DNA from: Verrucomicrobiota bacterium
GTDB lineage: Bacteria; Verrucomicrobiota; Kiritimatiellia; CAIQIC01; JAGNIJ01
Direction: 5' to 3'
DNA length: 44,790 nucleotides
Assembly: GCA_022704185.1 (NCBI GenBank)
Contig: JAKJGV010000002.1
Location: 17,767-62,556, forward strand
Shown here: positions 1 to 44,790 of the stretch, one piece after another
Layout of the letters: the number at the start of each line of letters is the position of its first letter
Numbering within the stretch: the stretch's first letter is position 1
The notes under the pieces: model-generated
Seen by the model: the letters and a program-made list of their open reading frames with translations, nothing else
Databases searched by the model: none
Told to the model about the DNA's origin: nothing
Made by a program: the position numbers and the translations under genes

Positions 1-287
1 AGGAACCCGCCGAAACCCCGGGCCAGCAGGCCGCGCAGGGCAAGCAGCGCGACCGGCACAAGCACCGGCTTGATGCCCCATGACACGCTCAGCCGCAGCG
101 GACCCACGGCAAGACGCCACGGATCCATCAGCCACGCCAGCGGCGCGACCAGCAGCGAAAGCGCAATCACGAAATCCAACAGCGGCGCAACCCGCGCGGG
201 GTTCCACCGGCGACCTGCGCCTGCCGCACCCGAATTCACTTGTTCCCGCCTTCCGACCTCGCCTGCATCCTCGCGAGCATAGACCAT
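1..287 (-). CDS. N-terminal part of a membrane protein, truncated by the left edge
   Basis: An open frame begins with ATG at 287 on the minus strand and runs off the left edge without a stop, giving about 95 residues. The first 30 residues are polar (MVYAREDAGEVGRR...). A strongly hydrophobic stretch follows (roughly residues 36-52, FVIALSLLVAPLAWLM), then a second around 70-85 (KPVLVPVALLALRGLL). A GTG one codon upstream (290) is an alternative start; a GGGGTGAT stretch sits just upstream. The layout fits the cytoplasmic tail and first membrane segments of a polytopic protein such as a glycosyltransferase or O-antigen ligase-like enzyme, but nothing visible proves the family. It is divergent from the glutamine synthetase gene. 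Confidence 0.5.
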   Translation of the reverse strand, partial: MVYAREDAGEVGRREQVNSGAAGAGRRWNPARVAPLLDFVIALSLLVAPLAWLMDPWRLAVGPLRLSVSWGIKPVLVPVALLALRGLLARGFGGF

Positions 288-317
288 CACCCCACAGACT
301 CAAGCCCCCGACCAATA

Positions 318-331
318 CTACAAAATTGTAC
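318..331. promoter_or_regulatory. AT-rich palindrome upstream of glutamine synthetase (possible operator)
   Basis: CTACAAAATTGTAC has TACAA/TTGTA arms around AA. It matches, at 12 of 14 positions in reverse complement, the palindrome CTACATTTTTGTAG at 6402-6415 upstream of nadE. It lies about 160 nt before the start site predicted from the -24/-12 element at 456-471, a usual distance for an activator site. Function is inferred. Confidence 0.35.
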
Positions 332-348
332 TACACAAAAACAGTACA

Positions 349-385
349 CAACAATCTTGTTGCGGATACGGGGTGATGCTACAAT
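349..385 (+). promoter_or_regulatory. Possible sigma-70 promoter overlapping an inverted repeat, upstream of glutamine synthetase
   Basis: TTGTTG (357-362), a 17-nt spacer and TACAAT (380-385) form a good -35/-10 pair. The -35 box is the right arm of a perfect 6-bp inverted repeat, CAACAA-TC-TTGTTG (349-362), so a protein bound there would compete with or assist polymerase. The leader to the gene at 585 would be about 190 nt. Confidence 0.4.
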
Positions 386-455
386 GAGCGCACTATTTAT
401 AACCGACTGATAAAAAGCATGTTGCGCAACCGGAGGCGCGGGAGCCGGGCTTGGT

Positions 456-471
456 TGGCACGGAGACTGCT
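456..471 (+). promoter_or_regulatory. Candidate sigma-54 (-24/-12) promoter of glutamine synthetase
   Basis: TGGCACG-GAGA-CTGCT matches the family consensus TGGCACG-N4-TTGCW at all but one defined position. It has the required 10 nt between the GG (457-458) and GC (469-470) doublets. Transcription would start near 482, leaving a leader of about 100 nt. Glutamine synthetase is a classic sigma-54 target, and rpoN plus a NifA-like activator are encoded in this window. Confidence 0.6.
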
Positions 472-584
472 GAACATAGCGGCATGGAAACATAGAGGTC
501 TCTTGAGCGAGGGCGTGTTGCTTTTGCGGGGAGACCATGTAAAAGCATAGGTCCGCACAAGGACGGCGGAAGAGGAGCCTGAAC

Positions 585-2759
585 ATGACTATTGCACGAC
601 ATGACGCCATCATGGCGGTAACGAACTACAAGCCGATCGAGAAACCCCTGGATTTCTCGAAGACCCTGGCCAAAGACCTTTTCGCCTCCAACGTGTTCAG
701 CGATGCCGTGATGAAGCAGCGCCTGCCGGAGAAGGTGTACAAGGCGATTCGCAAGACCATTGACCAAGGCGTCCCGCTCGACATGTCCTCGGCGGATATC
801 ATTGCCTCGGCGATGCGCGATTGGGCGATCGAGAAAGGCGCAACGCATTACGCGCACGTCTTCTATCCGCTGACCGGGCTGACCGCGGAAAAACACGACA
901 GCTTTCTCGACCCGGACGGCAAAGGCGGCGTGATCGCCGCGTTCTCCGGCAAGCAGCTCATCCAGGGCGAGCCGGACGCTTCGAGCTTCCCTTCCGGCGG
1001 CATTCGCGCCACGTTCGAGGCGCGCGGCTACACCGCGTGGGATGTCACCAGCCCCGCCTACATCCTCGAGAACCCGAACGGCACGACCCTCTGCATACCG
1101 ACCGCGTTCTGTTCCTGGACCGGCGAGGCGCTGGACAAGAAGACCCCGCTGCTCCGCTCGATGCAGGCGCTGAACGCGCAGGCGCAGCGCATGCTCACGC
1201 TTTTCGGGCAGAAGAACCCGGACCTGGTCTGGTCCACCGCGGGCTGCGAGCAGGAGTATTTCCTCATCGACCGCAACTTCTTCTTCGCGCGGCCGGACCT
1301 GATCAACGCGGGCCGCACGCTGTTCGGCGCGAAACCGCCGAAGGGCCAGGAGATGGAAGACCAGTACTTCGGCGCGATTCCCGAACGCGTGCTGGCGTGC
1401 ATGCTCGAAACGGAGCGCGAACTCTACAAGCTCGGCGTCCCGGTCAAGACCCGCCACAACGAGGTGGCGCCCGCGCAGTATGAAATCGCGCCGGTCTTCG
1501 AGAACGCCAACCTGGCGACCGACCACCAGTACATGACGATGGTCACGCTCACGCGCGTCGCCCAGAAGTACGGGATGTCCTGCCTGTTGCACGAGAAGCC
1601 GTTCGCCGGCATCAACGGCTCGGGCAAGCACCTGAACTGGTCGCTGGGCACCAAGGATGCGAACCTACTGTCGCCCGGTGACACGCCGCACAGCAACGCG
1701 CAGTTCCTCGTGTTCTGCGCCGCGGTCATCCGCGCGGTGCACAAGCACGGCGACCTGTTGCGCGGGGCCGTCGCGCATGCGGGCAATGATCACCGCCTCG
1801 GCGCGAACGAAGCGCCGCCCGCGATCATCTCCATGTTCCTGGGCGACCAGCTCACCGACGTGTTCGAGCAGATCGCCAAGGGCGGAGCCAGCAAGTCGAA
1901 ACAAGCCGGCATCCTGACCGTTGGCGTGGATACCCTCCCGCCGCTTCCCAAGGACGCCGGCGACCGCAACCGTACGAGCCCGTTCGCCTTCACCGGCAAC
2001 AAGTTCGAATTCCGCGCGGTCGGCTCGAGCCAGTCCGTTTCAGGCCCGCTGGTGATCCTGAACACCATCGTCGCCGAATCGCTCGACTTCATCGCCACGG
2101 AGATCGAGGCGAAGACGAAGGGCGATCTGTCCAAGCTGAACGGCGCCGTCCAGGAAGTGCTCCAGCAGATCATGAACGAGCACGGCGCGATCATCTTCAA
2201 CGGGGACAACTACAGCGAGGCGTGGCACAAGGAGGCCGAGAAGCGCGGCCTGCCGAACTTCCGCAACACGGTGGACGCCATTCACGGGATGGATACGGAC
2301 GAGAACGCCGAACTCTTCGAGAAGTACAACGTGCTGACGAAGCGCGAGTTCAAGAGCCGCAACGAGATCTACCTCGAGAAGTACGTCAAGGAAGTGAACA
2401 TCGAGAGCCGGCTCACGCTCCGCATCGCGAAGACGCTGATCTTCCCGGCGGCGATCCTCTACCAGGGCCAGCTCTCGCAGACTTCGCTCAACCTGAAGTC
2501 GCTGGGCAAGGACCACTGCACGACCGTGCTCGACGAGCTGAACGAGCTCGTCGCCAAGCTGCAGGGCGCCATGGCCAAACTCGACAGCGCAATCAACCAC
2601 GAATCGAAGGGCGGACTGCTCGCGCACGCGAAACACATGCGCGACGAAGTCATCCCCGCCATGAACAGCGTCCGCCAGATCTCCGACAAGATCGAGGGCA
2701 TCGTGTCCGACGACCTCTGGCCTCTCCCGACGTACCAGGAGATGCTGTTCATCAAGTAA
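585..2759 (+). CDS. glnN: Glutamine synthetase type III
   Basis: Converts glutamate, ammonia and ATP to glutamine in the cytoplasm. The 724-residue product matches the length of type III enzymes (about 700-730), which differ from the roughly 470-residue GlnA type I. Type III features visible are [15 protein letters not shown] around residue 300, [14 protein letters not shown] around 345, and the N-terminal block DVFASNVF-like ([19 protein letters not shown]). The ATG at 585 has AGGAG seven nt upstream; an in-frame ATG at 612 is a weaker alternative. It is a single-gene unit, with a 12-bp terminator following the stop by about 25 nt. Regulation is suggested by a near-consensus -24/-12 site at 456-471, a sigma-70-like pair at 357-385 and two palindromes. 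No PII or ammonium transporter gene is in the window. The family is clear. Confidence 0.96.
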
Positions 2760-2783
2760 GCTCGCGCCACGCGACAAGGCTGA

Positions 2784-2816
2784 AAGGCCCGCGGCACACG
2801 CCGCGGGCCTTCTTCC
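2784..2816 (+). terminator. Rho-independent terminator after glutamine synthetase
   Basis: A perfect 12-bp stem (AAGGCCCGCGGC, loop ACAC, then its complement) at 2784-2811 is followed by a pyrimidine-rich tail CTTCCTGTC. It lies 24 nt beyond the stop codon. Confidence 0.85.
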
Positions 2817-2820
2817 TGTC

Positions 2821-3066
2821 GAACGCTCGAGCGAATTGAGCATCATTGTTACAAGCCCTCTTCATTATGAATCCGCCGGCTGACGCCGGCGGCTGCGGCC
2901 GTGTTTGACACGCTCTGATTGTTGTCGCACGGGAGCCCGCATCTGCCGTCGCGGCCGCGATTTCCGACGACACATTCCGGCCCGCCGCCAAGCCCTGCGG
3001 GGCGAGAACGGCTGACCTCACATCCAATTATCAATGAGCATATCTTGTGTCTTCATCAATATGTCT
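2821..3066. repeat. Gene-free gap with short palindromes
   Basis: No credible gene is seen here. It contains a perfect 8-bp hairpin CCGCCGGC-TGAC-GCCGGCGG (2873-2892) and at least one GCGGCCGC-centred degenerate palindrome (about 2945-2970, flanked by TGCCGTC and ATTTCCGACG). The latter resembles a decayed copy of the 40-nt palindrome at 3067-3106. No promoter for the downstream porin could be assigned with confidence. Confidence 0.45.
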
Positions 3067-3106
3067 TGTGACGCTCACAGTTGCGGCCGCAACTTCAGGC
3101 GTCACA
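3067..3106. repeat. 40-nt interspersed palindrome, copy 1
   Basis: The ends are TGTGACGC and GCGTCACA and the centre is AGTTGCGG|CCGCAACTT. Sixteen of 20 arm positions pair. The same 40-nt palindrome recurs at 28934-28973 with 18 of 20 pairing, so it is a dispersed family and not a local operator. Confidence 0.75.
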
Positions 3107-3231
3107 GCATTCGGCTAATGCGGCTAGAGCAATGCCTGTTGGGGCTCATAGAGGGCGGCAACTTCTAGCTTGTGGGGCTTGCCCGCCGGCGGGTACGCTT
3201 ATGTCGGCATTCCGTCTTGCATGAAGGAGGG

Positions 3232-3250
3232 TTTTCCAATGCCTGGAAAA
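3232..3250. repeat. TTTTCCA-ATGCC-TGGAAAA palindrome enclosing the porin start codon
   Basis: Seven-bp arms TTTTCCA/TGGAAAA flank the loop ATGCC, whose ATG (3239) is the best start of the porin gene. The element recurs at 37659-37676 with the same loop, and as a half copy (AATGCCTGGA) near 37614-37624. In mRNA it would form a hairpin just after the ribosome-binding site. Confidence 0.7.
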
Positions 3251-4480
3251 ACGCGCCGGCCGATATCCAACCCCTGGAAACTCACCGTTCTGTTACTCGC
3301 GGCGTGCGCCGGCTTGGCCACCGCGGAACCCCTGTCTCTTCTCAACACCCCCTTCATCACGAACACCACGCTCAAGCTTCACGCGCGCGGCTACTACCTG
3401 CACCGCCACTTCGACACGCCGCAAACGCAGGAAACGCTGGCGCTGGGCGGCTGGGTCGACCTGGAGAGCGGCGAGTGGCATGGCCTGAGCTTCGGGCTGA
3501 CCCCCTATACATCCCAACGGGGTGCGGGCGCGGACGATCGAGACGGCGGCGGGCTTCTGCGAACCGGCCAGAAGGGCTACACCGTGCTGGGACAGGCTTA
3601 TGCGCGATGGCGCGGGCGGGATTCGGAGATCACGCTCCACCGGCAAATCCTTGATACGCCCATGCTGAATTCCTTCGACGTGAAAATGACGCCGATCACC
3701 TTCGAGGCCTACACGCTGGAGAACCGATCGTTCACCAACCTGGCGCTGACCCTTTCGCAGGTCGAGAAGATCAAGCCGTGGTCCGCCACTTCTTTCCACA
3801 GCCTGAGCGAGGCCGCCGGCTTCGCCGGCACCGATGACGGAATGACGCTGGGCGGAGCGGTCTGGACCACAGAGCCGCTCACCGTGCAGGTCTGGGAATA
3901 TTACGCGCACAACCTGGCGAACAGCGTGTACGCGCAGGCGGACGCCCGATGGCCGCGCACGGAAAGCATTACGTGGTTGCTTTCCGCTCAAGGCCTGCAC
4001 CAGCAGGATGTCGGCGCGGCGTATGCGGGCGAGTTTCAGACCGGCATGGGCGGACTCCTCGGCAGCGTCATCTGGAACGGGTTCACCCTGACAATGGGCG
4101 GCACCATTACGGATCACGGGGCGGACATCTACAATCCGTGGGCATCCTATCCGGGCTACACCTCGCTGATGGAAGAGGACTGCAATGTCGCCGGCGAAAA
4201 AGCCTGGATGGTGGGCGTGGCCTACGACTTTGCCACCGTGGGGCTGAACGGGCTGAGCGCTTTCATGAATCATTCGGAATCCTGGACCGACGAGTCGCGG
4301 GGGCTTTCCGACCCCGAGCAGGTCGAGGTGGATTTCACCGTGGATTTCAAACCCCGCGGGTGGTGGCAAGGCTTGAGCCTGCGCGCGCGGGCGGCGCTGG
4401 TGCGCAATTCCCTTTCCTTGAAGGGTACGGATTATGAGGACTTCAGGATCATCATGAATTACGAACGCGCGTTGTTCTAA
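3239..4480 (+). CDS. Outer-membrane porin, OprD-like
   Basis: A 413-residue protein with a Sec signal peptide (basic start MPGKTRR, hydrophobic LTVLLLAACAGLATA, cleavage near ATA|EP). The rest is rich in alternating polar/hydrophobic strands with aromatic girdles, and it ends in ...NYERALF, the terminal Phe expected for beta-barrel insertion. The segments DVKMTPITFEAYTLEN and DYEDFRIIMNYE resemble OprD-family porins, which take up small peptides or amino acids; substrate here is inferred. The ATG at 3239 follows AAGGAGG (3224-3230) by 8 nt, much better than the upstream in-frame starts at 3170 and 3221. The start codon lies in the loop of a dispersed palindrome. The stop is 20 nt before the C69 peptidase gene, indicating an operon. 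Confidence 0.75.
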   Translation: MPGKTRRPISNPWKLTVLLLAACAGLATAEPLSLLNTPFITNTTLKLHARGYYLHRHFDTPQTQETLALGGWVDLESGEWHGLSFGLTPYTSQRGAGADDRDGGGLLRTGQKGYTVLGQAYARWRGRDSEITLHRQILDTPMLNSFDVKMTPITFEAYTLENRSFTNLALTLSQVEKIKPWSATSFHSLSEAAGFAGTDDGMTLGGAVWTTEPLTVQVWEYYAHNLANSVYAQADARWPRTESITWLLSAQGLHQQDVGAAYAGEFQTGMGGLLGSVIWNGFTLTMGGTITDHGADIYNPWASYPGYTSLMEEDCNVAGEKAWMVGVAYDFATVGLNGLSAFMNHSESWTDESRGLSDPEQVEVDFTVDFKPRGWWQGLSLRARAALVRNSLSLKGTDYEDFRIIMNYERALF

Positions 4481-4500
4481 CCGAAAAAGGAAGGAAGACC

Positions 4501-6240
4501 ATGAATCGCCCACTCCTGATTATTGCAGCGGCTGTCACGCTCGTCGCCCTGCCGCCGGCTTTCGCCTGCACAACCATCCTGGTCGGCAAGGACGCGTCCG
4601 CCGACGGATCCGTCATGGTCTCTCATTCCGATGACGGGCTGGGCGACGGACGGCTCATCTACGTTCCGGCCATGGATCACCCGGCCGGGGCCTTGCGCCC
4701 GGTGTTCTACGCGCATTGCGCGTTGGGCTATCTTCCGCAATGGGGCGCAAATGAGAGCCATCGCATCGTGACCGGAGACCGCGGTCCGGGCTACAACACG
4801 CCCGGCGATCCTCCGAGCGTGCCGATCGGCCACATTCCGCAGGTAGCGCACACCTATGCCTACTTCGACGCGAACTACGGCCTCGTGAACGAGCACCAGT
4901 TATCCATCGGCGAATGCACCGATCTTGCCAAGGTTCATCCGTTGCCCGAACCGGGCAAGCGCATCTTCTATTCCGCCGAGCTTTCCCGCGTGGCCCTGGA
5001 ACGATGCAAGACGGCCCGCGAGGCGGTCCAACTCATGGGCGAGCTGATTGACAAGTACGGCTACTACGCAACCGGCGAAACCCTGCTGGTGGCCGATCCG
5101 AAGGAAGGCTGGGTTTTTGAGATGTGCGGCTATGACATGGACGGAACCGACGGCGTTTGGGTGGCCCAGCGTGTGCCCGACGACGAGGTTTTTGCCGCGG
5201 CAAACCAGTTCCGCATCCGGGATATCCGCGAGAACGCCGCGGATATGATGTATTCAAAAAACATTTTCGACGTGGCGAAGAAAAAGGGCTGGTGGAAACC
5301 CGAGGACGGCCCGCTCGACTGGACCTCCGTGTACGGCAACGGCGAGTTTCATCATCCCTACTACTCCCTGCGCCGCGTGTGGCGCGCGCAGTCGCTGCTG
5401 GCGCCCTCTCTCAATCTCTCCCCCTGGGTGGACGGGCCTTACACCCGCGCATACCCGTTCTCCTTCAAACCGGATGCCAAAGTATCGGTCGAAAACATCT
5501 TTACGGTCCATCGCGACAACTATGAAGGCACCGAGTTCGATCTCACGCAGGGGCTGGCCGCCGGTCCATTCGGATGTCCCAACCGCTTTGAAGGCCAGGC
5601 CGAAGCCGTGGCCGACCAGGAGGGGCGCCTGACTCCGCTCAAGGGGGAATTCGAGCGCCCGCTGAACATCTATCGCTGTGTCTATGCCTACGTCATCCAG
5701 GCACGCAGTTGGCTGCCCGACGCCATCGGTGGACTGATCTGGTACGGCCCCGACCGCCCGGCCACCGCCGTACTGATGCCGTTCTATGCCGGCAATACCG
5801 ACCTGCCCAAGCCCATCCAAACGGCCGACATCCTCCGGTTCGATCGCAACAGCATGTGGACCGCGTTCAACTTCGTCGCGAACTACGCCATGCTCAAGTA
5901 CTCCTACATGATCAAGGACATCCAGACCGTGCGCGACCGTTTTGAAGCGCAGGCCTTCGGCACGCAAAGCGACCGGGAAGCCAAGGCGCTCGAGCTCTGG
6001 AAGAAAGGCGATGAAGACGGCGCGCGCGCCCTGCTGACCCGCTACTGCGACGAGAACGCCAATGCCGTCCTCCGCGAATGGTGGAAACTGGCAGACCAGT
6101 TGTATCTCAAGTACAACGACGGCTACCTCAACACCAGGGATGGCCTTGCCCAATCCGTCTTCTATCCCGCCTGGTGGCTCAAGGAAGTCGGCTATGAAAA
6201 AGGCCCCACAAGCTACCAGAAACCCGCGGAAGAAAACTGA
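4501..6240 (+). CDS. Exported C69-family dipeptidase
   Basis: A 579-residue N-terminal-nucleophile hydrolase of peptidase family C69, acting on dipeptides or small amides. After a signal peptide (MNRPLLIIAAAVTLVALPPAFA) the mature protein starts at Cys23 in the family motif CTTILVGKDASADGSVM. Signal peptidase cleavage would directly expose the catalytic cysteine. Other family-like blocks are NEHQLSIGECT around residue 138 and the long C-terminal half with tyrosine-rich segments. AAGGAAGG just before ATG 4501 serves as ribosome-binding site. It sits 20 nt after an OprD-like porin, suggesting that the pair imports peptides and cleaves them in the periplasm. Two GC-rich hairpins follow. The family is confident; the substrate is unknown. 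Confidence 0.88.
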   Translation: MNRPLLIIAAAVTLVALPPAFACTTILVGKDASADGSVMVSHSDDGLGDGRLIYVPAMDHPAGALRPVFYAHCALGYLPQWGANESHRIVTGDRGPGYNTPGDPPSVPIGHIPQVAHTYAYFDANYGLVNEHQLSIGECTDLAKVHPLPEPGKRIFYSAELSRVALERCKTAREAVQLMGELIDKYGYYATGETLLVADPKEGWVFEMCGYDMDGTDGVWVAQRVPDDEVFAAANQFRIRDIRENAADMMYSKNIFDVAKKKGWWKPEDGPLDWTSVYGNGEFHHPYYSLRRVWRAQSLLAPSLNLSPWVDGPYTRAYPFSFKPDAKVSVENIFTVHRDNYEGTEFDLTQGLAAGPFGCPNRFEGQAEAVADQEGRLTPLKGEFERPLNIYRCVYAYVIQARSWLPDAIGGLIWYGPDRPATAVLMPFYAGNTDLPKPIQTADILRFDRNSMWTAFNFVANYAMLKYSYMIKDIQTVRDRFEAQAFGTQSDREAKALELWKKGDEDGARALLTRYCDENANAVLREWWKLADQLYLKYNDGYLNTRDGLAQSVFYPAWWLKEVGYEKGPTSYQKPAEEN

Positions 6241-6258
6241 GATAAAGGGTTCCACGCT

Positions 6259-6346
6259 CCCCACCTCCTTGCGGGGTGGGGGCGGAAAGCTGAAGTAAGA
6301 AAGAAGAGCCCACTCGCCCGCACCCCCCTCTCCCGCCGGGAGAGGG
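6259..6346. terminator. Two hairpins after the C69 peptidase gene
   Basis: CCCCACC...GGTGGGG (6259-6281) and the perfect 9-bp stem CCCTCTCCC-GCC-GGGAGAGGG (6326-6346) lie between the peptidase and nadE. Neither has a T tract. The second resembles a CCTCTCCC palindrome I recall as dispersed in many GC-rich genomes, so it may be both a repeat and a transcription stop. Confidence 0.5.
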
Positions 6347-6379
6347 CCTGGGTGAGGGGTGAACTTCCCGCGGAAAATG

Positions 6380-6408
6380 TTGTAGCACACTCCCCCGAAT
6401 GCTACATT
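6380..6408 (+). promoter_or_regulatory. Candidate nadE promoter inside an inverted repeat
   Basis: TTGTAG (6380-6385), a 17-nt spacer and TACATT (6403-6408) give a -35/-10 pair. A 7-bp inverted repeat TGTAGCA (6381-6387) / TGCTACA (6400-6406) covers both boxes, so a dimeric regulator bound there would occlude polymerase. The start codon at 6424 would leave a very short leader. Confidence 0.45.
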
Positions 6409-6415
6409 TTTGTAG
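6402..6415. promoter_or_regulatory. Palindrome CTACATTTTTGTAG before nadE (possible operator)
   Basis: Arms CTACA/TGTAG surround TTTT. The reverse complement differs at two positions from the palindrome at 318-331 upstream of glutamine synthetase. It overlaps the candidate -10 box and ends 8 nt before the nadE start, a position typical for a repressor. Function is inferred. Confidence 0.35.
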
Positions 6416-6423
6416 GAACACCC

Positions 6424-8098
6424 ATGATTGCGGCATTGGTTCAGATCAACACGACCGTTGGCGATCTCGCGGGCAACGCCGCGCGCATCGTTGAGCAAGC
6501 GGCGCGCGCGGCCGAAGCCGGCGCGCAACTGATCGTCTTCCCTGAACTGGCCCTCTCGGGGTACCCGCCCGAGGATTTGGTGCTGAAGCGGCATTTTCTC
6601 CGCGCGTGCGAGCAACAGTTGGAGGAACTGGCCGGGAAACTACCGCGCGAAGCGCTGGTGCTCGTCGGCTGCCCGCGCGAAATCGCTGGCCACCCGGCCA
6701 ACACGGCTGTCGCGTTCGCGTCAGGGAAGATCGCCGGCTGCTACCGCAAGATGGCCCTGCCGAACTACGGAGTCTTCGACGAAAAGCGCGTCTTCACTGC
6801 GGGCGAGAAACCGATGATCGTGCAGGTCAACGGCATGAGGCTCGGCATTCACATCTGCGAGGATTCGTGGAACAGCGCTTCTCCGGCCGCCACGCTCCTT
6901 GCGAACACGGGGCTGAGCGCCCTCATCAACCTGTCCGCCTCGCCATACCACCGCGGCAAGTTGAGCCTGCGCGAGGAGACCCTGCGCGCGATGGCCGCCC
7001 GCATCCGGGCACCCCTGCTCTACTGCAACCTCGTCGGCGGACAGGACGAACTGGTCTTCGACGGCGCCAGCCTCGTGCTCGATCCGGCCCGAGGTCCCGT
7101 CGCACGCGCGCGATCCTTCGAGGAAGACGCGTTGTTTTTCTCCCTGCCGGAACCCGGTGAATCCTCCCGCGGCGCGAAAAGCGCACAGGATGTCGAGTGG
7201 ATCATCGCCGACCTCCCGGCCGGCCGGACGAAATCCGTCAAACCCCGCATCGAACCCGCGCTCGACGACCTCGCCGAGGTGTATTCCGCGCTGAAGCTGG
7301 GCGTTCGCGATTACGTGGAGAAGAACGGGTTCGCCAAGGTGGTCGTCGCACTCAGCGGCGGCATTGATTCCGCGCTCGTCGCGACGATCGCCGTGGACGC
7401 GCTGGGGAAGGACCGCGTCGCGGGCGTAACGATGCCCTCCCCGTACTCCTCCGGCGGCACGATCGCCGATGCCGGGCTGCTCGCGAAAAATTTCGGCATC
7501 GAATTCCACACTGTGCCGATCCGCGGGCTGTTCGAAACCTATCTCGCCGAACTGCAGCCGCTGTGGCCCGACCGCGCGCCGGACATCACCGAGGAGAACC
7601 TGCAGGCGCGTATCCGCGGGAACATCATCATGGCGCTCTCCAACAAGTTCGGCTGGCTCGTGCTGACGACCGGCAACAAGAGCGAGCTCGCCACCGGCTA
7701 CTGCACGCTCTACGGCGACATGGTCGGCGGTTTCGCGGTGATCAAGGACGTTCCGAAAACGCTGGTCTTCGAGCTCGCCCGCTGGCGGAATGCCCGGGGC
7801 GGCGTGGTCATCCCCCCCTCCACCATCGAGCGCCCGCCGTCGGCGGAATTGCGGCCGGACCAGAAGGATAGCGACACCCTGCCGCCGTATGACGTGCTCG
7901 ACGCGATCCTGGAACGCTACATCGAGCAGGACCTGGGCGTGGACGAGATCACCGCGCAGGGATTCGACCCGGCCGTTGTGCGGAAGGTGATCCGCATGGC
8001 CGACGGTAGCGAGTACAAGCGCCGGCAGGGCGCGCCGGGCATCAAGATCACCCCAAAAGCATTCGGGAGGGATCGGCGCATGCCGATCACAAATCGCT

Positions 8099-8109
<11 letters not shown>
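6424..8109 (+). CDS. nadE: Glutamine-dependent NAD+ synthetase
   Basis: Catalyses the last step of NAD+ synthesis: it amidates deamido-NAD+ using ammonia released from glutamine. The 561-residue protein has an N-terminal nitrilase-type glutaminase domain with the triad Glu41 ([14 protein letters not shown]), Lys109 ([14 protein letters not shown]) and Cys145 (HICEDSW). The C-terminal synthetase domain has the P-loop SGGIDSA at about 311-317 and a [12 protein letters not shown] segment. I chose ATG 6424 because [18 protein letters not shown] is the conserved start; the upstream in-frame ATG at 6352 adds 24 residues unlike the family. AGGA lies seven nt upstream. The stop overlaps the next gene, a sigma-54 activator, by 11 nt, so the two are translationally coupled. 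Confidence 0.95.
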
Positions 8110-9664
<1,555 letters not shown>

Positions 9665-9745
9665 TCACATCCCGCTCCTCGGGCACGCCAAGAGCCCGTC
9701 GGGAGGATGGCGGACCTGAAGCCGCCTTGAGAACGAGGCGATGAC

Positions 9746-10111
9746 ATGACGGATAACGGCAACAGGATATGCGGAGAATCGCCGCCGGGGGCGACAACTG
9801 TCGCATGGCGGCAGAGATGGCCTCGCTCGGCAAAAGTGTCTCTTGTCTCAGGTATTCTCGGCGCTATTTTCGTGCTTCTCGCTTTTGTCTCGATCTGCAT
9901 CAGCATCGAGCCGGCTGCGGTTATCGGATTCTCGTTCCACCGCGCGGGCGAAATCCTCATCGCCATCTCCGGTATCGCGGCCGCGGCTTTTTTATCCGTA
10001 TCATTGGTGTCCGGATTGGCCGCCCTGCGGCGCACGCGCGTGGTTCTCTGGTGGGTGGTTCCCCTGCTTCTCCTCGCCTTGATCGTCATTAGCTCTGGTT
10101 TGGCCCCCTAA
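9746..10111 (+). CDS. Small three-helix membrane protein, 3' end replaced by an insertion sequence
   Basis: A 121-residue protein with three predicted membrane segments (about residues 30-53, 66-92 and 97-116). I do not recognise a family. The last codons, including the TAA at 10109-10111, come from the left end of the IS3 element that begins at 10096. Joining 10095 directly to 11334, which removes the element and one copy of its target duplication, restores the frame: ...ALIVISS continues as LTQQ and stops at TGA 11347-11349. So only the final four or so residues changed (GLAP instead of LTQQ), and the protein may still work. A purine-rich stretch (GAACGAGGCG) precedes the ATG. Confidence 0.55.
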   Translation: MTDNGNRICGESPPGATTVAWRQRWPRSAKVSLVSGILGAIFVLLAFVSICISIEPAAVIGFSFHRAGEILIAISGIAAAAFLSVSLVSGLAALRRTRVVLWWVVPLLLLALIVISSGLAP

Positions 10112-10173
10112 AACTGGACCATTGCGGATGATAGTCTTCCCGGGTAAAAGGGGCAACCCGAGGAGGACAGAAA

Positions 10174-10440
10174 GTGAAGCGGAAGCGGTTCAAGGAAGAG
10201 CAGATCATCCGAGTGCTGAAGGAGGCGGAATCGGGCATGGAGGTTAGGGATCTGATCCGGCGACACGGGATCAGCGAACAGACCTACTACCGGTGGAAGT
10301 CGAAGTACGGCGGGATGGAGGTCGCGGACGCCAAGCGCCTGAAGTACCTGGAGGAAGAGAACGGCCGGCTGAAGAAGTTGGTGGCCGAACAGGCGCTGGA
10401 CATTCAGATCCTGAAGGACGTTAACTCAAAAAACTGGTAA
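10174..10440 (+). CDS. IS3-family transposase OrfA
   Basis: An 88-residue DNA-binding subunit. The helix-turn-helix of the HTH_Tnp_1 type spans about residues 6-45 (EEQIIRVLKEAESGMEVRDL, then RHGISEQTYYRWKSKYGG). A leucine-zipper-like helix follows (about 50-80, KRLKYLEEENGRLKKLVAEQ) and would mediate dimerisation with OrfA or OrfAB. It binds the element ends and regulates transposition. AGGAGG lies close upstream of ATG 10174. The gene ends at TAA 10438, just after the slippery heptamer, so some ribosomes would shift to -1 and make the OrfAB transposase. Confidence 0.93.
   Translation: MKRKRFKEEQIIRVLKEAESGMEVRDLIRRHGISEQTYYRWKSKYGGMEVADAKRLKYLEEENGRLKKLVAEQALDIQILKDVNSKNW
10428..10434 (+). 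promoter_or_regulatory. Programmed -1 frameshift site A-AAA-AAC
   Basis: The heptamer is exactly in phase with orfA codons (TCA AAA AAC TGG TAA). Slipping back one base gives AAA AAA CTG GTA ACG..., which stays open into orfB (28 codons later its first ATG, 10518). Such X-XXY-YYZ sites are the known control for OrfAB synthesis in IS3 elements. Confidence 0.85.
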
Positions 10441-10517
10441 CGCCCGCAGCGCGACGTCAGGCGGCCACGTACGCCCAAGACAAGTATCCGATCAGTATTC
10501 GGCACGCCTGCGGGCTC

Positions 10518-11291
10518 ATGGGATGTCAGAAGAGCACCTACTACTACCGACGCGACGACCGGAAGGACCGGTCTTTGAAGGAGGCGCTTCAAGAGAAGGC
10601 GTATCAACATCCCCGATGGGGCTATCGGAACCTGTTGGAGTTGCTTCGCCGGGAGGGCTGGAAAGACAACCACAAGCGGGTATATCGCGTATACGCAGCG
10701 GCCGGATTACAGGTAGGGACACGCAAGAGAAGACCGAAGACGAAGTACCGAGGAGAGAAGCTGGAGGAGCCGAAGAAGAGGAATGAACTGTGGGTGATGG
10801 ACTTCATGCAGGACCAGCTGGTTAATGGTCGGAAGATCCGGTTGTTGACCGTGATGGATGTGCATACCCGAGAATCTCTGGCGATCGAGGTCGATACGTC
10901 GATCTCCGGTGAACGCGTGTGCCGGGTGTTGGACCGGATCAAGGGGTTGCGAGGGTTGCCGGAACGGATCGGGACCGACAACGGGCCCGAGTTCCGGGGC
11001 ATGAAGTTGGATCAATGGGCCTACAAGAACAAGGTGAAGCTGCAGTTCATTCCGCCGGGACAGCCAACAAAGAATGCTTATATAGAAAGCTTCAATGCCA
11101 TCGTGCGGGACGACTGTTTGAACCAGCACTGGTTCCTCAACCTGGAAGATGCTAGAAACAAGATCGAGGTCTGGCGCTACGAGTACAACACGGTTCGACC
11201 GCATGGGTCATTGGGAAAGAAAACGCCGGCGGAATTCGCCGCGCGCCACCCCCTAGGGGGTGGGAGGGAGAGGATCAAACAAGCGGGATGA
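10518..11291 (+). CDS. IS3-family transposase OrfB (catalytic)
   Basis: This is the catalytic, RNase H-like rve integrase region. In the -1 frame the reading frame is open from 10434, so the true product is most likely an OrfAB fusion beginning at 10174; the ATG at 10518 marks only the independent frame (257 residues). The DDE residues are all present: Asp in ELWVMDFMQ, Asp in IGTDNGPEF, and Glu in AYIESFN, with exactly 35 residues between the last two. The C-terminal NTVRPHGSLGKKTPAEF block is standard for the family. No internal stop or frameshift is visible, so the enzyme is probably active. Confidence 0.93.
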   Translation: MGCQKSTYYYRRDDRKDRSLKEALQEKAYQHPRWGYRNLLELLRREGWKDNHKRVYRVYAAAGLQVGTRKRRPKTKYRGEKLEEPKKRNELWVMDFMQDQLVNGRKIRLLTVMDVHTRESLAIEVDTSISGERVCRVLDRIKGLRGLPERIGTDNGPEFRGMKLDQWAYKNKVKLQFIPPGQPTKNAYIESFNAIVRDDCLNQHWFLNLEDARNKIEVWRYEYNTVRPHGSLGKKTPAEFAARHPLGGGRERIKQAG

Positions 11292-11375
11292 CTAACATCG
11301 CGCGTGGTCCAATCAAAGGGGCAGAGCCAGCTCCCTGACGCAGCAATGAGAGGCCCGGGGGTGGAGAGAGGCCCG

Positions 11376-11451
11376 GGGGTCAGGCTGTAACAGTACATTT
11401 TCAACCATTGTCACGCGTTGATATCAAAGTGTATCGTTACGGCCTGACCCC
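11376..11451. repeat. 76-nt element with 16-bp terminal inverted repeats
   Basis: GGGGTCAGGCTGTAAC (11376-11391) and GTTACGGCCTGACCCC (11436-11451) are inverted repeats with one mismatch around a 44-nt AT-richer core. Just before it, AGGCCCGGGGGT appears twice in tandem. It looks like a small non-autonomous element or REP-type sequence; no gene lies inside. Confidence 0.55.
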
Positions 11452-11454
11452 GCA

Positions 11455-11769
11455 CTTCCGCAGTTCAACGGGCTCTGCCAGCCGTAGCCCTGCCGGCCGT
11501 AGCCGTGCCTGACGGCAGGCAGGCTTGGCGAAGGCGGGAAGTTCCCGCCCAAGCACAGCGAGTGGCGAGGAGCGGAAGGCGCTGGCCTGCCAGCCGGCTT
11601 GTCCGCCGAAGCCTCTTGGCGAAGGCGGAAGCTCCCGCCCGAGCACAGCGAGTGGCGAGGAGCGACTTGTCCGCCGTAGCCCTGCCTGCCGGCAGGCAGG
11701 CTTGGCGAAGGCGGAAGGCTGGCCTGCCAGCCGTAGCTCCGAGCGAGCTTCGCGCGTCGGAGCGAAGGC
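11455..11769. repeat. GC-rich direct-repeat cluster next to tRNA-Thr
   Basis: A 50-51-nt unit beginning CTTGGCGAAGGCGG and ending GTGGCGAGGAGCG occurs at 11524-11574 and 11615-11664 (91-nt period). A third truncated start is at 11701-11717. GCCTGCC and GCAGGCAGG palindromes and GCCGTAGC motifs are interspersed. Open frames of about 100 codons across it are repeat-derived and lack start signals. No gene is seen. Confidence 0.65.
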
Positions 11770-11845
11770 TGGAGCCAGCTCCCGGATTCGAACCGGGGAC
11801 CCACTGATTACAAATCAGTAGCTCTGGCCACTGAGCTAAGCTGGC
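11770..11845 (-). tRNA. tRNA-Thr (anticodon UGU)
   Basis: A 76-nt tRNA with its CCA end encoded (11770-11772). Acceptor GCCAGCT/AGCTGGC, D arm GCTC/GAGC, anticodon stem ACTGA/TCAGT and T arm CCGGG-TTCGAAT-CCGGG... all pair. The anticodon loop is TTTGTAA, giving UGU (plus-strand 11810-11812), which reads ACA threonine codons. It stands alone beside a repeat cluster. Confidence 0.96.
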
Positions 11846-11967
11846 GTCCGGTGTTGGACATCGCGGACAGCGGGCTCACTGCCCGTTTATGTATGGAATC
11901 ATGCCGCAAAACCCCGCATAATGCAAAGGAAAGCGGTATCACCCGCGTTAGACAAGAGGGGGTTTTC

Positions 11968-12150
11968 ATGCAGAAGCGCTACAAGGTAGTCTGTAATATT
12001 GAATTCGGCGATATGTTCGTTCAATTGCTGATATGGGCCGGGCTCTTCCTGATCACATTCGGCCTCGCATCGCTCTTTTTCCCCTACTACCTCATCAAGC
12101 TCGTCCTGAACAACACCGAGCTCCGGGAAGTGGAAGGAGTGAGCCCGTAG
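11968..12150 (+). CDS. Small membrane protein of unknown function
   Basis: A 60-residue protein with one long hydrophobic region (about residues 15-40, MFVQLLIWAGLFLITFGLASLFFPYYLI), enough for one or two membrane passes, between a basic N-terminus (MQKRYKVV) and an acidic tail. The ATG at 11968 is preceded by AGAGGGGG, while the earlier in-frame start at 11851 adds an unlikely tail. I do not recognise a family. The motif LITFGLASLFFPYYLIKL looks conserved rather than random, so I consider it a real gene. TauE/SafE follows 88 nt later. Confidence 0.55.
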   Translation: MQKRYKVVCNIEFGDMFVQLLIWAGLFLITFGLASLFFPYYLIKLVLNNTELREVEGVSP

Positions 12151-12238
12151 CTCTGCGCCTGCGGGAAGAAGGATTCGCGTTGCACACGGGTGATGTACCC
12201 ATGGCATCGATGCCGAATCGAGTTGGTTCGCTGTTGCT

Positions 12239-12976
12239 ATGAACGAAATGCTTTATTACGTGGTGGTCGGGTTTGTCGCGCAACTGATTGATGGCACGCT
12301 GGGCATGGGATACGGCGTGAGTGCCACATCGCTGCTGCTCACCCGCGGCATTGCGCCGGCGGTAGCCAGCGCCACCGTTCACGCCGCCGAGATCTTCACA
12401 ACGGGCGTGTCCAGCATATCCCACAGGTTTTTCGGCAACGTGGATCAGAAACTGTTCCGACGCCTGGTGATTCCCGGCGTGCTCGGGGCCATCGTCGGGG
12501 CGTATGTCCTCAGCCAGGTGCCCGGCGAGCGTTTCAAGCCCTGGATCGCGATCTACCTGCTCGGCATGGGAGCGCTCATCGTGATCCGGGTCTTTCGGAC
12601 CGTGCCCCCGTTGAGCGTAACCACCCATCTCACGCCGCTGGGCTTCTTCGGCGCACTCGTGGATGCTCTCGGCGGGGGCGGCTGGGGGCCGATTGTCGCA
12701 TCCACCCTGATCGCCCGCGGCAACCATGCGCGCCTGACGGTCGGAACCGTGAACACCGCCGAGTTCTTCGTGACGCTCGCGGCATCCATAACCTTCATCG
12801 CCACCCTGGGCCTGACCCATTGGCCGATCATTCTCGGCCTCGCGATCGGCGGCGTGTTGGCGGCGCCGCTCGGCGCATACGCGTGCCGAATCATCCCGCA
12901 CCGCCCGTTCATGTTCTTCGTGGGCCTGCTGGTCATCGGATTGAGCCTTCGCACGCTGCTCAAGGCTGTGCTATGA
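12239..12976 (+). CDS. TauE/SafE-family permease (sulfite/organic-anion exporter)
   Basis: A 245-residue integral membrane protein with about seven to eight hydrophobic segments in two related halves. The first half contains GFVAQLIDGTLGMGYGVSATSLLL and the second GFFGALVDALGGGGWGPIVASTLIARG, the duplicated motif of the TauE/SafE (DUF81) family. Members export sulfite, sulfoacetate or related anions, but the substrate cannot be read from sequence. No strong ribosome-binding site precedes ATG 12239. The stop is 9 nt before the next gene, a SAM methyltransferase, so the two are probably cotranscribed. Confidence 0.9.
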   Translation: MNEMLYYVVVGFVAQLIDGTLGMGYGVSATSLLLTRGIAPAVASATVHAAEIFTTGVSSISHRFFGNVDQKLFRRLVIPGVLGAIVGAYVLSQVPGERFKPWIAIYLLGMGALIVIRVFRTVPPLSVTTHLTPLGFFGALVDALGGGGWGPIVASTLIARGNHARLTVGTVNTAEFFVTLAASITFIATLGLTHWPIILGLAIGGVLAAPLGAYACRIIPHRPFMFFVGLLVIGLSLRTLLKAVL

Positions 12977-12985
12977 TCACGGGTC

Positions 12986-13774
12986 ATGAACACAGAAGCC
13001 GATCACGTGGGATGGCCTGATTTCTTCAACAGCCACGCGCCCCACTACGAAGAAAACTGCTTCACCAAGAACACCCTCGCGGAAGCGGATTTCCTGGCGG
13101 ACATTCTCCGGCTTTCCCCGGGCATGGCGGTGCTGGACGTGGGCTGCGGAACGGGACGGCACTCGATCGAGCTGGCCCGGCGCGGCCTTCGCATGACGGG
13201 TATCGACATCTCGAGGGGCATGCTGGACGAGGCCCGCCGCAACGCGCGCAAGGCCGGAGTCGAAGCGACGTGGATCGAATCCGACGCGCAGCGGTTCTCG
13301 TTGCCCGCGGCGTTCGACGCGGCCATCTGTCTTTGCGAAGGCTCTTTCGGGCTCCTCGGCAGCGCCGACGATCCGATCGGCCAGCCGCTGGCGATCCTTC
13401 GCAACGTGGCGGCGGCGTTGAAGGACAACGCCCCGTTCGTCTTCACCGTGCTCAACGCCTGCGCGCTCATCCGGAAACACTCGGACGCGGCGGTGCAGGA
13501 AGGCCTCTTCGATCCCCTTGCCCTCGCGGAAGTTTCCGAATGCCAGGCACCCGGCAACACGGGCCCGCACCGCCTCACGGAACGGGCATTCGTTCCGACC
13601 GAGCTCGTGCTGCTCTTCGCGTGGGCGGGCCTTGAAGTAACGCACATCTGGGGCGGCACGGCGGGCGACTGGGGCAAGCGCCCCATCGCGCTCGACGAAA
13701 TCGAGATCATGGTAGTCGGCAGAAAGAAGGGGCAGGCGCTGCAGCCCCCCTACGCGTTGTACAAGCGCAAGTGA
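12986..13774 (+). CDS. Class I SAM-dependent methyltransferase
   Basis: A 262-residue cytoplasmic protein with the Rossmann-fold SAM-binding motif AVLDVGCGTGRHSIELARRG at about residues 48-67. The acidic residue after the second strand (TGIDIS) and a motif-IV-like strand DAAICLCEGSFGLL also fit. It belongs to the broad Methyltransf_25/11 group acting on small molecules or lipids; the acceptor is unknown. The gene follows the permease by 9 nt. A DNA methyltransferase starts 23 nt after it, or overlaps it if the GTG at 13771 is used. The tail LYKRK is basic. Confidence 0.85.
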   Translation: MNTEADHVGWPDFFNSHAPHYEENCFTKNTLAEADFLADILRLSPGMAVLDVGCGTGRHSIELARRGLRMTGIDISRGMLDEARRNARKAGVEATWIESDAQRFSLPAAFDAAICLCEGSFGLLGSADDPIGQPLAILRNVAAALKDNAPFVFTVLNACALIRKHSDAAVQEGLFDPLALAEVSECQAPGNTGPHRLTERAFVPTELVLLFAWAGLEVTHIWGGTAGDWGKRPIALDEIEIMVVGRKKGQALQPPYALYKRK

Positions 13775-13797
13775 GTCGGCCGGGAGGAAAAGACGGC

Positions 13798-14700
13798 ATG
13801 GCGGATCTGATCATTCACTTCGGCGACAATCTGTCCGTCCTGAAGGCGTTGCCTTCGGATTCGGTGGCCCTGATCTACATTGACCCGCCGTTCAACACGG
13901 GCAGGAAGCAGAAACGCGTGCAGCTCTCCACCGTCCGCGACGAAAACGGCGACCGGACCGGCTTCCAGGGCAAGCGATATCGAACCATCAAGCTCGGCTC
14001 GAAGGAATATCCCGATTTTTTCGACGACTACCTCGAGTTCCTCGAACCCCGGCTCCGGGAGGCCCATCGCATCCTCGAACGCAACGGGAGTCTCTTCTTC
14101 CACATTGATTGCCGGGAGGTTCACTACTGCAAGGTTCTGCTCGACCACGTGTTCGGGCGCGAGTGTTTCCAGAACGAGATCATCTGGGCGTACGACTACG
14201 GAGCGCGCTCGAAAACGAAATGGCCCGCCAAGCACGACAACATCCTCTGGTACACCCGGGACCCCGAGCACTACCAGTTTCACCTCCGGGAATGCGACCG
14301 CATCCCCTACATGGCGCCGGACCTCGTGGGTCCGGAGAAAGCCGCGCGCGGCAAGACCCCGACGGACACCTGGTGGCATACCATCGTCAGTCCCAGCGGC
14401 CGTGAGAAGACCGGCTATCCCAACCAGAAGCCGCGCGGCATTCTCGACCGCATCGTGAAAGTCCACTCCCGGCCGGGCGATCTGCTGCTGGATTTTTTCG
14501 CGGGCAGCGGTTCGTTCGGTGAAGCGGCCGCGGAACTCGGCCGGCGATGCATCCTGGTGGACAACCATCCCGAGGCGCTGCGCGTGATGGAGCAACGGTT
14601 CGCGAAGCGGGACGTGCGATGGCATGACTGGCCTCCCGCGAAAGGAGGCGAGGGAAAACGCCGGAGCACCGGAAAACTCAGCGGCCGCGCGCGCCCTTGA
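13798..14700 (+). CDS. Orphan DNA methyltransferase, beta-class (N6-adenine or N4-cytosine)
   Basis: A 300-residue protein of the N6_N4_Mtase family. The catalytic motif IV DPPF (residues 29-32 of [10 protein letters not shown]) comes first and the SAM-binding motif I ([13 protein letters not shown], about residues 230-242) comes last; this order defines the beta class. The middle (about 100-190, with [15 protein letters not shown]) would hold the target recognition region. GGAGG ten nt before ATG 13798 supports this start over GTG 13771. No endonuclease or specificity gene is nearby, so it is a solitary methylase, probably epigenetic or of phage origin. Its last 23 nt overlap the 3' end of panD on the other strand. 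Confidence 0.88.
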
Positions 14701-15043
14701 CCGGCCGGTTTCGCGCGTCCACTTTCACCACGCGCGCCTTGTGTTTCTTCGCGGCGGCATCGTCCATCTGGCAATAGGTGAGCACCATGACCGGATCCCC
14801 GACCTGTCCCAGTCGCGCCGCGGGCCCGTTCAGCATGCAGACGCCGGATCCGCGTTTCCCGCGGATCGCGTACGTGATGAACCGCGCGCCGCTGTTGATG
14901 TTGAGCACCTGCACCTGCTCGCCCGGCAGGATATCGGCCCGCTCAAGCAGATCTTCATCCAGGGTGATGCTGCCCTGGTAGTGCAGCTCCGTGCCGGTCA
15001 GCACGACCCGGTGAATCTTCGACTTCAACATGGTTCTCTGCAT
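14678..15043 (-). CDS. panD: Aspartate 1-decarboxylase
   Basis: Makes beta-alanine from aspartate for pantothenate and coenzyme A. The 121-residue proenzyme cleaves itself between Gly24 and Ser25 ([10 protein letters not shown]), turning the serine into the catalytic pyruvoyl group; the position equals that of the E. coli enzyme. Other conserved parts are [26 protein letters not shown] and [10 protein letters not shown]. The start at 15043 (MQRTMLKSK) has GAGGA six nt upstream. It lies 79 nt downstream of the GNAT gene with its own promoter-like element. Its 3' end overlaps the convergent DNA methyltransferase by 23 nt. Confidence 0.96.
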
Positions 15044-15082
15044 ACAAATTCCTCATAGACTCGCGGCGTACGACAGGCCTGC

Positions 15083-15111
15083 ATAATGCAGTCCCGCGGG
15101 GCGTTAGTCAA
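15083..15111 (-). promoter_or_regulatory. Candidate panD promoter
   Basis: On the minus strand TTGACT (15111-15106), a 17-nt spacer and CATTAT (15088-15083) precede panD by about 40 nt. The -10 lies in a TGCATTATGCA palindrome. Confidence 0.45.
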
Positions 15112-15122
15112 ACACGGTTGAA

Positions 15123-16250
15123 TCAGACCCTCCAAAGCGAGGGCATGGTGAACGGAAGCGGAAAGACCTGGTCCAGCCAGCGCGCCTCCGGGGGCAGGTC
15201 CAGCAGGAAGGACGGCGAGTGGGGGCCGAACAGGAACGACACCATGCGGAGCTGCGGCAGGCGCACCGTGAACGCCCCGCGCGGCGCGCGCGCCTGGGGC
15301 TTTCCATCGGTGATCCCCGCGCTCATCAGCGTCTTCTCACCGTCCGTGGCCACGAGATGCACGGCCTGGCTTCGCGGCCATGCCTCCGCAAAATGCGGTT
15401 TGTATGCCTTCAGCACGCCGAGCAGATCGAACACGGCCAGGTTCTCCACCGCCTTCCCGTACTGCTGCGCGACGGACTGCCACAAGGAAGCGTAACGGTC
15501 TCTCCGTCGAGGGATGGCGATATTCAGAAGAGGGACCTGCGTCATCACGTGGTTCAACAGCGCGCGAACGCCTTCGGGATCGCCGCCCCACTCCGCAAGC
15601 CATTGGAACTTGCGATTGACGACCACGTAAGCGAACGCGCTGCCGAGAGAAGCCTGCCACACCTGCATGTGCTTGCGCTGAAGCTTCAGGCGGAAAGTCT
15701 CGTCGTCGCAGAGCCCCTTGACTTCCAGCGCGTCGCGGGCCGCGAGGACGGCGTCCAGCGACTCGCGCGCCGGGTGCAGGTCCGCGACCTTCCAGTGCAG
15801 CGCCCGATCCTGCGGCCGCAGTTTCAGAAATTGCACAACGGTTTCCGATCCGGCTTTCTCCCAGCCGAAGCGCGCATAACGGTCGCGCTCGCCCGTCAAC
15901 CACCCCAGCGCATAACCGTCGCCCCGGATGTGCTCGACAACCCGGTTCATCAACGCGGTCATGCCTCCCTTGCCCCGGTGCCGCGGGTCCGTGCAGACTC
16001 CGCCCACCCCCGCGATGGACAGCCGCGTGTCGCCGATGCGGACCGCCAGGGGAAAGACGCCCGCGACGGAAGCGATCTTCCCCTCGGTGCGAATGATGTA
16101 GTTGCAGCCCATGGACTCGGACGTGGGCTGATAAAGATCGGGATACAGTTCCTCGAACCGGTCGTGATCCACGCCGCCCGCGGAAAACGCGCGGTGCATC
16201 AGGTCCATCAGCTCCGCGAAATCCTGTTTGCGTGCCTTTTCGATCTTCAC
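15123..16250 (-). CDS. GNAT N-acetyltransferase, Eis-like
   Basis: A 375-residue protein whose N-terminal half holds a GNAT fold. The acetyl-CoA pyrophosphate-binding motif is VCTDPRHRGKGGMTALM (about residues 80-97), following AGVGGV. The long C-terminal half, with a second acetyltransferase-like region and a final lipid-carrier-like segment, suits the Eis/YfhC group that modifies amines. The acceptor is unknown. I prefer GTG 16250 because GAGGATG lies before it and it starts 10 nt after the nnr stop; the ATG at 16289 would overlap nnr. It is the last gene of pdxJ-acpS-nnr-GNAT. Confidence 0.78.
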   Translation of the reverse strand: MKIEKARKQDFAELMDLMHRAFSAGGVDHDRFEELYPDLYQPTSESMGCNYIIRTEGKIASVAGVFPLAVRIGDTRLSIAGVGGVCTDPRHRGKGGMTALMNRVVEHIRGDGYALGWLTGERDRYARFGWEKAGSETVVQFLKLRPQDRALHWKVADLHPARESLDAVLAARDALEVKGLCDDETFRLKLQRKHMQVWQASLGSAFAYVVVNRKFQWLAEWGGDPEGVRALLNHVMTQVPLLNIAIPRRRDRYASLWQSVAQQYGKAVENLAVFDLLGVLKAYKPHFAEAWPRSQAVHLVATDGEKTLMSAGITDGKPQARAPRGAFTVRLPQLRMVSFLFGPHSPSFLLDLPPEARWLDQVFPLPFTMPSLWRV

Positions 16251-16260
16251 GAATTCATCC

Positions 16261-17826
16261 TCAGCGCAGCGCGACGTCGCGAAGCACAAACGGCAATTCC
16301 CGGGTCAGGTCGCCCGCCGTCAGCCCCATCTGGGATCGCCGCCACGCCACCAGGTCGCCCGCGCGGCCGTGCAGATAGACCGCGGCGCACGCGGCGTCGC
16401 AGGGTTCGATGCCCTGCGCGAGCAGCGACACGAGCAGTCCGCCGAGCACATCGCCGCTGCCGCCGGTGGCCATGCCCGGATTTCCCGTGAGATTGATCGC
16501 CGGGGGTTTCCCCTGCTGCGCCACGACCGTCCCGACGCCTTTCAGCACCACGGTACAGCGGGTCTCTTCGGCCGCGGCGCGCGCGGCGCCGCAGCGATCC
16601 TTCTGCACGTCTTCCACGCCGCGCGCGAACAGGGCGCCGAACTCGCCGGGATGGGGCGTGATCACCACCGGGCATTTCGCTTTCGACAATTCCCGCGCGC
16701 GCCCCGCGAGCACGCTGATCGCGTCCGCATCCACCACCAACGGCACACGGCAATCGCGAAGGACGGCCTGCACCAACCGCAGGCTTGAATCGCCCCGCGT
16801 CAATCCCGGACCGATGAGGATCGCGCTGAAATCGCGCGCCGCCTCCGCGCCCGTCCAGACCACCGCGTCGAGCGACCCCTGTTCCGTCTCCTCGCAGCCC
16901 TTGACCATGCTTTCCAGCGACGCGCCCGCGACGATCGGCACGATGCTGTTCGGGGTCCAGACCGTGACCAGCCCCGCGCCGGAATTCACGGCCGCCTGCG
17001 CCGCCATCGCCACCGCCCCGGCGTAGCCCCGCGCACCGCCGATGATCAGGACGCGCCCGTAATCGCCCTTGTGGGAATTTCGCGCCCGCCGCGGAAAACG
17101 ATTCCGCAGATCGCTGATATGAATCAGTTCGTGCTCGTCGGTTTCGGCATGCGCCACGAGTTCGTCGGGAATGCCGATATCCGCCACCTCGACGGTCCCG
17201 ACGTATTCCAGCGCAGCGGACCGGATCAGCCCGGTCTTCGGCAGGCCCAGGGTAACCGTCACATCCGCGCGGACGACCTCGCCCTCGGCTTCGCCCGTGT
17301 CGGCGTTGAGCCCGGAAGGCAGATCAATGGATACGACCAGCGACTCGGAAGAGCGGTCATTGATGAACTGGATGGCGCCTACGGCCGGGCCGCGCGCGGG
17401 CCCCGAACTCCCGGTGCCCAGCACTCCATCCACCATGACTTCACAGTGCGGCGCGAATCGCTGGGCGTCTTCCCAGTCTTCTTTGAGCGGCAACTCGCGC
17501 AGCTCGACGCCGGCCCGCTTCATCTGGCTCAGGTGCTTGAGCGCGTCGCCCTTCACCGCGTTGGCCGCCGCCGCGAGCCAGACTTCGACCATGTGGCCGG
17601 CTTCTTTCAGATGACGCGCGGCGGCGAAGGCGTCGCCGCCGTTGTTGCCGCGACCCGCGATGAAGCGAATCGCGGGACGCAGGAAACCCGTGGCATCAAT
17701 CAACCGCTGCACGGCATCGCACACGCCCAGCCCCGCGCGGTCCATCAACACTTCGCCAGGCGTCTCGAATTCCTCGATCGTACGCCGATCCAGTTCCCGC
17801 ATTTGCGCGGTGGAAACCACCTTCAT
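16261..17826 (-). CDS. nnr: Bifunctional NAD(P)H-hydrate repair enzyme
   Basis: Repairs hydrated NADH and NADPH in the cytoplasm. The N-terminal YjeF_N domain (about 1-215) epimerises R- to S-hydrates and shows RFIAGRGNNGGDAFAAARHL and VVSIDLPSGLNADTG. The C-terminal ribokinase-like domain (about 235-515) is the ADP-dependent dehydratase, with KGDYGRVLIIGGARGYAGA, VVITPHPGEFG and NPGMATGGSGDVLGGLL. At 521 residues it has the usual fused length. It begins 3 nt after acpS and ends 10 nt before the GNAT gene. A second NAD-related gene, nadE, is elsewhere in the window. Confidence 0.94.
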   Translation of the reverse strand: MKVVSTAQMRELDRRTIEEFETPGEVLMDRAGLGVCDAVQRLIDATGFLRPAIRFIAGRGNNGGDAFAAARHLKEAGHMVEVWLAAAANAVKGDALKHLSQMKRAGVELRELPLKEDWEDAQRFAPHCEVMVDGVLGTGSSGPARGPAVGAIQFINDRSSESLVVSIDLPSGLNADTGEAEGEVVRADVTVTLGLPKTGLIRSAALEYVGTVEVADIGIPDELVAHAETDEHELIHISDLRNRFPRRARNSHKGDYGRVLIIGGARGYAGAVAMAAQAAVNSGAGLVTVWTPNSIVPIVAGASLESMVKGCEETEQGSLDAVVWTGAEAARDFSAILIGPGLTRGDSSLRLVQAVLRDCRVPLVVDADAISVLAGRARELSKAKCPVVITPHPGEFGALFARGVEDVQKDRCGAARAAAEETRCTVVLKGVGTVVAQQGKPPAINLTGNPGMATGGSGDVLGGLLVSLLAQGIEPCDAACAAVYLHGRAGDLVAWRRSQMGLTAGDLTRELPFVLRDVALR

Positions 17827-17829
17827 GGC

Positions 17830-18255
17830 CTATTGCTCCCGCCCGGATGATTCGCCCACCAGCAACGCATGCGCGACCGCGTAGTGCCGCGTGTGGGAAA
17901 GGCTGGCCAGCACGCGATGCACGCCCCGCGAAGCCGCCAGCTTCCGCCCCTTCTCGCTCAGCCGGACCTCGGGCGCGCCGGTATCCGGATCCCGCAACAC
18001 CTCGATGTCCAGCCAGCCGATATGTTCTCCCACGCCCGTGCCGAACGCCTTGCTGACCGCCTCTTTCACCGCAAACCGCCCGGCATAGTGGCGCCACGGC
18101 TCGGCTTTCGATTCACAGTAGCGCTGCTCGTCTTCGAGAAAAACCCGGTTCCTGAATCGCCCGGCCCACTCGGCGAGCGTTTCCTTCATCCGATCGTTCT
18201 CAACCAGGTCAATCCCGGTCCCGAGAACGCACGCGGCTTCCGGCGCCCGCTTCAC
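17830..18255 (-). CDS. acpS: Holo-[acyl-carrier-protein] synthase
   Basis: Transfers 4'-phosphopantetheine from coenzyme A to acyl carrier protein. The 141-residue protein has both metal-binding motifs: GTGIDLVEN near residue 12-20 and FAVKEAVSKAFGTG near 62-75, plus the terminal block VLASLSHTRHYAVAHALL. Translation starts at GTG (18255-18253), which overlaps the pdxJ stop codon in a GTGA junction. It is slightly longer than the E. coli enzyme at both ends. The pdxJ-acpS order is conserved widely in Gram-negative bacteria. Confidence 0.94.
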   Translation of the reverse strand: MKRAPEAACVLGTGIDLVENDRMKETLAEWAGRFRNRVFLEDEQRYCESKAEPWRHYAGRFAVKEAVSKAFGTGVGEHIGWLDIEVLRDPDTGAPEVRLSEKGRKLAASRGVHRVLASLSHTRHYAVAHALLVGESSGREQ

Positions 18256-18983
18256 GCTTCTCCTCCCGCGTACGCGGCCATGGCGTCGAGCATCTCGCGG
18301 ACGGCCTGGCGCATCCCCACGAACACGGCGCGCGCGACGATGCTGTGCCCGATGTTCAACGTGTCGAGATGCGGGATATGCAGGACGCCGGCGATGTTGT
18401 CGATATGGATGCCGTGCCCCGCGTTGACCTTGAGTCCCAACCGATGGGCGCGCCGGGCCCCCTCGATCAGGCGGGCCTGTTCCCGATCCCTTGCCGACCC
18501 GGTCGCGTCGCAGAACGCGCCGGTGTGAAGTTCCACGTACGGCACGCCCAGTTCGGCAGCCGCGTCGAGTTGCTCCGGGTCCGCCTGCACGAAAAGGCTG
18601 ACCGCAATGCCTTGCGCCTTCATCGCCTCGACCGCGGGCCGCAGAGCGCGCCTGTGGGCGACGACATCAAGACCGCCCTCCGTGGTCCGCTCCTCGCGCC
18701 GCTCGGGCACCATGCAGACCTCCTGCGGCCGGACCTCCAGCGCAATGCGCACGATGGGTTCGGCGCAGGCCATTTCAAGATTGAGCGGCACCGTCAATTC
18801 GCGGCGCATGGTCCGGACGTCCTCATCCTGGATGTGCCGCCGATCCTCGCGCAAGTGGATCGTAATGCCGTGCGCGCCGGCCTCCACGCAAAGGCGCGCC
18901 GCTTCCAGGGGACTCGGATACGACGTGCCCCGCGCCTGCCGCAACGTCGCCACATGATCCACATTGACGCCCAGTCTCAACAT
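18252..18983 (-). CDS. pdxJ: Pyridoxine 5'-phosphate synthase
   Basis: Condenses 1-deoxyxylulose 5-phosphate with 3-amino-2-oxopropyl phosphate in the DXP-dependent vitamin B6 pathway. The 243-residue TIM barrel shows the diagnostic LGVNVDHVATLRQARGTSYP start, ITIHLREDRRHIQDEDV (about 43-60), and NAGHGIHIDNI with the phosphate-binding region near the end. I chose ATG 18983 because MLRLGVNVDH is where homologues begin and GGGAGA lies just upstream; ATG 19001 would add six residues. It is the first gene of pdxJ-acpS-nnr-GNAT, with GTGA overlap to acpS. Confidence 0.95.
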   Translation of the reverse strand: MLRLGVNVDHVATLRQARGTSYPSPLEAARLCVEAGAHGITIHLREDRRHIQDEDVRTMRRELTVPLNLEMACAEPIVRIALEVRPQEVCMVPERREERTTEGGLDVVAHRRALRPAVEAMKAQGIAVSLFVQADPEQLDAAAELGVPYVELHTGAFCDATGSARDREQARLIEGARRAHRLGLKVNAGHGIHIDNIAGVLHIPHLDTLNIGHSIVARAVFVGMRQAVREMLDAMAAYAGGEA

Positions 18984-19059
18984 TCCGCAGTTCTCCCGCA
19001 TGTTGTATTTCCGGAACCGGAATCAGTATTGCGCGCATCCCGGACGGACGAAAGAGAAA

Positions 19060-20274
19060 TCAGAAGACATCGGCCGGCGCCGCCGGCGGGGGCGCGCCTC
19101 GCATGGACGGCTCGTACACGAGACACATGTTGTGTCCCCGGCTTTTCGCCTCGTTCATGGCCGCGTCGGCCCGGTCCAGCAGGTGGCGCGGATGCCCGCC
19201 GTGATCGGGATAGCCCGCGATCCCGCCGCTCACCGTGATCTTGAGCGTGCCGCGCCCCGCCGCGAACGCGGTGCGCTTGACCAGGCTGACGACGCGCTGC
19301 CCGGCGATCAGCGCCGACGCCGGCGAACAGGGCATCACCACGAGGAACTCCTCGCCGCCCAGCCTCGCCACCAGGTCTCCTTCCCGGAAAGCCGATTGCA
19401 GCAGGCCGCCCAACCCGTGAAGCAACGCGTCGCCTGCTTCCCGGCCATAGTGCTCGTTGTAGCGATCCAGGTGATCCACATCGAACAGGAGCAAGGACAC
19501 GGGCTTCTCCTGGCGGCGATATCGCGCGACGTATTTCTGGACGGCGGGTCCGACTTTGTCCGGCCGCAACAACCCGGTCAGGGGATCCACCAGTCCTCCG
19601 GAGGCCGGCGCATGAACCGCCGCCGCGCCCTCCGTTTCCGCGGGCGCATCCGGCAGCACCACCGCCCCGGCCCCGTGGACCCGCGCTTCCTGCAGAGACG
19701 CATCCGCCCGCTCCAGCAGCATCGCCACGCGATCCCCGTGCTCGGGATGCGCGGCGCCGCCCACGCACGCGGAAAGCGGAATGCTCAATCCGGACGCGCA
19801 TCGGAACGGCGCTTCGGCCACGCGATCCAGCACCCGGCGCACCACGGCATGGGCATGGCGATAGGACGCTTCGAGAATCACGCCGAGCCGGTCGCCGGGA
19901 AGCGGGATGACGATGTCCGAGGCGCGCAATGACGCGCGGACCCTCGCCTCGAACAACCGTTGCAGCTCGCCGGACACTTCGTGTCCGTATCGCTCCGCCA
20001 GTGCGGGAAAATCGTGCACGGCGACCAGGAACACGCTGAACGGTTCCGGCGCCACGTGCGCGGTGCCCAGCGCGTGGGCAATGGCCACCTGGAACGCGTC
20101 GTGCGGGTCCATCCCGTCGGCGGTGGACGCGATGGCCTGGCGCGCGAGGTTTTGAAACCGGATGTGGCTGGCCAGCAGGCACATCGCGGCAAAGGAAATC
20201 GTCACGACCAGGAAGAACTGCCAGGAAGCCGCGAGGATTTGCGAAAAGTCCATGTTGTCCAACCGCCCATGCAC
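19060..20274 (-). CDS. Membrane-anchored diguanylate cyclase with two GGDEF domains
   Basis: Makes cyclic di-GMP from two GTP. The 404-residue protein has one N-terminal membrane helix (about 15-35). A GGDEF-like domain follows (about 75-210) whose signature is degenerate (LPGDRLG near 122-128). The second domain (about 225-385) has an intact signature, GGEEF at 306-310. An RxxD inhibitory site (REGD) lies exactly five residues before GGEEF, so product inhibition is expected. The first domain is probably a regulatory or GTP-sensing pseudo-cyclase. MDFSQIL at 20253 is an alternative start; neither has a strong ribosome-binding site. It lies 58 nt upstream of the pdxJ operon ORF and 52 nt downstream of the ABC ATPase, on the same strand. 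Confidence 0.85.
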   Translation of the reverse strand: MHGRLDNMDFSQILAASWQFFLVVTISFAAMCLLASHIRFQNLARQAIASTADGMDPHDAFQVAIAHALGTAHVAPEPFSVFLVAVHDFPALAERYGHEVSGELQRLFEARVRASLRASDIVIPLPGDRLGVILEASYRHAHAVVRRVLDRVAEAPFRCASGLSIPLSACVGGAAHPEHGDRVAMLLERADASLQEARVHGAGAVVLPDAPAETEGAAAVHAPASGGLVDPLTGLLRPDKVGPAVQKYVARYRRQEKPVSLLLFDVDHLDRYNEHYGREAGDALLHGLGGLLQSAFREGDLVARLGGEEFLVVMPCSPASALIAGQRVVSLVKRTAFAAGRGTLKITVSGGIAGYPDHGGHPRHLLDRADAAMNEAKSRGHNMCLVYEPSMRGAPPPAAPADVF

Positions 20275-20326
20275 CCGCCGCGATGCCGGGAAGGAACGGG
20301 CCGCGGCAGGGAGCGAGCCCCCGGAA

Positions 20327-21430
20327 CTATACGATGGTTTCGCCGCTCTGCTGATCGAAGAAATGCGTCTTCTTCATGTCCAGGACCATCGTCAGCTCCT
20401 GGTTCACGTCGGCGCTGTCGTGGGCGTCCAAGCGGGCGATGAACGTGTGCTTCCCCGTATTGAGATACAGGTACACTTCAGCGCCCATGGGTTCCACCAC
20501 TTCAACCCGCGCCTTGACCTGGTGATCGGGATTGGGATTGGTCACGTACAGCACATCCTGCACGTCCTCGGGGCGCACGCCGAAGCTGACGCCCTGCCCC
20601 ACCCGGTTGGCCAGCTTGGGCGCCTGGCTGTCCTCCACCCGCACCTGGAACGTCCCTTCGTTGAAATAGAGGCTCCCGCCCTTCTGCTCGATCTTGCCGG
20701 AGAAGAAGTTCATCGGCGGACTGCCAATGAATCCCGCGACGAACAGGTTGGCCGGATGGTTGTAGAGTTCCAGCGGCGTCGCGACCTGCTGAATGAAACC
20801 GTCTTTCATCACCACGATACGATCGCCCATGGTCATGGCTTCCACCTGATCGTGCGTCACGTAGATCATCGTGGACGAGAGCCGGGTGTGCAGCTTGCTG
20901 ATCTCCGTGCGCATCTGCACGCGCATCTTCGCATCGAGGTTGGAGAGCGGTTCGTCGAACAGAAACGCCTTGGGTTTGCGGACGATCGCGCGGCCGACCG
21001 CCACGCGCTGCCGCTGACCGCCGGAGAGGGCTTTCGGTTTGCGTTCGAGGAGGGGCTGAATGCCGAGGATGTCCGCCGCCTCGCGCACGCGCGCGTCAAT
21101 CTCTTTCTTCGGGTACTTGCGCAGAATCAGCCCGAACGCCATGTTCTTGTAGACGGTCATGTGCGGGTAAAGCGCGTAGTTCTGGAACACCATCGCGATG
21201 TCGCGATTCTTGGGCGGCACGTCGTTGACCTTCTTGCCGTCGATGTAGATGTTGCCCTTGCTGATTTCCTCGAGGCCGGCGACCATGCGCAGCGTGGTGG
21301 ACTTCCCGCAGCCGGAGGGGCCGACCAGCACCACGAACTCACGATCCTCGATCTCAAGGTTGGCGTCGTTCACCGCGACGACATCGCCGGGATAAATCTT
21401 GTAAACGTTTTCAAGAACTACTTTCGCCAT
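20327..21430 (-). CDS. Sugar-type ABC transporter ATPase (MalK/UgpC/MsmX-like)
   Basis: A 367-residue ATPase energising carbohydrate uptake. The nucleotide-binding domain (about 1-235) has Walker [11 protein letters not shown]-loop [13 protein letters not shown], signature [15 protein letters not shown], Walker [14 protein letters not shown] and H-loop YVTHDQVEA. The C-terminal TOBE/OB domain (about 240-365) is characteristic of MalK/UgpC-type subunits. No permease or binding-protein genes are nearby, so it probably serves several transporters, as MsmX does in Bacillus. AAGGAG lies 8 nt before ATG 21430, and a TTGACA-type promoter is just upstream. Confidence 0.93.
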
Positions 21431-21469
21431 GAGCGTGCTCCTTGCTCAAACAGCCAATATTGCCCTCTT

Positions 21470-21499
21470 GAAATAGCACTCCGCGTCCGCGCCTGTCAA
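21470..21499 (-). promoter_or_regulatory. Candidate promoter of the ABC ATPase gene
   Basis: On the minus strand a consensus TTGACA (21499-21494) is followed after 18 nt by TATTTC (21475-21470), or after 16 nt by GCTATT. The gene starts 40 nt further on. Confidence 0.5.
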
Positions 21500-21900
21500 A
21501 GAGAATCACCCCGCAGCGGGTGGGACGCGGGCTCCGCATATCGGACGCGGATTCACCCCGAGGGATAGATCTGTCGAGTCGCATTGCCGAGTCCTTCAAA
21601 ATCGCCGCCTCATCGCACACAGCGCCCTTCATCCTTTGCCCGCCCTGCTTTTTCGTCGGGTTCTTGTTACCAAACGTACGCGCAAAAAAACAGAGATTCG
21701 CCGGAACAAGGCTTCCCATGGGCAGATAATATCGGTAACATACGCCTATCTTTGGCGATTTGAGCTAAGGGAGGTTGGCTGTAAAGACGTGATTTCTTCG
21801 CCTCGCCCCCCCTGCCGAGATTTGCTGTTCTTCGGAAAAGACCGTCGTGGAACAATGGGCTGGGCGCACACAAGGCACACGCAATGGAAAGAGTCCAAAA
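21500..21900. other. Divergent intergenic region of lower G+C
   Basis: About 400 nt between the ABC ATPase promoter and the propeller/SUMF1 gene. Base composition falls from GC-rich to AT-richer towards the right, continuing into the next gene. I see no RNA gene, terminator or clear repeat. A frame extending left from 21913 to 21847 lacks a ribosome-binding site. Confidence 0.4.
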
Positions 21901-21912
21901 AGGAGGGGTATT

Positions 21913-24144
21913 GTGGATAGGCAAAGTGCATTCATGAACACTCGTAACCTGCTCCATGAATCCCTCTTTGCTTGGGGCACCTTGCTTCTGCTTCTTCCCT
22001 TCTTTGTGCAGACATCCATAGCAACCACTTATACAAATTGGGGCAAAGTGCATGAGGACGCGGATTTCCAGGGCACAATCCATCCAATCGTACATTCCGG
22101 CTCGGCATTTGCAGGATTCGACGTGAATAATCGCGCACTATGGCGATCTACAGATGGCCTTGCATGGACCCACACAATTGGTGTCTGCACGGGGATTCAG
22201 AAGAATGCCGGCATATTTGCGGAAGGCAAAATGATTATGGTGGGGCGAAAAGGTATCAACGGATCCCGTGATCTGGGATCGTTACTGACAAGCACAGATG
22301 GCGAAATATGGACTGAGCATGCATTCAATTCACTTCCCGACGGGGCTGTGGACTATGACACGGGTGATGAATTCTATGCTGTTACTTATGCCAATGGGCG
22401 TTTTGTTGCCATCGGATTCGGGTGGCATAGCGGATATGCTTCACATGCTCTTGTTGTTGTGTCGGAAGACGGAACAACTTGGGACCAGCATGTGCTGTCG
22501 CTGGGGACAGATCAACCAAGCGCCATACCACGCGCCATAGCCTATGGCAATGGAACTTACGTTATGGCTGGGAGTTACATGTCACCGTGGATCTCAACAA
22601 ATGGCACAAACTGGGTGCGATCCTCTGAAACAGACGGTACATACTTACCCAACATGTCGTCACCACGGTTGTTCTTCATGGATGGTTTTTTTGTTGCTCT
22701 TGGCTCTGACTTTGGAACCACAGACAACTTCGTTACTTGTTCTGCTGCTTGGTCAAGCGATGGTGAGACGTGGATCCAAAGTAAGGACAGATACAGTTAC
22801 GGGGCAGGAGTTCTTACGGATGCCGGAATTCTCGTAGCGCGCCAACATATGGATGTGCCGGGTCCGATTGAACTTGTCTTGGGAACCGTAAGTGCCTCGG
22901 GTATCAACTGGACTCCTGTTGAGAAGCCGCCAATTCCAGAAGAGTGGTGGTTTGGATTGGCAATCGATCAAGCTGGTGAGCATGTCTATATCAGCACTTG
23001 GGACTCGACGATATGGCGTTCCGGAACTGGCACGCTGGAGGAGGACACCATCAACTTCTCAGCCATGGATATTGGCGCCGGCGAACTTGCCCTGACCCTG
23101 TCCTGCCCCTCCGGAACAGAGTATTACATCGAGAGCGCGCCCGCCGTGACCGGCACATGGACGACCGCAGCAGGGCCGAAAACGGCGCCCTCCAATTTTG
23201 TTATGGAAGCTATGTCGTTTGGACAGGAGGCTGCCCAGTTCTACAGGCTGGCCGATGGTCCAAACTTCCCAGCAACACCCGCTGGCATGGTCCTGATCCC
23301 GGCGGGGAGCTTCGTGATGGGCAACGCGACGAACGTGTTTTCGTCTAATGAAGGTTATGGCGATGAGTTGCCCCAGCACACGGTGTATGTAAGCGCGTTC
23401 TACATGGACATCTACGAGGTGACCAAAGCCCTGTGGGACGAGGTCAAGGCGTACAACGGAGGCAATGGGTATGAGTACACATTCAGCGGCCTCGGCAAAG
23501 CGACGAACCATCCGGTGTACATGGTCGAATGGTATGACATGGTTAAGTGGTGCAATGCCCGGAGCCAGCGCGATGGCTTGACGCCGGTGTACTACACGGA
23601 TGAAAGCTTCACGACGCTTTATAAGTCGGGAAAGGTCGAACCTTTCGCAAACTGGTCGGCCAACGGGTATCGGCTACCGACGGAGGCGGAGTGGGAGAAG
23701 GCAGCGCGGGGCGGAGCGGCAAACACGCGCTTCCCATGGACGGACTACACGAACAAGATCTCGTGGGCGAAGGCGAACTACCCCGGAAATAGCAATGAGA
23801 TCAGCTACGACCTGAGCGGTGGAGACCAAGCCTATCACCCGACCTTCGCCACGGGCGAATTTCCCTACACAAGTCCGGTTGGCTATTTCGCCCCGAACGG
23901 GTACGGTCTGCACGACATGGCGGGGAACATGTTGGAGTGGTGCTGGGACTGGTACTCGAGCACATATTACTCAAACTCACCCGCGACCGATCCTCGTGGA
24001 CCTTCAAGCGGCGTGGCGCGGGTGATGCGGGGCGGATCGTGGTATTACGTCGGCGCGAACCTTGCACGGGTCGCGGATCGGACTGGCTATAGCCCGAACG
24101 CCGAGACGGTCAACTTCGGATTCCGTTGTGCGAGGGGGCTTTGA
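21913..24144 (+). CDS. Exported protein: sialidase-like repeats plus SUMF1-like domain
   Basis: A 743-residue secreted protein. After a signal peptide (about residues 18-38) come Asp-box-like repeats typical of sialidase/BNR propellers (STDGLAWTHT, SEDGTTWDQH, STNGTNWVRS, SSDGETWIQS; about 45-395). A linker follows with YYIESAPAVTGTWTT...AQFYRLADG (about 410-455), as in many Verrucomicrobia surface proteins. A C-terminal SUMF1/formylglycine-enzyme fold spans about 460-743 (MVLIPAGSFVMGN, YRLPTEAEWEKAARGG, GLHDMAGNMLEWCWDW, RVMRGGSW, NFGFRCARG). The two catalytic cysteines of true formylglycine-generating enzymes are missing (GGSWYYVGANLARV), so it is probably a binding module. GTG 21913 follows AAAGGAGG by six nt; ATG 21934 is the alternative. 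The N-terminal half is about 50-52 % G+C in lines counted, far below its neighbours. Confidence 0.75.
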   Translation: MDRQSAFMNTRNLLHESLFAWGTLLLLLPFFVQTSIATTYTNWGKVHEDADFQGTIHPIVHSGSAFAGFDVNNRALWRSTDGLAWTHTIGVCTGIQKNAGIFAEGKMIMVGRKGINGSRDLGSLLTSTDGEIWTEHAFNSLPDGAVDYDTGDEFYAVTYANGRFVAIGFGWHSGYASHALVVVSEDGTTWDQHVLSLGTDQPSAIPRAIAYGNGTYVMAGSYMSPWISTNGTNWVRSSETDGTYLPNMSSPRLFFMDGFFVALGSDFGTTDNFVTCSAAWSSDGETWIQSKDRYSYGAGVLTDAGILVARQHMDVPGPIELVLGTVSASGINWTPVEKPPIPEEWWFGLAIDQAGEHVYISTWDSTIWRSGTGTLEEDTINFSAMDIGAGELALTLSCPSGTEYYIESAPAVTGTWTTAAGPKTAPSNFVMEAMSFGQEAAQFYRLADGPNFPATPAGMVLIPAGSFVMGNATNVFSSNEGYGDELPQHTVYVSAFYMDIYEVTKALWDEVKAYNGGNGYEYTFSGLGKATNHPVYMVEWYDMVKWCNARSQRDGLTPVYYTDESFTTLYKSGKVEPFANWSANGYRLPTEAEWEKAARGGAANTRFPWTDYTNKISWAKANYPGNSNEISYDLSGGDQAYHPTFATGEFPYTSPVGYFAPNGYGLHDMAGNMLEWCWDWYSSTYYSNSPATDPRGPSSGVARVMRGGSWYYVGANLARVADRTGYSPNAETVNFGFRCARGL

Positions 24145-24184
24145 CTTCGGGGCATTGGGGCGGTCATTGGCCGTTGTCCTTCAA

Positions 24185-24727
24185 TCAGTCCCGGTCCCAA
24201 CGGCGGATGAAATCGAGAACCAATGCTAAAAGCATGATCGGCGAGCTCGCGCCCGGCGTGAGCATGACCTGGCCCATGCGGATCCGCATGTCCGTGCCCG
24301 CCATCTTCCGGGATTCGCTGGCGCCGACATGATCCGCGATCGCTGACGCCAACCGGTCCAGTCTTGGATTGCCCTTCACGTACTGCGCCACCGCGGCGAG
24401 CTCGCCGCCGTCCATCCAGATGCCCCGGCACTCCGGGCACCGGTCGAGAAGGATGTTCGAGTCGTAACAGTAGTTGTAGTTGGCCATGACCACCGCGCAT
24501 TTCGGGCATTTGCGCTGGGGATTGACGTGACTCCGGGCCGGCTTCTCGAAGATAATGCGGGCATCGAGATCCGGCACATTCGCGGCGCTCGACAACGCGG
24601 GCAGAAGCCGTGCCATCTCGCCGTCGTCAAACCAGAATCCGTTGCAGGCGTCGCATCGATCGAGCTCGACCCCGGCCACGGGCCTTCGATGCAACGGCGC
24701 TCCGCACGCGGGACAATGCATGGACAA
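24185..24727 (-). CDS. Protein with two zf-TFIIB zinc ribbons
   Basis: A 180-residue protein with two zinc-ribbon repeats of the zf-TFIIB type: CPACGAPL...CDACNGFWFDDGEM (about 5-40) and CPKCAVV...CPECRGIWMDGGEL (about 75-112). A moderately hydrophobic tail follows (SSPIMLLALVLDFIRRW). Such proteins are common in bacteria but their function is not established. A TTG at 24727 has GGAG six nt upstream and starts 3 nt after the preceding gene's stop; ATG 24721 is the alternative start and shortens it by two residues. It is the last gene of a three-gene minus-strand unit and convergent with the propeller/SUMF1 gene. Confidence 0.7.
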   Translation of the reverse strand: MSMHCPACGAPLHRRPVAGVELDRCDACNGFWFDDGEMARLLPALSSAANVPDLDARIIFEKPARSHVNPQRKCPKCAVVMANYNYCYDSNILLDRCPECRGIWMDGGELAAVAQYVKGNPRLDRLASAIADHVGASESRKMAGTDMRIRMGQVMLTPGASSPIMLLALVLDFIRRWDRD

Positions 24728-24730
24728 AAG

Positions 24731-26257
24731 TCACTCCACTCCGGTTACACGCTTCAGCTCGGACGCGGGCCCGACCGCAACCGGCCCCTTCCAGACTCCG
24801 CCGCCGCCTTCCCAGTCGCTCACGCGAACGGCCAGCGTGTTCTTGTCCGATAACAGGGCGGAATCGAACTCGTACACCCGGGGGCGATCCCAGGCCGTGG
24901 TTTTCTCGGGAGGAAAGGTTCCCGATTGGCCGATGCGCTCACCGTTAAGAAAGGTCTCGTCCGCATCGTCCACCGCGCCGAACGCGACGGCCAGGGGTTG
25001 GTCGCCCCACCGCGCGCGCATGTCGTCGGGCACGGAAAACGAGATTCGATACCAGGCCGTGCCGTCATACCCCGGCAGGGCATCCGCCTCCCACCCGCCG
25101 GGCACAAGGGTTTCCGTCCACGCGCCGTCATCGAAGTCGGTGGCCGCCCACGCGGGCTCGTCGCCGTCCTTTATTTTCCATGAACCGGCGAGCGAAAGGT
25201 AGCTCGGGAACAGGATGCTGTGCTGCCACGAGTGCAGCAGCTTGTCCCCGCTGTACAGGCGGGTGTTCAGCGACCACATCTGGCCGTAATCCGCGCTTTC
25301 GGTGGGCAGTTCGATGCTCAGAATCTCACCGTCGCTTCCACCGGCGGGCCGGAACGTTTCCGCCCCCGAGGTGACATGTTGCCGCTTGCTGTCCGACAGG
25401 CGCCAGGCCACCCGGTATTCCTGATCGCTCTGCTGCGCGACAAAGCGGGGAATCAGGGACAGGCGCAGCGGCCGGCCGGGCAACGCGTCGCGGCCGTCGG
25501 CATGCTTCCAGTAGTAGCGCTGCTCGAACGGCTCGTCGTTGAACAACACCAGGCGGAAGACTCCGTTCGTCTCCTGGCGCAGATGCGTGACGGCGGCATT
25601 CGCCGGCGCGAACCGGCCCGCCGGCTTGATTCCCAACAGGGCCTCCATGATCCGGGATCCCGTGCACGAATGTGTGACGATCAGCACCGACTGGCCCGAC
25701 TGCCCGAACCGTTTCAGGACTTCATCGCGCGCCTTGAAGATCTGGGCCACGCCTTCCGCGTCGTCGCCCGGAGCGTAGCGAATGGATCCATCTTCCCGTA
25801 TGCGGAAATAGAGCGCCTCGTCTTCCTCGATGATAACCGGATCGCCCTGGGGGATCACGCGGGCCGGCGACGCGTTGCCGCGCAGGTCACAACAGCATTC
25901 TTCCACCTCGGGCCAGATTTCCGCCGTGAGGCCGTGCGCCTTCAAGTAGGGCAGGATGGTCTGGCGCGTCCGGTGCGTCGGACTCACCATGATATGATCG
26001 AAATGATGCGCCTTGAGCTTCTCCACGATGCCGGCGACTTGTTCGAGCCCCTTGGGCGAGAAGGTCCTCTGGTTTTCCTCGCTGTAGTCCCCCGTCACGT
26101 TGCCCATGCTTTCCGCGTGGCGGAGGAGATATACGTCTAATCCGCGAGGAGCGTCATCGGCGGCGCGGCCAACACCCGCTGCGAGAAGGATGCCGGACGC
26201 GGCGACAAATACAGAGGCCATGATTCGGAAACGACTGAGGGGCTGTGGGATTTTCAT
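24731..26257 (-). CDS. Exported histidine phosphatase fused to a jelly-roll domain
   Basis: A 508-residue protein with a Sec signal (SVFVAASGILLAAGVGRA, cleavage near RA|ADD). The histidine phosphatase domain (about 38-230) carries the catalytic RHG-type motif LLRHAES (His47) and the second histidine region VLIVTHSCTG. A middle beta-rich segment follows. The C-terminal module (about 360-500) has SWKIKDGDEPAWAATDFDDGAW, WYRISFSVP and LAVRVSDWEGGGGVW, like the galactose-binding jelly roll of GH2 beta-galactosidases. The phosphatase is thus likely periplasmic or surface-exposed and aimed at a glycan or sugar phosphate; that is inference. The ATG overlaps the upstream gene's stop (ATGA), which settles the start against the longer frame from 26377. 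Confidence 0.78.
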   Translation of the reverse strand: MKIPQPLSRFRIMASVFVAASGILLAAGVGRAADDAPRGLDVYLLRHAESMGNVTGDYSEENQRTFSPKGLEQVAGIVEKLKAHHFDHIMVSPTHRTRQTILPYLKAHGLTAEIWPEVEECCCDLRGNASPARVIPQGDPVIIEEDEALYFRIREDGSIRYAPGDDAEGVAQIFKARDEVLKRFGQSGQSVLIVTHSCTGSRIMEALLGIKPAGRFAPANAAVTHLRQETNGVFRLVLFNDEPFEQRYYWKHADGRDALPGRPLRLSLIPRFVAQQSDQEYRVAWRLSDSKRQHVTSGAETFRPAGGSDGEILSIELPTESADYGQMWSLNTRLYSGDKLLHSWQHSILFPSYLSLAGSWKIKDGDEPAWAATDFDDGAWTETLVPGGWEADALPGYDGTAWYRISFSVPDDMRARWGDQPLAVAFGAVDDADETFLNGERIGQSGTFPPEKTTAWDRPRVYEFDSALLSDKNTLAVRVSDWEGGGGVWKGPVAVGPASELKRVTGVE

Positions 26258-27096
26258 GCCCGGCATGATGCCGACTGAAGCGAGGGATGTAAAGGGTCCG
26301 GTGCCGCGAACAGGCGCTCGTCCCAGATGTCGCTGATCCGGTCCGGGTAGGTCAGGCTCACCCTGACATGCGGGCAACCCGCGTCGCGCAACTTATCCTC
26401 CGCGGCGCGCAGCGCAAGTTCGTGACGATTGCACTCCTCGCTGATGTGGGCAAGGAAGACGTGTTGCAGATCGGACCCCGCCACTTCCGCCATCACTTCC
26501 GCGGCGCGGGCATTGGACAGGTGGCCCTGCCGGCCCTTGATCCGCTGTTTCAGGTACCACGGCCGTTTCGAGTTCTCGAGCATGCGCTCGTCATGGTTGG
26601 ATTCCATCACGACCACGCGGCAACGGCTCAACCGCTCCCGCAACAGCGTCGTGGCCATGCCGACATCGGTAACGATGCCGACGCGTGTCGCGCCGCAGCC
26701 GACCACGAAGCCGACGGGGTCCATCGCATCGTGTGGAACGGAAAAAGGCTCGATGGAAAGATCGCCGACCGAGAACGCGGATCCCGTGGAGAAAACCTGC
26801 CAGCTCACGCCCGCCGACCGCTCGTCGCGCTGCAGGGCCCGCACAGTGCCGGAATTCGCGAAGACGGGAATGCCATAGCGCTTGTGGAGCACCCGTATCC
26901 CCGCCGTGTGGTCGGCATGTTCATGGCTGATGCACACGGCATGAATCTGGTCCAGCCGGGCGCCGACCTGCTCCAGTCGGCGACCGACTTCCCGAGCGCT
27001 GAGCCCGGCGTCCAGCAGGATCGCGGCATGATCGCCGGCCACGTACGTGCAGTTGCCCGAACTGCCGCTTGCCAGCACACAGACCTTCATGGCCAT
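26254..27096 (-). CDS. Metallo-beta-lactamase-fold hydrolase, WalJ/YycJ-like
   Basis: A 280-residue cytoplasmic protein with the metallo-beta-lactamase fold. The metal-binding motif is CISHEHADHTAG (about residues 58-69); further ligands are probably in VPHDAMDP, GIVTDVGM and VFLAHISEECN. The start AMKVCVLASGSSGNCTYV closely matches the YycJ/WalJ family, linked in Bacillus to DNA replication or repair. AAAGGAG lies ten nt before ATG 27096; the frame can be extended far upstream but that part crosses into rpoN antisense. It is the first gene of the unit and overlaps the histidine phosphatase by 4 nt (ATGA). Confidence 0.85.
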   Translation of the reverse strand: MAMKVCVLASGSSGNCTYVAGDHAAILLDAGLSAREVGRRLEQVGARLDQIHAVCISHEHADHTAGIRVLHKRYGIPVFANSGTVRALQRDERSAGVSWQVFSTGSAFSVGDLSIEPFSVPHDAMDPVGFVVGCGATRVGIVTDVGMATTLLRERLSRCRVVVMESNHDERMLENSKRPWYLKQRIKGRQGHLSNARAAEVMAEVAGSDLQHVFLAHISEECNRHELALRAAEDKLRDAGCPHVRVSLTYPDRISDIWDERLFAAPDPLHPSLQSASCRA

Positions 27097-27271
27097 GAGA
27101 ACAGGACTCCTTTGCGATGGATAATCGATCCCTTGCGCCTCTGCCCCTTCATTGTCCGCCAGCAGGGACGCGCGGTCAACCATCGAGTGCGAAGCCGTGC
27201 TGGTCTCCTGAATTCCGGGTTTGGCAGTCTTACGAGGAGCAAAAGGCCTTTTACCCGCAAAACGCCCCTGA

Positions 27272-27287
27272 TGGTACGATTTTTGCT
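27272..27287 (+). promoter_or_regulatory. Candidate sigma-54 promoter upstream of rpoN
   Basis: TGGTACG-ATTT-TTGCT fits TGGCACG-N4-TTGCW with one change (T for C), and has exactly 10 nt between GG (27273-27274) and GC (27285-27286). The predicted start is near 27298, about 50 nt before the rpoN start codon. This would make rpoN autoregulated. Confidence 0.5.
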
Positions 27288-27346
27288 TTGCCCTTGAGAC
27301 CGCGCGTCCGCAGGGGTATCGTTTATGGTGGCCCGGAGGTTTGAAC

Positions 27347-28777
27347 GTGCCCGGACAGTACCTTGCCCAGACGCAGCAGCAACGGCTCCAGATGGTGCTG
27401 GCGCCCCAGTTGCGCCAATCGCTGGAACTGCTGCAAGTCACTGCGCTGGAACTGCGTACGCTGGTCCAGGAGGAGCTGCAGCAGAATCCGACGATCGAGG
27501 AAGTCCCGCCCGCGACTGCCCAGGTCGAGGTGGAGCCCGGCAGCGGGGAGGCGGAAAGCAATGCCGAGCTGGATTTCAAGGAGCAGTTCGAGGTGCTCTC
27601 CCGCCTGGACGACGAGTGGCGCGAGTATTTCCGGCAGAGCCAGAGCTTCCAGCCCCACACGGCGGACGATGCCGCGAAAAGGCAATTCTTCTTCGACTCT
27701 CTCACCCAGCCCGAGTCGCTGCAGGAACATCTCCTCGACCAGCTCAAGCTGGCCGGGTTGAGCAGCGAGGAGCGCGTGATCGCCGAGTTGCTGATCGGCA
27801 GCATTAATGACGAAGGATTTCTTACCGTCAGTCTTGAAGAGTTGTCTCACTCGACCGGCGCGCAGCCTGCCCATCTCGAGAAGCTGCTCAAGCTGATCCA
27901 GGAGTTCGACCCGATCGGCGTGGGCGCCCGCGACCTCAAGGAGTGCCTGCTTCTGCAATTGCGCCGCCTCGGCAAGGAGGAATCGCTAGCCGCTTTGATC
28001 GTTCGGGGTCATCTTGAATCGCTCGGCGCGCGGAAGTATCCAGCCATCGCGAAGGCGCTCAAGATCGGCGTCGAGGAGGTGCAGCAGGCGGCGCAGTTCA
28101 TTGCCACGCTGGAACCCCGGCCGGGACGGATGTTCACTCCGGAGCAACCCACGTACGTACTGCCCGAGGTGCAGGTGCAGAAAACCGGCGACAAATACAT
28201 CGTCGTGATGAACCGGGAGCACATCCCGCACGTCTTCATCAGCAAGCACTATCGGACGCTCATGGAGGATCCCCACACGACGCCCGAAGTGAAGTCTTAC
28301 ATCCGCGACAAGATCCGGTCCGGGATGTTGTTGATCAAGAGCATTCAGCAGCGGCAGCAGACCATTCGCCGGATCGCGGAAGAGATTGTGCGCGTGCAGC
28401 GCGAGTTTCTCGAGCATGGTGTTTCGCATTTGAAACCTCTGACCATGGTCGAGATCGCGTCCATCCTCGGCATCCACGAGACGACGGTCAGTCGCGCGAT
28501 CGCGAACAAGTACATGCAGACCCCGCGCGGCATGTTCGAGATGAAGTATTTCTTCACGCCGGGTCTCAAGACGTCCGACGGCAGCGAGGTGTCCAACAAG
28601 ACCATTAAAGATGTCATCGCGCAGATGGTCGCCGAAGAGGATCCCGCGGCTCCCTTGTCGGACCAGGAGATGGTGGCCAAGCTGAAGGAGCGCGGGATCA
28701 CCGTCGCGCGGCGAACGATCGCCAAGTACCGCGACGCGCTGCACATCCTGCCTTCGCACCTCCGGAAAACGTACTGA
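27347..28777 (+). CDS. rpoN: RNA polymerase sigma-54 factor
   Basis: Directs polymerase to -24/-12 promoters that need AAA+ activators. The 476-residue protein has the glutamine-rich region I (YLAQTQQQRLQMVLAPQLRQSLELLQ), an acidic region II (about 50-110) and the core-binding and helix-turn-helix region (MVEIASILGIHETTVSRAIANKYMQTPRG around 365-395). The RpoN box ARRTIAKYRDALHI is near the C-terminus. GTG 27347 has GGAGG seven nt upstream; the TTG at 27341 is too close to it. A sigma-54-type promoter precedes the gene. Downstream, five 18-nt repeats begin directly after the stop. Its partner activator here is the NifA-like protein at 8099-9664. Confidence 0.96.
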   Translation: MPGQYLAQTQQQRLQMVLAPQLRQSLELLQVTALELRTLVQEELQQNPTIEEVPPATAQVEVEPGSGEAESNAELDFKEQFEVLSRLDDEWREYFRQSQSFQPHTADDAAKRQFFFDSLTQPESLQEHLLDQLKLAGLSSEERVIAELLIGSINDEGFLTVSLEELSHSTGAQPAHLEKLLKLIQEFDPIGVGARDLKECLLLQLRRLGKEESLAALIVRGHLESLGARKYPAIAKALKIGVEEVQQAAQFIATLEPRPGRMFTPEQPTYVLPEVQVQKTGDKYIVVMNREHIPHVFISKHYRTLMEDPHTTPEVKSYIRDKIRSGMLLIKSIQQRQQTIRRIAEEIVRVQREFLEHGVSHLKPLTMVEIASILGIHETTVSRAIANKYMQTPRGMFEMKYFFTPGLKTSDGSEVSNKTIKDVIAQMVAEEDPAAPLSDQEMVAKLKERGITVARRTIAKYRDALHILPSHLRKTY

Positions 28778-28867
28778 CACGTGAAATCACGCGGGCGCGT
28801 GAAATCGCATCGGCACGCGGAAGCGCACTGAAACGCAGAATCGTACCGGCACTCGGAATCGTGCCGC
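28778..28867. repeat. Five tandem 18-nt repeats directly after rpoN
   Basis: Units at 28778, 28796, 28814, 28832 and 28850 are each exactly 18 nt. Their approximate consensus is CRCGYGRAATCGCAYCGG, with GAAATCG/GAATCG most constant. They abut the rpoN stop codon with no spacer. Units are degenerate, and they are not CRISPR-like because nothing separates them. Confidence 0.75.
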
Positions 28868-29184
28868 ATCCCTCCGCGCTCCAGCCATCCTCCCGTTTCA
28901 TCCTCCGCTCCCGTCCTCCATCCCGCCGACTTGTGTGACGCTCAAAGTAACGGCCGCAACTTTGAGCGTCACAATATGTATCAATGTATTTCGCTGGTCT
29001 GCCGTGCATAGCCAGCGCCTGGGCCCGAGTTGTTTTCACCTGAAATCGCGGCGGCAACTTCACGGAACGGCGAAGAAAGGGGTGATACAGGGCCGCTGCA
29101 TACATCCGATGACGACCGAGGTTCGCCTTTAGGCGCGCCCCCCGGCGTTGACGCTGGTGATCGGCAGCGGTACGTTGAACTCGG
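28868..29184. other. Gap between rpoN and mfd
   Basis: No gene is seen. The left part is pyrimidine-rich. The 40-nt palindrome occupies 28934-28973, and a degenerate relative (AATCGCGGCGGCAACTTCACGG) lies about 29043-29064. No clear mfd promoter was found. Confidence 0.4.
28934..28973. repeat. 40-nt interspersed palindrome, copy 2
   Basis: The ends TGTGACGC/GCGTCACA and centre CGG|CCG match copy 1 at 3067-3106. Eighteen of 20 arm positions pair, the exceptions being AA against TG next to the centre. The better pairing suggests a younger copy. Confidence 0.8.
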
Positions 29185-32100
29185 ATGAACGACCCTCTGG
29201 GCGCGTTCCGTTTGGCGGAAAAAGACCAGCAACACCTGGCGGACAAATTCCGCGCGGGGGTGCCGTGCTATGTCCAATCGCTGCCCCTCTCCGCCCAGGG
29301 ATGGATCGTCCTCTCCGTTCACGACACGTTCTCCGTCCCCGTCGTGTGGGTTACCGACAGCCCGCGTTCGCTCGGGCTTCTCCACCAGGACGTCGCCGCT
29401 CTCGCCCCCGACCGGCAATCCGACATATCCTTCTTCCCCGCGCGCGAAGCGTCCGCCGCGCGGGGCGGCGCACCCCATCCCGACCTGATCGGCGACCGAT
29501 TGCTTACGCTGCAGCAGTGCATGAGCCCGGAAGGCCCCGCGATGATCGTCACTTGCGTGCAAGCATTGCTCCAAAGCACCCCCACTCCCCACTTGCTTGC
29601 AAGAGCACAGGAAACCGTCCGCGTGTCGCAGGAGATCGAGCCGGAACAACTGATCGAACGATTGGCCGCCGCCGGCTACGATTTCGAGGCCGAAGTCCAG
29701 GAGAAGGGCCAGGCGTCGCATCGAGGAGGCATCGTCGATCTCTGGCCGCCGACCGAGCCGTGGCCCGTCCGCATCGAGTTCTTCGGCCCGGTCGTGGAAT
29801 CCATCCGCACGTTCGACCCCGTCGAGCAGCGCTCGCTCGACCGCTTGAACCTCGTGACGATTCCCCCGGCAGACGAGCTGTCCGAGAACGCGACCGAGGC
29901 CACCGCTTCGCTGTTCGATTATCTCCCGCCGCAAACGCTCTGGGGATGGTCGGAGCCGGAAAGCATCCACCATCACGCCGAAATGGTCCGCGCGCTCCTG
30001 CCCGCGGACGATCCGACACGGACCCACTCCGGCTTCACCGCCCTTCGACTGCGCGTGCAGAAGCAGTTCACGGGCGGGCAGCTCTTCGCGGGACTCGACG
30101 CCGCGCAATCAACCCCGACCTACGAGCTGGACTTCCATGCCATGGAAGGGGTGCCGTCGCTTGAAGGCCGCATCCCGCAGCCAGACGTCCTCGATACCGC
30201 CCGCCGGAAACTCGTGGAGCGGCTCGTGACGGACGCCAGGCAAGGCCACGTGGTTCACGTCTTCTTCAACACAGGGGGTTCGTGCGATCGCTTCACGGAA
30301 ACCTGCAGCGCCCCATCCCTCCTGCATCTCCACGTGGCCCCCCTGAGCGAAGGGTTCGTCTGCCCCTCGCTCAACATGGTCGTGGTGGCGGAGTCCGACC
30401 TGTACGGCTTCCGCAAGATCCAGCCGGGCCGCTACGAGCTTCACGGCAAACGGCCGGGCCCGGACCGAACGGCCGGCGCGCGACTCGTGGACTGGACCGA
30501 CATCCAGCCCGGAGAGCTCGTCGTTCACGTGGATCACGGGATTGGAAAATACCTGGGCTTGTACGAGATCGAATTCGATGGACAGACGCAGGAAGTGCTG
30601 GCGATCGAGTACGCGGACAAAGCGAAGCTGTATGTGCCCGTCTCGCAAACGCACCTGTTGAGCCGCTACGTGGGCGTCGGGCACCACCGCCCGCAACTGC
30701 ACACGCTCGGCGGCCGCCGGTGGAACAAGGAGAAAGTCGCCGCCGAGCGCGCCGTTCAAGATCTCGCCGCCAGCCTCCTCGAAACCCAGGCGCGGCGCGA
30801 CGCGATGGACGGACACGCGTTCCCGGAGGATACGCCCTGGCAGCACGAGTTCGAAACGGCGTTCCCCTACCAGGAAACCGCCGACCAGGCCCGCGCCATC
30901 GCCGATGTGAAGGCCGACATGCAGAGCCGGCGGCCCATGGACCGCCTCGTCTGCGGCGACGTGGGCTACGGCAAAACGGAAGTCGCAATGCGCGCCGCGT
31001 TCAAGGCCGTCATGGACGGACGGCAGGTCGCGGTGCTGGTCCCGACGACCATCCTCGCCCAGCAGCACTACGACACATTCAGCGAGCGGATGGCCGCCTA
31101 CCCCGTCGCCATCGAAATGCTCAGCCGCTTCCGCACCCGCGCCCAGCAGGCCCACGTCGCGCGCCGGCTGGCCGAGGGCAGCGTGGACGTCGTGATCGGC
31201 ACCCACCGCCTGTTGCAGCCGGACGTGAAATTCGCCGATCTCGGGCTTGTCATCGTGGATGAAGAGCAGCGCTTCGGCGTCGCGCACAAGGAACACCTCA
31301 AGCACATGAGGGAACTCGTGGATGTGCTGACGCTGACCGCCACGCCGATCCCGCGCACGCTCTACATGAGCCTGACCGGCGCGAAGGACATGAGCACCAT
31401 CCAGACCCCGCCGCAGGACCGCCTGCCGGTGGAAACGCTGGTCGTCCAGTACTCCGAGGAGATCGCGCGGCAGGCGATCCTGAACGAGCTCAATCGCGGG
31501 GGACAGGTGTATTACCTGCACAACCGGGTGACGAGCATCTACGGCGTCCGCCAGCGGCTCGCGGAGCTTGTGCCCGAGGCACGCATCGCCGTCGCGCACG
31601 GGCAGATGAACGAGAGGGAGCTGGCCGACATCATGCACGCCTTCGTGCGCGGGGAATTCGACGTGCTCCTCTGCACCACCATCATCGAGAGCGGCGTGGA
31701 CATCCCCAACGTGAACACCATCCTCATCGATCGCGCGGACCGCTTCGGCATGGCGGACCTGTACCAGCTTCGCGGCCGCGTCGGCCGCTACAAAAACAAG
31801 GCCTACGCCTACCTGCTGCTGCCGCGGCACGGGCACCTTTTCGACGACGCGAGAAAGCGGATCGGCGCGATCAAGCGCTACTCCAGCCTCGGCGCCGGCT
31901 TCAAACTGGCGCTGCGGGACCTGGAGATCCGCGGCGCGGGCAACATGCTGGGCGCGGAACAAAGCGGTCACATCGCCGCCGTCGGTTTCGATCTTTACTG
32001 CCAGCTCCTCAAGCGCACCGTCGCCCACCTGAAGAACGAACCCCTCCCGCCGATCGCCGAGGTGAAGCTCCGGCTGGATTTCCTGGACCTTTCCCCCGCG

Positions 32101-32478
32101 CCCGAGCACGAGGAACGCGCGGCGGCCATCCCCGCGAACCACATCGAAGACGAGAACCTGCGCGTGAGCATCTACCGCAAGATCGCGTCCGCTTCGCTGG
32201 CGGAGGAAGTGCAGGAACTCTACGGCGAAATCCGCGATCGCTTCGGGCCGATCCCCGCCCCGCTCGACCCGCCTGCGCATCGCGGCGGCCGCGAAGAACC
32301 TGCAATCCATCGAGGTCCGCGACGACAAGGTCATGATGATGCGCAGCAACGATTACCTGATGACGAACGGCCGGTTTCCGCGCCTGCGCGGAACCGCTGC
32401 CACGCCCCGTCTCGAGGAACTCATTCGCATCGTAACCGACTGGCAGGATTGATCCGCAACGCCCGCCCGGGGTGGTAA
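29185..32478 (+). CDS. mfd: Transcription-repair coupling factor, 3' end frameshifted
   Basis: Removes RNA polymerase stalled at DNA damage and recruits UvrA. The 1097-residue frame has the N-terminal UvrB-like modules (about 1-420), the RNA polymerase-interacting CarD-like domain ([21 protein letters not shown], about 435-500) and a RecG-like translocase. The translocase shows Walker [45 protein letters not shown] and QLRGRVGR. After [12 protein letters not shown] (about residue 1028) the sequence becomes unlike the family. The natural C-terminus continues in another frame from 32270 and ends at TGA 32452, so one base is extra (or two missing) near the CCC at 32268-32270. This could be an assembly error or a real mutation. 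The TRCF C-terminal domain is therefore split. Confidence 0.92.
32270..32452 (+). pseudogene. Displaced C-terminal segment of Mfd
   Basis: This frame reads [20 protein letters not shown], then [18 protein letters not shown] and finally [12 protein letters not shown] before TGA. It has the character of the Mfd (TRCF) C-terminal domain. It has no start signal of its own and is offset by one base from the upstream mfd frame. Confidence 0.7.
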
Positions 32479-32511
32479 TTCAGCGTGCCGCGTGCTACAC
32501 TTCCGTCACTC

Positions 32512-33726
32512 ATGACCACCGCGCATGCCACGGGAAGAAGAGAGCGCAAGCGGGTCCTTATTCTTTCCGCCAGCGCCGGGACCGGCCATCTCCGCGCCGC
32601 CGAGGCACTGGCCAAGACGTTCCAGGTTTCCGCCGAGGTCAGCGAGGTGCTGAACGACGACGCCCTCGAGTACTCCGCGACCGGCGTTTTCCGCGAACTC
32701 TATTCCACGCTCTACAACCGCCTCGTCCGGTCCGCGCCGTCATTCGTCGGCTGGTGGTACGATCGAAGCGACAAACCGTTCAACACGGCGCAGCTCCGCC
32801 TGATCTTCGACCGCCTGAACACCGGCCCGCTGGTGGCGTTCATCCGGCATTTCCAGCCCCACATTATCGTCTGCACGCATTTCATGCCCGCGAACGTCAT
32901 CGCGCACCTGATCTCGCGGCGCCGGTTATCCGCCCACCTCTCCATCGTCGTCACCGACTACGACATTCACGCCATGTGGCTCTCGAAGGCGTTCCACCGC
33001 TATTTCGTTGCGCTGAACGAGACGAAGGTCCACCTGACGGCCCTGGGTCTTCCCGAGAAGAGAATCACCGTCTCGGGCATCCCGGTAGATCCCGTGTTCT
33101 CGGAGCCGGTGGATGCCGACGCCGTGCGCCAGGCATATCGTCTCGCGCCCGATCGCGCAACGCTGCTGGTTTCCGCGGGCGCGCTCGGCGTCAGCCCCAC
33201 CGAATCCGTCGTGCGCCGCCTGTTGAGCATCCGGCACCGCGTGCAAACCGTCGTCATCTGCGGAAAGAACGAGGACCTTCGCGCGCGCGTGGAAGCCCTG
33301 ACCGGCGGCGACACGGAGAGTTTCCGGATCCTCGGATACACCACGGAAATGCACCGGCTGATGCATATTTCGGATCTCTTCATCGGCAAGCCCGGCGGCT
33401 TGACCTCTTCCGAGTGCATGGTGTGCGGGCTTCCCATGGTCATCATCTCGCCGATCCCCGGCCAGGAGGACCGCAACAGCGACCACCTCCTCGAGAAGGG
33501 CTGCGCGATCAAGTGCAATGAGATCACCGTGCTTCCCTACAAGGTGGATCGGCTGCTCGACGATCAGGCCCGCATGCGCGCCATGCGCGAAAACTGCAGG
33601 CGGATGGCCCGTCCCGACGCCGCGCAATGCATTGTGAATAGCCTGCTCAAGGAGACGGACCTGCCGCCGATGAAAGTGACCCGCCAGCTCCGCAGGAAGA
33701 TGGTCCGCGAGGCGAAGGATTCATGA
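32512..33726 (+). CDS. MGDG-synthase/UgtP-like glycosyltransferase (GT28)
   Basis: A 404-residue glycosyltransferase related to monogalactosyl- and diglucosyl-diacylglycerol synthases, which add sugar to diacylglycerol at the inner membrane. The N-terminal domain starts with VLILSASAGTGHLRAAEAL, the family's lipid-acceptor motif SxGxGH. The segment ALEYSATGVFRELYSTLYNRL follows, then PHIIVCTHFMPANVI and VVTDYDIHAMW. The C-terminal half holds the nucleotide-sugar site (VSAGALGVSPTESVV, LGYTTEMHRLMHISDLFIGKPGGLTSSE). ATG 32512 gives the usual start; a GTG at 32485 is possible and neither has a strong ribosome-binding site. The stop overlaps the following GH1 gene by 4 nt (ATGA), a coupling that hints at a shared glycolipid substrate. 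Confidence 0.86.
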   Translation: MTTAHATGRRERKRVLILSASAGTGHLRAAEALAKTFQVSAEVSEVLNDDALEYSATGVFRELYSTLYNRLVRSAPSFVGWWYDRSDKPFNTAQLRLIFDRLNTGPLVAFIRHFQPHIIVCTHFMPANVIAHLISRRRLSAHLSIVVTDYDIHAMWLSKAFHRYFVALNETKVHLTALGLPEKRITVSGIPVDPVFSEPVDADAVRQAYRLAPDRATLLVSAGALGVSPTESVVRRLLSIRHRVQTVVICGKNEDLRARVEALTGGDTESFRILGYTTEMHRLMHISDLFIGKPGGLTSSECMVCGLPMVIISPIPGQEDRNSDHLLEKGCAIKCNEITVLPYKVDRLLDDQARMRAMRENCRRMARPDAAQCIVNSLLKETDLPPMKVTRQLRRKMVREAKDS

Positions 33727-35276
33727 ACCGGCCTGCCGCGCCCGCCCGGGACTTTTTCACACCGCCGGCACAGTTTCTCTGGGGCGTCGCGACATCCGCC
33801 TACCAGTCCGAGGGCGGCTACAACGGCAAGAACCAGCCCCAGACCAACTGGGCCGCATGGGAAGTACTCGGCTACGTGATGCGAACGGGCGACGCCTCCG
33901 GGTTCTATTCCGGTTTTCTCCGGGACTTCGAGCTCTGCCGGCAAATGGGGCTGAACGCGTTCCGCCTGAGTGTGGAGTGGAGCCGCGTGCAGCCGACGCA
34001 CGTCAACTACAGGAGCGCGCCGCCCGCGTTCGACCACCAGGCGCTCGAACGTTACGCGGAGATGCTCGCCGCGTGCCGGTACGCCGGGCTCGAGCCGCTC
34101 GTTACCCTGCATCACTTCGTCCACCCGGCGTGGCTGGGCACCGATGCGTGGCTGCGGGAGCAGACGCCCCACCTGTTCGCTTCCTACGCGCGCGAAACCG
34201 TACGCCGGCTCAACACCCTGCTCGCGGATCGCCACCGCCTTCCGCCGGTCACGCTGTACGTGACCCTCAACGAGCCGAACACGCTGCTGATCAACACCTA
34301 CCTCTCGCGCCTGTTTCCCACGCGCACTCTCGGCGGGACCCGGCGCCTGCTCCGCGCGGCGGGAAACCTGCTGGCCGCGCACGTGCTCGCGTACAACGCC
34401 ATACACGATGTGCACGCGGAGGAAGGCTGGCCCGCGCCGGCCGTGACGGTGAACAACTACTGCACCGATCTCTACTGGTCGGACTTCGTGCTGCTCGACC
34501 TCCTGGCGATGCGCGAGCGGGGCGTGAACGAACGCCGACTCCGGGAGTACATCCATCATGGCGCCGAGCACTTCGAGTCCTCGCTCAACCGCGCCCCGCG
34601 CCGGCTGGCGGCCGGCCTCCTGCCGCAGATCGGGGAACTGCTGCGGCGGTTCATGATGAAGCGCGGCTTCACGGCGTTCGACACGCAACCCCTCGGCCCG
34701 TTTCTGCGCGAGGTTGAACGGTCGCCCCGCGACCGCTTTCTCGATTACCTCGCGCTCGACTACTACGATCCGTTCACCGCCCACCTCATCCGCACGCCCT
34801 CGTTCGGCGACCTCGAGCTGGCCAACCGCTCCCTCAGCGCGAAGCTGATGAGCAGCGTCACGAGCAAGTGGTGGGACTGGCACGTGCTGCCCGAGGGGTT
34901 GGGCCTCTTCTGCCGCCACTACTCCGACGCTTTCGGAGGAAGGCCCGTGCTGATCGCGGAGAACGGCATGGCCCTGCGCAAGAAGCCGAACAACCAGCCG
35001 TCCCGGCGCCGCGATCGCGTCACGCGGAGCGAATTCCTGCGCGCGCACGTCGGGGAGGTGATCCACATGGCCGAATCCGGCGTGCCCGTTTTCGGCTACA
35101 TGCACTGGTCGCTCTTCGACAACTACGAGTGGGGCACCTACACGCCGCGCTTCGGGCTTTTCACGCTGGATTACACGCGCGGCATGGACCGCATTCCCGA
35201 GGATCATCTCGGCGACCGGCCGTCGGAAACCTACGCGCAGCTCGTGGCTGACGCGAGGCGGCAAATGGGCCGGTGA
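33723..35276 (+). CDS. Glycoside hydrolase family 1 enzyme
   Basis: A 517-residue cytoplasmic GH1 protein with no signal peptide. The N-terminal signature is FLWGVATSAYQSEGGYNG. The acid/base Glu184 is in VTLNEPNT and the nucleophile Glu413 in LIAENGMAL; FGYMHWSLFDNYEWG is also typical, so it should be catalytically competent. GH1 members are mainly beta-glucosidases or beta-galactosidases, but some (plant SFR2) transfer galactose between galactolipids. Translational coupling by ATGA to an MGDG-synthase-like gene makes glycolipid turnover or remodelling an attractive guess. Insertions in the middle (about 255-300, rich in Arg and His) make it longer than usual bacterial enzymes (about 450). 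A 13-bp hairpin follows the stop by 4 nt. Confidence 0.9.
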   Translation: MNRPAAPARDFFTPPAQFLWGVATSAYQSEGGYNGKNQPQTNWAAWEVLGYVMRTGDASGFYSGFLRDFELCRQMGLNAFRLSVEWSRVQPTHVNYRSAPPAFDHQALERYAEMLAACRYAGLEPLVTLHHFVHPAWLGTDAWLREQTPHLFASYARETVRRLNTLLADRHRLPPVTLYVTLNEPNTLLINTYLSRLFPTRTLGGTRRLLRAAGNLLAAHVLAYNAIHDVHAEEGWPAPAVTVNNYCTDLYWSDFVLLDLLAMRERGVNERRLREYIHHGAEHFESSLNRAPRRLAAGLLPQIGELLRRFMMKRGFTAFDTQPLGPFLREVERSPRDRFLDYLALDYYDPFTAHLIRTPSFGDLELANRSLSAKLMSSVTSKWWDWHVLPEGLGLFCRHYSDAFGGRPVLIAENGMALRKKPNNQPSRRRDRVTRSEFLRAHVGEVIHMAESGVPVFGYMHWSLFDNYEWGTYTPRFGLFTLDYTRGMDRIPEDHLGDRPSETYAQLVADARRQMGR

Positions 35277-35280
35277 CCCA

Positions 35281-35308
35281 GATATTGCACGAGAACTCGT
35301 GCAATATC
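35281..35308. terminator. 13-bp perfect hairpin after the GH1 gene
   Basis: GATATTGCACGAG-AA-CTCGTGCAATATC has no mismatch and a 2-nt loop, and starts 4 nt after the stop. A second small stem GCCC-TTCG-GGC follows. There is no T tract, so it may be a repeat that also stops transcription. Confidence 0.5.
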
Positions 35309-35330
35309 CGCCCTTCGGGCTTCGACCATT

Positions 35331-35529
35331 CGACAAGCTCAGGGACTGCGTCGCGCCAGTGGTGGGCTTGCCTGTCCCGAGCTTGTCGAGGGACTCAGGA
35401 TTTGCCTTTCGGCGCGTCGAAGGGTGTATCTTGAGCAAGCTGCGAAGCAGCGCGCCGAAACCTTGGCGGCAGACGCCCCTGCCGCCAAGGCGCTTACTGC
35501 ATGAGCGCATCCGCGCTCATGCAGTAAGC
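35331..35529. repeat. Cluster of inverted repeats between convergent genes
   Basis: Four more hairpins lie before the lemA 3' end. CGACAAGCTCAGGGAC pairs with GTCCCGAGCTTGTCG (35331-35346/35374-35388, one bulge). TTTCGGCGCG pairs with CGCGCCGAAA (35407-35416/35451-35460). CCTTGGCGGCAG pairs with CTGCCGCCAAGG (35461-35490). GCTTACTGCATGAGCGC pairs with its perfect 17-bp complement (35492-35529, loop ATCC). No gene is seen. Confidence 0.75.
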
Positions 35530-35541
35530 GGGCTGAGCGCG

Positions 35542-36093
35542 TTACGGCATCCGGACATCCGGCGCCGCGCGCTCGACCGCGCTCTGGATCTCGAAGAACT
35601 CTTCCTGCTTGAACCCGAACAGGCCGGCGACCAGGTTTGAGGGGAAGACTTCGCTCCGCGTGTTGAAGTCCCTGACATTCGCGTTGTAGAAGCGGCGCGC
35701 CGCCTGGATGCGGTCTTCCGTGTTCGACAGTTCCTTCTGCAACTCGAGGAAATGACGGTTGGCCTTGAGCTCGGGGTAATTCTCCACAACGAGCAGGAGC
35801 CGTTTCAGCGATTCCACCAACTGGTTCTCGTCGGACGCCTGGCTCCCGGGAGAACCCTCCGACGCGATCGCGCGCGTCCGCGCCTCCGTCACCCGCTCGA
35901 ACAGGGAAGCCTCGTGGCGCGCATAGCCCTTGACCGTTTCCACGAGATTCGGGACGAGGTCGTACCGCCGCTTCAACTCGGTTTCGATGCCTGCCCACGC
36001 CTCGCGGCAATGATTCCGCAGCCGCACCAGCATGTTGAAAAGGGCCACGCCCCAGATCAGCAGCACCAAAAGGACTCCCACCATGATTTCCAT
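35542..36093 (-). CDS. lemA: LemA-family membrane protein
   Basis: A 183-residue protein with one N-terminal membrane helix (about 3-22, VGVLLVLLIWGVALFNMLVR). The long helical LemA domain follows: WAGIETELKRRYDLVPNLVETVKGYARHE, then LLLVVENYPELKANRHFLELQKELSNTEDRI, RFYNANVRDFNTR and FPSNLVAGLFGF. These are the family's hallmark blocks; the molecular function of LemA is unknown. ATG 36093 has AGGAG eight nt upstream and begins one base after the stop of the preceding gene; a GTG at 36102 is an alternative. It ends a three-gene minus-strand unit. Confidence 0.9.
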   Translation of the reverse strand: MEIMVGVLLVLLIWGVALFNMLVRLRNHCREAWAGIETELKRRYDLVPNLVETVKGYARHEASLFERVTEARTRAIASEGSPGSQASDENQLVESLKRLLLVVENYPELKANRHFLELQKELSNTEDRIQAARRFYNANVRDFNTRSEVFPSNLVAGLFGFKQEEFFEIQSAVERAAPDVRMP

Positions 36094-36094
36094 A

Positions 36095-36823
36095 TCAGGC
36101 ACTCCTCTCCGGCCAGCCGCCCGGCAGCGGAGGCGGCGGCCGCGGCGGCGCGTTCCGCTCTCTCAACACATAGTCCGGCAAGCCATCCAGCAACCTCGCG
36201 ACCAGCTCCGACGCCGCGTCGAAATCCGCCGGGGTGAAGCGCTTGCTCCGGCTCGCGATGATTTCACGCGGGCCGAACTCGATCGTGAATACGGGCATCT
36301 CCAGCATGTGCTGAATCGCGCGGGCATGCAGCACATCATACGCCCATTTGCGGTCGGGCGACGAGACGTGAAAACACCGGCTGAACTCGGCTGACTCGAA
36401 ATCGATATCGTCCAGGCCGAAAAATTCCGCGACCTTGTCAAACATCCCCTCGGGACGGATCACGAGAGGCGTCAGCGGCACCGGGCTCGACAGGATCACG
36501 GCCGAGAAGTAGTGGTGATGCGTCGTCCGTCCATGCTTGCCGTAGCTGTATGTTTCGAAGTGGTAATCGAAACCCGTGAACTCGTGGGTCCCCCAGGAAC
36601 CGGTGATCCTGTTGAATGCGTAGCGGTTGCTACCCCGCTGGAGCGCCCGAAACGATTCGTAACGCGTGCCGAACTGCGGCTCGCGCTCGGGGTTGAAGCG
36701 CAGGCCGCGGCCGGCAGCCCAAGCGGACAGTTCCTTCTCGCGGCGCCGCCGGCCCTGCCAGTCCAGCACCGCGACGAAAACCGCTACCAGGATCACGGCC
36801 AGGATGACGACAAAACCTTCCAT
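36095..36823 (-). CDS. Membrane-anchored protein of unknown function next to lemA
   Basis: A 242-residue protein with an N-terminal membrane helix (about 3-22) and a basic stop-transfer stretch (GRRRREKELSAWAAGRGLRFNPE). The soluble domain contains GFDYHFETYSYGKHGRTTHHHYFSAVI (histidine-rich) and LVIRPEGMFDKVAEFFGLDDIDFES. The tail is proline-rich (PPRPPPPLPGG). I do not recognise the family, but the layout (one helix plus a beta-rich soluble domain encoded beside LemA) recurs in bacteria in my recollection. GAGG lies six nt before ATG 36823. It is followed after one base by lemA and preceded by an exported protein gene 19 nt away. Confidence 0.65.
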   Translation of the reverse strand: MEGFVVILAVILVAVFVAVLDWQGRRRREKELSAWAAGRGLRFNPEREPQFGTRYESFRALQRGSNRYAFNRITGSWGTHEFTGFDYHFETYSYGKHGRTTHHHYFSAVILSSPVPLTPLVIRPEGMFDKVAEFFGLDDIDFESAEFSRCFHVSSPDRKWAYDVLHARAIQHMLEMPVFTIEFGPREIIASRSKRFTPADFDAASELVARLLDGLPDYVLRERNAPPRPPPPLPGGWPERSA

Positions 36824-36842
36824 GACGCGCCTCGAACGAAAT

Positions 36843-37469
36843 TCACCATTCCTTCTTTAGGCGGATGCTCGTGGAAGACTCCTGCTCGCCCAGGGTTTCG
36901 TGGACGATCCAGAGGGATCTGCCGCCGAGCCCCACCTCGATGCGCCGCAGGAGATAGCCCTGCTCGTCGTTGGGATCAAAGCGGAGCAGAACATCCGTGC
37001 CGGACAGCGGTTTGTGGCGATCCTCGCGTCCGACCGCTTTGTCGTACAAATCGAGCGCCTGCCGGATGCGCGCGGTGCTCAGCGTGACCGGCCGTGCCTG
37101 GCCGTCGCCGGCTTGCAGCGGCAGCTTCACGCGATTCTCGTCCTCGACAAGGACCAGCGGCACGCCCACGCGCAGCACCGACTCCATGATGTTCCGGTCC
37201 GCCTGCCGCACGCTGGACTCATCCACGCTGCTGTAGAGCGCGACGGCGTCTTCGCCGTCCAGCAACGACAGACGTGTCGCAAGCGTGTTGGTGTCAATGC
37301 GCTCGCCGTCCCAGTAGATGTCGCCGCCTTCGTCCACGAACACGGTGACGACCTCGCCCTCTTCCACCTCTTTGTCCACGGGGGTGTCCGCACGGCAGGG
37401 CGAGAAATATGCTGCAGCGAGGCCGATCGCGGCCGTCAGCACTGCGATGCGAAAGAGAAGTTTCTTCAT
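36843..37469 (-). CDS. Exported protein, possibly ExbD/TolR-like periplasmic domain
   Basis: A 208-residue protein. The signal peptide is MKKLLFRIAVLTAAIGLAAAYFSPCRA with cleavage near RA|DT. The acidic N-terminal part VFVDEGGDIYWDGERIDTNTLATRL...DAVALYSSVDESSV resembles the periplasmic domain of ExbD/TolR-type proteins in pattern only, without their membrane helix and Asp. The second half (LSTARIRQALDLYDKAV..., VLLRFDPNDEQGYLLRRIEVGL) is not recognised. ATG 37469 gives a clean signal; the frame can extend to 37505. It is the first gene of the unit leading to lemA. Confidence that it is a gene is good, in its function low. Confidence 0.6.
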   Translation of the reverse strand: MKKLLFRIAVLTAAIGLAAAYFSPCRADTPVDKEVEEGEVVTVFVDEGGDIYWDGERIDTNTLATRLSLLDGEDAVALYSSVDESSVRQADRNIMESVLRVGVPLVLVEDENRVKLPLQAGDGQARPVTLSTARIRQALDLYDKAVGREDRHKPLSGTDVLLRFDPNDEQGYLLRRIEVGLGGRSLWIVHETLGEQESSTSIRLKKEW

Positions 37470-37514
37470 GCCGTTACGCGCTAACCGCCTTGCCGGGTAT
37501 TCCAATACCTTTTA

Positions 37515-37544
37515 AGTAGAAGCGTTCTGGAGAACGCTTCTACT
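37515..37544. repeat. 14-bp perfect hairpin in a divergent promoter region
   Basis: AGTAGAAGCGTTCT-GG-AGAACGCTTCTACT pairs completely with a 2-nt loop. It lies 45 nt upstream of the exported protein gene (minus) and 150 nt upstream of mtfA (plus). It could be an operator or a dispersed repeat. Confidence 0.6.
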
Positions 37545-37658
37545 AGCGAATCCGGGGCGTGTCAAGGTTTGTGGCTTTTGCCGGCGCGGTGGATTGCAGT
37601 CACGCCGCGTTTTTAATGCCTGGACTTGTCCGCCGTGGCGGAAAAACACGGAGAGAAA

Positions 37659-37676
37659 TTTCCAATGCCTGGAAAA
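37659..37676. repeat. TTTCCA-ATGCC-TGGAAAA palindrome, second copy
   Basis: It has the same loop and arms as 3232-3250 (one T fewer on the left). The ATG in the loop here opens only an 18-codon frame, so it is not a gene start. A half copy, TTTTTAATGCCTGGAC, lies at about 37610-37625. Confidence 0.65.
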
Positions 37677-37693
37677 CTTCATAGACTGCACGA

Positions 37694-38530
37694 ATGGTGC
37701 TGCGGATCTTCATATTGCTGATTCTCGTGTTCGTGCCCGTGCTTGCGGTCTGGTGGTCGAGGGCGCGGCGCGAAAAGCGCCGTCGCGCATGGCGCGAGCG
37801 CCCGTTCCCGGACGCATGGCGCTCGGTCCTGGAACGTAACGTCGCGCTCTATTCGCGCCTGCCTGAGTCTTTCCGGAACGAACTGCACGGCCTGATCCAC
37901 ATCTTTCTCGAAGAGAAGCATTTTGAAGGCGCCGGCGGGCTTGTCCTCACCGACGAAATCCGGCTGACGATCGCGGCGCAGGCCTGCATGCTGCTGCTGA
38001 ACCGCCCGGCGACCCTGTACTCCCGCCTGCAATCCATCGTCGTCTATCCGCATCCGTTCGATGTCCAAACGCCGGTGGTCTTTTCGCCGGGTCACTACAT
38101 GGAGGACACCGAGACCCGCCTGGGCGAGTCCTGGCACTCCGGCGCGGTGGTGCTCGCGTGGGATCACGTGCTTTCATCGTCCCGCGACCTGCGCGACGGA
38201 CACAACGTCGTCTTCCACGAATTCGCGCACCAACTGGACCAGGAAAGCGGGGACGCCGACGGCGCGCCCGTACTGGATCGCGCCTCGCACTACGTCACGT
38301 GGGCCCGCATCCTGAACCGCGATTACAAGGACCTTTGCCGCCGCGTCGCGCAGGGGCGGCCCTCGTTCATGGATCAGTACGGCGCGAAAAGCGAGGCGGA
38401 GTTTTTCGCGGTGGCCACGGAGTTCTTCTTTGAACAACCGGCGCTCTTGCGGAGTCAGTATCCCGACCTCTACAATGAGCTGAAGCAGTTCTACAGGCAG
38501 GATCCGGAGCAGTACGAGGAACACGGATGA
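37694..38530 (+). CDS. mtfA: MtfA-family zinc metallopeptidase
   Basis: A 278-residue protein with an N-terminal membrane helix (about 2-20, VLRIFILLILVFVPVLAVWW) and the MtfA peptidase domain. The zinc-binding motif is HEFAH at residues 175-179 (VFHEFAHQLDQESGDADG), and the downstream acidic region is SEAEFFAVATEFFFEQPALL. In E. coli MtfA binds the glucose repressor Mlc and has aminopeptidase activity; whether that role holds here is unknown, since the E. coli protein lacks a membrane anchor. No strong ribosome-binding site precedes ATG 37694. The stop overlaps the GH5 gene by 4 nt (ATGA), beginning a run of four coupled genes. Confidence 0.88.
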   Translation: MVLRIFILLILVFVPVLAVWWSRARREKRRRAWRERPFPDAWRSVLERNVALYSRLPESFRNELHGLIHIFLEEKHFEGAGGLVLTDEIRLTIAAQACMLLLNRPATLYSRLQSIVVYPHPFDVQTPVVFSPGHYMEDTETRLGESWHSGAVVLAWDHVLSSSRDLRDGHNVVFHEFAHQLDQESGDADGAPVLDRASHYVTWARILNRDYKDLCRRVAQGRPSFMDQYGAKSEAEFFAVATEFFFEQPALLRSQYPDLYNELKQFYRQDPEQYEEHG

Positions 38531-39582
38531 ATCTTCGTTTTCGACCAGGCGCGGGCGCGGCGCGGCTCTTCCTCGCTCTCGGCGTCATCGCCGCGCTGAC
38601 GGGTTGTCGCGCACGATCGCTTCTCCTGCGCGCGCCGCCCGGGCCGGACGCACACGAGTACGCGCGGAGGCTCGGCCGCGGCGTCAATCTCGGCAACGCC
38701 CTCGAGGCCCCGAACGAGGGCGAATGGAGCGTAACGATCCGAAGCGAGTATTTCGCCCTCATCCGGCAGGCCGGGTTCGATTCGGTGCGCATCCCGATCC
38801 GCTGGAGCGCGCACGCGGACGCGGCACCGCCGTACGCGATCGCCGAGCCCTTCTTGCAGCGCGTGGACGAGGTCGTCGCGGCGGCCCTCGCGGAGGGACT
38901 TGCCGTCGTCATCAACATCCACCATTACGAGGAGATCATGAAGGATCCGTCCTCGCATCTGCCGCGCTTCGTCGCGCTTTGGCGGCAGATCGCCGCGCGC
39001 TACCGGAACCAACCGGACACGCTCTCGTTCGAGCTGCTGAACGAGCCGACCGACCAGCTCACGGCGGCACGCTGGAACGATTTCCTCGCCCAGGGCATCC
39101 GCGCGATCCGGGAAACGAACCCCTACCGGGTGCTGATCGTGGGCACCGCGGAATGGGGCGGATTGCGCGCCCTGCCCGCGCTGGAGCTGCCGGAAGACGA
39201 CCGCCACCTGGTGGTGACTTTTCATTATTATGAGCCGTTCGCGTTCACCCACCAGGGCGCGGAATGGGTGAACAACAGCGACCCGTGGCTGGGCACCACG
39301 TGGGAAGGAAGCCCCGTCCAGCAGCAGGCCGTGGCGGCCGATTTGGACCGCGCGGCCGAGTGGGCGGCCGTTCGCAACCGGCCTCTATACATGGGGGAGT
39401 TTGGGGCATATAGAAAAGCGGATATGGAATCCCGCGTTCGATGGACGGCGTTTGTGGCCCGCGCGGCCGAAGCCCGGTGGATTTCCTGGGCTTATTGGGA
39501 GTTCTGTTCCGGCTTCGGCGCATACGACGCGGACGGAGATTCCTGGAGGCAGCCGCTGCTCGACGCGTTGAACCCTCGATGA
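38527..39582 (+). CDS. GH5-family glycoside hydrolase lipoprotein
   Basis: A 351-residue protein with a lipoprotein signal (LFLALGVIAALTGC, lipobox LTGC, modified Cys27), so it is probably anchored in the periplasm or outer membrane. The TIM barrel is that of endoglucanase-like GH5 enzymes: GVNLGNALEAPNEGEW, FDSVRIPIRW, VVINIHHYEE. The acid/base is Glu173 (ELLNEPTD), the nucleophile Glu291 (LYMGEFGAY), and the substrate-binding segment is ISWAYWEFCSGFGAYD. It probably hydrolyses beta-1,4- or beta-1,3-glucans or related glycans. It is translationally coupled at both ends (ATGA with mtfA, ATGA with the EEP gene), an odd partnership for a secreted glycanase. Confidence 0.9.
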   Translation: MNLRFRPGAGAARLFLALGVIAALTGCRARSLLLRAPPGPDAHEYARRLGRGVNLGNALEAPNEGEWSVTIRSEYFALIRQAGFDSVRIPIRWSAHADAAPPYAIAEPFLQRVDEVVAAALAEGLAVVINIHHYEEIMKDPSSHLPRFVALWRQIAARYRNQPDTLSFELLNEPTDQLTAARWNDFLAQGIRAIRETNPYRVLIVGTAEWGGLRALPALELPEDDRHLVVTFHYYEPFAFTHQGAEWVNNSDPWLGTTWEGSPVQQQAVAADLDRAAEWAAVRNRPLYMGEFGAYRKADMESRVRWTAFVARAAEARWISWAYWEFCSGFGAYDADGDSWRQPLLDALNPR

Positions 39583-40322
39583 GACTTCTCGTATACAACA
39601 TCCGCTACGGCGCCGGGACGGGCGGTGGATTTCATTTCCCGATTCCCTTCATGGGATATCTTCGCAACACCTCCGCCAATCTCTGGCGCATCACGGAGTT
39701 CATCAAGGGATACGAGCCCGACATCGTGGGGCTCATCGAAGTGGACAGCGGCTCGTTCCGCTCGGGCCGGAGCAACCAGGCCGAGCGGATCGCGGATGCG
39801 CTGGACCATTTCCACGTCTACCAGGGCAAGTACGGTTCGCACTCGTTCGTCGGGCGTCTGCCGCTCTTCAACAAGCAGGTCAACGCGTTCCTCACCAGCA
39901 ACGAAATCAGGACGCCCCGCTTCCACTACTTCCGGGAAGGCATCAAGCGCCTCGTCATCGAGCTGGAGCTCAACGACCTGACCGTCTTTCTCGTTCACCT
40001 CTCCCTCAAGTTCCGTCACCGCCACCATCAGCTCCGCGACCTGTACACGCTCGTCAAGGGCGCCCGCCGGCCGGTGATCGTCGCCGGCGATTTCAACCCG
40101 CTGTGGGGCGACACCGAGATGGAGCTCTTTCTCGCCGCCACCGGGCTCCGGAATGCGAACGCGCGCGGCATTCCGTCGTTCCCAAGCTGGATGCCGCACC
40201 GGCAGCTCGACTTCGTCCTTCACAGCCCAGCCATCCGGGTGAACCGCTTCGAAGTGCCGCACATCACGTTGTCGGATCACCTTCCGCTGGTTTGCGATTT
40301 CGACGTGGAGCGCAAGCCGTGA
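39579..40322 (+). CDS. Endonuclease/exonuclease/phosphatase-family protein
   Basis: A 247-residue protein of the EEP superfamily, which cleaves phosphodiester bonds in nucleic acids or phosphate esters of lipids. Visible family residues are the start MRLLVYNIRYG, the metal-binding Glu in DIVGLIEVDSGS, the catalytic AGDFNPLWGDTE (Asp and Asn) and the terminal LSDHLPLVCDFDV with its Asp-His. There is no signal peptide. ATG 39579 overlaps the GH5 stop (ATGA) and matches the family's N-terminus. The stop overlaps the cardiolipin synthase gene (GTGA), so a role in lipid phosphate chemistry is possible. Confidence 0.85.
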   Translation: MRLLVYNIRYGAGTGGGFHFPIPFMGYLRNTSANLWRITEFIKGYEPDIVGLIEVDSGSFRSGRSNQAERIADALDHFHVYQGKYGSHSFVGRLPLFNKQVNAFLTSNEIRTPRFHYFREGIKRLVIELELNDLTVFLVHLSLKFRHRHHQLRDLYTLVKGARRPVIVAGDFNPLWGDTEMELFLAATGLRNANARGIPSFPSWMPHRQLDFVLHSPAIRVNRFEVPHITLSDHLPLVCDFDVERKP

Positions 40323-41770
40323 CGGAGGTCCTCCGTCATATCTGGCCCCACCTCGCCGCCGCCGCGATTATCCTGCTCGCCCTGGCCGCGGCGAGCCACG
40401 CCGTCATCTACAAGCGCAATCCGCGTTCCGCCGTGGCGTGGCTCGGGGTGATCCTGATGTTCCCGCTCGTCGGGGCGCTGCTCTATATCATGCTCGGCAT
40501 CAACCGGATCCAGCGCCGCGCGTCCGACCTCCGCGCGCGCGCGGCGTCGATCAGCAGCCCCCTGCCCCGGCACGCGTGCAGCCTCCGCGACCTCGCGGCC
40601 CACCTGCCGTCCGACACCCGCCATCTCAACACGCTGGCCCAGGTGGTCAACCGCGTCACGGGCGTCCCGCTGCTCAAGGGCAACCGCGTCGAGCCGTTCC
40701 TGGACGGCGACGCCGCGTATCCCGCGATGCTTTCCGCGATCCGCGGCGCGACGCAGTCCCTGACGCTCTGCACCTATATTTTCGCCAACGACCGGGCGGG
40801 AAAGATGTTCACGGACGCGCTCGCGGAAGCGGTGCGCCGTGGCGTCGAGGTCCGCGTTCTCATTGACTACGCGGGCTCGCGCTACTCGTTTCCTCCGGTC
40901 GAGCACGTGCTCCGCCGTGCCGGGGTGCGCACCGCGTTGTTCATGCGTTCGATCAACCCGTGGCTCACCGCCTACTCGAACCTGCGCAGCCACCGGAAGA
41001 TCCTCGTGGCGGACGGGCGAGTCGGGTTCACCGGCGGCATCAACATCCGCGCGGACAACCTGCAGGAGCCGAAGCCTTCCTTCCCGGTCCGCGATATACA
41101 CTTCCGCATGGAAGGCCCGGTGGTGGGCCAGCTCCAGCAGGCGTTCGCGGAGGACTGGAACTTCGCCACCCGCGAAGCGCTGGCCGGCGAGCCGTGGTTC
41201 CCGCCGCTGGACACCGCGGGCGACGTGATCGCGCGCGGAATCACGGACGGACCCGACGAGGATTATGACAAGCTGCGCCAGGTGATCCTCGGCGCGCTCG
41301 CGTGCGCGCGCCGCCGCATCCGCATCGTAACGCCCTACTTCCTGCCCGACTCCGACCTGATCGCCGCGCTCAACACCGCGGCGCTGCGCGGCGTGGAAGT
41401 GGAGATCCTGATCCCGCAGAAGAACAACCTGCGGCTCGTGGGATGGGCCATCCGCGCGCACCTGTGGCAGGTCCTGGAGCGCGGCTGCAAGGTCTATTTC
41501 ACCGCGCCGCCGTTCGAGCACACGAAGATCATGACGGTGGACGACGCGTGGGCTCTCGTGGGCTCGGCCAACTGGGACCCGCGCAGCCTCCGGCTGAATT
41601 TTGAATTCAACGTCGAAGCGTACGATCCGCAATTCGCGGCCGGGCTGGACAACATCATCAGCCGCAAGCGCGCGGCGGCGCACGCGGTGACGCTGGAGGA
41701 GATGGACGCGCGCAAGTTCCCCGCGCGATTGCGGGACGGCATGGCGCGCCTGTTCTTCCCCTACCTGTGA
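40319..41770 (+). CDS. cls: Cardiolipin synthase (phospholipase D family)
   Basis: Joins phosphatidyl groups to make cardiolipin in the inner membrane. The 483-residue protein has two N-terminal membrane helices (about 5-25 and 38-58, PLDc_N type). Two phospholipase D domains follow, with HKD motifs SHRKILVADGRVGFTGGIN and EHTKIMTVDDAWALVGSANWDPRSLRLNFE. The length equals typical ClsA-type enzymes. Translation starts at GTG 40319, overlapping the EEP gene's stop as GTGA; the longer upstream frame is spurious. It ends 16 nt before the PHP gene. It is the fourth gene of a run joined by 4-nt overlaps. Confidence 0.93.
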   Translation: MTEVLRHIWPHLAAAAIILLALAAASHAVIYKRNPRSAVAWLGVILMFPLVGALLYIMLGINRIQRRASDLRARAASISSPLPRHACSLRDLAAHLPSDTRHLNTLAQVVNRVTGVPLLKGNRVEPFLDGDAAYPAMLSAIRGATQSLTLCTYIFANDRAGKMFTDALAEAVRRGVEVRVLIDYAGSRYSFPPVEHVLRRAGVRTALFMRSINPWLTAYSNLRSHRKILVADGRVGFTGGINIRADNLQEPKPSFPVRDIHFRMEGPVVGQLQQAFAEDWNFATREALAGEPWFPPLDTAGDVIARGITDGPDEDYDKLRQVILGALACARRRIRIVTPYFLPDSDLIAALNTAALRGVEVEILIPQKNNLRLVGWAIRAHLWQVLERGCKVYFTAPPFEHTKIMTVDDAWALVGSANWDPRSLRLNFEFNVEAYDPQFAAGLDNIISRKRAAAHAVTLEEMDARKFPARLRDGMARLFFPYL

Positions 41771-41786
41771 TGAAGCGGCAACGAGA

Positions 41787-42392
41787 ATGAAGATTGATTT
41801 GCATGTGCATGCGAAGGAGCGTTCCGGCTGCAGCGTGTCCGGAGAGCAGGAGATCATCGCCTCGGCACGGGCTCGCGGCCTCGACGCGCTCGCCTTCACC
41901 GATCATGAACGCCTGGTGCCCGCGTCGCGGCTCGCGGAATTGAACCGGCTGAACGCGCCCTTCCGGATCTTCTCGGGCATCGAACTTCACACCGCCGAGG
42001 AGGAGGACGTGCTGGTATTCGGCATACAGGATCCCCGCATCGAATCCATGCACTGGCCCTACGAGGACCTGTATCGCTTCGTCCGCGAGAGAAGCGGCTT
42101 CATGGCGCTCGCGCATCCGTTCCGGTACCGCGACACGATCAACGTGGATCTCCGCAAGTTCCGGCCGGACGCCATCGAGGCGCGCTCCACCAACGTGCCC
42201 GAGCACGCCGTGGCGCGCATCATCCGGACCGCCGGAGACCTGGGCTGCGCGATGCTGTACGCGTCCGACGCGCATCGGGCCGAGGACGTGGGATCCTTCC
42301 ATGTCTGTCTCAGCAGCGCCGCCGACAGTGATTTTGCCCTTGTTTCGCTGCTCCGCTCCCGCACGTACGCGTGTTGCGCGCTCAGCGACTGA
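41787..42392 (+). CDS. PHP-domain phosphoesterase
   Basis: A 201-residue metal-dependent phosphoesterase. Motifs seen are DLHVHAKERSGCS at the start (motif I), LDALAFTDHE (motif II), IFSGIELHTAEEED (motif III), FMALAHPFRY and YASDAHRAEDVG (motif IV). The compact length and the lack of other domains exclude a DNA polymerase role and fit small PHP proteins acting on nucleotides or sugar phosphates. The substrate is unknown. It starts 16 nt after cls, so it is probably in the same operon. The purF-like gene follows after 88 nt. Confidence 0.85.
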   Translation: MKIDLHVHAKERSGCSVSGEQEIIASARARGLDALAFTDHERLVPASRLAELNRLNAPFRIFSGIELHTAEEEDVLVFGIQDPRIESMHWPYEDLYRFVRERSGFMALAHPFRYRDTINVDLRKFRPDAIEARSTNVPEHAVARIIRTAGDLGCAMLYASDAHRAEDVGSFHVCLSSAADSDFALVSLLRSRTYACCALSD

Positions 42393-42480
42393 ACACGCAA
42401 CGCCTTTCTCGTCCATCCGCTTGCATGCCGCGCGTTCCTTGCTTATGATCCAAGCTTCTTTCGGCAATCATGGAGGCAGC

Positions 42481-43881
42481 ATGGGCGGCTTTTTCGGCGT
42501 GGTTTCGAAACAGGACTGCGTGACGGACCTGTTCTACGGCACCGACTATCATTCCCACCTCGGGACCAAGCGGGGCGGGCTCGCGGTGCTTAACTCGACG
42601 GGCATCACACGATTCATACACGACATCTCCAGCACGCAGTTCCGCTCCAAGTTCGAGCACGATGTCGGCCGGCTGCACGGCCGCGCGGGCGTCGGCGTGA
42701 TCAGCGATTACGAGGACCAGCCGCTGATCATCGGCTCGCATCTCGGCAACTACGCCATCGTCACGGTCGGCGTGATCCGGAATCTCGCCGAGCTCACGCG
42801 CAAGGCGTTCAGCAAGCGCACGACGCATTTCTCGGAGATGAGCGGCACCGAGATCAACCCGACGGAGATGATCGCCACGCTCATCAACCAGGAGGCCTCG
42901 TTCGAGGAAGGCATCCAGCGCGCGCAGGAAGCGATCGAGGGGTCCTGCTCGATCCTCCTGCTCACCGCCAAGGGAATCTACGCGGCGCGCGACCGCCTGG
43001 GCAGAACGCCCGTCGTGATCGGCCAGAAGGACGGCGCCGTCGCCGCCACGTTCGAGACTTGCGCGTTCCCCAACCTAGGCTACGAAGTGAAGCGGTACCT
43101 CGGGCCCGGCGAAATCGTGTTCTGCACCGCCGACGGCTTCGAAGTCCGCAAGCAACCCAATGCGCGCATGCAGATCTGCGCGTTCCTCTGGGTCTACTAC
43201 GGCTATCCCGCGTCCTGCTACGAGGGCATCAACGTCGAGGAAGTGAGAAATCGCTGCGGAGCGGTCCTGGCCCGGAGCGAGAAGGCCGCGGTGGATGCCG
43301 TGGCGGGCATTCCCGATTCCGGCGTCGGCCACGCGCTGGGCTACGCCAGCGAAGCGGGGATTCCGTATCGCCGGCCGTTCGTAAAGTACACGCCCACGTG
43401 GCCCCGCAGTTTCATGCCGCAGGACCAGAGTATCCGCGACCTGGTCGCGCGGATGAAGCTGATCCCCGTTCGCGAGATCATTGACGGCAAGCGCCTTCTC
43501 TTCTGCGAGGATTCCATCGTGCGCGGCACGCAGTTGAGAGACACGATCCAGCGGCTTTTCGATTGCGGCGCGCGCGAAGTGCATATGCGCCCCGCGTGCC
43601 CCCCGCTCCTGTTCGGGTGCAAGTTTTTGAACTTCTCGCGGTCGCGCTCGGAACTGGACCTCGCCGGTCGCAAGGCGATTCATGAAATCGAGGGCGAGGA
43701 CGGCAAGGACCTTCACGAGTACGCGCGGTCGGACAGCCAGAAGCACTGCGCGATGGTTGAACTCATCCGGAAGCAGCTCGGGTTGACGTCGCTGAAGTAC
43801 CAGCGCATCGAAGACCTGATCCTCGCCATCGGACTTCCCGCGGACCAGGTGTGCACCTATTGCTGGACCGGCAAGGAATAG
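42481..43881 (+). CDS. PurF-like protein without the N-terminal catalytic cysteine
   Basis: A 466-residue protein with the layout of amidophosphoribosyltransferase: a glutaminase-like Ntn domain (about 1-235), then a phosphoribosyltransferase domain with the PRPP loop LLFCEDSIVRGTQLRD (about 340-356). True PurF exposes Cys at the N-terminus as nucleophile. This protein begins MGGFFGVVSKQDC with glycine there, and the nearest Cys is residue 13, so glutamine hydrolysis as in PurF is unlikely. Such MGGFFG proteins form, as I recall, a distinct paralogue group in Bacteroidetes and other anaerobes. It may use free ammonia or have another role. It ends with CTYCW, a possible metal site. GGAGG is only four nt before the ATG. 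Its 3' end converges on the next gene. Confidence 0.8.
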   Translation: MGGFFGVVSKQDCVTDLFYGTDYHSHLGTKRGGLAVLNSTGITRFIHDISSTQFRSKFEHDVGRLHGRAGVGVISDYEDQPLIIGSHLGNYAIVTVGVIRNLAELTRKAFSKRTTHFSEMSGTEINPTEMIATLINQEASFEEGIQRAQEAIEGSCSILLLTAKGIYAARDRLGRTPVVIGQKDGAVAATFETCAFPNLGYEVKRYLGPGEIVFCTADGFEVRKQPNARMQICAFLWVYYGYPASCYEGINVEEVRNRCGAVLARSEKAAVDAVAGIPDSGVGHALGYASEAGIPYRRPFVKYTPTWPRSFMPQDQSIRDLVARMKLIPVREIIDGKRLLFCEDSIVRGTQLRDTIQRLFDCGAREVHMRPACPPLLFGCKFLNFSRSRSELDLAGRKAIHEIEGEDGKDLHEYARSDSQKHCAMVELIRKQLGLTSLKYQRIEDLILAIGLPADQVCTYCWTGKE

Positions 43882-43899
43882 GAGCCGCGCCTCGCGCGG

Positions 43900-44790
43900 T
43901 CAGTCTTCCACCTGCCCGAAACTCAATCCCTGGGGCATGCGGTCGGGTTTCTCGCAGCGGCTGGCGACGTCCACATGGCGGCCCTGTTCGGCCGATTCAT
44001 ACAAAGCCTGCGTGACATCCAGCACGTGAAAAGCCATCTCGCCGGATGCCCGGTGCGGGCGGCCCGATTGGATCGCGCGCGCCATGTCGGCCAGTCCGAC
44101 TCCGCGGCTGTTATCCTCATAACCATGCGTGGCGTTGAGACGCCGCCACGTCTTCCCCGTCGCCGGACGCATGCGCACCGCCCCGCCGAAGTTGTTGGGG
44201 TCCGGCAGGGACAGGGTGCCATCCACGCCGTAGACTTCGATCGGCGGCAACTGGTGGTCCCACACGTCGAAACTCATCGTGAACGTGCAGGTGGTCTCGC
44301 ACGCGAACTGGAGCAGCGCGGCCACGTGCGTGGGAGTCTGAACGGCGATCTTCTCGCCCTTGCGCGCCTCGGTCGTGATCACCCGCTCGGGAAAGCTCGT
44401 CTGCGCCATCGCGGTCACGCGGCTGACCGGCCCCAGCAGAGACACCAGCGCGGCAAGATAGTACGGGCCCATGTCGAAGACGGGGCCGCCGCCGGCCTGG
44501 TAGAAGAAATCCGGGCTCGGATGCCAGCTTTCGTGCCCGCGGCAAAGCATGAACGCGGCCGCGGCCACCGGACGGCCGAGCTCCCCGGCGTCCAGCACGC
44601 GGCGCGCCGTCTGGAGCGCGGCGCCCATGAAGGTATCCGGCGCGCATCCGAGTCGCACGTTGCGCGAACGCGCGGCCTCCAGCAGCCGCCGGCCTTCGTC
44701 GCGATTGAGCGCGAGCGGCTTTTCGCTGTACACGTGCTTGCCCGCCTCGAGCGCGCGGAGGCTGACGTCGAAATGCGCCTGCGGCGGGGG
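43900..44790 (-). CDS. Gfo/Idh/MocA-family oxidoreductase, 5' part beyond the right edge
   Basis: The frame is open to the right edge, giving 296 C-terminal residues of an NAD(P)-dependent sugar or inositol dehydrogenase. The visible part starts at the end of the Rossmann domain (HFDVSLRALEAGKHVYSEKPLALNRDEG, with the catalytic Lys of the EKP motif). The C-terminal domain follows, with GGGPVFDMGPYYLAALVSLLG in place of the usual GGG.L.D.G.H. The true start and the nucleotide-binding motif are outside the window. GTG 44733 is not a real start. It is convergent with the PurF-like gene; a 6-bp CCGCGC-CTC-GCGCGG hairpin (43885-43899) lies at the junction. Confidence 0.9.
   Translation of the reverse strand, partial: PPPQAHFDVSLRALEAGKHVYSEKPLALNRDEGRRLLEAARSRNVRLGCAPDTFMGAALQTARRVLDAGELGRPVAAAAFMLCRGHESWHPSPDFFYQAGGGPVFDMGPYYLAALVSLLGPVSRVTAMAQTSFPERVITTEARKGEKIAVQTPTHVAALLQFACETTCTFTMSFDVWDHQLPPIEVYGVDGTLSLPDPNNFGGAVRMRPATGKTWRRLNATHGYEDNSRGVGLADMARAIQSGRPHRASGEMAFHVLDVTQALYESAEQGRHVDVASRCEKPDRMPQGLSFGQVED

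Follow-up and report, generated by a model that had tools for sequence, protein, structure and literature searches.

The type III glutamine synthetase gene glnN of this Kiritimatiellia bacterium is preceded by a three-part control unit, two dyads followed by a -24/-12 promoter, and the same unit stands before amtB-glnK. The gene for a GAF-AAA+-Fis activator lies in the neighbourhood, and in two lineages of the class the promoter has gone where the activator is damaged or absent. Judged from sequence, glnN is very probably transcribed from a sigma-54 promoter, with the dyads bound by the activator encoded at 8099-9664 and amtB-glnK activated alongside it on nitrogen shortage. The features concerned are given below, in coordinates of the window (the whole stretch of DNA analysed, 44,790 nucleotides).

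319-330, plus strand: putative distal activator dyad UAS1, TACAAAATTGTA; conserved, 31 bp from UAS2 in most relatives
350-361, plus strand: putative proximal activator dyad UAS2, AACAATCTTGTT; conserved, centre 100 bp before the T of the -24 element
456-471, plus strand: -24/-12 sigma-54 promoter, TGGCACGGAGACTGCT; conserved at 22 of 29 relatives' glnN loci
482-584, plus strand: predicted 5' leader of the glnN mRNA, placed from the promoter
585-2759, plus strand: glnN, type III glutamine synthetase, the target gene (PF12437, PF00120 and PF18318 over cut-off)
6352-8109, plus strand: nadE, NAD synthetase of the glutamine-dependent type (PF02540, PF00795); overlaps the start of the activator gene
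8099-9664, plus strand: GAF-AAA+-Fis sigma-54 activator of the NifA/AnfA family, the proposed regulator (from Pfam, TIGR01817 and linkage)
8948-8965, plus strand: codons of the GAFTGA sigma-54 contact loop, activator residues 284-289 (from the translation)
27341-28777, plus strand: rpoN, sigma-54 (PF00309, PF04963, PF04552; TIGR02395 over cut-off)

The promoter and paired dyads upstream of glnN

The glnN product carries the GSIII N-terminal domain (E 4e-77) and C-terminal domain on either side of the catalytic domain, the arrangement of a type III enzyme. It scored under the cut-off of NCBIfam TIGR03105, also named type III, which appears to be a different family. A minus-strand gene starts near 290 and runs off the left edge of the window, separated from glnN by a short intergenic region. 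Downstream, an OprD-like porin and a C69 peptidase (3170-6240) lie between glnN and the nadE-activator pair. The corresponding gap between glnN and activator in the relative G001 has room for just about one gene, and the porin and peptidase are likely an insertion.

A sequence-only reading of this DNA had proposed a near-perfect sigma-54 promoter with exact GG-N10-GC spacing about 115 nt before glnN. The analysis bears this out: the element at 456-471 has a single mismatch to TGGCACG-N4-TTGCW (score 20 of 21), GG at 457-458 and GC at 469-470 with ten nucleotides between, and ends 113 nt before the ATG at 585. No other site in the window reaches 20 of 21 on the consensus scale; random sequence of the window's dinucleotide make-up is expected to give 0.15 such sites per strand. 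Across the genome the -24/-12 pattern with one mismatch was not enriched over a reversed control, so that counts of the single pattern are uninformative. We take the significance of 456-471 to stem from its position and conservation and not from the bare pattern match. The consensus-like core, conservation at orthologous genes and rpoN in the genome mark it, on the sequence evidence, as a genuine sigma-54 promoter for glnN. The kind of promoter is itself already known, a standard sigma-54 promoter with enhancer sites. Placed 12 nt after the GC, the transcription start is predicted near 482.

The predicted leader (482-584) folds better than shuffled sequences (z -2.9), and an GTGTTGCTTTTG...GTAAAAGC element in the leader region is common to the window, G001 and G003. 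No Rfam family matched the leader, and the one known RNA element in the window was a tRNA elsewhere. Control of glnN at the level of the leader may be possible.

The earlier reading had also pointed to palindromes at enhancer distance, 318-331 and 349-362. These proved to be true dyads, paired and at a distance conserved among relatives. The fuller palindromes are CTACAAAATTGTAC (318-331) and CAACAATCTTGTTG (349-362), and the dyad centres are exactly 31 bp apart, at about -157 and -126 if transcription starts 12 nt after the GC. The class consensus, present twice, is TACA-N4-TGTA. The distal dyad of the window is an exact fit to TAC-N6-GTA; the proximal dyad reads AAC-N6-GTT and, at 17 of 20, is degenerate.

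Type III glutamine synthetase genes were gathered from relatives, from the same family out to the same class. A GG-N10-GC site scoring at least 18.5 was found in 22 of the 29 relatives' glnN loci (23 of 30 counting the window), 69-195 nt before the matched glnN start. Conservation of the -24/-12 element among close relatives had been set beforehand as a point on which the promoter call could fall, and it reaches well beyond the family. The dyad pair was present upstream in 22 of the 23 promoter-bearing loci at 31 bp (30 bp in family f2) and in the remaining locus at 33 bp, although in some cases a single dyad is weak, at 15-17 of 20. The proximal dyad lies 94-109 bp from the -24 element in most loci and 97 bp in many; the distance is 85-86 bp in family f2 and 221 bp in one locus. 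In an alignment of 15 glnN upstream regions, 14 of 179 columns were invariant, all of them inside the two dyads and the promoter. Two loci, L025 and L026, had no good promoter site at glnN.

In the type III enzyme tree the glnN genes of family f2 (L027-L031) fall on a separate branch, yet they too have the dyad pair and promoter; the control unit thus persists where its enzyme gene seems to have been exchanged for another. Within the class members of that tree lies a named Kiritimatiellia genome (L032, G056); it has a site before glnN (E 2.1e-7), with a -12 element that by eye reads TGTT, and its activator, encoded on the contig that carries this site, is 76% identical.

The activator and its natural losses

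The window had been said to encode both sigma-54 and an activator with an intact GAFTGA loop, and both are there: rpoN at 27341-28777, and the protein of 8099-9664 with its motif at residue 284. The latter has the make-up of an enhancer-binding protein (PF00158, PF02954 and GAFTGA). It scored over the cut-off of the NifA model TIGR01817 (546.4 vs 528.85 bits) and under that of the ntrC model (357 vs 558.6 bits), and has no receiver domain. Its nearest solved chain is a Nif-specific regulatory protein, and its GAF domain matches the solved Nlh1 domain.

Control of nif genes was considered and rejected, there being no nifH in the source genome. Across 56 genomes nifH passed the cut-off in one, which is not the source genome (its assembly is 76% complete). 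In the relative that has it, G005, nifH carries a -24/-12 element but no TACA-N4-TGTA dyads. By sequence the activator belongs to the NifA family, yet two nif-specific features were not found with it, nif genes and the TGT-N10-ACA site.

Activator orthologs adjoin glnN or amtB in most relatives. They lie directly downstream of glnN in G006, G010, G014, G016, G017, G020, G023, G026 and G027; homologs are divergent from glnN in G008, G012, G021 and G030 and near it in G001-G003, G005, G031, G036 and G048. In G037 the ortholog stands just before amtB and is directly preceded by nadE, as in the window. Linkage, the family consensus and co-loss together suggest that the 8099-9664 protein probably regulates glnN through the dyads.

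The losses were seen in family f4. In G006 (L285, 2589-4082, minus strand) the activator has GAFPGA in place of GAFTGA; upstream of glnN both dyads are good, but a -24/-12 element is lacking. In G022 (L016, 3076-3999) a 308-residue remnant of the activator lies beside glnN: it has no GAF domain, no GAFTGA loop and altered Walker motifs, with identity of 38/51 in the HTH and 56/155 in the AAA+ core. Its dyads are perfect, but no -24/-12 element is left. In G018 and G019 linked activator, dyads and promoter are all absent. The enzyme tree pairs G006 with G019 and G022 with G018, a pattern that suggests two separate decays. A missing rpoN was rejected as the cause of promoter loss, since all four genomes retain the gene; AmtB was not detected in any of them.

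Both dyads and the promoter are present in the seven f4 genomes whose linked activator is intact and whose upstream DNA could be read. The exception, G026 (66% complete), has an adjacent activator with intact GAFTGA, yet the DNA read shows neither dyads nor a promoter; what lies upstream of its glnN looks like coding sequence. The split is 7/8 vs 0/4 (Fisher p 0.01 counting genomes, with two independent events behind the 0/4). Where an activator copy retains its HTH the dyads persist, and in two lineages without an intact activator the -24/-12 element has disappeared. This suggests that the degenerate activators of G006 and G022 have been reused as a sigma-70-type regulator or a repressor.

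Other genes behind the same unit and alternative readings

A sequence model, R1, was built from glnN regions only and run over the 56 genomes as the unbiased search. In the source genome it matched before amtB-glnK (C185:5413-5578, E 6.7e-9). Compared with an AmtB search, R1 sites preceded about 33 of 60 amtB copies, some of the sites being weak. Pfam identified an ammonium transporter and a PII protein at the amtB-type sites, with glutamate synthase next in line in G010. In G041, G044 and G032, R1 sites preceded glutamine synthetases with type I domains (the one in G044 is short), and no type III gene was detected in G041 or G044. These sites indicate a nitrogen-assimilation regulon of glnN, amtB-glnK and, in genomes lacking glnN, glnA. 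Further R1 sites lay before an operon of a porin and a periplasmic binding protein and before a circularly permuted ATP-grasp protein.

We also scanned by geometry, requiring both dyads at a spacing of 30 or 31 bp and a promoter 80-125 bp further on. In the 1.69 Mb of loci fetched, the scan returned 60 distinct sites, against none in the same amount of random sequence; in the window it returned exactly one. The way these loci were collected favours nitrogen genes, and the comparison measures specificity against random sequence only.

Several observations accompany these sites. The amtB-type sites (L213-L245) mostly have 30 bp between dyads and 107-111 bp to the -24 element; at sites of the glnN type the two distances are 31 bp and about 97 bp, and each geometry is conserved. 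The PII protein beside amtB of the source genome (L213, 3671-4009, minus strand; G000:C185) lacks a tyrosine at the position of Tyr51 (YRGADVEV), making the enteric uridylylation route unlikely. In G037 (L248), where no type III gene was detected, the row of nadE, activator and amtB has a weak dyad and TGGTACGGTAAATGCT before amtB. In three genomes an R1-type site precedes a winged-helix regulator (Trans_reg_C; L235, L243 and L246) in which no receiver domain was detected, possibly a second nitrogen regulator under dyad-promoter control.

The promoter and dyads could be real and another activator, such as an NtrC-group response regulator, could bind them while the GAF protein regulates something else. 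We regard this as unlikely. At least two further sigma-54 activators are indeed encoded in the source genome, each with a receiver domain, and yet another may be missing from its assembly at 76% completeness. However, neither of the two passed the ntrC or ntrX cut-off, and the GAF protein is the activator that is linked to glnN and amtB, whose family has a matching published site and whose broken copies go with promoter loss. In G041 strong sites (E 7.5e-7) occur and no full-length ortholog was detected, but that assembly is 88% complete and G054, of the same family, has the ortholog beside a type I glutamine synthetase. NtrC itself was rejected as the activator, as the three strongest sigma-54 activators in the source assembly all scored under the ntrC cut-off.

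That the dyads are operators of a repressor or sigma-70 regulator, with the -24/-12 element served by an activator binding elsewhere, is very improbable. In G006 and G022, where dyads stand without a -24/-12 element, they must serve some other mode; in intact relatives, by contrast, the distance from dyads to -24 is fixed at both glnN and amtB, and in G018 and G019, without a linked activator, the dyads are gone too. A chance resemblance at 456-471 in GC-rich DNA, as the frequency of one-mismatch matches in the reversed control might suggest, has a negligible probability and was rejected on conservation over 23 loci, the fixed geometry with two dyads and the empty null scans.

Proposed mechanism and relation to known systems

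The favoured reading remains activation by the GAF protein from the paired dyads. On nitrogen shortage its GAF domain, the likely sensor, would release the AAA+ domain, alone or with the PII protein of the amtB operon. Two activator dimers would then occupy the tandem dyads at 319-330 and 350-361; a spacing of 31 bp is about three helical turns and would put both dyads on one face of the DNA. The bound dimers would assemble into an AAA+ ring, which would contact sigma-54 at 456-471, about 100 bp away, through GAFTGA by DNA looping. Open-complex formation by sigma-54 RNA polymerase would lead to transcription of glnN. The same activator would switch on amtB-glnK, so that ammonium uptake and assimilation would rise together.

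In enterobacteria, NtrC and sigma-54 act through paired enhancer sites at glnA and glnK-amtB. The system proposed here would do the same job with the same layout at glutamine synthetase and amtB-glnK; it differs in having a type III instead of a type I enzyme, a GAF domain and no receiver, and a different site. Cyanobacterial glnN is controlled by NtcA, a CRP-family activator of sigma-70-type promoters. The likeness is nitrogen control of a type III glutamine synthetase, but sigma-54 has no part in it.

The closest published site is that of AnfA of R. capsulatus, determined experimentally as a pair of TAC-N6-GTA dyads upstream of a sigma-54 promoter; full activation requires both dyads (PMC7294313). 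The NifA site is TGT-N10-ACA, and among the NifA-family sites quoted in that paper TACA-N4-TGTA fits that of AnfA and not that of NifA (PMC7294313). AnfA and VnfA, activators of alternative nitrogenases in Rhodobacter capsulatus and Azotobacter vinelandii, share the GAF-AAA+-HTH order and the two-dyad sigma-54 layout. Their targets are nitrogenase genes, whereas here they are glutamine synthetase and ammonium transporter genes and nifH is absent in 55 of 56 genomes. NifA is alike in domain order and in the TIGR01817 score over cut-off, but serves nif genes, none of which were found here, from its own site. Nlh1 and Nlh2 of Aquifex aeolicus are NifA-like GAF proteins that activate sigma-54; in the parts of that paper available to us the likeness to the 8099-9664 protein is at the protein level only, and no binding site or target genes were found there (PMC9866876).

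A 2025 survey of sigma-54 regulons across phyla places control of glutamine synthetase (COG0174) primarily in Pseudomonadota, and the terms glnN and Kiritimat are absent from its main text (PMC12316311). In a search that left most subscription journals outside, we found no paper that connects sigma-54 or a NifA-like activator with type III glutamine synthetase. A NifA/AnfA-type activator that would run nitrogen assimilation with such an enzyme was described in none of the papers searched.

Beyond the class the signs are weaker. In Fibrobacter (L092, L094, L097, L101) a gene for a 47-52% identical GAF-type activator is divergent from glnN, and two of the loci read show by eye a dyad pair about 29 bp apart with no obvious -24/-12 element. 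In a Margulisbacteria genome glnN is preceded by a dyad pair at 31 bp, and the activator encoded there is 55% identical. Only tentatively, and with the odds somewhat against it, do we suggest that NifA-family activators are a widespread nitrogen-assimilation switch in non-fixers (in this class and, on the weaker signs, in Fibrobacter, Margulisbacteria and others), controlling the resident glutamine synthetase, AmtB and PII. If so, nitrogenase control would be one specialised branch of the NifA family and not its defining role.

For a large group represented chiefly by metagenome-assembled genomes, the analysis proposes a regulator of type III glutamine synthetase, its site and its regulon. The label NifA from a curated model is not evidence of nitrogen fixation; such proteins here probably serve nitrogen assimilation. 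The dyad-dyad-promoter pattern is specific enough for much of the nitrogen regulon to be read from DNA, and the lineages with a broken activator give a natural setting in which to test how such proteins decay or are put to new use.
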